Below are positions 1-45,235 of a stretch of 45,235 nt of DNA, one piece after another; the stretch's first letter is position 1; each line of letters starts with the position of its first letter. The notes below the pieces were generated by a model. It made no database searches. It saw only the letters and a program-made list of their open reading frames with translations, and was not told the origin of the DNA. This DNA comes from Chthonomonadales bacterium (lineage in GTDB: Bacteria; Armatimonadota; Chthonomonadetes; Chthonomonadales; CAJBBX01), in assembly GCA_013360745.1 (NCBI GenBank), contig JABWBA010000022.1:1-45235 (forward strand), read 5' to 3'. Made by a program: the position numbers and the translations under genes.

Positions 1-127
1 TGATGATGACGACCTGCGTTTCATCAGCTTTCTGAACGACTGGGACGACTGCCCAAAGAGCTTTGGCAATGGGTTCACTGCGCACATGGATGGGCAGCCG
101 AGTTCATTCGTGAAAGGTAGGTCTTTC

Positions 128-298
128 ATGGCTGCAAATTCCAGCGGGGCCAGCGCATCCCAGGTTGCAACGGAAACCCGCGAAAAGATAGAAGCCGGTG
201 GCCGGAACATCGGGACCATTTTGGGCTTGAGCAAAAAGACTGCGCTGACGCAAGAAGACGCCAAGCGCTATCACGTCACTGTTTCGCAAGGGGCTTGA
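128..298 (+). CDS. Small hypothetical protein in foreign-looking DNA
   Basis: This 56-residue ORF is not recognised. I chose ATG 128 because a ribosome-binding-like AAAGGTAGG lies just upstream; an in-frame ATG at 86 is also open. Its TGA stop is followed directly by the ATG of the GIY-YIG-like ORF, which suggests translational coupling in a compact phage- or plasmid-type gene string. Another frame carries an open stretch from base 10 to a TAG at 118-120 (ending WAAEFIRER) that looks protein-like, but it has stop codons at 1-9, so it may be the tail of a broken upstream gene. Base composition here is clearly less GC-rich than everything after about 510. An opposing minus-strand ORF (104-496) was considered less likely. 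Confidence 0.45.
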   Translation: MAANSSGASASQVATETREKIEAGGRNIGTILGLSKKTALTQEDAKRYHVTVSQGA

Positions 299-508
299 AT
301 GCAGATCGCCATACCCAAACAAACCATGTCCAGCCGCGAAATTGCGGACCATCTCTACGTCTGCCACTTCTCCAACGGCCATATCAAAGTTGGACGCAGT
401 GTTCACCCTAAATCCCGTATTGCCAGTCACGCTGACCGTGTGGCCTGCCTTGGCGTTGAACTGGTAGAGCACCACATTGTTAAATGTGTCGGTCATGCCG
501 CACCGGCG
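299..508 (+). pseudogene. GIY-YIG/T5orf172-like protein, truncated at a sequence junction
   Basis: The first 65 or so residues contain YVCHFSNGHIKVGRS, then a conserved-looking SRIASHADRV segment and a strand ending in KCVGHA. This resembles the start of small GIY-YIG/T5orf172-type proteins common in proteobacterial phages and plasmids; that match is from memory. The frame stays open to 1006, but after about 505 it only shadows a host membrane-protein gene on the other strand and the protein similarity stops. The usual second half of the family is missing, so I read it as a fragment. The start follows the previous stop without a gap. It marks either a real insertion boundary or an assembly chimera at the left edge. 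The exact end is uncertain by some tens of bases. Confidence 0.5.
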
Positions 509-1017
509 TCCGTGATGGGCGCGGAGGAGGACGGCGCCCGCCTGCGGTCCGGTAGAAGCGCAGGGATACCGGCGCCGAGCGAGATCACGATGGCAATCGG
601 ACCGAACAGGTACCAGCCGATGCCGGGAAAGAATCCGGCCAGGCTAAACACGAGGCTGCCGCACACGAGCGCGCCGAACTCGGAACGACCTCCGGAGGCC
701 TCCGAGATCCGGCTGGCCAGAAGCCTGGACAGACCGGCGGCCCCGAGCGTCATCGAGACGAGCACGAGCGCAGCCAGCAGCGCGCCGAGCGCCTTGACCA
801 GTCCGTTGGGCGACGAGAACAGGGCCACCGACGCGATGCCGGCCAACAGTCCCGCCAGCCCTAGCCACACGCGCCTTGCGGTGGACTCGACAATAGCCTG
901 TTCGGCCCGCTTGGTCCGATCGGGCACCAGCAGCGCAACCGCGATCATCAATCCGGACCATGTAAGCATCAACGCGGTTACGAGCGCAACCGCCGCCTGT
1001 ACCTGAGCGAGTGTCAT
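493..1017 (-). CDS. Four-helix integral membrane protein, unknown function
   Basis: The 174-residue product has about four hydrophobic segments: near residues 5-32 (VQAAVALVTALMLTW region), 48-70, 75-98 and 115-150 (including FFPGIGWYLFGPIAIVIS). It ends in a charged, Ser/Pro-rich tail (LPDRRRAPSSSAP). I do not recognise the family. Its ATG overlaps the stop of the upstream M61 peptidase by four bases (ATGA), so the two are probably translationally coupled and may work together at the membrane. The last codons lie at or beyond the compositional junction near 505, so the true C-terminus in the host genome may differ. Confidence 0.65.
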   Translation of the reverse strand: MTLAQVQAAVALVTALMLTWSGLMIAVALLVPDRTKRAEQAIVESTARRVWLGLAGLLAGIASVALFSSPNGLVKALGALLAALVLVSMTLGAAGLSRLLASRISEASGGRSEFGALVCGSLVFSLAGFFPGIGWYLFGPIAIVISLGAGIPALLPDRRRAPSSSAPITDAGAA

Positions 1018-2684
1018 GATGTACCCTCCAATACAGTACGCCCGCCGATCCGGTGCGGACGATTATTCGATGTACGAACGGACTTCGGACTCCGTTTCGG
1101 GCTCGGCGTGAGCGCGACCTCGGCGGTCCCGTACAGCCAGAGCCTCCGGAGGCGGCGCTGGGCGTCGGTCGCGCCGTCAATGAGCTCCAAACCCAAAGCC
1201 TCATCCGCCGGTCGCATACGAAGGCCGACCGACTCCAGGCATTCCCCGATCGGGAGCGGCCGAACGCTCCGGCAGAGTCGATCGTAGTACGCGCCCATCT
1301 CCGGCCCGCCAAGACGGATCGCACAAGCCCGGATGCCGTCGTCATCGTAGCCCGGCTTCGGGGCGCCGTGCCGGCTCATCAAGTCCCGCAGAAGCTCACG
1401 CAGACCCGCTGCGCCGTTCGTACGGCGCAGGAGCTCGAGATCGAGGCACAGGCCGATCATCTCGCCGCTCAGATAGACGGAAACACCGCCCGAGCCCATG
1501 CTCGTACCGCCGGACCAGATCCTCCGGCTCGCGTCATCCGCGGTGGTGCGGCGTCCTCGTGAGCTCCGCCCCCATGCCGCGGCGGACTGCGCCAACGCGC
1601 TCTCGTACTCTTCTTCGGTCATCAATCCCGCACGAACGCTGAGGATGCCTGCGACGTATTCCGTCACCCCCTCACAGAACCACAGGTTCGGGGTGATCGC
1701 AGCCCGGCTGTAATCGATCTCTGCCAGCTCCTTCGGGCGGATCCGTTTCACGTTCCAGAGGTGGAAGAACTCATGAGCGATGAACCGGGCCATCATCCCC
1801 GGCGGAGCCTGCCACGGGATCGCGAGACGCGCGCTGTCGGCATGCTCCAGGCCCCCGCCGCGGCCATCCATATCGAGGAACAGATAATACCGAGCATAGG
1901 GCAAGCCGCCCATGTACGCGTCCCCCGCCTGGACGATCCGCCGGAGGATCTCCACATAGGGATCGATGGCGGTCCGCCCGTCACGCCCGAACGCCGCAAC
2001 CCGGTGTTCCTTCCCGCTGACGACGAATCGTCCTTCCGTCCGACGACCCAGCAATACTGGCGTGTCGGCGAGGGCGTGGTAGGAGGGGGCCGTGAATGAG
2101 CCATCGCCTTCAAGCTTCAGCGGTACGCAGGGTGGATCGAAGCGGGGCGGCGACGTGATGCGGAGGGAGACCGGCTCGTCGGTGCGTCCGACCATATATA
2201 GGAATACTGCGGCGCCGTTGTAGAACGCCATGTCGCGTTGAACGTCGACATTCTCGGTGAACAGGCCCGGCCGGGTGTTGGGCAAATCGTAGGTGAGTGT
2301 AACGGGCTGGCTGGAGCGAGGCGTGATCGCCCAGCGCCCTGCGCCAGCGTCCCGTACGGGGATTGGACCGCCGTCGAACACGCGGAGATTGCGCACCGAA
2401 CGCCCGTGATCCTGGATGCGATAGTCACCGGGCGTCCATGCCGGCATGGCGAACTGGATCGGCGTACCCGCGGACGGGTTGTCGATCCGGATCTCGACCG
2501 TCGTGCGTGCCGGCGACGCGGCGGACGGCGGATGCGGCGTCAGGTGGTAGGTGATCTGCGGCTCGGGCGATGTCCGGTCCCGACGGATGGGGCCCGCGAT
2601 CCCGAGGCAAACGATCAGCCCCGCGAAGGCATAACCGAACCTGCGAATCATCGATGGAGCCTGACGCAGGGCGCGGTTCGGCAT
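1014..2684 (-). CDS. M61-family (glycyl aminopeptidase-like) metallopeptidase, exported
   Basis: This is a zinc peptidase of the M61 glycyl-aminopeptidase type. The signature HEFFHLWNVKRIRP starts near residue 304, giving HExxH zinc ligands and catalytic Glu. The third ligand is probably Glu338 in LWFCEGVTEY, and RGGGLEHADS precedes the zinc motif as in the family. An N-terminal beta domain of about 220 residues is also usual. A hydrophobic signal segment (FGYAFAGLIVCLGIAG) implies export. The start may be 2684 or, better fitting a signal peptide, ATG 2651 (MIRRFGY). Many M61 proteins carry a PDZ domain after the catalytic domain; here only a short Arg-rich tail follows, so that domain is absent or degenerate. 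The gene lies 17 bp downstream of a secreted-protein gene and overlaps the next membrane-protein gene by 4 bp. Confidence 0.88.
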   Translation of the reverse strand: MPNRALRQAPSMIRRFGYAFAGLIVCLGIAGPIRRDRTSPEPQITYHLTPHPPSAASPARTTVEIRIDNPSAGTPIQFAMPAWTPGDYRIQDHGRSVRNLRVFDGGPIPVRDAGAGRWAITPRSSQPVTLTYDLPNTRPGLFTENVDVQRDMAFYNGAAVFLYMVGRTDEPVSLRITSPPRFDPPCVPLKLEGDGSFTAPSYHALADTPVLLGRRTEGRFVVSGKEHRVAAFGRDGRTAIDPYVEILRRIVQAGDAYMGGLPYARYYLFLDMDGRGGGLEHADSARLAIPWQAPPGMMARFIAHEFFHLWNVKRIRPKELAEIDYSRAAITPNLWFCEGVTEYVAGILSVRAGLMTEEEYESALAQSAAAWGRSSRGRRTTADDASRRIWSGGTSMGSGGVSVYLSGEMIGLCLDLELLRRTNGAAGLRELLRDLMSRHGAPKPGYDDDGIRACAIRLGGPEMGAYYDRLCRSVRPLPIGECLESVGLRMRPADEALGLELIDGATDAQRRLRRLWLYGTAEVALTPSPKRSPKSVRTSNNRPHRIGGRTVLEGTS

Positions 2685-2701
2685 GTGCCCGGTGCGCTCG
2701 G

Positions 2702-3115
2702 TCAGGCGCCGCCCTTATTCACCCGGGGCGACAGAAGGGGGATCGTCTTTCTGAGGTTCGAGGTCCACTGCCGTCCGAGGCCTTCGGCGGTGCTCCGGTT
2801 CGGTCGGGCGTCCCCGGGCAATACGGTGACGAGCAGGGAGCCGCACACCTCGATGGAGACGGTGTTGCCGGTGGTGACCAGCTCGATATCGGCGATGCCG
2901 ATCGGCCTCTCGACGGTGGAAAGCAGCTCGGTCAGGCGGGATTCCAGCTCCTCGACCCGCTGCTGCGGGGTCATCGTCCCAACGGTGGCGTGCAGGCGGA
3001 GCACGATGCGGTTGGCTACGGACCAGGCGGCCGGCGCCGCGACGCTGTCCTGGGCATAGGCCAGCGGTGCAAGAACGACGATGGTCAGCGCCGAGAGGGC
3101 GGTGCAGAGACGCAT
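2702..3115 (-). CDS. Small secreted protein, unknown function
   Basis: The 137-residue product begins with a clear signal peptide (MRLCTALSALTIVVLAPLAYAQD, cleaved after AYA). The start is ATG 3115, supported by an AAGGAGG ribosome-binding site on the minus strand. The mature part has an alpha/beta look: a strand, then TPQQRVEELESRLTELL, then NTVSIEVCGSLLVTVLPGDA, then LGRQWTSNLRKTIPLL. From memory this pattern resembles short periplasmic domains found in front of MscS-type channels in cyanobacteria and relatives; that is unverified. It heads a minus-strand group with the M61 peptidase and the four-helix membrane protein. A promoter-like extended -10 lies about 38-43 bp upstream. Confidence 0.75.
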   Translation of the reverse strand: MRLCTALSALTIVVLAPLAYAQDSVAAPAAWSVANRIVLRLHATVGTMTPQQRVEELESRLTELLSTVERPIGIADIELVTTGNTVSIEVCGSLLVTVLPGDARPNRSTAEGLGRQWTSNLRKTIPLLSPRVNKGGA

Positions 3116-3430
3116 ATCCAGATCCTCCTTCGCGATCTGACGTACGGGATTCAGTATACCAAGATCGGCAGCGGGCGCCGTGGCTCTCCGGTCGCGACTT
3201 CCTGCTTGCCCGTTGGCGGCGATCGGGCTGAGACGGGGATCGTTGGAATGATGTACTATGGCAACCGCGACGGAGCCGATGTTCCACGGGTACGGCTCAG
3301 CGGCTGCGGACGGTACCATGACGCGACGGCATCCGGACGCCTTGGCCCATCGAACCGCGTTCCTGCATGCGGGGTCGGCGACGCAGGGCTCTGCGACCGT
3401 CCCGACGATCGGAACGCGACCTGGATATCT
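3116..3430. other. 315-bp divergent intergenic region
   Basis: This stretch separates the minus-strand secreted-protein gene from the plus-strand methyltransferase, so it should hold both promoters. A minus-strand extended -10 is visible (see 3153-3161). I see no clear plus-strand promoter; TACTAT near 3255 is a weak -10 candidate. No convincing gene, RNA or repeat was found in it. The methyltransferase frame is open across all of it, but the upstream part lacks family similarity. Confidence 0.5.
3153..3161 (-). promoter_or_regulatory. Extended -10 promoter for 2702-3115, next to a GANTC site
   Basis: On the minus strand the sequence reads TTGGTATACT, an extended -10 (TG-n-TATACT) about 38-43 bp upstream of the start at 3115. 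No good -35 is seen, as is normal for extended -10 promoters. Immediately downstream lies GAATC (plus-strand GATTC at 3148-3152), a GANTC site of the kind CcrM enzymes methylate, placed close to the expected transcription start. Confidence 0.5.
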
Positions 3431-4555
3431 ATGACCGACTATCTGCCACTGGACAGCATCCTGACCGGGGACTGCATCGACATTCTGGCGGCCTTGCCGG
3501 CGGAATCGGTCGATCTGGTCTTTGCGGATCCCCCGTATAACCTGCAGCTGCGTCAGGAGCTTCGCCGTCCCAACGAGACTCTGGTGGACGGTGTGACCGA
3601 TGCGTGGGATCAGTTCGAGAGCTTCGCGGAGTACGATGGCTTTACCCGTGCGTGGCTGTCGGGCTGCCGTCGCGTACTGAAGCGGGACGGGGCGATCTGG
3701 GTGATCGGATCCTATCACAACATCTACAGGGTCGGGGCCATCCTGCAGGACCTCGGGTTCTGGATCCTCAACGACGTCGTCTGGATCAAAACGAACCCGA
3801 TGCCGAACTTCCGCGGAGTCCGACTGGCCAACGCCCACGAGACGCTCATCTGGGCGGCGAAGACCGATCGCTCCCGCTATACGTTCCACCATCGCGCCGC
3901 CAAGGTGTACAACGACGGTAAGCAGCTGCGGAGCGATTGGACCATACCGCTGTGCACCGGGGCGGAGCGGCTGCGTGTCGACGGCCGGAAGGTGCACTCG
4001 ACCCAGAAGCCGGAGGCGCTCCTGGAGCGGGTGTTGACCGTATCCACGGAGCCCGGACAGATCGTGCTGGATCCCTTCCTCGGGAGCGGAACGACGGCAG
4101 CCGTGGCCAGGCGTCTGGGGCGCCGCTGGATCGGCATTGAGCAGCGGTCGGAGTACGTCGTCCATGCGCTGAAGCGAGTTGCCGCCGTCGAGCCGGATCC
4201 GCTCCGGGGCGCCGGATGCGCCGCGGGGCGCTCATCCGGAACACCGCCGAGGGTGCCCTTTGCCCGGCTGGTTCATCTGGGCTACCTCAACGCCGGCGAT
4301 CGGCTCTATTTCCAGGGCAGCGTCGCTCATGTGGCGGTGGTCACCGGCGACGGCAAACTGCAATGCGAGGGCCAGGAGGGATCCATCCACCAGATCGCAC
4401 GCCACTGCGCCGGAGGCAAGCCGTGCAACGGATGGGAGCGCTGGCGCTATCGTACACCGTGCGGCGGATTGGCCCCGATCGATCAACTCCGCTGGCTCGC
4501 TGCGGGTCCCGCCGGATCGGCACAGGAATCCCAACCAGAGGCGCAGGACGAATAG
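3431..4555 (+). CDS. ccrM: CcrM-like adenine-specific DNA methyltransferase (GANTC type)
   Basis: This 374-residue beta-class adenine N6 methyltransferase has its catalytic motif DPPY at residues 33-36. The AdoMet-binding motif LDPFLGSGTT lies near residue 212, after a target-recognition middle part containing STQKPEALLERVL. The C-terminal 75 residues (VPFARLVHLGYL through GSIHQIA to CNGWERWRY) match the RAMA-type domain that CcrM-family enzymes carry. CcrM itself is about 358 residues and methylates GANTC. I chose ATG 3431 (MTDYLPLDSILTGDC) because family similarity begins there, although the ribosome-binding site is poor and the frame is open further upstream. No restriction endonuclease is adjacent, so it is probably an orphan regulatory or replication-linked methylase. 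GANTC specificity is inferred from family, not shown. Confidence 0.85.
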   Translation: MTDYLPLDSILTGDCIDILAALPAESVDLVFADPPYNLQLRQELRRPNETLVDGVTDAWDQFESFAEYDGFTRAWLSGCRRVLKRDGAIWVIGSYHNIYRVGAILQDLGFWILNDVVWIKTNPMPNFRGVRLANAHETLIWAAKTDRSRYTFHHRAAKVYNDGKQLRSDWTIPLCTGAERLRVDGRKVHSTQKPEALLERVLTVSTEPGQIVLDPFLGSGTTAAVARRLGRRWIGIEQRSEYVVHALKRVAAVEPDPLRGAGCAAGRSSGTPPRVPFARLVHLGYLNAGDRLYFQGSVAHVAVVTGDGKLQCEGQEGSIHQIARHCAGGKPCNGWERWRYRTPCGGLAPIDQLRWLAAGPAGSAQESQPEAQDE

Positions 4556-4606
4556 GCCAGACGGCTCACCCTCAGGATCCAACTGTCTGCCCGCCGGGCC
4601 GATGCC

Positions 4607-6223
4607 CTACTCCTCCCGAACCTCGATCTCCTGACAGGCGGCGCGGTAGTTGCCCCTGCCGTCGCTGGTCTGACTCCGGATGATCAGCCGAACGCCGTCG
4701 CACCGTAATGGGGTCTGGAGGGCGAAGGTGATCCGCCGCTGGTCGTTCTTTCGCCACTCGGCGCCGGGAATCGGCTTCCAAGTCTCCCCGACGCGGTAGT
4801 CCAGCCCACACTCGGTTGCGACATATCCCGCTTCGGTTTCGGCGAAACAGGGCGTAAACGTGATGCTGCGCACGTCCTTCGGGGCGCCGAAGTCGAGACC
4901 GAACGTGGCTCGCACGGGCCGACGGCGAACCGGCGCCGTATAGGCGCCCTGGAACTTGTCGGCGTTCTTGCCGTCGACGATCCGGCTCACGCCGAACACC
5001 CAGCCGTCGGGTGTCTGGGCGAAACATACAGGCCGCCCGGCGCTGTTCAGGGGCGGCGGCGATTCCTTCTTCAGCGCTTCCTCCGCGCGGCTTCGGGCCA
5101 GGGCGACCAGGTCGGCCGCAACCTCGTCGGGACCCGGGCCATCCGCCGGGACGGTCCGATCCACGGACGCCCTCAACTCCTGTACAGAATGAGCCAGCTT
5201 GAGATGAGGCCGGATGACGTCGAGAAACAGATCGTAGTTGTAGCGACTATAGCCCATATTGACCCCGGCCAGCGAAAGGAAGCGGAGCCGCTGGGCGACG
5301 GCGTCCTTCAGGAGCTGTACCGTGAAGTCGTGGTAGATGAAGAACTGGCCGGCCTCTTCGAACTTCTCCGAGGGGTTCACCTGCACCATCAGGTTGCGGG
5401 CTCCGATGGCACGGAAGGCGGGAACCTGATCGGTGTTCAGGTAATGGCTGAGGATGACGCCCGGGAAGCGCCGCAGCAGCCATCGATGGAATGCCAGCGG
5501 CTGCCTCCACAGGCCGCCGATGGAGTCTACATAGACGAGCGTGCCGGGCGAGACCTCCTGCACGGCATCGAAGAACGCCTCCACTTCGAGGGCGATCTCC
5601 GGGTTGGGAGCCCATGCGCCGAACCATTCGATACTGAGTTTGATGATATCCGCCCGGCTCTTCTCAGGCACATCGGGACCGATCCACGACCGGAGCCACG
5701 GAACGAAGGACGCCTTGTCCCGAAGGGGCGGCAGGTTGGTCGGTTCAACCGCCGCCATCATCCCCTGCTCATGCGCGTAGGCGATGGTATCGAACAGGAC
5801 GCCCTTGAGTTTCGGATTGACGCCCTTGCTGTCGAAGAGGTGGCCCTCAGCCGTGCGCGTGTCGTCGCCGATGCAGAAGAGGTTGAAACAGCCGAGCGAC
5901 CGGGCTTCATCGACCCATCCCCGCATCCTGGCTACATCCCAGACGAACAGGTCGTAGCGAGGATAGAGGTCGAAAACGTGGCTGCGCTTTTTGGCGTTGT
6001 AGAGTCGGCTGAGCTCCTTGAAGACCTCGGGTGTGGCGGCATCGGCCCAGACCTGAAACTCCGACAGAACGATATAGCGGTCATCTTCAGACTGCGATGG
6101 CGCGGGTGGGCGTTCCTGCCCGAGGCCCGCTGCCGGACCGCTCACAGCACATCCGATCGCCGACGCGAGCGCGAACAGGAGCGCGAAGCAGAACCGGGTC
6201 AGGTTGATGCTCAGGCCGGTCAT
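4607..6223 (-). CDS. Lipoprotein with TIM-barrel glycosidase-like domain and F5/8C-like C-terminus
   Basis: The 538-residue product starts at ATG 6223 with a GGAGG site nine bases upstream. It has a lipoprotein signal peptide: hydrophobic FCFALLFALASAIG followed by Cys at the lipobox. The central 300 or so residues look like a TIM-barrel glycoside-hydrolase fold, with strand-like segments YPRYDLFVWDV, CFNLFCIGDD, TLVYVDSIGG and VILSHYLNTDQV, but I cannot place it in a numbered GH family. The last 130 or so residues (VRSITFTPCF through RCDGVRLIIRSQT) look like a discoidin/F5-8 type C beta-sandwich, often carbohydrate-binding. The catalytic acids cannot be assigned. It converges on the methyltransferase with 51 bp between stops and diverges from glyS. 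Confidence 0.65.
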   Translation of the reverse strand: MTGLSINLTRFCFALLFALASAIGCAVSGPAAGLGQERPPAPSQSEDDRYIVLSEFQVWADAATPEVFKELSRLYNAKKRSHVFDLYPRYDLFVWDVARMRGWVDEARSLGCFNLFCIGDDTRTAEGHLFDSKGVNPKLKGVLFDTIAYAHEQGMMAAVEPTNLPPLRDKASFVPWLRSWIGPDVPEKSRADIIKLSIEWFGAWAPNPEIALEVEAFFDAVQEVSPGTLVYVDSIGGLWRQPLAFHRWLLRRFPGVILSHYLNTDQVPAFRAIGARNLMVQVNPSEKFEEAGQFFIYHDFTVQLLKDAVAQRLRFLSLAGVNMGYSRYNYDLFLDVIRPHLKLAHSVQELRASVDRTVPADGPGPDEVAADLVALARSRAEEALKKESPPPLNSAGRPVCFAQTPDGWVFGVSRIVDGKNADKFQGAYTAPVRRRPVRATFGLDFGAPKDVRSITFTPCFAETEAGYVATECGLDYRVGETWKPIPGAEWRKNDQRRITFALQTPLRCDGVRLIIRSQTSDGRGNYRAACQEIEVREE

Positions 6224-6371
6224 TCTAGAGCCTCCAGATCGATGGTCGGCGACGCCGAGAGGTGTATGGCATCCCGTTTCGATTGGTCGACGCCCCGGAC
6301 GCAGCATGCCGCCATCATCAATGTAACCCATTTTCAACCGTGGAGTGCTATGGCGGCGCTGGTGCGCGGCG

Positions 6372-6401
6372 TTGACATGGGGAATCCCGGACGGCTATCA
6401 T
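6372..6401 (+). promoter_or_regulatory. Sigma-70-type promoter for glyS
   Basis: TTGACA at 6372-6377 is a perfect -35 element, followed after 18 bp by TATCAT at 6396-6401, a good -10. Transcription should start near 6408, giving a leader of about 70 nt. I looked for a T-box (glycyl-tRNA-sensing) leader and found neither its conserved AGGGTGGNACCGCG element nor a terminator hairpin. Confidence 0.7.
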
Positions 6402-6479
6402 ACGGCCTGCCCCGCCCGTCCTAATCGCTGTGGCCGACTGCTCGGGCGAGCATATCCTGAACGACGGAAGGACGACTCG

Positions 6480-8651
6480 ATGCCGGATCTATTGTTGGAG
6501 GTCGGCACGGAAGAGATGCCGGCTGCGGCTATTCCCGGCAGTCTGGCGCAGCTGGAACGGCTTGCGGCCCAGAAGATGGAGAGCGCTCGCCTTGCGCCCC
6601 GCGCCCTGCGAACCCTCGGAACGCCCCGGCGGCTGATCCTGCTGGCGTTCGACGTTCCGGAGCGACAGCCGACTGAGGTTCGGGAGGTGCGCGGGCCCGC
6701 GTGGGACGTCGCCTTCAGCGCCGACGGAGCCCCCACAGGCGCCGCGCTGGGTTTTGCGCGCAAGCAGGGGATTCGCGTCGAGGACCTGCGCCCTGTGGAG
6801 ACGCCGCAGGGCCGGTATGTGTCCGCCGAGGTGCGCGATGTCGGCAAGTCCGCGGCGGAGGCGCTCGGTGCGCCGCTTGCCGATTGCCTTCGGGCGCTCA
6901 CCTTCCCCAAGACGATGCGGTGGGGCGATAAAGGCGTTCGATTCGTTCGTCCGGTGCGCTGGATCGTCTGCACCCTCGGCGGCCAGGTGGTACCCGTGGA
7001 GTTCGCCGGCGTGCGAGCGGGCGATGCCTCTCGGGGCCATCGATACCTCTCCCCCGAGTCGTTCACCGTGGAGGACACGCCGGGATTCATCGAACAGCTG
7101 CGCGCGCGATCGGTGATGGCCGATCCTGCTGAACGCGAAGCTCGGATTCGAGCACAGGCCGAGACGCTCGCGGCCGATGTCGGCGGCCGGATCCCCTGGG
7201 ACGAGGAGCTGTTGAGTGAGAACGTCCATCTGGTCGAATGGCCGACCTGTCTGCTCGGCCGATTCGACGAGCGGTACATGGACCTGCCGAGACCGGTCCT
7301 CGTCACAGCCATGCGCAAGCACCAGCGCTTCTTCCCTGTTGAAGGGCCGTCGGGCGACCTGCTGCCGTGTTTCGTCTCCGTGCGGAACGGCAGCGAGGCG
7401 AGCATCGACAAAGTAAAGGCCGGGAACGAAGCGGTTCTGGCGGCCCGGTTCGCCGATGCGCACCATTTCTTCGAGCAAGATCGCGCCGAGACGCTCGATC
7501 GGATGACGGGGCGGTTGGAGCGCCTGCTCTTTCAAGATCGCCTCGGCGCCATGGCGCAGAAGCGGGACCGTCTCGTACGGCTCGCGGCGCCCCTCGGCGT
7601 ATCCCACGGACTGGACGAGCGGCACGTTCGGCTGGCCGAACGGGCGGCTGAACTGTGCAAAGGCGATCTGACCAGCCAGATGGTGATCGAGCTGCCGTCG
7701 CTGCAGGGCGTCATGGGCCGCGAGTACGCCGCCCTGCAGGGTGAGGAGCCCGAGGTCGCGTTGGCCATCGCGGAGCACTATCAGCCCCGCGGGGCCGGAG
7801 ACGCTCTGCCGGTCTCCCCTGTCGGCAAGCTCCTCGCGGTCGCCGACCGTATCGACACCCTCGTGGGCTATGCAGGTATCGGCATCATGCCGACGGGTTC
7901 GGCAGATCCGTACGGGCTCCGTCGCGCGGCGCATGGCCTGGTGCAGATCCTCGCGCTCGAACCCGATGTGCCCTCGTTGGCGTCCATGCAGGTCCAGGCG
8001 GCTGAGGGATATCGGATCGTCAACGGGCTCGATTTCGACCTGGATCCGCTCTGCAATGCGCTGCAGGGGCTCTTCAATCAAAGGGTCGCAGCCTATCTCG
8101 ACGAGCGGGGCGTTCGATACGACCTTCGTGACGCTGCGCTTTACGGCGGACTGGCCTACGGGACGATCGTCTACGGAGTCGTCCAGCGGGCGCAAGCCCT
8201 ATCGGAAGTTGCCGGCACGGAGCAGTTCAGCGCTACCGTCCAGGCCGCGGCTCGGGTGGCGAACATCCTGTCGAGCCGCGAGCAGGCGCCGGTGCCCGGC
8301 AAGGAGGGGATTCACGGAGGGCGGACGAACGCCGTCGAACGGGCGAGCGCGGTCCTGTACGCCACGACGCGCGATGTCCACCCCGATCGGTTCGCGGAAC
8401 CGGCCGAGACGGGCCTGTATGAGGCTGCGTGCGGTCTGCTGCCGGAGGTGGCAAGGGGCGCGGCGGTTTATGACTACGCGTCGGTCTACGCCGCGCTCCA
8501 GAGCCTGCGCGAGCCGGTGGGTCGGTTCTTCGACGACGTCCTTGTGATGTGCGAAGACGCGGAGCAGCGCGCCAATCGATTGGCGCTGTTGCGGCTGGTC
8601 GACGCCCTCTACCGTACGCTGGCGGATTTTCGGAAGGTCGTCATCGTTTGA
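6480..8651 (+). CDS. glyS: Glycyl-tRNA synthetase beta subunit
   Basis: The 723-residue protein is the beta chain of the heterotetrameric bacterial glycyl-tRNA synthetase, which binds tRNA-Gly and supports charging by the catalytic alpha chain. The N-terminus LLLEVGTEEMPA is a signature of GlyS. FPKTMRWGD and FVRPVRWIV near residues 141-160, the HD-like middle part and the ending NRLALLRLVDALYRTLADF (DALR-like anticodon-binding region) are all typical, as is the length. ATG 6480 has GGAAGGA about eight bases upstream; the longer upstream frame has no family similarity. The partner glyQ is usually directly upstream, but here the upstream neighbour is a divergent lipoprotein gene, so glyQ must lie elsewhere. 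Only 19 bp separate its stop from that of the convergent HAD gene. Confidence 0.96.
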   Translation: MPDLLLEVGTEEMPAAAIPGSLAQLERLAAQKMESARLAPRALRTLGTPRRLILLAFDVPERQPTEVREVRGPAWDVAFSADGAPTGAALGFARKQGIRVEDLRPVETPQGRYVSAEVRDVGKSAAEALGAPLADCLRALTFPKTMRWGDKGVRFVRPVRWIVCTLGGQVVPVEFAGVRAGDASRGHRYLSPESFTVEDTPGFIEQLRARSVMADPAEREARIRAQAETLAADVGGRIPWDEELLSENVHLVEWPTCLLGRFDERYMDLPRPVLVTAMRKHQRFFPVEGPSGDLLPCFVSVRNGSEASIDKVKAGNEAVLAARFADAHHFFEQDRAETLDRMTGRLERLLFQDRLGAMAQKRDRLVRLAAPLGVSHGLDERHVRLAERAAELCKGDLTSQMVIELPSLQGVMGREYAALQGEEPEVALAIAEHYQPRGAGDALPVSPVGKLLAVADRIDTLVGYAGIGIMPTGSADPYGLRRAAHGLVQILALEPDVPSLASMQVQAAEGYRIVNGLDFDLDPLCNALQGLFNQRVAAYLDERGVRYDLRDAALYGGLAYGTIVYGVVQRAQALSEVAGTEQFSATVQAAARVANILSSREQAPVPGKEGIHGGRTNAVERASAVLYATTRDVHPDRFAEPAETGLYEAACGLLPEVARGAAVYDYASVYAALQSLREPVGRFFDDVLVMCEDAEQRANRLALLRLVDALYRTLADFRKVVIV

Positions 8652-8670
8652 TCCCGTACCGGCGGGGTGA

Positions 8671-9357
8671 TCACACCGTCGCCGGGGCGTTCCGGTTCGA
8701 GTCGATCAGACTGCGCAGCAGCGCCGTGTCCGCGTAGGTGAGGTCGGGGACGACACGATGGGCATGGCGGAGCTTGTCGGCCGCATGCGTCGTCGCCACC
8801 GCGAGGCAGGCTGCGCCGGCCGCTCGCGCCGCATCGACTCCGACGACCGCGTCTTCGATCACCACACAATCCTGAGGGGGCAGCGCCAGCGTCGCGGCGG
8901 CCTTGAGGAAGACCTCCGGATGGGGCTTGCCCTCGACCACGTCATCCGCGCAGACGATCTGGGTGAAGTCGGAGCGAATACCCAGCGCTGCGAGAATTGC
9001 CTCGATATTGGAGCGGGGCGTCGATGAGCCGAGAGCGATCGGCAGGCGTTCGGCTGTGACCGCTCGAACGAGCTCGATCGCACCCGGCAGAGCGCGGATC
9101 CGGCCGGCCGCGAGAGATCGAAAGACCTCCTCCTTGCGCTCAGAAAGCTCGAGCATTGCGTCTTCGGACAGCCCGTTGCCGAAGAGCATGGGCAGAATCT
9201 GCCGATTCGGCATCCCGAACGTGCGCCAGAAGAACTCATCGCTCATCTCAAAGCCCCGTTCCCTGCCGACGAGGCGCCAGCTTTCGCGGTGAAAGGCGGA
9301 CGAATCGACGAGCACACCGTCGAGGTCGAAGATCACTCCATAGGCCAAGGCGCGCAT
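8671..9357 (-). CDS. HAD-superfamily sugar phosphatase / beta-phosphoglucomutase-like
   Basis: This 228-residue protein is a subfamily I HAD hydrolase. Motif I is FDLDGVLVDS at the N-terminus (first Asp nucleophile, second Asp acid/base, followed by Gly-Val as in PGMB-like enzymes). Motif II is LGSSTPRS, the Lys of motif III is in VEGKPHPEVF, and motif IV is CVVIEDAVVGVDAA. A helical cap lies between motifs I and II. Substrate cannot be fixed: beta-phosphoglucomutase, a 2-deoxysugar phosphatase or a relative. The start is probably ATG 9357 (MRALAYGVIFDLDG); a TTG at 9384 gives nine more residues. It follows the xylose-isomerase-like gene on the same strand by 87 bp, so they may share a transcript. 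Confidence 0.85.
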   Translation of the reverse strand: MRALAYGVIFDLDGVLVDSSAFHRESWRLVGRERGFEMSDEFFWRTFGMPNRQILPMLFGNGLSEDAMLELSERKEEVFRSLAAGRIRALPGAIELVRAVTAERLPIALGSSTPRSNIEAILAALGIRSDFTQIVCADDVVEGKPHPEVFLKAAATLALPPQDCVVIEDAVVGVDAARAAGAACLAVATTHAADKLRHAHRVVPDLTYADTALLRSLIDSNRNAPATV

Positions 9358-9444
9358 TCCTCCAGAGCCCGGGCATCGGGCCAACGGCCGGCTTCGCCCG
9401 GATCGACCGGCCGCTCATGAGAATACCCCGCGCGCCCGCGATCC

Positions 9445-10371
9445 TCAGGCCGAAGCGTGTCGAGCGACGAGCGCTCGCATCCGCGCGATCCCATCCCGCG
9501 CGACGTCGAGGGCGGGGCGTTTCCATTGCGCCTCATTGAATATCTCGAGCGAAAGTGCGCCTGCGAAACCGGCCGAGATCAAGGCAGCCAGCGCCGTATC
9601 TAGCGGGGCCGCGCCATCGCCCGGGAGCACGCGGTCTGAGTCGCGGAGCGCCTCTCTGGGCGGATGGGACGGATAATCGTTCATGTGGAAGACGTGCATC
9701 GTTGCGGCGTTCAGGAATCGCAGGCCCGCGAAACCGGAGCCTCCCCGGTGCAGGTGGTAGATATCGGCGAGCAGACAGGCATCGGGCCGGTCGGTTTCGA
9801 GGATCGCGGCGACGGCTTCGCTCAATCGGCCGAGCGTGCGCGAGAAGCCCCAGATCTCCAGCTGCGGCGTGACCCCCAGCGACTGGCCGAGATCAAGAAT
9901 CGCCCGATAGCGTTCCGCGATCACGATGGTGGGCATCCCTTCCACCTCGGTCGCGCCGGCAGGCGGCGCCGCGATGCGATTTCCGCCGATTTGGCGAACC
10001 AGGTCCATGTCCCGCTTCATCTGTTCCATCCCGGATCGCCGTCGCTCGGGATCATCGACGATCCACTCAGCGAAGCCGATGGCGCTCTCGACCCGAACGC
10101 CCCGATCCGCCAGCATCCGTTTGAGGTCCCGCACTGGCGTCCCGCTCCGTTCGGACTGCTCGATTTCATCGATCCAGGGCTCGATCCCGTCGTAGCCTGC
10201 CTCGGCAGCGATGCCGATGCTCTCGGCGAGGTTCCGTTTCTGGCCGCGGATCGTGCCGGTGTTCAGGCACATTCGGACGTTGGGTGTCATCGGTTTCTCC
10301 TTATCAGGCGAGAGCAGGGGGACCGCCGCCGCCATGGCGAGGAGGTGGCGGCGACTGCATCGAAATGGCAT
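9445..10371 (-). CDS. Xylose-isomerase-like TIM-barrel sugar isomerase/epimerase with Tat-type leader
   Basis: The protein belongs to the AP-endonuclease-2/xylose-isomerase-like TIM-barrel superfamily of sugar (phosphate) isomerases and epimerases. Visible motifs are MCLNTGTIRG, GYDGIEPWIDEIE, VESAIGFAEWIVDD, IGGNRIAAPPAGAT, LADIYHLHRGGSG, HVFHMNDYPS and ALSLEIFNE; the Glu/Asp/His residues should bind a divalent metal. From ATG 10371 (308 residues) it has a twin-arginine-type leader (SRRHLLAMAAAVPLL), as many planctomycete and armatimonadete relatives do. An internal ATG at 10290 has a strong AAGGAG site six bases upstream and would give a cytoplasmic 281-residue form. Both are plausible. It is divergent from the rhamnosidase-like gene, which hints at a shared sugar pathway. 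Confidence 0.82.
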   Translation of the reverse strand: MPFRCSRRHLLAMAAAVPLLSPDKEKPMTPNVRMCLNTGTIRGQKRNLAESIGIAAEAGYDGIEPWIDEIEQSERSGTPVRDLKRMLADRGVRVESAIGFAEWIVDDPERRRSGMEQMKRDMDLVRQIGGNRIAAPPAGATEVEGMPTIVIAERYRAILDLGQSLGVTPQLEIWGFSRTLGRLSEAVAAILETDRPDACLLADIYHLHRGGSGFAGLRFLNAATMHVFHMNDYPSHPPREALRDSDRVLPGDGAAPLDTALAALISAGFAGALSLEIFNEAQWKRPALDVARDGIARMRALVARHASA

Positions 10372-10597
10372 CGCGGGTCAACGATCCTTAGCGAGGGCTT
10401 CTCCAGAGTATCCGGGGCGCCCATCGTAGATTGGAGCAGGCAGTGTATTGCGGATATCAGAACCTTCCACAGCGATCCCTATGGTAGCACGAGCCTGCGG
10501 AGGTTCCTCGTTCCGGCGGCGGAACAGGAACAGGGAGCAGAGATGGCCAACTACAGGACGGCAGGACGACAGCCTGTGGTTCGGCGGAGGGTTCACC

Positions 10598-13500
10598 ATG
10601 AAGCTCCATCCTCTTCTCATTTTGCTGGCCGTTCTCGGGACGGTTTCGATGCCATCTCGCAGCGCCGCGGCAGCCGACGCGCTTGCCGCCGGATTCCAAA
10701 ATCCGCCCCCGTCCGCACGCCCCTGGGTCTACTGGTTCTGGCTGAACGGGAACATAACCAGAGAAGGGATCACCCTGGATCTGGAGGCGATGAAGCGCGT
10801 CGGTATCGGTGGTGTGCTCATCATGGAGGTAGACCAGGGTGTGCCGCTCGGACCGGCGGCGTTTGCCGGTGAGAAGTGGCGAGAGCTGTTCGTGCACGTC
10901 GTACGCGAGGCGGCCCGGTTGGGCCTCCAGGTGAACATGAACAACGATGCGGGCTGGTGCGGCAGCGGCGGGCCGTGGGTCCGGCCCGAGCACGCGATGC
11001 AGAAGGTCGTCTGGAGCGAGATGGAGGTCACGGGTCCGACGACCTTCTCCGAGCGCCTGCCCCAGCCGCCCGTCGTCGCCGAGCGCTACCGTGATATCGC
11101 GACGCTGGCGTTCCCGACGCCGGGCGCCTTCCGGATCCCGAATATCGAACGGCGTTCGGCTGTGGTCCGGGGCGATTACATGCCCGACGCCCGCTCGCCC
11201 GAGGCTCCGGCGGACGCTGTGGTGGATCGGGGCAGGATCATCGTTCTGACCGAGCTTCTGGGCGAAGATGGGACGCTCCGTTGGACGGTTCCGGCAGGCC
11301 GCTGGACGATTCTCCGCCTCGGGCACACGCCCACGGGAGCGATGAACCAGCCCGCGCCGCTCTCGGGGCGGGGTCTGGAAGTGGACAAGCTCAGTGCGAC
11401 CGCTCTGGACGCCTACTGGGACGGTTTCATGGCCAGGATCATCGCCGATGTGGGGCCGCTCGCGGGCGCCACCCTGGTTGCGACCCATATCGACAGCTGG
11501 GAAACGGGCTCGCAGAACTGGACTCCCCGGTTTCGCGAGGAGTTCACGGCGCTGCGGGGTTACGATCCCCTCCTCTATCTGCCGGTGTACGCGGGCTATG
11601 TCGTGGGGAGCTCGGATGCGTCGGATCGTTTCCTGTACGATCTGCGCCAGACCGTCTCGGACCTGCTGTTGAAGAACTACGCGGGGCGCATGCGGGAACT
11701 GGCCCATCGCCACGGCATGCGGCTCACGATCGAAGCCTACGGCGACACGACGGTGGATAATATGGCCTACGCTGGGCGATGCGATGAACCCATGGGGGAG
11801 TTTTGGGCGACGACCTCCTTCACCACCGACAACACGGTCCATGAGATGGTGAGCGCGGCCCATGTCTATGGACGGCCCATCGTCGGCGCCGAAGCCTTCA
11901 CTGCCGACGGTAATGAGCGATGGCTCCTCCATCCCGGGTCCATCAAGGCGCAGGGGGATTGGGCCTTTGCCGCGGGCGTCAACCGAATCGTCTACCACCG
12001 CTACGCCCTGCAGCCGTGGCGGGACCGAAAACCGGGGATGACGATGGGGCCGTACGGGCTCCATTACGAACGGACCCAGACCTGGTGGGAGCAATCCAGC
12101 GCGTGGCACCGGTACCAGAGCCGTTGCCAGTACCTGCTCCAACAGGGCAAACCGGTCGGCGATATCCTCTGCATGGCTCCCGAGGGAGCAGCGCGAACCT
12201 TCGTTCCGCCGGTGGAGTTTTATCGCGCGGGTTATCGGGCGGACGGATGCCCCGCCGAGCTGATCCTCAACGAGGCCGCCGTGGTCGATGGGCGGGTGAC
12301 GCTCCGGAGCGGGATGAGCTACAGGATGCTCGTCTTGCCCGAAACGAGGGCCATGTCGCTGCCGTTGCTCCGCAAGATCCGAAGCCTCGTCGATGCCGGA
12401 GCGCTCGTCGTCGGCGCGCCGCCGATGGTGGGACCCGGTTTGCTCGGCGCGGATGACGAGGTCGCGCTTGCCGCTCGGGCCGTATGGAAATCAGGCAGGG
12501 TCGTCTCTCCGAAGTCAGCGCTGCAGGCGCTTGCGACGCGCGGAGTCGGTCCGGATTTTCGCTCTGATCGTCCTCTCGAATGGAACCATCGACGCATCGG
12601 CGACGCGGATGTCTACTTCGTGGCGAATACGCGGAGCGGTCGGGCCAACGCGCTCTGCGATTTTCGGGTGACAGGCAAGGCGCCGGAGATCTGGGATCCG
12701 ATCACCGGTGAGATCCGGCCAACGGCGTACTATGCCCGAATGGGCGCCATCACCCGTGTCCTCGTGCCGCTCGAGGCGGCGCAGTCGACCTTCGTCGTGT
12801 TCCGCCGGGCGAAGGCGCGGGTTCAGCCGGTAACCAGGATCACCCGCAACGGAACGGTCGTATGGCCGATCGCCCGGAAGCCCGGGTCCCTCCGGATACT
12901 CAGAGCGGTCTGGGGACCGCTGGGCGACGAGTCGAGGACCAAGGACGTCACCGATCAGGTTCGCCGGATGGTGGCCCGGGTCGGTGTGCGCTTCAGGGTG
13001 GCGGATCTTGCCGCGGAGGGCGATCCGGCCTACATGGTGGTCAAGACCCTGCGTGTGGAGTACGTGGCCGATGGTCTCCGTATGCAGGCGACGGCGACGG
13101 ACCCGCAGATGATCGAGTTCGCGATGCCGCCGGATCCTCCGATGCCGATCGAACTGATCGCGGACAGCTCCGGCACGGTCACGGTCGTCGGCCAGACCGC
13201 CGGCGCTTATACGATCCAGATGGGATCGGGCCGTCCGGTACGACGTTCGATGCCATCCAGCGTCACCGCCGCTCTGAAGGGGCCGTGGAGCGTCCGTTTC
13301 CCGCCGAACCACGGCGCGCCGGAGAGCCTGCGGATGGAGCGCTTGAGCGGATTGCAGACGAGCCCGGTTGCCGGAGTGCGGCATTTCTCCGGCTCTGCCT
13401 CGTATACAACCCGTTTCGAGTGGCGGGAGACGGTGGGACGCGGACGCCGTTACGTGCTCGATCTGGGGCGTGTTGAGGTAATGGCCCGGGTTCGGCTCAA

Positions 13501-13831
13501 CGGTAAGGATCTGGGGATTCTCTGGCATGCGCCGTACCGTCTGGACATCACCGAGGCTTTGAAGAAGGGCGAGAACCGGCTTGACGTTGAGGTCACGAAC
13601 CTCTGGGTCAATCGGATGATCGGCGATGAGGAGTTGCCCGACGATAGCCGGCGGCATCCGGACGGACGGTTGGTCGAGTGGCCTGAGTGGGTGGCTGGGG
13701 CTGGTCCGAGCCCGACGGGCCGGTACACGTTTACCACTTGGCGGCTATGGCGCAAGGGCGAACCGCTCCAGCCGTCAGGCTTGATCGGTCCGCTGACCAT
13801 CCGGTCGCTGCCGACCGCACGACTCCGATGA
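10598..13831 (+). CDS. GH106-like alpha-L-rhamnosidase, secreted
   Basis: The 1077-residue product starts at ATG 10598 with GGAGG seven bases upstream and a signal peptide (MKLHPLLILLAVLGTVSMPSR, cleavage near SAAAA). The mature N-terminus FQNPPPSARPWVYWFWLNG followed by ITLDLEAMKRVGIGGVLIMEV is typical of glycoside hydrolase family 106 (alpha-L-rhamnosidase). The middle contains THIDSWETGSQNWTPRF, LTIEAYGD and IVGAEAFTA, with candidate catalytic Glu residues. The end (FSGSASYTTRFEW, then RYVLDLGRVEVMARVRLNGK, LGILWHAPYRLDIT and ENRLDVEVTNLWVNR) is a GH2-type sugar-binding jelly roll. It probably removes terminal rhamnose from plant or bacterial polysaccharides outside the cytoplasm. Its last 57 bp overlap the convergent GNAT gene. 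Confidence 0.85.
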   Translation: MKLHPLLILLAVLGTVSMPSRSAAAADALAAGFQNPPPSARPWVYWFWLNGNITREGITLDLEAMKRVGIGGVLIMEVDQGVPLGPAAFAGEKWRELFVHVVREAARLGLQVNMNNDAGWCGSGGPWVRPEHAMQKVVWSEMEVTGPTTFSERLPQPPVVAERYRDIATLAFPTPGAFRIPNIERRSAVVRGDYMPDARSPEAPADAVVDRGRIIVLTELLGEDGTLRWTVPAGRWTILRLGHTPTGAMNQPAPLSGRGLEVDKLSATALDAYWDGFMARIIADVGPLAGATLVATHIDSWETGSQNWTPRFREEFTALRGYDPLLYLPVYAGYVVGSSDASDRFLYDLRQTVSDLLLKNYAGRMRELAHRHGMRLTIEAYGDTTVDNMAYAGRCDEPMGEFWATTSFTTDNTVHEMVSAAHVYGRPIVGAEAFTADGNERWLLHPGSIKAQGDWAFAAGVNRIVYHRYALQPWRDRKPGMTMGPYGLHYERTQTWWEQSSAWHRYQSRCQYLLQQGKPVGDILCMAPEGAARTFVPPVEFYRAGYRADGCPAELILNEAAVVDGRVTLRSGMSYRMLVLPETRAMSLPLLRKIRSLVDAGALVVGAPPMVGPGLLGADDEVALAARAVWKSGRVVSPKSALQALATRGVGPDFRSDRPLEWNHRRIGDADVYFVANTRSGRANALCDFRVTGKAPEIWDPITGEIRPTAYYARMGAITRVLVPLEAAQSTFVVFRRAKARVQPVTRITRNGTVVWPIARKPGSLRILRAVWGPLGDESRTKDVTDQVRRMVARVGVRFRVADLAAEGDPAYMVVKTLRVEYVADGLRMQATATDPQMIEFAMPPDPPMPIELIADSSGTVTVVGQTAGAYTIQMGSGRPVRRSMPSSVTAALKGPWSVRFPPNHGAPESLRMERLSGLQTSPVAGVRHFSGSASYTTRFEWRETVGRGRRYVLDLGRVEVMARVRLNGKDLGILWHAPYRLDITEALKKGENRLDVEVTNLWVNRMIGDEELPDDSRRHPDGRLVEWPEWVAGAGPSPTGRYTFTTWRLWRKGEPLQPSGLIGPLTIRSLPTARLR

Positions 13832-14317
13832 CTTCGGATCCGGCCCGATCCTGAGTTCCATGGCGATGTAGGGAGCCCCGCCCAGGGCCTCAAGGCGGCG
13901 CAGTTCCGGCGCCAGCGGCCCGTCCGATGGGAGCGGCGTGAAACCGTACCGCTCGTAAATGCCGATGGCGGGCGCGTTCGTGCTCCGGACGCTGAGCAGG
14001 AGTCGGGGAGCGCCCTCCGCGCGGGCGGTATCGATGATCGCCTCGCACAGGGCCGTCGCTACACCCATCCGCCGGGCCGCAGGGTGCACCCGGAGCGCCA
14101 TCAGCCAGTACCCCGCCAGTGGACCATCGGCGTCGGGCCGTACGACGAGTGTCGCTTCTCCGAGGCCGATGCCCCATACGACGGCCCGAAAGCGCCGGGC
14201 AGAGTGCGAGTCCTCCGATAGGGGTTGTTGGACGATACGCCTTCGGGATCGGACGAACTGCGCTATGATTCGGAACAGCGCCGAACGGCGGATGCTCGCG
14301 ATACGCGGATCTCCCAA
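13775..14317 (-). CDS. GNAT-family N-acetyltransferase, TTG start
   Basis: This 180-residue protein has the GNAT core: a beta strand VVWGIGLGEATLVV, a second strand YWLMALRVHPAARRMGVATAL (acetyl-CoA pyrophosphate loop R-R-M-G-V-A) and NAPAIGIYERYGFTPL near the end. The start appears to be TTG 14317, because GGAGGT sits five bases upstream, a TAG closes the frame just before, and no ATG occurs before the conserved core. It lies 18 bp after the class III aminotransferase and is the last gene of the eleven-gene LacI-headed operon. A role in acetylating an amine made or used by that pathway is a fair inference. The C-terminal 20 or so residues are Arg/Asp-rich and encoded where the gene overlaps the convergent rhamnosidase gene. 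Confidence 0.8.
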   Translation of the reverse strand: MGDPRIASIRRSALFRIIAQFVRSRRRIVQQPLSEDSHSARRFRAVVWGIGLGEATLVVRPDADGPLAGYWLMALRVHPAARRMGVATALCEAIIDTARAEGAPRLLLSVRSTNAPAIGIYERYGFTPLPSDGPLAPELRRLEALGGAPYIAMELRIGPDPKSSESCGRQRPDGQRTDQA

Positions 14318-14335
14318 ATAGACCTCCGGCAGTGA

Positions 14336-15715
14336 CTAGTGTTTCATCCGATCGATCGCCCGCTCCGTCGCCGTCGTGAGGGCATCGAGGCCGTCGGCGA
14401 CCGCGTCCGGCGTGATGCACAGGGGCGGAGCGATCTTGACGCAAGCGCCACCGACCCCGACCGGAGCGAAGAGAAGGAGACCCGCGCGGAAGCACTCCTC
14501 GACGATCGCATGCGCCAGTTCCGGATCCGGCGTAGTCGTATTCGGAAGGACGATCTGCATACCGGCTACGAGCCCGCGGCCCCGGACGCAGCCGATGCGG
14601 GCCGGATGGCGCGATTGGATCGTCAGGAGGCCCGGCAGAAGGCGTTCGCCCATGCGCCGGGCGTTGTCGACCAGACCCTCGTCGAGGATGGTCCGGATAC
14701 TGGCGAGCGCCGCGCGACAGCAGATGGGGTTGCCGGAGTGGGTGCTCGTCATGCTGCCGGGAGGATACAGGTCCATCACGTCGGCGGGACCGAGGACGGC
14801 TGAGAGGGGCAGCGAGCTGGAGATCCCCTTGCCGCACGCGATGAGGTCCGGAGCGATGCCGTAGCCTTCAAAACCCCAGAAGGCGCCGCAGCGCCCGAAT
14901 CCAGCCTGCACTTCGTCGAAGATCAGGAGGGCGTTATGGGCGTCGCACCAGCGGCGCAGCTCCTTCGCATAGTCGTCGGGAAGGAAATCGGGGCCAGCGC
15001 CCTGATAGGTTTCGACCATGACACCGGCTACGGTCTGCGGGTCGATACGGGCTTCTCGGACGCCGCGCAAGAAACCATCGAACGACGTATCGGTGACACG
15101 ATAGCCGTCGGGGAAGGGGAGCCGGTGGATGTCCGGATCCAGGTTGCCGATCCATCGATGGCCGTCGCCCAGAGGACCCATCTGCTGGGCGCCCATGGTG
15201 CGGCCGTGAAAACCTTGCAGGAAGCCGATGATGCCGATCTTCCGATCGCCTCCGCGGGACCGCCCCCAGGTTCGGGCCAGCTTCAGGCAGCATTCGGTGG
15301 CCTCTGAGCCTGTGGTCAGGAGGAAGCATCGGTCGATGCCCTCCGGCGCGAGATCGACCAGCGTTTCGGCCAGGAGCGCACGTTCCTCGCTGGGAAAGCA
15401 GTAGTTATGGAGCAATCCGGAGTCGCACTGATCATGGATCGCCTGACGGATCGCCGGGTGTCCGTGGCCGGCATTGGTGACGAGCACGCCAGACGACCAG
15501 TCCAGCCACACGTTGCCGCAGGCGTCGTGGACCTGGACTCCTTCGGCGCGGCGCCATACGATGGGAGGCTGGCCCGACATCGAGCGGGGCTCCGAGCGGC
15601 GCAACCGCTCCAGGATCGGCACCGTATCGGGATGCGGAATGGGACCGCGGATGCGCCGATACCGGGTTGTTACCTCCGGCACCTCCGTCGGCGTGATATC
15701 AAATGGTTCTCCCAT
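14336..15715 (-). CDS. Class III (acetylornithine/GABA-type) aminotransferase
   Basis: The 459-residue protein is a PLP-dependent class III aminotransferase. It shows VWLDWSSGVLVTNAGHGHP near the N-terminus, LLTTGSEATECCLKLAR (PLP phosphate region), FHGRTMGAQQM, LIFDEVQAGFGRCGAFWGFE (Asp contacting the PLP nitrogen) and IACGKGISSSLPLSAVLG (Schiff-base Lys). STHSGNPICCRAAL also fits. Members move an amino group from omega-amino acids, diamines or amino sugars; the substrate is not predictable here. ATG 15715 has AGGAGAA nine bases upstream. It lies 20 bp after the NagA-like gene and 18 bp before the GNAT gene. It is the second aminotransferase of the operon and of a different fold subtype from the DegT-like one. 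Confidence 0.9.
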   Translation of the reverse strand: MGEPFDITPTEVPEVTTRYRRIRGPIPHPDTVPILERLRRSEPRSMSGQPPIVWRRAEGVQVHDACGNVWLDWSSGVLVTNAGHGHPAIRQAIHDQCDSGLLHNYCFPSEERALLAETLVDLAPEGIDRCFLLTTGSEATECCLKLARTWGRSRGGDRKIGIIGFLQGFHGRTMGAQQMGPLGDGHRWIGNLDPDIHRLPFPDGYRVTDTSFDGFLRGVREARIDPQTVAGVMVETYQGAGPDFLPDDYAKELRRWCDAHNALLIFDEVQAGFGRCGAFWGFEGYGIAPDLIACGKGISSSLPLSAVLGPADVMDLYPPGSMTSTHSGNPICCRAALASIRTILDEGLVDNARRMGERLLPGLLTIQSRHPARIGCVRGRGLVAGMQIVLPNTTTPDPELAHAIVEECFRAGLLLFAPVGVGGACVKIAPPLCITPDAVADGLDALTTATERAIDRMKH

Positions 15716-15735
15716 GGATCGTTTCTCCTGATAGA

Positions 15736-16926
15736 TCACTGAGGGGCGTCGCGGCGATAGACAACGACCCCGTCCGCGATCGTGGCGATGACGTCCAGCG
15801 GTCCCTCCGACGGTACCCGAAACAGAGTCAGATCGGCATCGTACCCCTCCCGCACTGCCCCCTTGCGCTGTGCGGAGAGGAGATGAGCCGGGGTATGGGT
15901 GACCGTCTCGATTACCTCGGTCAGGCTCAAGTCGGTCCATCGCACGGCGTTGGCCATGCAGGCGTCGAGAAGCGCAGCCGCTCCTGCCAGGTACGGGGTT
16001 CCGGCGAGGACGATATGCCCGTCCGGCTTGACTTCGAACCGCCCTTCGGCGTATAGCCCCGGCGGCATCCCGCCGAGGGTGACCGCATCGCTGATTAGAA
16101 TCGTCCGCTCCGACCCTTTGGCCCGAACGAAGACCTTCGCCTCGGCCGGTTGGAGGTGATAGCCATCGATGATCATCGTCGCCGTGAGGCGGTCCTCGGC
16201 TAGCTGCTCCCATAGATAGCTGTCATGGCGGGGCAGGGCTGCATGGCAGCCGTTGCCGATGTGGGTCGAGAGTCGCGCGCCGGCAGCGACCGCATCCCGT
16301 ATGCATGCCGGCGAGGCGCCCGTATGACCGATCGCAGCGACAACGCCGCTGGCGGTGAGGCGCTCGATGAGGTCGATGGCGCCGGGCAGCTCCGGCGCCA
16401 GAGTGCAGATGCGGATGTGACCGATCGCGGCTTCCTGGAGCCGCTGGAACTCATCCCAGCAGGGCGGCCGAACGTGCTCGAGGGGATGCGCCCCGCGGGG
16501 GCCATCGTCCGGAGAGAGGAACGGGCCTTCGAGGTGGATGCCGGTTGCGGCTCGGCGGAACGGGCCGTCGGACGCCATGGCCACCGCGATGCGCCGCAGC
16601 GAATGCTCCATCGCCTCCGACGAGTCGGTGATCACCGTTGGGCAGAACAGGGCCACGCCGTGGCGTGCGAGGTCGAGCGTCAGTGCGTCGAGATCGGGCT
16701 GACGCGGGGATACGATCCCCCATGATCCGGCGTTGCAGTCGTTCCCGGCGTAGCCGTTGACCTGGATGTCGTGCCATCCGGCTGAGATCATCGTATCGGC
16801 GCCCCCGAGAGCGTCCGGAGCTAAGCCCGGCCGGATCGAGGCGATTCGGCCGCCCTGAATGTCGACGCTCATCGGCGCTGCCGATCCGCAGAGCGTTCCT
16901 GTAACGATCATCCGTGTTCCGTTCAT
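15736..16926 (-). CDS. nagA: NagA-like N-acetylglucosamine-6-phosphate deacetylase (amidohydrolase)
   Basis: The 396-residue protein is an amidohydrolase of the NagA branch, which deacetylates N-acetylamino-sugar phosphates. It shows ISAGWHDIQVNGYAGNDC (NagA-like start of the barrel), GIHLEGPFLS (metal Glu133), AIGHTGASP (His201), STHIGNGCHA (His222) and ILISDAVTLGGMPPG (catalytic Asp280). The ending MANAVRWTDLSLTEVIETVTHTPAHLL and GYDADLTLF are also standard. The loop after His222 (RHDSYLWEQLAEDR) looks unusual to me, so the substrate may not be GlcNAc-6-P. No nagB or sugar-kinase partner of the classic pathway is next to it. ATG 16926 lies 23 bp from the preceding gene. Confidence 0.82.
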   Translation of the reverse strand: MNGTRMIVTGTLCGSAAPMSVDIQGGRIASIRPGLAPDALGGADTMISAGWHDIQVNGYAGNDCNAGSWGIVSPRQPDLDALTLDLARHGVALFCPTVITDSSEAMEHSLRRIAVAMASDGPFRRAATGIHLEGPFLSPDDGPRGAHPLEHVRPPCWDEFQRLQEAAIGHIRICTLAPELPGAIDLIERLTASGVVAAIGHTGASPACIRDAVAAGARLSTHIGNGCHAALPRHDSYLWEQLAEDRLTATMIIDGYHLQPAEAKVFVRAKGSERTILISDAVTLGGMPPGLYAEGRFEVKPDGHIVLAGTPYLAGAAALLDACMANAVRWTDLSLTEVIETVTHTPAHLLSAQRKGAVREGYDADLTLFRVPSEGPLDVIATIADGVVVYRRDAPQ

Positions 16927-16949
16927 GCCGGGCCGTCCCCGGCCGTCCT

Positions 16950-18227
16950 TCAGAGGGATCCGCCCAGACCCGCCGGTATATCGACCGGTAAACGATGGGT
17001 TCCGTCCTCCGGCGCCAGCAGTCCGGCCAGACGAGGCAGCCATTCTGCATTGGCCGCAGGGGTGAACTGCGCCGCGTTGAGCTCGACTCCGTTGATGGTA
17101 GGCACGAAAGCCGCGAACAGCGCGGCGTGGATCGCCGAGAGGCCGGGATTGGTCAGATCCTGCAGGGCGACGCTCATCCCCCGTTCCGCAGCCCAGGCCG
17201 CGGACACCAGCGCGAAGCTGTGACCTTTGCATGTCTTCAGGGCGAAGCCGCTCCATCCCTGTTCTTCAGCAAGGGACAGGGCGTGGGTGTCCGTTAGCCC
17301 TTCATCCAGAAGTACGGGCTTCAGTGCGGCCACGGCGCGCCAATCGTGCGCCTCGGCGGTGATATCCCTGCCGGTCGGCTGTTCGATGTATTCCAGCGCG
17401 TTGTAGGCTGCCGAGTCCAACGCTCGTACGCGCTCCAGATACTCCACTGCCGCATCCGGTCCAGGCGTGGCGCCGTTGGAGTCGGCGGTCAGGCGGATGT
17501 GCGCCCCTCCGGCCATCGCTCGGACCGCGTCATGGACCTCCACGGTGCGCCGCGCGTCCGCCTCGGGGTCTCGACCGTGGATTTTCAGCTTGATCGCCCG
17601 GTAGCGTCGCCCCCGCACCCACGGCGCCACATCCCGCTCGAAGTCGTCCCTATCGCCGACGACGAGCCACGCGTCGAATGTCCGGATCGGCTCCTGTCGA
17701 AGGAGTCGGGCGATCGCTTCGCCCGCGTTACCCTTCGAGAAGAGGCCGTCCACCGAGGGCGCCTGAACCGGGTCCTCGTAGAAGTCCATCGCGCAGAGCC
17801 CGAGCGCTCGCCCGGCTGCGTCGTGAATCGCAGCGTCGAACGGGCTGGCGCACATGGCCCGTGCCAGAGCTGTCGGCGCGCCGCCATCGATCGGCAGACC
17901 CAGGACGGCTTCGTGCAGGCGCATGCCGAGCTCGAGGGGGTGAGCGGGGTCGCCGGTGCACTGCGGCAGCTGGCGCGCCAGATCGGTGCAGAGGCGGCGG
18001 AGGATACCGTCCCGCTCACGATGGCTGAGATTCGGATCGGGCCATGCCCAGAGGTCGCTCAGGTAGATGGACCCGACGCCCACCGCCTCACGGGCGCCGA
18101 GCCGGACTCGCACCGTAGCCCGCGCTTCGGTGATCTCCGTGATGGCGCCGGAGCTGATGACGAGCGGCTGCACGAAGGGCTGATGGAGGAACTCCACCGA
18201 CGCTTCGCGGACCTCAGCGACGATCAT
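16950..18227 (-). CDS. Enolase-superfamily dehydratase/epimerase (MR/MLE type)
   Basis: This 425-residue protein fits the mandelate racemase/muconate lactonizing branch of the enolase superfamily. The capping domain is followed by a barrel with IKLKIHGRD (K-x-K catalytic lysine region), LTADSNG (first metal Asp), EYIEQPTGRD (second metal Glu), LLDEGLTD (third acidic ligand) and FALKTCKGHS (second possible base). Such enzymes abstract a proton alpha to a carboxylate, for example sugar-acid dehydratases or dipeptide epimerases. The N-terminus QPLVISSGAITEITEARATVRV also fits. Its ATG overlaps the stop of the upstream oxidoreductase by 4 bp. It implies that a carboxylated intermediate occurs in the pathway. 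Confidence 0.8.
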   Translation of the reverse strand: MIVAEVREASVEFLHQPFVQPLVISSGAITEITEARATVRVRLGAREAVGVGSIYLSDLWAWPDPNLSHRERDGILRRLCTDLARQLPQCTGDPAHPLELGMRLHEAVLGLPIDGGAPTALARAMCASPFDAAIHDAAGRALGLCAMDFYEDPVQAPSVDGLFSKGNAGEAIARLLRQEPIRTFDAWLVVGDRDDFERDVAPWVRGRRYRAIKLKIHGRDPEADARRTVEVHDAVRAMAGGAHIRLTADSNGATPGPDAAVEYLERVRALDSAAYNALEYIEQPTGRDITAEAHDWRAVAALKPVLLDEGLTDTHALSLAEEQGWSGFALKTCKGHSFALVSAAWAAERGMSVALQDLTNPGLSAIHAALFAAFVPTINGVELNAAQFTPAANAEWLPRLAGLLAPEDGTHRLPVDIPAGLGGSL

Positions 18228-19153
18228 GACGGGGTCGGATAGCGCATGGCGCGGTACTGTCGGGCGAACGCGGCGCCGTCATAGCCGGCCTCATCCGAAT
18301 AGTCCAGCTCCGTAAGATCGACCCATCGATCGCCCTGAAGCCACGAGGTCCGAGCTGCGATTGCCCAACGTTCCGGCTCGAGCCAGGTCTCGACCGGAGT
18401 CGGCGGCTCATCCGTATTCCCCGCCAGATAGGGCAGGCACCGCTCCAACAGCGCCCGATAGAGAACCCCGGGATCGGCGACGAACTGCGCGGCTCCTTTC
18501 TCCGTCACCGCAGTCGCATAAAAGGGGACCCAGCCGTCCACGCTCCCAACGATGACGAGGCCGGTTCGGCCGTCCGACCATTCCACCTGAACGCGTCGCT
18601 GCGGATGTCCTCCAAGATGCCGCACGCGGGCGGCGCGGCCCTCCATCAACCCTGCAAGGTGCGCGTAGGCGTGGATTCCGTAGTTGAACTCGTCGACGCC
18701 GCAGCCGGCGATCACGGTGTGGGGCGTCCCCCGTTCGCTGGCGGGCGTATCGAGAAACGCTGTCGTTTCGCGACAGTAGCGGAGCGACGAGCCGCCGGCG
18801 ATCCTCGCTCCCGCATCCACCCAGCGCCGCAGCGTCCGCAGGTCCTCTGGATTCCCTGCAACGGGCTTGTCGATCAGAACCGACTTACCCGCCTCGACAA
18901 AGGGCTTTGCGTTCGCCACATGCGCGTCCCAATCGCATCCGTGAAGGATGACGCAATCGACATCGGCCACCATCGATTGCGGGTTGGGAAAGACGCGCGG
19001 CACGTCGTGCTGCTCCGCGAAATCCAGGGCGTACCCAACCGGGTGGACCGCACCGGCGTCACAGAGGGCGACCACGTCGTGGCCCAGTTCCCGTTCGATC
19101 GGGATCCAGTTCTGAGGGTGTGATGTGTCCAGATCGATGATGCCGATTTTCAT
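18224..19153 (-). CDS. Gfo/Idh/MocA-family NAD(P)-dependent oxidoreductase
   Basis: The 309-residue protein resembles Gfo/Idh/MocA dehydrogenases, which oxidise or reduce sugar or inositol hydroxyls. It shows the N-terminal strand MKIGIIDLDTSHPQNW, a distinct subgroup in which the classic GxGxxG loop is replaced by DLDTSHP. It also has CVILHGCDWDAH, KSVLIDKPVAGNPED (catalytic-site Lys in DKP) and a C-terminal alpha/beta domain. It is somewhat short for the family. Four-base ATGA overlaps join it to the deacetylase gene before it and the enolase-family gene after it, so the three products should be made in fixed ratio. Confidence 0.78.
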   Translation of the reverse strand: MKIGIIDLDTSHPQNWIPIERELGHDVVALCDAGAVHPVGYALDFAEQHDVPRVFPNPQSMVADVDCVILHGCDWDAHVANAKPFVEAGKSVLIDKPVAGNPEDLRTLRRWVDAGARIAGGSSLRYCRETTAFLDTPASERGTPHTVIAGCGVDEFNYGIHAYAHLAGLMEGRAARVRHLGGHPQRRVQVEWSDGRTGLVIVGSVDGWVPFYATAVTEKGAAQFVADPGVLYRALLERCLPYLAGNTDEPPTPVETWLEPERWAIAARTSWLQGDRWVDLTELDYSDEAGYDGAAFARQYRAMRYPTPS

Positions 19154-20178
19154 TGCGCCTTGCCTCCGGTGTTCCGTCGGCGGGGCCCCACGCGTACGAC
19201 CGTGCCGTCACGGACCGGCGCGGTGCAACGGAGCGTTCGGGGACGGACCAGCGACGGCACCTGCTCGACATCGTCGATACAGACCAGAGGCTCGGCGCAC
19301 CATGCAGCCCGGGTTGTGATGTCGAAGGTCAGATCGGTGCACATCCTGCCGTCGGGCAGTTCGGCCAGCCGAAGGCGATAGGCCTCTTCTTCAGATCCAT
19401 CCGGAGTCGGCAGCGGGTCAATGGAGCAGGCCCGACGCGTACGATGGTACTGGATCACCTCGTCCGGATTGGCGCACCAGACCTCGTCGCCTCCCTCCCC
19501 CAGCACGGTATCGAAGCGGAGGCGGAGCTGGGCCTCCGTACAGTCCTTGTGCGGGTGGACCGCTTCTTTGAGCGGGCAATGACAGTAGTCGATGATCCAG
19601 CCGGACCGTTCCTGAGCGTACCGGATATTTCGGAACGGGTCGTACTCGCTGAAGAACGGCTCGTAGTATTCCACGTGCAGGGCGGTGCGATTCAGCCAGA
19701 ACAGTTCCTCGGTCGGGCGGTTCAGGGCATCGGTGATGCTCATCGCGCCGAGGTAGCCGAACGATCGGGCCGCCTCCAGGATGTGGTCGGCCATGTTATA
19801 GTTGTTGCCCGGCGCACAGTAGAGGCATACGGGCGCCTGAATCGCGTCCTCCAGTGTCTTTTTCGCGTCGCCGAGCTCTCGACCGACATCGTCGGGCCCG
19901 ATCAACTCATGCGACCAGGAGTGATTCCCGACGCCCCATCCCCGAGCAATCAGATCCTGGAGCCCGGAGGGGCCCATGTGATGGAAACCGTTGTAGGACG
20001 ATTGTCCCAGCTGCCGCACAGCGCCGAGATGGCCTGCGACCGCTTCGACATGGCCCGGGATACCCAGTTCCTCGTGGTGCGGTATGGCGAAGCGGTGCAG
20101 TTCTTCGAGCGCCTCGTCGTAGGTGACGGAATAGACCCATCGCTTGCCGTATTTCCACGGGCATATGGTGAGGTTCAT
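19150..20178 (-). CDS. CE4/NodB-type polysaccharide deacetylase-like protein
   Basis: This 342-residue protein is related to NodB-type carbohydrate esterases. SVTYDEALEEL is the counterpart of the TFDD motif, with TYDE instead, and GNHSWSHEL is the H-S-x-x-H metal motif near residue 85. YCAPGNNYN corresponds to the R-x-P-Y/G motif, but with Ala in place of Arg. There is no signal peptide, so it is probably cytoplasmic and may act on a small N-acyl compound rather than a wall polymer. A C-terminal extension of about 120 residues has a beta-rich look and is not recognised. Both ends overlap the neighbouring genes by 4 bp. Confidence 0.75.
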   Translation of the reverse strand: MNLTICPWKYGKRWVYSVTYDEALEELHRFAIPHHEELGIPGHVEAVAGHLGAVRQLGQSSYNGFHHMGPSGLQDLIARGWGVGNHSWSHELIGPDDVGRELGDAKKTLEDAIQAPVCLYCAPGNNYNMADHILEAARSFGYLGAMSITDALNRPTEELFWLNRTALHVEYYEPFFSEYDPFRNIRYAQERSGWIIDYCHCPLKEAVHPHKDCTEAQLRLRFDTVLGEGGDEVWCANPDEVIQYHRTRRACSIDPLPTPDGSEEEAYRLRLAELPDGRMCTDLTFDITTRAAWCAEPLVCIDDVEQVPSLVRPRTLRCTAPVRDGTVVRVGPRRRNTGGKAQ

Positions 20179-21278
20179 GCACGATTCCTGTTCTTGCTAA
20201 AGTAGCCGGACCTCTCCAGCTCATCCAGAGCCCGGAGCGGCTCGAGAAGTCCGAAGGTGAAATAGGCGATCCGCTCATCCTCGGGGACTTTTGATCGCCC
20301 GATGGTGCGGCAATAGAGCCAACGCGCCCGCATGAAGAGCGGTAGGAGCGCACGTTCGTCGCCGACAGGGCGGCGTCTGGCGTAGGCCTCGAGGAACGCG
20401 TCGGAACGCTCCGTCGAAGGCAGCCAGGTGCGGGTGAGGAGCCGGATATCCGAGGAATCCACGTCGCCATCCCGGACTCCGGCGAAGAAGATAAGGCCGT
20501 CCGCGATATCGCGGAGTTGTGGCTGAACCGTCGCCCAATCGAGATCGTAGATGCCGCCGATCTGATCGCCGACGAAGGAGACGTTGGCGGGATGGTAGTC
20601 GCCGTGGATCACCTGACGGGGTACGGAATCGTACACGGAGTCGGGCAGTTCGCGGGCTATCCGATCGGTCTGAGCCATGAGGTAGGCGTGGTCTTCCGGG
20701 CTCATCGCCGCACGGAGATCCCCGTCCATATCCGCGAGGGAGGGGATCAGCTGCGCCGGGTCATCGTACCGGGGCCAGTCCTTGCCGGGAGGCGGTGTCC
20801 AGCCTTCGGTTGCCGCATGATATCGGCCCAGCGCGTCGCCGGCAGCGCGGATCTGCGCAAGGGATGTCCGGTCGTGTGGGCCGCCGTCACGATAGTCGTA
20901 GACCTCGTAGATATCGCCCCCCAGTTCGGTCCACCGCAGGCTGTCGAGCGAATGGAGCGCGAGCGGTGTGGGCAGCTTGTGGATCGCCAGGCGCTCCATA
21001 AGTGCGTGGTCAAAGGCCACGCAGGCGGGAGCTGAGTAGCGGGCATGGCGTCGGCGGAGTACGAAGTGTCCTCGTGCGGTGACGATCGAGACGTTGAGGT
21101 TGGCCGTGCCCCCGATCGGGCGCGGACCCTCCTGCAGATCCCCGAGATCGTATCGGGCGATGAGCTTGACGACAACCGCGAGATCGATCGGTCGCCGATC
21201 GGGAATCGTCGCCCCGGTAACTCCCGTCGGCAAGGCTCGGGCCGGGTTGGCGTCGGCGGATCCAGTCGTGTCGGACAC
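20175..21278 (-). CDS. APH-family small-molecule kinase (homoserine-kinase-II-like)
   Basis: The protein belongs to the aminoglycoside phosphotransferase/choline kinase/ThrB2 fold. It shows GGTANLNVSIVTARGHFVLRRR (nucleotide loop and ATP-binding region), VIHGDYHPANVSF (catalytic loop, Asp and Asn) and GGIYDLDWATV (Mg-binding Asp). I chose GTG 21278, nine bases after the stop of the upstream gene, giving 367 residues; an AGGAG lies further upstream. A longer frame from 21356 would overlap that gene by 70 bp and begins with an unlikely Arg-rich segment. Members phosphorylate hydroxyls on amino sugars, amino alcohols or sugars. A second relative occurs at 28490-29632 in the divergent operon. Confidence 0.75.
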   Translation of the reverse strand: MSDTTGSADANPARALPTGVTGATIPDRRPIDLAVVVKLIARYDLGDLQEGPRPIGGTANLNVSIVTARGHFVLRRRHARYSAPACVAFDHALMERLAIHKLPTPLALHSLDSLRWTELGGDIYEVYDYRDGGPHDRTSLAQIRAAGDALGRYHAATEGWTPPPGKDWPRYDDPAQLIPSLADMDGDLRAAMSPEDHAYLMAQTDRIARELPDSVYDSVPRQVIHGDYHPANVSFVGDQIGGIYDLDWATVQPQLRDIADGLIFFAGVRDGDVDSSDIRLLTRTWLPSTERSDAFLEAYARRRPVGDERALLPLFMRARWLYCRTIGRSKVPEDERIAYFTFGLLEPLRALDELERSGYFSKNRNRA

Positions 21279-21286
21279 GGCGCTGA

Positions 21287-22075
21287 TCAGGCTCCTGCAG
21301 CCCGTTCGCAGGCGGCGAGGAAATCGTTTACGGCGGCGGTGTAGCCGATCCAGCACTCGATATAGCGAAGGGCCACCTCGGTATGGGTGCGCTGCGCCAG
21401 CGTCTCGGGGAACTCAACGGCCAGCGTCGCTTCCCTCAGCAGCGCGCATCGATAGCCGCGATTGGCCATGGCGCGCATCGCTGCCGGGGAATCGAGGATG
21501 CAGAGGTTCGTGCAGAAGCCGGCGTAGATCAGCGTGTCGATCCCCTGTTCCCGCAGCCAAAAGTCGAGCTGATCCGTGGTGACGAACATGGGCTCGTCGC
21601 CCTCCGGGCGAACCGGTTCGGCGATATCCAGATCCTTCCATCCTTCCCAGTCGTTGTACCCTTCGCCGTGGACCCGATTGGCGCGGACCGACTGGTTGCT
21701 GGAGATCGGCGCCCATCCAAAGGGGGCGGCGGTGTTCGGCTCGTTCGGGACGGGCGGCTGACGGTCGAGGTATCGGTTGCCGATGAGCTCCGGCTGGACG
21801 TGGATGACCGGCATGCCGATCCGCCGTGCGGCGATAAGGCAGGGAGCGATGAGGTCCCGGATGATCGCCCACGCCGCCGCGTGGTTGGCCGGCGAGCCGA
21901 CGTCCACCCAGTAGTCCTCCGGCACAGGCGGCCCGCCCGGGCATCCGACATTCCAGCAGTGGAGCTCAACGAACGCGGTGCGGCGGATGTCGAGGTCCCA
22001 GGGTTCCTCGACGAGGCCCTCCGGATTGGACGTCGGAACCGCTCGGTAGTATCGGGCAGGGAGACGGAACGTCAC
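21287..22075 (-). CDS. Isochorismatase-like cysteine hydrolase with atypical active site
   Basis: This 262-residue protein has the isochorismatase-like fold. The clear signature is LIYAGFCTNLCILDSPAAMRAMANRGYRCALLREAT, split here as GFCTNLCILDSPAAM (nucleophilic Cys) and GYRCALLREAT. The strand that normally carries the catalytic Asp (V-x-D-x-Q) reads AFVELHCWNVGC, with Glu in its place. I also do not see the usual catalytic Lys in the expected position. A long insertion with many Pro, Asn and Trp residues lies between. Family members hydrolyse amides, ureas or enol ethers. GTG 22075 overlaps the preceding stop (GTGA). It may act on an amide or carbamoyl intermediate of the operon's pathway. 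Confidence 0.78.
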   Translation of the reverse strand: MTFRLPARYYRAVPTSNPEGLVEEPWDLDIRRTAFVELHCWNVGCPGGPPVPEDYWVDVGSPANHAAAWAIIRDLIAPCLIAARRIGMPVIHVQPELIGNRYLDRQPPVPNEPNTAAPFGWAPISSNQSVRANRVHGEGYNDWEGWKDLDIAEPVRPEGDEPMFVTTDQLDFWLREQGIDTLIYAGFCTNLCILDSPAAMRAMANRGYRCALLREATLAVEFPETLAQRTHTEVALRYIECWIGYTAAVNDFLAACERAAGA

Positions 22076-23325
22076 GACCGGCTCCGGTTCGCATCGGCGA
22101 CGACCTGGACGATCTCGGCGGCGATGGCGCAATGCTCATCGGTGTACTTTTCGCAGATCGTGGACCATCGTACCACTCGGGATACATATTCCCTCGCGGT
22201 CGGGCACATCACGCCCGTATAGCGGCGCTTTGTCGAAGCGGGGGGCGTCGAATAGGGGAAGCGCCCTGCCTCGGTCCATTCATCCAGAAACGGAAGGGCA
22301 TCGGGCATCAAGTAGTACGCCGCGGCGCCTGCGCCCGGGATGCCCGCTTCGGCGCACTGGCTGGCGAACTCCTCGGTGGTGCAGGTAAACGCGCCCGGCT
22401 CGAGGCTGAAGGCGAGCATCCAGCAGGAGTAGACCTCCTGAGCGTCGGGAATCGGCTCGGGGACGATGCCGGGAATGGCGGCCAGGCGGCGGCTGATGTC
22501 CCGCGCAACCAGGTCGCGCCGCGCGACGTTCTCGTCGACGATCTCGAGCTGGGCGAGGCAGATCGCGGCGGTGCACTGCGGCATTCGGTAGGCGTACCCA
22601 GCCTCGGTATGGAGCCGGCCAAAATGGGGCTTCTGCACGCCCGCGCGGCTCTGGCCGATGAACCGCATCCGCTCGGCAAGTTCGTCGTCATCGGTGACCA
22701 CGCACCCGCCGACATCGGCGCCCATCGTCTTTTCGGAGTCGAAGGAGAAACCAGCCGCCTTGCCCATGGTGCCGGCGTATCGGCCTTTATAGGTGCTGAA
22801 CACGGCCTGGCAGACGTCCTCAAACACGGGAATGCCGTGTTTCTTGCCCAGCGCCAGAATCGGATCCATGTCGCAGACGATGCCGGTCTTGTGTACGACA
22901 AGGATGGCCCGGGTCCGGTCCGTGATGCAAGGTTCGATGGTCTCGGCCGACAGGTTCATCGTGCCCGGAGCCGTATCGGCGAACACGGGAATGTAGTTCT
23001 CCCGGATCAATCCCTGGACCGTGCCGTAATCGGTGACGGGGCTGACGATGATCTCATCGCCCGCTTCTCCGCCGAGCGACGCCGCGAGCACCGCCAGGGC
23101 CGGCGTGCAACCGGGCGTGCCGATGCAGTGTCGAACGCCGAGCTTCTCGGCAAAGGCCCTCTCGAAGCGCCCCATCATGTCGACGGTCAGGCCCGTCTCT
23201 ACGATTTCCGCGAGGTACTCCATGGCACGCGGGCCAACGGTGCGGGGAAAGGAGTTGGGCAGTCGCCCGGTGAGATGCGCCCAGGCAGCAGCGCCGTACT
23301 TGACTCGTTCCATTTGTTGCGTCAC
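22072..23325 (-). CDS. DegT/DnrJ/EryC1-family PLP aminotransferase
   Basis: The 417-residue protein matches the DegT/DnrJ/EryC1/StrS family, usually sugar or cyclitol aminotransferases. It shows FERAFAEKLGVRHCIGTPGCTPAL (PLP phosphate region), EIIVSPVTDYGTV, ILVVHKTGIVCDMD, VFEDVCQAVFSTYKG (Asp contacting the PLP nitrogen) and FSFDSEKTMGADVGGCVVT (Schiff-base Lys in SEKT). The C-terminal domain carries the typical small-domain strands. The frame starts at GTG 23325, three bases after the previous gene's stop; ATG 23313 (MERVKYG) is equally possible. Its presence suggests that a keto-sugar or cyclitol is aminated or deaminated in the pathway. Confidence 0.85.
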   Translation of the reverse strand: MTQQMERVKYGAAAWAHLTGRLPNSFPRTVGPRAMEYLAEIVETGLTVDMMGRFERAFAEKLGVRHCIGTPGCTPALAVLAASLGGEAGDEIIVSPVTDYGTVQGLIRENYIPVFADTAPGTMNLSAETIEPCITDRTRAILVVHKTGIVCDMDPILALGKKHGIPVFEDVCQAVFSTYKGRYAGTMGKAAGFSFDSEKTMGADVGGCVVTDDDELAERMRFIGQSRAGVQKPHFGRLHTEAGYAYRMPQCTAAICLAQLEIVDENVARRDLVARDISRRLAAIPGIVPEPIPDAQEVYSCWMLAFSLEPGAFTCTTEEFASQCAEAGIPGAGAAAYYLMPDALPFLDEWTEAGRFPYSTPPASTKRRYTGVMCPTAREYVSRVVRWSTICEKYTDEHCAIAAEIVQVVADANRSRS

Positions 23326-23328
23326 TTT

Positions 23329-26139
23329 CTATGTTGTATTGCTCTCGCCGTTCGGCGTTCGCGTGGGAGCGGGTTTCAACACCCGAATCGATAAGTCGTC
23401 GGTCTGCACTATGATCTCGACAAGACCGTCACCGTCGAGATCGGCCAGGATCGTGTCCCGGACGGCGGTGTTGAACTGGGCCTTCCAGAGAACCACGCCC
23501 TTGCCATTTCGCTCGTCCAGAGCCACAAGCTCGCCGTTCTCGAGGCCGACCAGGAAGTTGTCGCGGCCATCGCCGTCGATATCGCCGCACGCAATCCGCA
23601 TCGGGCCCGCCGACGCGACTCGCAGGTCCAGCGTCCAGCGGTCCTTGCCTGTTGCGGCATCGGCGCAATGGAACACCCCGTCTGCCGTGATCATCGCCAC
23701 GTCCCATCGATCGCCGGAGCGGATCCGGCCCACCGCCGAGAAGCAGTTGAACCGCTCGTAGATGCCGCCATAGGGCGTTTTCGCGATGCGAGCCCCCGCA
23801 GTGTCGAGGATCTCCAGGTTCTCCAGCCCGGGCGAGAGGATGATGCGGGTCTCGCCCTTCGGTCCGAACGGGCCCACGATGGGCAGCACGTACTTGGCGC
23901 CGTCGCCTCTGCCGGGTATTTCGTCGAACCAGCCTCGAGCAACGGTAACCGAGCGGCCGTCCGCTTCATCCACGAGCAGGTGCTTGCCATGGTTGTCCAC
24001 AAAGAACCGGAGCTTCCCATCGGGGCCGCGGAAGAGGGCGACGGGCTTGGGATGCGGGCCTTCCTTCGGATCGATCCATATCTGATGGCCGCGGAGATCG
24101 TAGAGGGCTTCCGCGCGGACGTGCACGCCCGTGTTCAGAGCGACGAGCATTCTGGGCGTCGATTGGCCATAAGGGAGGAGCATCCCCTGAGTCTGCACCG
24201 GCGGGGATGGCAGCTTCACGGTCGTCACCGGCGGCGTGATTCGGGCGCCCGGCCGGGGGTTGTACACGTACGCCTTCGGGGACTCCCAGTCGATCACGCA
24301 GACGAGCCGTCGCCCCTCGGGGCCCTGCCAAACGGCCGGCAGGGAGCCGCGCACGGTCCAGACGGCCTCAGCTGCATCGGTGGCGGACCCGGTGCGCAGC
24401 CAGTGGCCGCTCCGGCGCAGATCCGGCACACCGCCCATGGTCTGAAGGTCGGTCCGCGAGAACACGAGCTCTCTGTGCGAACCGGCGACGCAGACGACGG
24501 GCCCATAGGCGCCGATCTGGGGGGCCGAGGGCGCAAGGGGCACGTCGAGCGACGGTGCGGGGATCGGAATCGGCGCCGAGACATCGGCCGGCCGGTTTCC
24601 CCGGATCATACTCCTCGCGGCGGCGGACAGGGCGAACGGCTCGGTAAGCGAGGCGCCGTTGGCGATACGCCATCGAACAAGGGAGCCCTGGACGGTCAGC
24701 GCGATGCCGGAGGGACCACCCTCGACCGAAACATACGATGGGCTGACGCGGATCGCGTAGAATCCGGTGTTCAGGGGCAGAGGCGGCTGCAGATCGACAA
24801 TGCTGGCCCCATCAACGACGGCGAGGTCCGCGTAGGTGGCGCCGCTGACCGCCTGAAACGTCGATATCGGAGCGGGCCTGCGCGCCTTCTCGGCGCTCGT
24901 AATGATCTCGGGCCGGCCGTCGCCATCCAGATCAAAACATCCCCAGAAATACCGATCCGGCAGGTCGGCGATCGGAGTGTCCCACCCCTTGAGCGGATCC
25001 AGTACGACAGTATGCCATCGCTGATCGCCCTTCAGATTGAAGAGGCCGACGATCATCTCCCGCTTGCCATCACCGTCGAGATCGGTAACGGTGGTCAGGT
25101 TGGGACGAAGTTCATATAGGTCGTCCGGCAGATCGTGTTCGACGAATCGCGACCAGGCGTATCGAAAGCCCTGTCCGTGATTGTTCAGCGCGATTCCCAC
25201 ATACTCCTCGACCTGGCAGGAGACCATAACCGCATCGCGAAAACCATCGCCGTCGATGTCGACGGCCTGCAGGAGCCCGTACGGGCGGCCGGTGCCGTCA
25301 TGGCCGGGCACCGGATAGTGAATATCGAACTTGATCTTGCCGGTGTCGGTGTCAATCACCGCGAAGTACGAGGGCTTCCCTGCGAGAAGGATGTCGTCCC
25401 GACCATCGTTGTCCATATCGGCCAGGACGATGTAAGGCCCGAAGTTCGCCCAGTAGGTGTCGGGGTACCGCTCGTGCCACCGCTGCGCGGGAGGCCCCGG
25501 GGCGTTGAAATCGAACGCCATACCCTCGATGGTGTTCTGCGGAAAGGCGAAGAGCGTGCCGCCTCCAGGCCGGTTCAGGAACGCATAGCCCCCTTGATAG
25601 GCGTCGCGGGGCGGCGACCATTCCCAGAGAGCCTTGCCTGATGCAGCATCAAAGAGCGCGTATCCCTGATTGCCCGCCGTGGTGATGATCACGGGTGTGC
25701 GCTCGGCGCCGCACTCGAACACCTGGATCACCTCGCCTACACCGGTGAGTGGGCGATTCCAGATGGTCGATCCATCGGGGCGGATGAGCTTGAGCCCTCG
25801 ACCGAACTGGCAGAGGTAGGCCTTGCCGCTCGGCAGGGCAATCGGGACCATGAAGCTGCACGACGGGGTCAGGCCGCCGTAGGCCCAGACTTCAACGGGT
25901 GGGGTGGTAAACCTGCCCGGGAGATCGGTTCTCGCCGTATTGGCCGTGTCGTGTCGCCAGAGCGGCCAGATGCCAGTCGGGGATTGCGGTATGGCGCTGT
26001 GTGCGGTGTTGGGGTCCGAAAGCGCCTTCCGTACGCTGCCATTCGAGGCGGACGGCGGCGGTCCGAACGCCGACGACTGTCCTCCGACGACCAGGGTCGA
26101 CCAGAGCAGCGTGGCGGATAGGATGATGCGGTACGTCAT
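23329..26139 (-). CDS. Secreted FG-GAP/VCBS and PQQ-like beta-propeller protein
   Basis: The 936-residue product has a signal peptide (IILSATLLWSTLVVGG) and no membrane anchor. It contains at least six calcium-loop motifs of the D-x-D-x-D-G type: DMDNDGRDD near 241, DIDGDGFRD near 294, DLDGDGKRE near 353, DLDGDGRPE near 403, DIDGDGRDN and DLDGDGLVE in the last 80 residues. PQQ-like blades are seen in GYALFDAASGKALWEW and YFAVIDTDTGKIKFD. This is a propeller of the integrin/FG-GAP kind, used for binding rather than catalysis, though it might bind or cut a polysaccharide. Its ATG overlaps the lacI stop by 4 bp, and it precedes the pathway enzymes. A secreted binding protein inside a metabolic operon points to an extracellular substrate or product. 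Confidence 0.82.
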   Translation of the reverse strand: MTYRIILSATLLWSTLVVGGQSSAFGPPPSASNGSVRKALSDPNTAHSAIPQSPTGIWPLWRHDTANTARTDLPGRFTTPPVEVWAYGGLTPSCSFMVPIALPSGKAYLCQFGRGLKLIRPDGSTIWNRPLTGVGEVIQVFECGAERTPVIITTAGNQGYALFDAASGKALWEWSPPRDAYQGGYAFLNRPGGGTLFAFPQNTIEGMAFDFNAPGPPAQRWHERYPDTYWANFGPYIVLADMDNDGRDDILLAGKPSYFAVIDTDTGKIKFDIHYPVPGHDGTGRPYGLLQAVDIDGDGFRDAVMVSCQVEEYVGIALNNHGQGFRYAWSRFVEHDLPDDLYELRPNLTTVTDLDGDGKREMIVGLFNLKGDQRWHTVVLDPLKGWDTPIADLPDRYFWGCFDLDGDGRPEIITSAEKARRPAPISTFQAVSGATYADLAVVDGASIVDLQPPLPLNTGFYAIRVSPSYVSVEGGPSGIALTVQGSLVRWRIANGASLTEPFALSAAARSMIRGNRPADVSAPIPIPAPSLDVPLAPSAPQIGAYGPVVCVAGSHRELVFSRTDLQTMGGVPDLRRSGHWLRTGSATDAAEAVWTVRGSLPAVWQGPEGRRLVCVIDWESPKAYVYNPRPGARITPPVTTVKLPSPPVQTQGMLLPYGQSTPRMLVALNTGVHVRAEALYDLRGHQIWIDPKEGPHPKPVALFRGPDGKLRFFVDNHGKHLLVDEADGRSVTVARGWFDEIPGRGDGAKYVLPIVGPFGPKGETRIILSPGLENLEILDTAGARIAKTPYGGIYERFNCFSAVGRIRSGDRWDVAMITADGVFHCADAATGKDRWTLDLRVASAGPMRIACGDIDGDGRDNFLVGLENGELVALDERNGKGVVLWKAQFNTAVRDTILADLDGDGLVEIIVQTDDLSIRVLKPAPTRTPNGESNTT

Positions 26140-27152
26140 CGCTCGGCGATCGCGCAGGACATCCGTTCGGTGATCGTCATAGGAAGCCCCATACCCTGAA
26201 CGGAAGTTCGGCGGTTTTCGATCGAATCGACAAGATGGATCGCGGCCAGCGCCCCGGCCTCCGCGATCGGGGTCAGCACGGAGGTCAGCGGCGGATCGGC
26301 GAATCGCGCCATCTCGGTATCGTTATAACCCACCACAGACACCTGTTCCGGAACGCTTACACCGGCCTCACGGAGCGCCCGGAGCGCACCGAGGGCGAGG
26401 TAGTCATTGCGCGCGACGATTGCGGTCCAATCGCGACGGCCTGCCAGACGCTGCCTGGTGATGAGATAACCGTTCTCGAACTGATCGTCGGTGAAACAGC
26501 CGAACCAATCGTTGGGCTCATATCCTGCCTGGCTGATCGCACGACGATAGCCTTCCACTTTGGGGGAGCGGCTGCCGTTATCGGGATAGTCTCCGAAAAG
26601 ACCCGCAATCCGGCGGTGGCCGAGGTTGACGAGATAGCGTACGGCCATGGCCATGCCTTCCGCGTCATCCCACGAAACACAGCCCGGGCACGGTCCTGGA
26701 CCGCCCCAGACATAGATGACGGGAAGGCTCAGCCCTTTGAACAGGTCCTCTCTCGCGTTTGGATTCGCCAGCAGGATCGCCCCGTCGACCCGTCCCTCTG
26801 CGAGGACACCGGCCGTCTCGGAACAGAGGGCGAGGTGATATCCCCTCTTGCGTAGCGCCGCTTCCACAGGCTGAATCATCTGGACGAAATGGGGATCGAC
26901 CATCTCCTTGGTGAAGAGAGCGATGGTCGAGGTGCGCTGGGTAGCGAGAGCTCTTGCGATCAGGTTGGGATGGTATTCCAATCTTGTCGCGGCTTCTCGT
27001 ATCTTTCTGATCGTCGCCGGCGCAATCGGGATATTGGTTTTGTTGTTCAGGACCCGGCTCACCGTCGCGATGGAAACCCCTGCGGCCCGAGCGACGTCGG
27101 CAAGGGTAGTGCGTCTATTCGGCCTATCACTCCGGTATTTAAGCGTTTGCAT
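26136..27152 (-). CDS. LacI-family transcriptional regulator, first gene of the long operon
   Basis: The 338-residue protein has a LacI-type helix-turn-helix at residues 15-36 (TTLADVARAAGVSIATVSRVLNN), hinge region EYHPNLIARAL, and a periplasmic-binding-protein-like ligand domain with GHRRIAGLFGD, DWTAIVARNDYLALGALRAL and VSVVGYNDTEMARFADPPLTSV. The effector is probably a sugar or amino sugar. ATG 27152 has AGGGAAG about seven bases upstream. The start codon is itself the left arm of an operator-like sequence (27137-27152), so autorepression is likely. Its stop overlaps the next gene by 4 bp. A matching operator upstream of 28490 suggests it also controls the divergent operon. Confidence 0.92.
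   Translation of the reverse strand: MQTLKYRSDRPNRRTTLADVARAAGVSIATVSRVLNNKTNIPIAPATIRKIREAATRLEYHPNLIARALATQRTSTIALFTKEMVDPHFVQMIQPVEAALRKRGYHLALCSETAGVLAEGRVDGAILLANPNAREDLFKGLSLPVIYVWGGPGPCPGCVSWDDAEGMAMAVRYLVNLGHRRIAGLFGDYPDNGSRSPKVEGYRRAISQAGYEPNDWFGCFTDDQFENGYLITRQRLAGRRDWTAIVARNDYLALGALRALREAGVSVPEQVSVVGYNDTEMARFADPPLTSVLTPIAEAGALAAIHLVDSIENRRTSVQGMGLPMTITERMSCAIAER
27137..27152 (-). promoter_or_regulatory. LacI-type operator-like site O1 over the lacI start codon
   Basis: Read on the minus strand it is ATGCAAACGCTTAAAT, with the central CG and the AA-n-CG-n-TT core typical of LacI-family operators. It shares 13 of 16 bases with site O2 at 28476-28491. One arm (ATGCAA) is complete; the other is degenerate. 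It overlaps codons 1-5 of lacI, so a bound repressor would block elongation or ribosome access. Confidence 0.6.
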
Positions 27153-27262
27153 TATTCCGCTTCCCTACAAGGGTATTCTGTCGCATGGGCGGAAACCCAG
27201 TGCCGACGCGTTCAGCTGCTGCTGTATCCATGGTCCGTCCAATCCGAGATAAGGAGTAAGCC

Positions 27263-27469
27263 ATGAAGCGTAACGCGATCCTCGCGATGGCCGGACTCAT
27301 CGTCCTCGGGGGTCTGGCTGCCTGCGGCAAGAAACCACCAGATCTCAGCGATATCCCTCCGCCCAAACCGCCCCCCGGCTACAGTCCCGCGCCCGAATCG
27401 GCGCCAAACGCGCCAGGCGCACCGGGGGCCGCTCCGAAGATACCGGCGCCGCCAAAGGAGAAGAAGTAG
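27263..27469 (+). CDS. Small proline-rich lipoprotein
   Basis: The 68-residue product has a lipoprotein signal peptide (MKRNAILAMAGLIVLGGLAAC) with lipobox LAAC. After the Cys it is almost only Pro, Ala, Gly and Lys (SDIPPPKPPPGYSPAPESA, ending APPKEKK), so it is likely an unstructured tether. ATG 27263 has a strong AAGGAG eight bases upstream. It is divergent from lacI and convergent with the pseudopilin gene, the two sharing a strong hairpin. Small Pro-rich lipoproteins near pseudopilin-type genes seem to recur in this kind of genome, but I cannot verify that here. Confidence 0.8.
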   Translation: MKRNAILAMAGLIVLGGLAACGKKPPDLSDIPPPKPPPGYSPAPESAPNAPGAPGAAPKIPAPPKEKK

Positions 27470-27481
27470 GCAGCGCCCGGT

Positions 27482-27506
27482 CGGGAGGCGGCGCTGCCGC
27501 CTCCCG
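27482..27506. terminator. Bidirectional hairpin between convergent genes
   Basis: A perfect 11-bp stem (27482-27492 with 27496-27506, GC-rich, starting CGGGAGGCGGC) closes over a 3-nt GCT loop. It lies 13 bp after the lipoprotein stop and between the convergent lipoprotein and pseudopilin genes. There is no T-run on either side, so it is either a hairpin-only terminator or an mRNA 3'-end stabiliser. Confidence 0.7.
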
Positions 27507-27587
27507 GGAGCTTCATGGGACGCAACCGCGGCGGCTCGGGTCGATCCGTAGGCTCGGGCCGCCGCGGCATCATGACCTATGGACGCT

Positions 27588-28298
27588 CTACTTGTAGTTC
27601 AGATCCCACTGCATGTAGCCGGTGTAGGTGACCAGGAACTTGCCGTTGTTGAACTTGGAATGTCCGTCGGCATATGCTACATTGACGCCGCCGTGATGGA
27701 TAAAGACCGAGTACCAGAGATTCGGATCGGCCAGCAGGAACCGCGCCACATCGTACATGCCCGATGTGCCGTTAATGAACGCGTAGAACTCGCCGTAGAT
27801 GCCGCCGTAGAGCCGATCATAGTAGAACCAGGACGGCTTGGCGCAGTTGATGACTGCCGTCTGGGCGGGGTACGCGAGGGCTCCATCGCTCGCCCCGGTG
27901 TAGAACGAGTAGTTCCCGCCGGCAGGATAGTAGAAGTAGCCCAGATGGATGTTGTACGAGTAGGTACAGAGTTTATTGTACTGTGAGAAGCGAGTCATGG
28001 ACGGGCAGAGCAAGATGCCTTCGTTCTTGATGTATGGCTGGAGCTTATTCTTGCCGTACCATTTACCTGCGTCGGCAAAGCCGTCCTCAAGATTTGCCGC
28101 AAAGGGAAACATCTCGTCGTAGTCCTGCACGTACATCCGCACGGCCGTACCCAGCTGCCGAGTATTGGACAGACACGAGGTTGCGCGTGCTTTCTCGCGA
28201 GCCTGTGCGAATACAGGGAACAGGATCGCCGCGAGAATCGCGATGATGGCGATAACGACCAGGAGTTCGATGAGCGTGAACCCTGCCTTCCGTCTCAT
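27588..28298 (-). CDS. Type II pseudopilin-like / DUF1559-like protein
   Basis: The 236-residue protein starts at ATG 28298 (GGAGG about nine bases upstream) with [20 protein letters not shown], a class III prepilin leader cut before Phe by a prepilin peptidase, with Glu at +5. Then come [19 protein letters not shown] and [19 protein letters not shown], the form seen again and again in Armatimonadota. It ends with [16 protein letters not shown], the H-x9-DG element of DUF1559-like proteins. These proteins occur in many copies per genome and are thought to form surface or secretion-related pseudopili; the role of a single copy is unknown. The gene lies between two operator-like sites, so it may belong to the LacI regulon. 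Confidence 0.9.
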
Positions 28299-28475
28299 AC
28301 TGTGTACCTCCACCTTCCGGTTGGATTTCGTGGTCATGTCCCGATCCCTCGGACCATGACTCCGTGGTGTCTCTTTCACCGCGCCTGCTCGATGCGCCGA
28401 CCCCTGCAGCTGGCTCACCCCGTGGTTGTCGGGAACGCCGTCTGCCGACGGCGGCGGAAGATCGTTAGCCCTGCA

Positions 28476-28491
28476 ATGCAATCGCTTGCAT
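28476..28491. promoter_or_regulatory. LacI-type operator-like site O2 between divergent genes
   Basis: The sequence ATGCAATCGCTTGCAT has 6-bp perfect inverted arms (ATGCAA/TTGCAT) around a centre with CG, the standard form of a LacI-family operator. It shares 13 of 16 bases with O1 at the lacI start. It sits between the pseudopilin gene (start 28298, minus) and the kinase gene (plus) and touches the first possible start codon of the latter at 28490. Confidence 0.68.
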
Positions 28492-29632
28492 GACTAATGT
28501 GGATAATAACACGATGATGGAGCATTGTCAAGGAACGGACGAAAAATACCGGCGATTTTGGATTTCGTCGGTAATCGATCCTGTTGCCGAGTTGGAGGAA
28601 GGCTACGGCCTGCCGAACGCCAGGGTCATCAGGACCCTATCGGGAGGGATGTTCGCAGCGCCGCTCCTCGTCGAAACTGATGGCCGGCGTCTCGTCCTGC
28701 GCCCGCACAGCTTCCGAAACACCTCCGGCTCATTTCAGTTCCAGTCTGAGGTTATCGGTCATGCAGCCGCCGCCGGACACCCATGCCCGCGTGTGCTCCG
28801 CCGTTTGGACGGGACCTGGGGGCGTCGTGTGGGGCATGTATTCTGGGCGCTGTATGAGTATGTCGATGGCGCGACAATGTCCTGGACCGCGTGGGCCGAT
28901 GCCAAGCGGACCCCGGCAGGCCGGCTCGAAACGGTTGCCGGCATGGCCGCAAATCTGCACGATCTGTTCCGGCGCTGGGAGACGATCCCTGCGGGTTCGG
29001 CCTTGCGTACGGCCCTGCCGCCCATCCAGTTTCGGCATCTTGCGGCCTGCGCACGCCACGCGATCGGCGCCGCGAACGCCGCGGCGGCCGAACAGGACCG
29101 ACTCCCGAAGACCGTCGGCGCGCTGGCCGATCCCGCCATTCCAGACGCCTGGGGCCGGCTCGTAGAGGAGGCTCAGGGGCTAGGGGGCCGACGACTGCCT
29201 CGTCAGATCGTCCACGGTGACTTGTCGCCCGTGAATCTGGTATGGACGTCGCACAGGCCGGAGCCATACTGGATCGACTGGGATTGCGTCCATGTGGGCC
29301 ATCGGCTCTACGATGCGCTCGGGGATGTTCTGCTCCGCGTGGACAGCTCGGAGGCGGCGGACGCACGGGTCGATCCCGATGAGATCTGCCGTTATGTCGA
29401 GGCGTATAGCGGGGCATCGAACGACCCGCTCGGCGTTCAGGAACGAGCGTGTGTCGCGATGTTCCTCGTCGCAAGGCAGCTCGAGGACCTCCGCCAGCGG
29501 TGCGCGGTTGTCGCGACCCTCCCGGCGGAGCGGGACGCCGAATACGCGAACCTCATCCGGATGCGGCTCTCGCTAATCGAACAACTACGGCAGTACTCGC
29601 CATGGAAAGGAGGCACAGCGCCTTGGATGTAA
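28490..29632 (+). CDS. APH-family small-molecule kinase, second copy
   Basis: The protein (380 residues from ATG 28490) has the aminoglycoside-phosphotransferase/homoserine-kinase-II fold. Features are [20 protein letters not shown] then LVLRPHSF (nucleotide-binding part), [14 protein letters not shown] (catalytic loop with Asp and Asn) and [12 protein letters not shown] (Mg-binding Asp). Start choice is open: ATG 28490 overlaps operator O2 and has no ribosome-binding site; ATG 28514 or 28517 are alternatives, and a GATAAT -10-like element at 28502-28507 favours a later start or a leaderless message. It heads a three-gene operon, and its 3' end overlaps the aldolase gene. It is only distantly similar to the kinase at 20175-21278, so it probably uses a different substrate. 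Confidence 0.78.
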
Positions 29633-30663
29633 TCAACCTTCGGAGCGATACGCAGACGTTGCCGACGCCCGAAATGATGGAGGCCGTTGCGGCGGCCCAA
29701 CTCGGCGATGACACGTACGATGAGGACCCAACCGTCCGGGCCCTCGAGGAAGAGGCCGCGCGCCTGTTGGGCAAGGAGGCGGCGGTTCTGTGCATCAGCG
29801 GGAACATGGCCAACCTCGCCTGTCTCATGGCGCACGCGGCCCCCGGGGATGAGGTCTTTCTCGATCCCGAGAGTCATATCTATTACTATGAAGTCGGAGG
29901 GCTGGCCAACATCGCGGGCCTGATGCCCATGCCGGTACCGTGTCCCAGCGGCCGCATGGACCCGGGCGATCTCCGCCGGGCCGTCCGCAGACCGAACCTG
30001 CACTATCCTGTCCCGAAGCTGCTGTGCCTAGAGAACACGCATAACCGGGCGGGCGGCACCGTAACGCCGCTCGACCTCCATAACGCGCTCTGCGATACCG
30101 CCCATGACCTCGGATTGACCGTGCACCTGGACGGCGCTCGGATCTTCAACGCAGCGATTGCCGCAGGCGTGCCGGCCTCGGCCTTCGCCGAGAAGGCTGA
30201 TTCGGTGATGTTCTGTCTGTCGAAGGGCCTGAGCTGCCCGCTGGGGTCGATCGCCGTCGGGAGTCGAGAGGTGATCGAACGGGTCGATCGCGCACGCAAG
30301 CGATTGGGCGGCGGCATGCGTCAGGCGGGGATCATTGCGGCGTGCGGGCTGGTAGCGCTCCGTACCATGGTCGATCGGCTTGCCGACGATCACGCCAACG
30401 CACGCTTGCTCGCTGATGGGCTGACGGCCGTTCCCGGTCTGCGCGTCGACCTTGCGACGGTCGAGACGAATATGGTCTACGTCGATCATCGGGATGCATA
30501 TCCCGACACGGGCGCCGTTCTGGCTCGTATGAAAGCCGTCGGAGTGCTGGCGAGCGGTCGACCGCCCCATCACATCCGGTTCGTCACCCATCGGCACTAC
30601 GGCCCGGACGACATCCGGGAAGCGGTCGAGCGAGTCCGTACGGCGCTGAGAGCCGACGGATGA
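29623..30663 (+). CDS. ltaE: Low-specificity L-threonine aldolase-like PLP enzyme
   Basis: The protein matches the GLY1/LtaE threonine aldolase family, which splits beta-hydroxy-alpha-amino acids into glycine and an aldehyde. It shows [15 protein letters not shown] at the N-terminus, DDTYDEDPTVRALEEEAA, LCLENTHNRAGGTV, LTVHLDGARIFNAA (PLP-contacting Asp) and FCLSKGLSCPLGSIAVGS (Schiff-base Lys). I favour TTG 29623, with AAGGAGG ten bases upstream, since family members begin right at the RSDT segment; ATG 29602 would add seven residues and contains the ribosome-binding site. It overlaps the kinase stop by 10 bp. In this context its natural substrate may be a sugar-like beta-hydroxy amino acid rather than threonine. 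Confidence 0.9.
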   Translation: MDVINLRSDTQTLPTPEMMEAVAAAQLGDDTYDEDPTVRALEEEAARLLGKEAAVLCISGNMANLACLMAHAAPGDEVFLDPESHIYYYEVGGLANIAGLMPMPVPCPSGRMDPGDLRRAVRRPNLHYPVPKLLCLENTHNRAGGTVTPLDLHNALCDTAHDLGLTVHLDGARIFNAAIAAGVPASAFAEKADSVMFCLSKGLSCPLGSIAVGSREVIERVDRARKRLGGGMRQAGIIAACGLVALRTMVDRLADDHANARLLADGLTAVPGLRVDLATVETNMVYVDHRDAYPDTGAVLARMKAVGVLASGRPPHHIRFVTHRHYGPDDIREAVERVRTALRADG

Positions 30664-30685
30664 CGCCTGCAAGGAGAAGACACGG

Positions 30686-31708
30686 ATGATCGACGGCAGG
30701 GTGCAGATCGGCGTGGTCGGCCTGGGATCGTTCGGCGCGCGCTATGTCCGGGCGCTGCAGGCGATGACCGGTGTCGATGTCCGCTGGGGTGTCGGCCGGG
30801 ATCCGGAGCGGACGCGGACTGCGGCGGTGAGCCTGAACCTCCCGTATCATACGGTTGAGGTCGCCGAGGCCTGCGCGGACCCGAAGCTCGACGCGATCGT
30901 CGTCTGTACGCCGGAGGACGCCCATGTCGAGCCGACCCTCACCGCGCTCGGGGCCGGTAAGGATGTGATCGTTGAGAAGCCCCTGGCGTCGACGGTCGCC
31001 GACGGCGAGGCGATGGTCCGGGCCGCGGCGGAGGGCGGACGGCTGCTGATGACCGCGTTTCTGCTCCGGTTCGATTATCGGTACGCGACGTTGAAGCAGC
31101 GATTGCCCCGGATCGCGCCCATCCATAACGCCTACGCCTATCGGAACTTCGATCGGAGCCTGTTCCGGCTCTACAGCCGCACCCACAGCCTGATCGAGAA
31201 CGCCATCCACGATATCGACCTCCTCCTGTGGTATCTGGATGAGCCGGTCGTGCGCGTCCGGGGTCTCTGCCGCAATACCATGGGCCTGCCGAACCCCGAT
31301 GTGAACTGGGGCGTCATGGAGTTTCAGAGCGGCGCCATCGCGACGCTCCAATCGACCTGGCTCTATCCCGAACAGGCTCACGAGAACCTGCAGTGGAACG
31401 CGGGCGTTCAGCTGATGGGTGAGCGCGGTGTCCTCGAATGCGCCAACGACCGGGGCGGCCTCCGGGCGAATACCGACGACGCGGGGATCCTGCTGCTCGA
31501 TCAAACGGGCTGGGCCGATCTCCACGGGGAGGCGCGAGGGGCTTTCGGCGCGATGCTGCGCCACTTCATCGCCTGCATTCGGAGGGAAACAGCCTATGCG
31601 GGCACAACCGCTGCGGAGGCGCAGGAGGCGATGCGGATCGCCTGCGGCATGGTGGATAGCGCCGCTCGTGATGGCGAGCCGGTCACAATCGAGCGAGGTG
31701 CGGCTTAG
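30686..31708 (+). CDS. Gfo/Idh/MocA-family oxidoreductase, second copy
   Basis: The 340-residue protein has an intact Rossmann start (IGVVGLGSFGARYVRAL), AIVVCTPEDAH, DVIVEKPLAS (Lys of the EKP motif) and NAIHDIDLLLWYL (catalytic His/Asp region), all standard for Gfo/Idh/MocA dehydrogenases of sugars, inositols and their acids. ATG 30686 has AAGGAG nine bases upstream and lies 22 bp after the aldolase stop. It is the last gene of the plus-strand operon and converges on the SLH-like gene with 70 bp between. Unlike the paralogue at 18224-19153 it has the normal dinucleotide loop, so the two should not be redundant. Confidence 0.92.
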   Translation: MIDGRVQIGVVGLGSFGARYVRALQAMTGVDVRWGVGRDPERTRTAAVSLNLPYHTVEVAEACADPKLDAIVVCTPEDAHVEPTLTALGAGKDVIVEKPLASTVADGEAMVRAAAEGGRLLMTAFLLRFDYRYATLKQRLPRIAPIHNAYAYRNFDRSLFRLYSRTHSLIENAIHDIDLLLWYLDEPVVRVRGLCRNTMGLPNPDVNWGVMEFQSGAIATLQSTWLYPEQAHENLQWNAGVQLMGERGVLECANDRGGLRANTDDAGILLLDQTGWADLHGEARGAFGAMLRHFIACIRRETAYAGTTAAEAQEAMRIACGMVDSAARDGEPVTIERGAA

Positions 31709-31778
31709 GGCGCTCGGCGACGGATCACCACAGCCAGATCGATTCGGCCTTGCGAACGCGAAGCCGATGGCGACGAGG

Positions 31779-32453
31779 TCAGTTCCTGCGCGGCAGGATC
31801 GGCTCGGTCTTTGGTTCGTCGGTCATGATGCCGTTGAGCCCCGCGATCATCTGGGCGAGGCCGTCGGCCAGCTGCTGACCCGTGATGGGCGTCTTGTTCG
31901 GTTCGAGCAGCTTCGAACCGGGCCAGACCATCCTTCGATCGATCAGATACTTGAGCTCCCGATGCACCGGGGTATCGGTGAGTTTCACCTTCGGCCGCGC
32001 CGGCAGCGCCTTGCTTATGAAGGGTCGGTCTGCCGCCCTGGTCGGGAGACCGGCGAGGGCGTAGGGGACCACCCGAACGATCGATTCGGCGACGTCGTAC
32101 CGGGTGACTGGCCGTTTCCTCCAGTCCTTCGGGGCGACAGCGGCTTTGAGGGGCACGGCTCTGGTCGCAGGCCATCGGTGCGCCTGCAGAAGGCGGGCGA
32201 CGCGTGCGAGCACGGTCACTGTCTCCGCGCGGCTCACCCTTCGGGAACCATCAAAGCGGCCCGCCGGCGCTCCCATCACACCCGTTTGCAGAACGATCCG
32301 AACCGCCTCGGCGGATCGGTGTCGGGCGGGGACGTCCCGGGGCAGGTCGGGCGGATCGGCCCATATGTGGAGGCCGATCACGATCAGGCCGACGGCAGTC
32401 GCGGCGGAAAGCCCTGCCGTTCCATTCGACCGACGCCCGACGGCGGGTTTCAC
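31779..32453 (-). CDS. Membrane-anchored SLH-domain-like protein coupled to mreB
   Basis: The 224-residue protein has one N-terminal membrane segment ([17 protein letters not shown]) and then an S-layer-homology-like repeat ([35 protein letters not shown]). A second weaker one lies near [19 protein letters not shown] and a possible third near the end ([17 protein letters not shown]). SLH domains bind peptidoglycan-linked polymers. It starts with GTG 32453, which overlaps the mreB stop (GTGA), so it should be translated with MreB. This may link the cell-wall synthesis machinery with the outer envelope; the role is inferred from context only. Confidence 0.7.
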
Positions 32454-33472
32454 TGGCTCAGAATACCGCGATGACCGCTCTTACGGATGGCAGGCAGCTC
32501 ATCGAGCGCGCGTCCGGTCCCGAAGGCGACGCATGAGAGCGGATCGTCGGCGACATAGACCGGGATGCCGGTGGCGGCGGAAAGAAGATCGTCAAAGCCG
32601 TGGAGCAGAGCTCCGCCCCCGGTCAGCCAGACGCCCCGTTCGATGATATCCGCTGACAGCTCAGGCGGGGTCTCTTCGAGGACGGCTCGGACTTTCTCGA
32701 CGATCTGGGTAACCGGTTCGTTCAACGCGCCCCGGATCTCCTCAGATGTCACCGAAACGGTTCGGGGTAGGCCTGCGACAAGGTCGCGCCCCCGCACCTC
32801 CATGGTTAGTTCGTCGTCCATCGGGTAGGCCGATCCGATTCGGACCTTGATCTCCTCAGCGGTCCGGTCACCGATCATCAGATTGTGGGCGGCCCGGATG
32901 TGGCGGATGATCACATCGTCCATCTTGCCGCCGCCGACGCGAAGGCTGCGGGAGATGACGATCCCTTCCAGCGAGATCACTGCGATATCGGTGGTCCCGC
33001 CGCCGATATCCACCACCATGTTTCCGCCCGGGTTGGCGATGGGAAGCCCGGCTCCAATGGCCGCTGCCATCGGCTCCTCGATCGTGAAGGCCTCGCCGGC
33101 GCCCGCCTCTCGAGCCGCCTGAAGGACCGCGCGCTTCTCAACATCGGTGACGCCGGAAGGGACGCACACGAGCACGCGTGGCTTGAAGATCCTCTTGCGG
33201 CCGACGACCTTCCAGATCAGATGCTCCAGCATCTTCCTCGTCGTCGTATAATCGGCGATGACGCCGTCGGACATGGGGCGGATGGCGACGATGTTCCCCG
33301 GTGTTCGCCCGATCATCAATCGGGCCTCTTCCCCTACTGCCAGTATTTTCTTGGTAGTCAGGGAGACGGCCACCACCGATGGCTCCCGGAGGACGATGCC
33401 GCGGCCTCTCTGGAACACGATGATGTTGGCAGTGCCGAGATCGATCCCCAGTTCCGGAGTAAGCGAGATCAT
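32450..33472 (-). CDS. mreB: Rod-shape-determining actin homologue MreB
   Basis: The 340-residue protein is an MreB/Mbl actin homologue that forms membrane-bound filaments guiding lateral wall synthesis. It shows the phosphate-1 motif [27 protein letters not shown], the phosphate-2 motif [29 protein letters not shown] and [16 protein letters not shown] (adenosine motif). Length is normal. ATG 33472 overlaps the murA stop by 4 bp. The usual partners mreC, mreD, a class B PBP and rodA are not next to it; instead it lies between murA and an SLH-like gene. Confidence 0.95.
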
Positions 33473-34749
33473 GGCAAACGATGGCCTCCTCCGGTGTTCG
33501 ATCCCCCCGTGATCGCCGCGCCAAGGCCCTGGAGCTTCTCGGTCAGGTTTTCGTAGCCCCGTTCCATATGTTCGACACCGACGATCTCCGTCATACCTTC
33601 CGCGGCAAGGCCAGCGCATACGAGCGCCGCACCGGCTCGCAGGTCCGTCGCAGCAACAGGGCAGCCTGTGAGTCGGGGCACACCGGTGATCACCGCACTG
33701 CGGGCGCTGACCCGGATATCGGCGCCCATACGATTCAGCTCATTGACATAGCGGAACCGGCTTTCGTAGACGTTCTCGGTGATCACCGAGGTGCCCGAAG
33801 CGATGCTCAGAAGCGCCGCAAAGAGCTGCTGCATATCGGTAGGGAAGGCCGGATGCGGATTCGTGCGGATATCCACCGGCCTGGGTTGATCGGCAGATCG
33901 TACCCTCAGGCCATGGGCATCCGAGGTGAGTTCGATGCCCGCCTCCTCGAGTTTGTTCACCACCGGACGCATATGTTCCTCTACGGCATTCTCGATAAGG
34001 ATATCTCCCCGGGTGATGGCGCCGGCCACCGCAAAGGTGCCGGCTTCAAGCCTGTCGGGGATCACTTCGAACTCGCCGCCGCCGATCCGATCCACACCGG
34101 TGATATGGAGCGTGGTTGTACCCGCCCCCTCGATGCGTGCGCCGAGGCTGTTGAGAAACTCAGCAAGGTTGACGACCTCGGGTTCGGCGGCGCAGTTCTC
34201 GATGATCGTGACGCCTTGCGCCCGACAGGCCGCTGTCATCAGATGCTGCGTGGCGCCGGCGCTCTGGAAATCGAGATAGATCGTAGAACCGATCAGGTTC
34301 CGAGCCACGGCCGTATACAGGCCATGCTCCGAATAGAGATTGGCCCCGAGCCGTCGAAGTCCGTCGATATGGAAGTTCACCGGACGCGCTCCGATATCAC
34401 AACCGCCCGGAACGGGCACTCGCGCATAACCGAACCGGGCGACAAGCGGCCCGAGCACGTTGAACGAGGCGCGCATTTTGCGGACCAGTTCATAGGGAGC
34501 TTCGAGCTCCAGAATATGCGAGGGATCGATGCAGACCGTCGTACGGTTCCGAAACTGAGTCGGCGCGCCGAGGTCGTTGAGCAGCTCCACCATTGTGTGG
34601 ATATCGCCGATCCGGGGGACGTTGTGGAGGATGATGGGCTCCTCCGCAAGAACCGACGCGGCCATGATCGCGAGCGCAGCATTCTTGCTGCCGCTCACGG
34701 TCACCACTCCCTCCAGACGTCGACCGCCCTCTACACAGACTTTATCCAA
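33469..34749 (-). CDS. murA: UDP-N-acetylglucosamine 1-carboxyvinyltransferase
   Basis: MurA transfers enolpyruvate from PEP to UDP-GlcNAc, the first committed step of peptidoglycan synthesis, in the cytoplasm. The 426-residue protein shows the N-terminal [21 protein letters not shown], the catalytic loop [16 protein letters not shown] with the Cys that fosfomycin alkylates, [17 protein letters not shown] and [18 protein letters not shown] chose TTG 34749, with GGGGGAG about seven bases upstream, because family similarity begins there; a longer frame to 34863 adds an Arg/Pro-rich segment without similarity. It is cotranscribed with mreB and probably follows lnt on the same strand. Confidence 0.95.
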
Positions 34750-34820
34750 ACCTCGTCTCCCCCGGGGATTGGTTCTGGGCTGAGAACGCCGCTCGCCGGG
34801 CCGAACCTTGTCCGTGCCCA

Positions 34821-34826
34821 AGTATA
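34821..34826 (-). promoter_or_regulatory. Candidate -10 element for murA-mreB
   Basis: The minus strand reads TATACT about 72 bp upstream of the proposed murA start, in the 182-bp gap between lnt and murA. The -35 region is poor. It would let murA, mreB and the SLH-like gene be transcribed apart from lnt. Confidence 0.4.
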
Positions 34827-34931
34827 CCTGCACGAGTTGGGGCCTCATGGCCGTGGATGGCACGGGCTCCGAGCGCTCTTCGTATCAACCCTCACGAGCC
34901 ATCGCGGGGCCCGGGACCGGAGAACGGCTGA

Positions 34932-36587
34932 TCAGTCGGTCCTGGGCCGCCGAAACAGGCCGTAGACGATGATCGCGCCGCAGAGATAAACGAACCAATC
35001 GCCCCAACGCACGTACGGCGTCATGCCGTCCCGCAAGAACACGAGCTCCGTGATGGCCGCAGGCTCGTAGGGATTGGCGATCATCTGGGATCCGTTGGGG
35101 CCGACGATGCCGGTCAGGCCGGTGAGCGCCGCTGCGCATACGGTGCGGCGAGTCTCGATGGCCCGAAACACGGTCATCGCAAAGTGCTGTCGCGGCGATG
35201 CCGAACGACCGGCCCAGCCGTCGTTGGTGCTCGACACGAGAATGTTGGCGCCGTTGCGCACATGGTCCCGTGCGATACTCGGGAAGATCGATTCATAGCA
35301 GATCATCACCCCGATCCGCATCTCCCGGGCCTCAAGGGGTTTCTGCGGGCCGCCCCCCGCAACGTCCTGCGCCGGCACCCGGAACAGGGCGCTGACCGGT
35401 CGCAGCAGCCAGCGGGCCGGCACCCACTCTCCATACGGTACGAGCTGCCGTTTGTCATATCGCCCCTCGATCGTCCCGTCCGGGCCAACGAGGGCGGCGG
35501 AGTTCCGCTCCCGGCCTTCGTCATCGGTGAACGCGGTCCCGACGAGGTGATAGCCGGATGTCCGCTCCGCGAAGCTGGTGAAGAGGCTCCGGAGGTTCGG
35601 GTCATGGACGACGTCGCCCGGGCAGGCCGATTCCGGCCAGACGGTCAGCGAGGGGGCGCTCACCGAAACCGCATCCGCAGCCGAGACCAGAGGGCGGAGC
35701 CGCGCGCCCAGATCGGTATCGGAGAGCCCGGGATTGGGCTGAATGAGGGAGGTGACCACCGGCGCCCCGTTCCACGGCAGGCCGGCGGTGAGCATTCCGT
35801 AGGTAAGGGCGCCCGCGTAAAAGAGGCAGGGCAGCACCAGCACGCCGATATCCAGATGAAGCCCGCCGATGCGGAGGACCGCGCGCCCGCGCCGAGCCTC
35901 TCGCGACCGGTCCCCCGACGCCCACGAGGGCAGGGCCGACAGACCTGCGTTGACCAGGGCGAGCACGAAGCTGACGCCATACACCCCGACGAGATCGCTG
36001 ATCTGGATAAGGCTCAACGATCGGTACTGGGTATATCCCGCCAGGCCCCAGGGCATGGCTACGCTCCCGAGGGTCCGCAGCCATTCCACCGCCACCCAGC
36101 TGCAAGCAGTGAGCAGGAGCCTCCCATCGCCCGAGCTGCGCCGGCCCACGGCCCACGCAATCAGCCCGAACAGGCCGAACCAGAGCCCCTGGATGAGCGA
36201 TAGCAGCGCCCAGGCCATCCAACCCCAGGAGGTGCCGGACCAGTGCACGACGGTCACGCCGATCCACGGCGTCAGCGCGGCGAAGTGGAGGACGCCGAAG
36301 AGATAGCCCAGGCCGAACCCGCCGCGGCCGCTCCGCGCCGACCGGACCGCCCAGAAGAGAGGCGCGTAGGCCATGTAGCCGAGCCATCCCCAGTCGAGAG
36401 GCGGAAAGGCCATCGAAACCATGGCCGCGGATGCGACGACGGCGATCAGCAAACCGCGGCGTTGCCCCTTCGGCGCTGTGTCGGTTATACTGGGGCGGTC
36501 GGCCGGCGCACGGGCATCGATCGAGGCTTCGCCCTCGGTCGGTTCGATCGGCGTATCGGTCGACGGTTTTTGGCGGTCGTCACTCAT
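34932..36587 (-). CDS. lnt: Apolipoprotein N-acyltransferase
   Basis: Lnt adds the third acyl chain to lipoproteins in the inner membrane of diderm bacteria. The 551-residue protein has a polar N-terminal tail of about 50 residues, six or so membrane segments between residues 45 and 260, then a nitrilase-like domain with the catalytic triad: Glu in LTVWPESACPG, Lys in RYDKRQLVPYGEWVP, and Cys in GVMICYESIFPS. A final membrane segment (WFVYLCGAIIVYGLF) is also usual. ATG 36587 has GGGAGGA seven bases upstream. The long acidic Asp/Pro-rich N-terminal tail is unusual. The presence of this enzyme fits the many lipobox proteins in the window. Confidence 0.95.
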   Translation of the reverse strand: MSDDRQKPSTDTPIEPTEGEASIDARAPADRPSITDTAPKGQRRGLLIAVVASAAMVSMAFPPLDWGWLGYMAYAPLFWAVRSARSGRGGFGLGYLFGVLHFAALTPWIGVTVVHWSGTSWGWMAWALLSLIQGLWFGLFGLIAWAVGRRSSGDGRLLLTACSWVAVEWLRTLGSVAMPWGLAGYTQYRSLSLIQISDLVGVYGVSFVLALVNAGLSALPSWASGDRSREARRGRAVLRIGGLHLDIGVLVLPCLFYAGALTYGMLTAGLPWNGAPVVTSLIQPNPGLSDTDLGARLRPLVSAADAVSVSAPSLTVWPESACPGDVVHDPNLRSLFTSFAERTSGYHLVGTAFTDDEGRERNSAALVGPDGTIEGRYDKRQLVPYGEWVPARWLLRPVSALFRVPAQDVAGGGPQKPLEAREMRIGVMICYESIFPSIARDHVRNGANILVSSTNDGWAGRSASPRQHFAMTVFRAIETRRTVCAAALTGLTGIVGPNGSQMIANPYEPAAITELVFLRDGMTPYVRWGDWFVYLCGAIIVYGLFRRPRTD

Positions 36588-36610
36588 GCATAGTCCTCCC
36601 AACGCCTATA

Positions 36611-36619
36611 GGTATAGCA
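36611..36619 (-). promoter_or_regulatory. Extended -10 promoter candidate for lnt
   Basis: On the minus strand TGCTATACC fits an extended -10 element about 25-30 bp upstream of the lnt start. The same bases form a near-palindrome (CTATAGGTATAG at 36606-36617), so a plus-strand -10 for the divergent lipoprotein gene may overlap it. Confidence 0.4.
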
Positions 36620-36687
36620 GACCGCGCAACCGCCAGCGACATGGGTGCGCCGCAGGCTTCGTTCTTCGCTGCACAGGAGTTCGCCTG

Positions 36688-37437
36688 TTGGCGGCCCTGC
36701 TCCTCCTGCCCCTCGCCGGATGCGCAAGGGCGCCCAGCTCGGCCGGCGCCGGCGTGCGCCTTGCGGTGGCCGTCCGGATGAACGGCCCGGTCAACGAATA
36801 CTATCATTACTATGTGCTGATCCGGAACGGGGCCGACCCCTCCGGGCAGAACGGGCCGATCCCGGTCATCCTCCCCCCCTATCTCAACGGATTCGCCACC
36901 GGACAGAACGCCGCGACGCCGGGTTTCACCGATTTCGTCGAGTTCTGTCGCGGTCAGCGCCAGCCCACGGCATCCGGCTACGGGCTCTACCATATCCCCG
37001 ATGGGCTCAACGGCGACCCGAATCGGAACGTCTATGCCGCGCGCGGCGAGCCCGAGTACACCCTGCCCCCGGGCGGCGGCAATCTACTGCAGTTTGAGCT
37101 GGACCTGGCGCGTCTGCAGCCAGCGGCGGGCGAGCCCGACCCGAACGCCGGCCAGCTGCCCCGGTATCTGCAGGTCAATATCCTGGCCACGACGACGACC
37201 CCGACCGATCCCGCTGTGCCCGACCCCGACAAGTACGTCGATGCCATGGGCGAACAGACCCTCGGCTCCGGATCCTTCAATACCTATATCACCGTCGATA
37301 CGATGACCGCACGAGTCTACGAGAGCAGCTCATCGCCCGGTTATCCCGGCTATGAACCGCTGCACGACACCTATCCGGCCGACCGTGATCCGGCGGTCGA
37401 CATCGCCTACTGGAGCATTCGCACTCTGGGCCGCTGA
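36688..37437 (+). CDS. Orphan lipoprotein, unknown function
   Basis: The protein has a hydrophobic leader LLAALLLLPLAGC with a lipobox Cys, then a soluble domain with VAVRMNGPVNEYYHYYVLIRN, YGLYHIPDG, LLQFELDLARL, LQVNILATT and FNTYITVDTMTARVYE, a beta-rich pattern. I do not recognise the family. The start is unclear: TTG 36688 has AGGAG eight bases upstream, but gives a very short, uncharged leader. ATG 36586 is in frame but would overlap the divergent lnt start codon and gives a 46-residue Arg-rich leader. It is followed after 33 bp by the GHL10-like gene, probably in one operon. Confidence 0.65.
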   Translation: MAALLLLPLAGCARAPSSAGAGVRLAVAVRMNGPVNEYYHYYVLIRNGADPSGQNGPIPVILPPYLNGFATGQNAATPGFTDFVEFCRGQRQPTASGYGLYHIPDGLNGDPNRNVYAARGEPEYTLPPGGGNLLQFELDLARLQPAAGEPDPNAGQLPRYLQVNILATTTTPTDPAVPDPDKYVDAMGEQTLGSGSFNTYITVDTMTARVYESSSSPGYPGYEPLHDTYPADRDPAVDIAYWSIRTLGR

Positions 37438-37470
37438 TAACCGAGCGGCTCCGGGAGGAGGACCCATCCC

Positions 37471-39888
37471 GTGATCATCCTCGCACTGCTGACCGCCGCC
37501 ATCGTCGTTCCGTCCATGCGGCAGGCCGATCCACGTCCCATCGAAGCCGTAGAGTACGCCGATTCGGCCGCGGCCGCGCGAGCCTGGCAGCCGCAATATG
37601 GCTCGGAGCCCGTGGCGTTGAGCGCCGAGAAGACGCCCGACGGAGGGGCGGCCCTGCGGCTTCCCTGCGACATGTCGAAGCTGCAGGAACGGGCCTGCTG
37701 GGATCGCGCCGTCTCCCTCGATCTTTCGCAGGAGTCCCGCCTCCGGTTCTGGATCAAGGCGACCGGCGATATCGCCGCTCTGGCCTCGTGCACCCTCTAT
37801 CTCAACGCGGGCGACGGTTGGTACGGCCAGAACTTCGATATCCCCGACGATGGCTGGCATCTCGTGACCCTCGACCGGGGCAGTTTCACCCCCGAAGGCA
37901 ACCCCGACGGCTGGGGCAAGATCCGCGCCATCCGCCTCTCCTTCTGGAAAGCCATGGACCGAAGTGCAGCCGTCTTCTTCGGCGGCATGGTCGCCGAAAG
38001 CGCCTCCGTCGCGGTCGTGCGCTGCACCCGTGGCGGCAAGGAGGTCGAGAGCTGGCCCGACCGAATGACCACCATGCTCAGGGCGGCCGGGATCGACGCG
38101 GGCACGGTCGACGATGTCGATGTGGAGCAGGGCGTGCTGCGGGGCAAGAAGATCGCCGTCTATCCGATGAACCCGGCCGTATCGGAGGCCGAGGCCGCCG
38201 AACTGCAGCGCTTCGTCGACGCCGGAGGGCGGATCCTCGCCTGCTACATCATACCGGAGCGTCTTGGCAGGCTGCTCGGCGTCGAGTCGACCGGCTGGCT
38301 CGGCAATGATCCCGCCGGACGGTTCTCCGCCATGCGCTTCGTCGGCGACGCCCCGGATGGGCTCCCCCGCATCGCCCGCCAATCCTCATGGAACATCACC
38401 ACGGCCCGAGCCGCCGGCCGCAACGCCCGCGTCATTGCCGATTGGATCGATGCCTCCGGGAAGCCTTCGGGCGCACCGGCTGTGCTCCTCAGCGACACGG
38501 GGGCGTTCATCTCGCACGTCGTTCTCGATGACGACCGTCCCGCCAAGCTGCAGATGCTCCGTGCGCTCTGCGGCTCCTTCGATCCGGGCGTCTGGGCGTC
38601 CATTGCCCGAGATGCGCTGCGCAACAGCCGTACGCTCAGCGGTCGCTGGGACGACATCGATCAAACGATCGCGGGCATCTCCGCCATGGCCGCTCGGGCC
38701 GCGACCCAGGCCGAGGTTGCGCCGCTCCTGCAGTCCGCAAAGCAGGCCTGCGCCACCGCCGACGATGCGGTACGGAAGGGCCGCTATCGGGAAGCGCTCG
38801 AACCAGCCGCTCTCGCCGAACAACGGCTCACCGAGGCGTTCGCCCGTGCCCAGAGCTCCCGCCCGGGCGAGTTCCGCGCCTTCTGGTGCCACAGCGCCTA
38901 CGGTGTCGAGGGCATGACCTGGGATCAAGCCGTCGCCAACCTCAAGCGGCACGGCTTCACTGCGATCATGCCCAACATGCTCTGGGGCGGCTCCGCCGAT
39001 TACCCGAGCGCCCTCCTGCCCGTCAGCGAACGCTCGCGGAAGGAGGGCGACGCCATCAAGACCTGCCTCGCCGCATGCCGAAAGTACGGCCTCGAGGTGC
39101 ATGTCTGGAAGGTCAACTGGAACCTTGGCAACGCGCCCGCCGATTTTGTCGAACGGATGCGCCGCGAAGGACGACTGCAGCGGACCAACGGCGGCGTCGA
39201 GGAGGCATGGCTCTGTCCCAGTCATCCCGCCAACTTCGCACTGGAGCGGGACTCCATGCTCGAAGTCGTGCGAACCTACCCGGTCGATGGCATCCATTTC
39301 GACTACATCCGGTATCCCGACAGCGCAAAATGCTACTGTGACGGCTGTCGCGAACGCTTTGTCGGCCTGCTCGCCAGCCGCTCCGATCGCCCGTTCACCG
39401 GCCTCAACGATTGGCCCCGTGATGTCCTGCGGGGCGGCCCTCTCTATGCCGACTATCAGCAGTTCCGCCGCTCCAACATCAACCGCCTCGTGAAGGCCGT
39501 CGCCGAGGAGGCCCGGCGCATCCGCCCGAGCGTCAGGATCTCCGCTGCGGTCTTTCCCAACTGGCCGGCGTGCCGCGAGGAGATCGGTCAGGATTGGGGC
39601 CTCTGGGTCCGCGAGGGCTGGCTCGATTTCGTCTGCCCGATGGACTACACCGCCTCGAATCGGGAGTTTCGCACCCGGGTCCAGATCCAGAAAGCCGAAG
39701 TCGCAGGCCGCATCCCGCTCTATCCCGGCATCGGCGCATCCGCGCCCGGCCTGAGCCCGATTCAGGTCCTCGAACAGATCGGCATCGTCCGCGACGAAGG
39801 CGCCCCCGGCTTTATCATCTTCAACTACGATCCGACCACCGTCTCGGAACACGTCGCGATGCTGAGCCTCGGGGCCACAAAGGAGTGA
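37471..39888 (+). CDS. Secreted GHL10/DUF187-like glycoside hydrolase, multidomain
   Basis: The 805-residue product starts at GTG 37471 with GGGAGGAGG eight bases upstream and a short signal peptide. Residues about 25-190 look like a carbohydrate-binding beta-sandwich (LRFWIKATGD, FDIPDDGWHLVTLDRG). Residues about 190-300 resemble a glutamine-amidotransferase-like fold (KKIAVYPMNPAVSEAEAAE, FVDAGGRILACY). A helical linker of about 90 residues follows. The last 340 residues match the family-10-like GHL10/DUF187 barrel: RAFWCHSAYGVEGMTWDQA, GLEVHVWKVNWNL, VDGIHFDYIRYPDS (conserved Asp), ISAAVFPNWP and FVCPMDYTASN. The substrate is unknown; related proteins cut wall or other glycans. Confidence 0.82.
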   Translation: MIILALLTAAIVVPSMRQADPRPIEAVEYADSAAAARAWQPQYGSEPVALSAEKTPDGGAALRLPCDMSKLQERACWDRAVSLDLSQESRLRFWIKATGDIAALASCTLYLNAGDGWYGQNFDIPDDGWHLVTLDRGSFTPEGNPDGWGKIRAIRLSFWKAMDRSAAVFFGGMVAESASVAVVRCTRGGKEVESWPDRMTTMLRAAGIDAGTVDDVDVEQGVLRGKKIAVYPMNPAVSEAEAAELQRFVDAGGRILACYIIPERLGRLLGVESTGWLGNDPAGRFSAMRFVGDAPDGLPRIARQSSWNITTARAAGRNARVIADWIDASGKPSGAPAVLLSDTGAFISHVVLDDDRPAKLQMLRALCGSFDPGVWASIARDALRNSRTLSGRWDDIDQTIAGISAMAARAATQAEVAPLLQSAKQACATADDAVRKGRYREALEPAALAEQRLTEAFARAQSSRPGEFRAFWCHSAYGVEGMTWDQAVANLKRHGFTAIMPNMLWGGSADYPSALLPVSERSRKEGDAIKTCLAACRKYGLEVHVWKVNWNLGNAPADFVERMRREGRLQRTNGGVEEAWLCPSHPANFALERDSMLEVVRTYPVDGIHFDYIRYPDSAKCYCDGCRERFVGLLASRSDRPFTGLNDWPRDVLRGGPLYADYQQFRRSNINRLVKAVAEEARRIRPSVRISAAVFPNWPACREEIGQDWGLWVREGWLDFVCPMDYTASNREFRTRVQIQKAEVAGRIPLYPGIGASAPGLSPIQVLEQIGIVRDEGAPGFIIFNYDPTTVSEHVAMLSLGATKE

Positions 39889-39947
39889 GGCCCGGTGGCT
39901 GAGCCTGTCGAAGCCACCGGGGCTTCGACAGGCTCAGCCACCGGGCC
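39889..39947. repeat. 27-bp perfect inverted repeat (REP-like hairpin)
   Basis: Arms 39889-39915 and 39921-39947 are perfect reverse complements around a 5-nt loop. The core of the second arm is CTTCGACAGGCTCAGCCACC, a palindromic motif I have seen scattered through unrelated bacterial genomes. It begins directly after the stop codon of the GHL10-like gene, so it may also act as its terminator or mRNA stabiliser. Confidence 0.85.
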
Positions 39948-39948
39948 G

Positions 39949-39976
39949 GTACGGGCAATTCATGAATTGCCCCTAC
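39949..39976. repeat. 28-bp near-perfect palindrome
   Basis: The centre GGGCAATTCATGAATTGCCC (39953-39972) is a perfect 20-bp palindrome. Three of four further flanking pairs match, with one mismatch at 39952/39973. This is a dispersed palindrome type different from the hairpin beside it, from which it is separated by one base. Confidence 0.85.
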
Positions 39977-39986
39977 GACGACGGGG

Positions 39987-40042
39987 CTCTTGCCTCTAGC
40001 CTCTTGCCTCTAGCCTCTTGCCTCTAGCCTCTTGCCTCTTGC
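39987..40042 (+). repeat. Four tandem copies of a 14-bp unit
   Basis: The unit CTCTTGCCTCTAGC occurs three times exactly (39987-40000, 40001-40014, 40015-40028) and once with one change (40029-40042). Each unit is itself two 7-mers of the form CTCTWGC, so the array is eight 7-mers. It ends about 15 bp before the ribosome-binding site of the next gene, so copy number could alter spacing or the leader of that message. Confidence 0.9.
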
Positions 40043-40068
40043 CTCTCAGCTCTCAGAAGGACCATCCG

Positions 40069-43008
40069 ATGCTGGGCGAGAAGGAAGGCTCCGGCGGACA
40101 GCCGGAGGGCAACATGGGTGGATGGCGAACGACGAGCGCGGCGTGGGTTGTCGGCGCGGCGCTGGCGATGAGCGTGGCGGCGCAGGGTCAGGGCGCGGGC
40201 GCCGCGAAACGGGACGGGGCGATTGCGCTCCGAACGAGATACGTGGAATGGGTGATCGGGCCGGACGGCCGCAACGTGCGTTTCGCGGTGCGCCGCACGG
40301 GCCGCGATCTTCTGGCGGCTGCGGGTTCGCCAGCGTTTATCGTCCGGGTGGGGGCCGAGACGCGGCTCCCGACGTCGTTCCGCCGGGAAGGGTCCGTGGG
40401 TGTGGTCGATTTCGGCGATGTGCGCGCGGAGATCGACATGCGGGAGACGCCCGACGCCGTTGTGATGCAGGTGCGCGCGGTGCGCGGGCCGGCGGAGGAG
40501 CTGACGTTCGGACAGGCGGCATTGAAGCTTGCCATGGATGGGTCGGACCCGCTTGAGTTCAGCGGGCTCGCCCGCAACGACCGGACGAACATACCGGAGC
40601 TGCCGGGTGCGACGACGCTGTTCCGGGCCATCGCCTATCGTCGGCTCGGGTTCGAGGGCGCCTCGGCCGCCTTCGTGTGCGCTCCCGCTGCGGGGCTCCG
40701 GAAGGCGCTGCAGCGGGTGGCGGCGGCTTCGCCGGAGTTGCCGCAATCGCCCATCGGCGGGCCGTGGGCGATGGATTCGCCGGCCAATCGGCGCTCCTAT
40801 CTCTTCAACTTCAACGGCCTGAACGAACGGGGTTCGAAGCCCTGGATCGACCTGGCCCATGCGCTGGGCGCCGGGCAGATCGACTTCCATGGCGGGACCT
40901 CGTTTCGGTTCGGTGACTTTGTGCCGAATCCGGAGACCTACCCCGACGGCATGGCGGATCTGAAACGGACGGTGGACGCCCTGCACCGGGCGGGACTGCA
41001 GGCGGGGCTCCACACCTACTCGTTCTTCATCGATAAGCGGTCCCGCTATGTCACTCCGAAGCCCGACCCGCGACTCGCCTCGGCGCGCTCCTTCACGCTG
41101 GCGGGGCCGATCTCGGCCGCCGATGGGACGATCACGGTGGCGGAGTCGACCGAGGGGGTCAACGCGATCACCGGCTTCTTCGTCAACAACAGCGCGACGC
41201 TCCGGATCGGCGACGAGCTCGTGACGTTTCGCGAGGCATCGCGGACGCCTCCGTGGCGTTTCACCGGCTGCGTTCGGGGCGCTTACGGCACCCACGCCTC
41301 GGCGCACGAGGCCGGAACGCGCGCCGACCACCTGAAGGAGCTGTTCGGCCTCTTTGCGCCCGACGCCGAGACCGACCTCTTCACCGAGATCATCGAGAAC
41401 ACGGCCCGGACGTACAACGAGTGCGGGTTCGATATGATCTATCTGGATGCGCTGGACGGCTCCTTTATCCATGCCGGCCCGGAGTGGGCGTGGCGCTACA
41501 GCGCCCGATTCGTGTACGACCTCGTTCGCCGCCTCAAGCGCCCGGCGATCCTGGAGATGAGCACCTTCCACCATCATCTCTGGTGCGTACGATCGCGCAT
41601 GGGGGCATGGGATGCGCCCCATCGGGGCTACAAGGAGTTCGTCGACATGCACCGGATCGTCAACCGGGATTGCGCGAGGATGTACTTGCCCTCGCATCTC
41701 GGGTGGTGGGCGGTGTCCGGATGGGGCAGTCTCCAGCAGGCCCGCACGTATCCGGACGACCTGGAATACCTGCTCTGCAAGGCGCTGGCCGACGATGCGG
41801 GCGTCTCCTTCGTGTACGGCTTCGCGCCGGAGACGTTCGCCGGCTCGCCCGGGGCCCAGCGGTACGCCGCGATGATCCGACGGTACGAGGCGCTGAGGCG
41901 GGAGGGGGCGCTGCCCAAGGCGATCCGGGAGCGGCTCGGCCGGGCCGGCGAGGAATACACGCTGGAGGAGGGACGCCCCGGCCAGCGGGCGTTTGTGCGG
42001 GTCGAGTACGAGACGCACACGGGAGAGGGATCGGCGTTCTCGGCGCACTTCGGAAACAGCCGCGCCGAGCAGCCGTTGTCCGTGCGGATCGAGCCGCTGA
42101 TGCGCGAATCGGCGGAAGCGCCCGGCCGATCGACGCTCCTGGACGCTTCCGACGCCCGGGCGCTGTCGAAGCCGACCGCCTGCGACGGCGTACGCCTCGA
42201 CGCGGAGACCGTGACCGTCGCGGGTCCGAAGCCCGCGGGCGCGCCGGCGACGGCTCTCAGGCTCCGCGCGTCGAACGCTCGGAGGGAGCGGCGGGGCGCG
42301 TGGGGGATGGTGGAGCGGGTCTTCGATGCGCATCGCAACCTGCGCGATTGCGGCCTCGGCGTCTGGGTCCACGGCGACGGCAAAGGGGCCGTCCTGAACT
42401 TCCAGCTTCGGAATGCGCCGAACCTATCGCCGGCGGTGGCGGAGCGGTATCTGGTGGTCGATTTTACGGGCTGGCGGTGGTGCACGCTGATCGAGCCGGA
42501 ATCGGCCCGACTCAGCGCCTACTCGTGGCCCTATGCGGGGCAGCGGTCGGAATGGGAGGCGAACCCCGGGCTCGCCTTCACCTCGGCTTATAAGACCTAC
42601 CATCCGGTGATCGACCTCGGGCAGGTTGCGGCGATCAGCGTCTGGGTCAACGAGACGCCGGCAGGAGGCTCGACCGAGATCCTCATCGGTGATATCGTCT
42701 CGCTGCCCCTGACGCCGTCGTCGATCTCCGAACCCTCGATCACCCTCAACGACCGGACGCTTGCCTTCCCGGTGACGCTGACTGCTGGCCAGTACGTCGA
42801 GTACGTACCCGGCGGCGGGAACCGCGGGGGAACGGCGAGCGTCTACGGTCCGGACAACGCGCTCGTTCGCAAGGTTGATCTGCGGGCAATCGCGCCGACC
42901 CTTCCGTCGGGCGGCGCGGATCTGCAGGTACAGTGTCGGACTGCCGACGGGGCGGCCCCTCGCGTGGCTGTGACGGTCATCACTCGAGGCGAGCGGCTCC
43001 GTTTCTGA
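40069..43008 (+). CDS. Large secreted TIM-barrel glycosidase-like protein
   Basis: The product is 979 residues from ATG 40069 (AGAAGGA eight bases upstream) or 964 from ATG 40114 (GGAGGG close upstream); the latter starts right at the signal peptide (GGWRTTSAAWVVGAALAMSVA). The N-terminal part is a beta-rich domain. The middle has barrel-like segments: IDFHGGTSFRFGDFVPNP, LQAGLHTYSFFID, GFDMIYLDALDGSF (likely catalytic Asp), AILEMSTFHHHLW and MYLPSHLGWWAVSGWG. The fold recalls GH27/GH36-type or related barrels, but I cannot name the family. An insert with VNAITGFFVNNSATLRIGDEL lies inside the barrel, and the last 300 residues form beta-sandwich domains. It follows the repeat stack and precedes the RCC1 protein on the same strand. 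Confidence 0.72.
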   Translation: MLGEKEGSGGQPEGNMGGWRTTSAAWVVGAALAMSVAAQGQGAGAAKRDGAIALRTRYVEWVIGPDGRNVRFAVRRTGRDLLAAAGSPAFIVRVGAETRLPTSFRREGSVGVVDFGDVRAEIDMRETPDAVVMQVRAVRGPAEELTFGQAALKLAMDGSDPLEFSGLARNDRTNIPELPGATTLFRAIAYRRLGFEGASAAFVCAPAAGLRKALQRVAAASPELPQSPIGGPWAMDSPANRRSYLFNFNGLNERGSKPWIDLAHALGAGQIDFHGGTSFRFGDFVPNPETYPDGMADLKRTVDALHRAGLQAGLHTYSFFIDKRSRYVTPKPDPRLASARSFTLAGPISAADGTITVAESTEGVNAITGFFVNNSATLRIGDELVTFREASRTPPWRFTGCVRGAYGTHASAHEAGTRADHLKELFGLFAPDAETDLFTEIIENTARTYNECGFDMIYLDALDGSFIHAGPEWAWRYSARFVYDLVRRLKRPAILEMSTFHHHLWCVRSRMGAWDAPHRGYKEFVDMHRIVNRDCARMYLPSHLGWWAVSGWGSLQQARTYPDDLEYLLCKALADDAGVSFVYGFAPETFAGSPGAQRYAAMIRRYEALRREGALPKAIRERLGRAGEEYTLEEGRPGQRAFVRVEYETHTGEGSAFSAHFGNSRAEQPLSVRIEPLMRESAEAPGRSTLLDASDARALSKPTACDGVRLDAETVTVAGPKPAGAPATALRLRASNARRERRGAWGMVERVFDAHRNLRDCGLGVWVHGDGKGAVLNFQLRNAPNLSPAVAERYLVVDFTGWRWCTLIEPESARLSAYSWPYAGQRSEWEANPGLAFTSAYKTYHPVIDLGQVAAISVWVNETPAGGSTEILIGDIVSLPLTPSSISEPSITLNDRTLAFPVTLTAGQYVEYVPGGGNRGGTASVYGPDNALVRKVDLRAIAPTLPSGGADLQVQCRTADGAAPRVAVTVITRGERLRF

Positions 43009-43074
43009 GCAGTGCGGGTTCGGGACGGTCGAGGCTCGGGCGGCGCAAGGCCACCGGGAGGGGGTGCAACGGAT

Positions 43075-45235
43075 ATGGTCAGATTCGGGTTCGTGACGAC
43101 GCTCATCGCCGCTCTGGCCCTGATGGTCGGGTCGATCGGGGCCCTGGGCCAGGCGGGTTCGGCATGGGCGTGGGGCTACAACTTCGAGGGTGAGCTCGGC
43201 GACGGCACGAATACGAACCGTGAGCTGCCCGTGACCGTTCTCAACGTCAGCGGCATCATCGCGGTTTCCGGCGGCGACTACCACAGTCTGGGTTTGCAGT
43301 CCGATGGGACCGTCTGGGCGTGGGGCGCCAACTACTACGGGCAGCTCGGGGACGGCACCGTTATCGAACGCTGGACGGCTGCCCGGGTTCTGGGGCCCGG
43401 CGGCATGGGGGTGCTGACCGATATCGTCGGCATCGCCGCAGGCGATCTGCACAATCTGGCGCTCAAGTCGGACGGAACCGTCTGGGCCTGGGGCGACAAC
43501 TGGTGGGGTGAGCTGGGGGACGGTACGAACACGGACCGATGGACGCCCGTTCAGGTCCGCGGTCCCGGCGGCGTCGGATATCTCACGAACGTCGTGGCGA
43601 TCGCCACGGGCGGCTGGCATAGCCTGGCGTTGAAGTCGGACGGGACGGTGTGGGCCTGGGGATACAACAAGTACGGCCAGCTCGGCGACGGCACGACGAC
43701 CGACAGCGCGTACCCGATACAGGTAGCGGGCCTGTCGGGCGTGGTGAGCATCGCGGGCGGATTTCAGCACAGCCTTGCGGTGACGGACACCCACGAAGCG
43801 CGCGCGTGGGGCCGCAACCTCGACGGCGCGCTCGGCGACGGCACGACCACGAATCGCTGGCTGCCGATCACGGTGCTCGGGGTGACGACCGCTGCCGAAG
43901 TGAAGGCGGGGCAGAATCACAGCCTGGCCCGACTGACCTCCGGGACGCTCGTCGCCTGGGGCAACAACGTCCTGGGACAGCTTGGAGACGGCACCACCAC
44001 CAGCGCCACCAGCCCGGTGGCGGTGGTCGGGCTGACAGGGGTGGCGGCGATCGGCACGGGCGATTACCACTGCCTGGCCCGGAAGTCGGATGGCACGCTA
44101 TGGACCTGGGGATGGAACGACGTCGGGCAGCTCGGCGACGGCACAACGGTCAACAGCGCGGTTCCGGTGCACGTGGCCTCCCTCAGCAAGGTCGGCGCCA
44201 TCGCAGGGGGCTATTCGCACAGCCTGGCGGCCCTGACCGACAACACGCCTCCGGCGGCGGACGATCAGACCGTTTCGGCGACCAGCGGCATCGGGCAGGC
44301 GATTACGCTTACCGGATCCGACGCCGACGGTGATCCGATCACCTTCCATATCGTATCCGGCCCTGGGCACGGCAGCCTCTCGGGCGTCGCGCCGAACGTG
44401 ACGTACACGAGCGGGGATGCCTTCAGCGGGACCGATACGTTCACATTCAAGGTGAACGACGGCAAGGTCGACAGCCCTCTGGCGACGGTCAGCATCCCGG
44501 TCGCACGTGCGGCCACGACCCTGTGGACCGGCGATCGGACGGGAACCATCACCGAGACCGTATCGCTCCGCCAGTACGACCTCAGGCGCGTGGCGGACAA
44601 CGGGCTTCTTGCCGGCCGGACGATCGAGTTCCGGGTGGATGGGACGGCGGTCGGCACGGGGGCCACCAACGGGGGCGGCGACAGTTCGCTGAACTGGATC
44701 ATCGCCGACGGAGCGTCAAGCCGAACCATCACCGCCGCGTTCGCCGGGGACGGGGGCAACGACAGTTCTGCCGATGACGCGCTGCTGACGGCTCTCTCCT
44801 GGGATACGAAGCTGGTGACGTTCGACCGTACACAGCGGATTTCGGGCCGAACGGAGCTGAAGGCTCGGCTGCTGCGCAGCGACAACACTCCGCTGTACGC
44901 CTACTACGATGTGCCCGATGGAGCCGGGGCCGGGCTGCGGACCATCCTGACCGAATGGCCGGGTAACGGCGGCTACGGGGCGTCTGCCAGGACCGCGACC
45001 CTGACCGTCCTGCCGGCCCTGCCCTATATCTGGGTGATGAGCCGATCGGCGCCCGTCGGAGGCACGGCGAACCTCTACGCGTACTTCAGGCGGCTGTACG
45101 ACCTGCAGAAGCAGCAGGGCAAATCGGTCGATTTTCTGGTCGACGGCACTCTGGTTCAGACCGTCGTGACCGATTCAAACGGGGTTGCGCGGTACCTGTA
45201 TCCGACGGTGGAAGCGGTGGGCGTCCATACCGTCC
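43075..45235 (+). CDS. RCC1-propeller and Ig-like surface protein, cut by the window end
   Basis: The frame is open from ATG 43075 to the last base (720 codons, no stop), so the gene continues beyond. It has a signal peptide (LIAALALMVGSIGALGQA). Seven RCC1 repeats follow, each about 50-60 residues, with the form GTVWAWGxNxxGQLGDGT at roughly 43165, 43305, 43475, 43645, 43805, 43950 and 44090: a full seven-bladed propeller. Next comes a cadherin/Ig-like module (AITLTGSDADGDPITFHIV, then FSGTDTFTFKVNDGK, about 44260-44500), then at least two bacterial Ig-like repeats (TIEFRVDGTAVGTG and VDFLVDGTLVQTVV). Such proteins are usually cell-surface or secreted adhesins or binding proteins. Confidence 0.85.
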   Translation, partial: MVRFGFVTTLIAALALMVGSIGALGQAGSAWAWGYNFEGELGDGTNTNRELPVTVLNVSGIIAVSGGDYHSLGLQSDGTVWAWGANYYGQLGDGTVIERWTAARVLGPGGMGVLTDIVGIAAGDLHNLALKSDGTVWAWGDNWWGELGDGTNTDRWTPVQVRGPGGVGYLTNVVAIATGGWHSLALKSDGTVWAWGYNKYGQLGDGTTTDSAYPIQVAGLSGVVSIAGGFQHSLAVTDTHEARAWGRNLDGALGDGTTTNRWLPITVLGVTTAAEVKAGQNHSLARLTSGTLVAWGNNVLGQLGDGTTTSATSPVAVVGLTGVAAIGTGDYHCLARKSDGTLWTWGWNDVGQLGDGTTVNSAVPVHVASLSKVGAIAGGYSHSLAALTDNTPPAADDQTVSATSGIGQAITLTGSDADGDPITFHIVSGPGHGSLSGVAPNVTYTSGDAFSGTDTFTFKVNDGKVDSPLATVSIPVARAATTLWTGDRTGTITETVSLRQYDLRRVADNGLLAGRTIEFRVDGTAVGTGATNGGGDSSLNWIIADGASSRTITAAFAGDGGNDSSADDALLTALSWDTKLVTFDRTQRISGRTELKARLLRSDNTPLYAYYDVPDGAGAGLRTILTEWPGNGGYGASARTATLTVLPALPYIWVMSRSAPVGGTANLYAYFRRLYDLQKQQGKSVDFLVDGTLVQTVVTDSNGVARYLYPTVEAVGVHTV
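43165..44250 (+). repeat. Seven RCC1-coding repeats
   Basis: Seven degenerate DNA repeats of about 145-170 bp encode the propeller blades, each carrying a version of CTCGGCGACGGCAC (LGDG). The frame is kept throughout, so selection is on protein. The shared DNA words make this stretch a likely place for recombination or assembly collapse. Confidence 0.75.

Follow-up and report, generated by a model that had tools for sequence, protein, structure and literature searches.

The three repeats that fill the intergenic gap at positions 39889-40056 of the window (the whole 45,235-nucleotide stretch of DNA analysed) are one copy of a lineage-specific, three-part composite, A-B-C, and not three unrelated repeats. 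We consider the most likely cognate enzyme of the hairpin module A to be an Slx1-like standalone GIY-YIG endonuclease encoded between repeat copies, at C51:16738-16956 of the same genome (rough probability of this reading, 0.6). In numerous unrelated bacteria, genes for such nucleases are bracketed by genome-specific dispersed hairpins, and the class of the repeat follows the clade of the nuclease across phyla.

The stack separates two co-directional genes (Table 1). Its first base directly follows the stop codon of the upstream gene, and its end runs into a Shine–Dalgarno-like sequence ahead of the start codon of the downstream gene, for which no Pfam family scored over the curated cut-off. 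A sequence-only reading had described a hairpin, a near-palindrome and a tandem array in this gap, and all three were borne out. The 27-bp hairpin consists of two inverted copies of one unit, with a folding energy of -65.8 kcal/mol (z = -11.4 against shuffles), and the '14-bp' array is a tract of alternating 7-mers. No terminator-like site was found on the + strand between 39700 and 40200, and an intrinsic terminator was rejected because no T-run follows the 27-bp stem. The longest open reading frame called here starts from a TTG at 40018, within the heptamer tract, and this start is probably not real; repeat-derived leaders (LPLASCLLPLSSQ) recur at other arrays, where annotation would be misled. 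No A motif lies close to the homologues that other genomes have of the upstream gene, and synteny is not conserved around them, so they provide no clean empty site.

Table 1 Features of the repeat stack and its flanking genes (positions in the window)
Feature	Position	Strand	Remark
Upstream gene, glycosyl hydrolase-like (Pfam GHL10)	37471..39888	+	
Hairpin	39889..39947		Arms of 27 nt each, 100% complementary; loop of 5 nt
Module A, inverted copy (GGCTTCGACAGGCTCAGCCACCGGGCC on -)	39889..39915	-	5' arm of 27-bp hairpin
Module A, forward copy	39921..39947	+	3' arm of hairpin; opens A-B-C composite unit
Module B GGTACGGGCAATTCATGAATTGCCCCTACGACGACGGG	39948..39985	+	Other strand: GTAG tag, then palindrome (REP-like)
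Palindrome	39949..39976		Arms 39949-39962 and 39963-39976; 28 bp in total, one mismatch, 93%
Module C, heptamers CTCTTGC/CTCTAGC/CTCTCAG, ~10 copies	39986..40056	+	
Heptamer tract	39987..40056		Tandem array 39987-40046, period 14, basic period 7; heptamers continue to ~40056
Shine–Dalgarno-like AGAAGGA	40055..40061	+	Shares 2 bases with heptamer tract end
Downstream gene, 979 aa from ATG 40069	40069..43008	+	

Across the window's own genome (3.32 Mb in 127 contigs, 97% complete), there are 41 exact occurrences of CTTCGACAGGCTCAG and 38 exact sites of the palindrome GGGCRATTCATGAATYGCCC, with 0 for either reversed-pattern control; the stack motifs are therefore not chance occurrences, nor are they single-copy, as the sequence-only reading had allowed they might be. 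The core CTTCGACARGCTCAG is present in 63 copies. In most array clusters the modules follow one another on a single strand in the order A (hairpin unit GCTTCGACARGCTCAGCCACCGGG), B (GGTACGGGCRATTCATGAATYGCCCCTACGACGACGGG) and C ((CTCTNNN)n, ending in CTCTCAGCCACCGGG), and then the next A. We collected 39 B-centred units, mostly on contigs C18 and C91; CTCAGCC lies just upstream in 32 of them, and a heptamer starts at most 6 nt downstream in 31. The composite is about 115 bp long and often tandem at 115 bp (C18:21022, 21137, 21252, 21367). Positions 39922-40004 of the window match it at 96%, and the window copy stands out by a second, inverted A that completes a perfect hairpin. Dispersal and co-occurrence in the same order, which had been put forward as a check, thus hold elsewhere in the genome. 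As for the suggestion of an insertion-prone site or a composite mobile repeat, the composite comes close to what we found, whereas a nesting of unrelated repeats does not stand, since the parts form one unit; nested independent insertions were rejected because the identical module order recurs.

Contigs C18 and C66 start within arrays, which suggests assembly breaks there. The repeat-rich stretches share the tetranucleotide make-up of the window (r ≥ 0.97), and foreign contigs were rejected as their source on this basis.

Module A is a hairpin repeat of a widespread class that has the invariant core and a variable complementary stem. Its occurrence in its own phylum is patchy (23/121 genomes), and it turns up frequently in viral contigs; there, the invariant GCTTCGACAGGCTCAGC is kept while the surrounding stem varies, often remaining complementary (cgggC..Cccg, catgC..Catg). 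Module B was found as a single copy in each of 3 of 120 related genomes, with close matches in Pseudanabaena, Nostoc, Brasilonema and Haliovirga plasmid records. Phage contigs also contain it, and in several of them it lies just ahead of a start codon. The GTAG palindrome GTAGGGGCRATTCATGAATYGCCC reaches up to 18 occurrences per phage contig, both strands counted (L272-L317, viral contigs), and in several it directly precedes the start codon. The presence of A and B in unrelated bacteria and phage contigs agrees with the sequence-only reading, which had placed such motifs in unrelated bacteria. Heptamer tracts are found on their own in phage contigs as well, and the heptamer repeats of cyanobacteria are known as STRR.

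Module A is also found within coding sequence. An arabinofuranosidase-like gene (G000 C18:7021-9567, L131) has an in-frame tandem of A at 8055-8183, encoding (AELVEAPV)n, an insertion that the PDB alignment of this gene does not cover; other copies lie in coding frames at C72:24159 and C48:7804 (LRQAQPPG). At C105:2250-2550 and C125:16949-17350 of G000 (L142, L143), a CRISPR-repeat-like unit (TTTCAATGCCTGATCGGCATTAGTGTCGGATCC) and A-type motifs follow each other in alternation, an arrangement like that of a degenerate array with A units in its spacer positions.

When the A clusters of two genomes, G004 and G008, were read, a small GIY-YIG gene was seen to adjoin them, and the search with PF01541 came after. 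The window's own genome has two PF01541 matches, one of which we take to be uvrC. The match that was placed is the genome's only standalone GIY-YIG gene, C51:16738-16956 (E = 9e-15 for the protein), with A at 16601-, 16650- and 16981+ and hence on both sides. All five A copies of G004 lie within about 300 bp of its GIY-YIG gene, the gene of G208, from another phylum, is bracketed by A, and those of G008 and G075 have A on one side. The closest homologue in the other-phylum set (L440) has A on both sides, inverted, and the C-terminal reading frames of GIY-YIG genes run through A (ASTSSAAEAAALPLPEPVEG in G004). Exact A lies at most 300 bp from GIY-YIG genes in 7/78 cases versus 2/1940 control windows (p = 3e-9), and on both sides in 3/78 versus 0/1940. 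G037 and G055 carry A, yet none of it is beside the GIY-YIG genes examined there, and a viral scan for the GIY-YIG protein returned no relatives. Module A thus both brackets a standalone GIY-YIG gene and is dispersed in the same genome, and we propose the class of GIY-YIG-associated dispersed hairpins for it.

We surveyed the longest exact repeat common to the left and right 500-bp flanks of GIY-YIG genes at loci chosen solely by protein or domain match. Among 48 loci from the same phylum and others, 23 have a flank repeat of at least 16 bp and 20 have one of at least 20 bp; for the 16-bp threshold, random windows near glycosidases gave 0/800 and same-genome windows 4/760. In a second set of 30 loci from another phylum, repeats of at least 14 bp flank 7/30 versus 13/760. 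The uvrC genes of 18 genomes, which belong to another GIY-YIG family, have no flank repeats of at least 13 bp (0/18). Six loci of the first set adjoin tRNA genes (L403, L416, L426, L436, L437 and L438), the repeat being a piece of the tRNA in most, and without them about 17/42 have a flank repeat. This tRNA-linked group, with tRNA pieces repeated on both sides, represents a separate context and is possibly a tRNA-targeting element. The repeats are also dispersed: each of 15 source genomes had 4-68 matches to a query that combined units from many loci, and the 7 control genomes had none. The query gave none in G004 and G008, because its A unit came from another genome and the shared core is too short for the search.

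The bracketing repeats fall into three classes, defined by patterns that were written after the flanks had been inspected: TTCGAC-CTCAG (A type), GTCAT-CTGAG..GAAG (E type) and GTC-tagged palindromes (P type). Named records with a bracketed GIY-YIG gene include Shinella HZN7 (CGTCATCCTCGGGCTTGACCCGAGGATCCAT), Neisseria gonorrhoeae (CGTCATTCCCGCGCAGGCGGGAATCTAGA), Planktothrix (CTGTCATTCTGAGTGAAACGAAGAATCTCT) and Sphingomonas parapaucimobilis (CTTCGACTTCGCTCAG), as well as Novosphingobium and Methylobacterium bullatum; no bracketing repeats were found at the GIY-YIG loci of Cupriavidus (two) and S. paeninsulae. The gonococcal ATTCCC inverted repeat, which we take to be dRS3, seems to be a CGTC-REP member. 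In Azospirillum lipoferum 4B (L519) the GIY-YIG gene lies between sufB and sufC, bracketed by CGTCATCCCCGCGAAGGCGGGGATCCAG; these are CGTC REPs, and the arrangement looks like an insertion into the operon.

On a tree of 91 GIY-YIG domains (93 columns, with many unresolved forks), class A requires 7 changes versus a shuffled mean of 14.2, and class P requires 4 versus 12.4, with 0/500 shuffles as low in either case; class E requires 5 versus 6.9, and 5/500 shuffles were as low. One group of ten rows that spans several phyla consists entirely of P loci, and the standalone GIY-YIG genes seen here to be bracketed by CGTC palindromes (L401, L429, L513, L519 and L520) belong to one clade. The family as a whole is not uniformly linked to repeats, because 25/48 loci have no exact 16-bp flank repeat and repeats are nearly absent from a large conserved clade.

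An alignment of four A-linked proteins, with the C51 protein as one row, matched only the structures 1zg2 and 1ywl, which are of the bacterial Slx1 type. The C51 protein itself is a standalone GIY-YIG domain closest to UPF0213 structures, and is Slx1-like in this sense. Standalone prokaryotic GIY-YIG proteins, including 1zg2 and 1ywl, belong to the Slx1 cluster; Slx1-like or UPF0213 nucleases have been predicted to be repair enzymes, and the eukaryotic Slx1 members are structure-specific enzymes that maintain the copy number of rDNA (PMC1564403).

We hypothesize that the structure-selective GIY-YIG nuclease cuts A where it forms a hairpin or cruciform and that the break is repaired against another copy, which would duplicate A together with the adjacent B and the slippage-prone heptamers of C. 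This would give rise to tandem arrays of about 115 bp and would disperse the repeats into intergenic gaps, with the nuclease spreading the repeats and B and C as putative passengers; a role for GIY-YIG gives no explanation for B and C travelling with A. In the window, the inverted second A places the 27-bp stem right after the stop codon, so that the transcript would contain a very stable hairpin between the two genes, and the stack may affect expression. More broadly, we lean slightly towards three standalone GIY-YIG clades being the dedicated enzymes of three hairpin classes (TTCGAC-CTCAG, GTCAT-CTGAG-GAAG and CGTC-tagged palindromes, the last with the CGTC REPs previously regarded as enzyme-less), with many genomes having a nuclease gene bracketed by the genome's own repeat and the window stack being a composite copy spread in this way.

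The arrays could instead arise from recombination and slippage only, if hairpin-prone DNA breaks by itself as replication stalls, RecA repair and strand slippage make and move the arrays, and GIY-YIG genes land in fragile, repeat-rich gaps. The tandem periods of 115, 24 and 7 bp are those expected from unequal exchange and slippage, and a uniform heptamer tract adjoins the hairpins. We nevertheless consider this unlikely, as it leaves unexplained both that nuclease clade predicts repeat class across phyla and that the five A copies of G004 all sit at its GIY-YIG gene.

It is less likely still that the stack is an ordinary REP/BIME-type mosaic, spread once by a RAYT that has since been lost or lies in the unassembled part of the genome, with the proximity to GIY-YIG incidental for the stack. 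Module B has GTAG beside its palindrome, as have RAYT-linked REPs (PMC3733652), and its 38 exact sites fit the high copy number per genome of REPs of the GTAG superfamily. REPtrons can be absent from REP-bearing species, and Y1_Tnp genes are frequent in the phylum (71/121 genomes). Against a lost RAYT, however, PF01797 has no matches in the 97%-complete genome, where controls were detected, so the cognate RAYT that is usual, if not universal, for such REPs was not found there. Neither is A associated with PF01797 across 121 genomes (16/23 versus 55/98, Fisher p = 0.35), nor are there bracketing repeats at any of the seven Y1_Tnp loci tested, and A is strongly associated with GIY-YIG. The RAYT to which the sequence-only reading had pointed was rejected as the partner on the first three of these grounds, and the associated gene is that of the standalone GIY-YIG nuclease.

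We judge it very improbable that the stack is kept for regulation, with its hairpin after the upstream stop codon stabilising or attenuating the transcript and its tract tuning the next gene: its position directly between stop codon and Shine–Dalgarno sequence and its folding energy would suit such a role, but there is no T-run terminator on the + strand, other arrays sit between convergent, divergent or co-directional genes alike (by inspection, with no clear orientation bias), and A also occurs inside coding sequence, so the position of the stack is not regulatory as a rule.

The preferred reading, a composite whose module A is spread by a GIY-YIG nuclease, can be set against known systems. 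The motif strings of the stack were not found in the open-access literature, nor was a described link between Slx1-like or UPF0213 nucleases and dispersed repeats. Open-access PMC returned no paper linking GIY-YIG to such repeats and none with both GIY-YIG and 'repetitive extragenic palindromic'. The nuclease itself resembles the Slx1-like or UPF0213 enzymes (PMC1564403; PDB 1zg2, 1ywl) in its standalone domain and best structural matches. The heptamers are 7-bp tandem tracts in a bacterial genome, like the cyanobacterial STRR and those of Xanthomonas and Nostoc (PMC4692102), but they are other heptamers and are tied to A and B in a composite. BIMEs and other mosaics also repeat different modules as a unit; the composite here includes a heptamer tract and has a single module direction, whereas the REPs of BIMEs alternate in orientation (PMC2817692).

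REPs were divided into a GTAG and a CGTC superfamily in a 2013 survey, which reported no dedicated transposase for the CGTC REPs (PMC3733652). Module A resembles the latter as dispersed hairpins in many phyla but has a different core and no CGTC tag next to a stem starting with AT, reading CCGGTGGCTGAGCCTGTCGAAGCC in the window's own genome. The GTAG REPs and their RAYT (TnpA-REP) REPtrons, as PMC3733652 and PMC2817692 present them, are likewise short, dispersed intergenic palindromes that cluster, share the GTAG tag with module B, and have an enzyme gene bracketed by its paired repeat. They differ in that module A lacks the GTAG tag, the units here are mostly head-to-tail in fixed A-B-C order, and the bracketed enzyme is a GIY-YIG protein and not an HUH tyrosine transposase, in a genome without a detectable RAYT. 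Bracketing of GIY-YIG genes by CGTC palindromes and A hairpins parallels REPtrons, though the enzyme is a different one. Both CGTC REPs and dispersed hairpins such as TTCGACAAGCTCAG span bacterial phyla; if they are paired clade by clade with a small structure-specific nuclease, this would provide them with a means of spread, parallel to RAYTs but based on unrelated chemistry.
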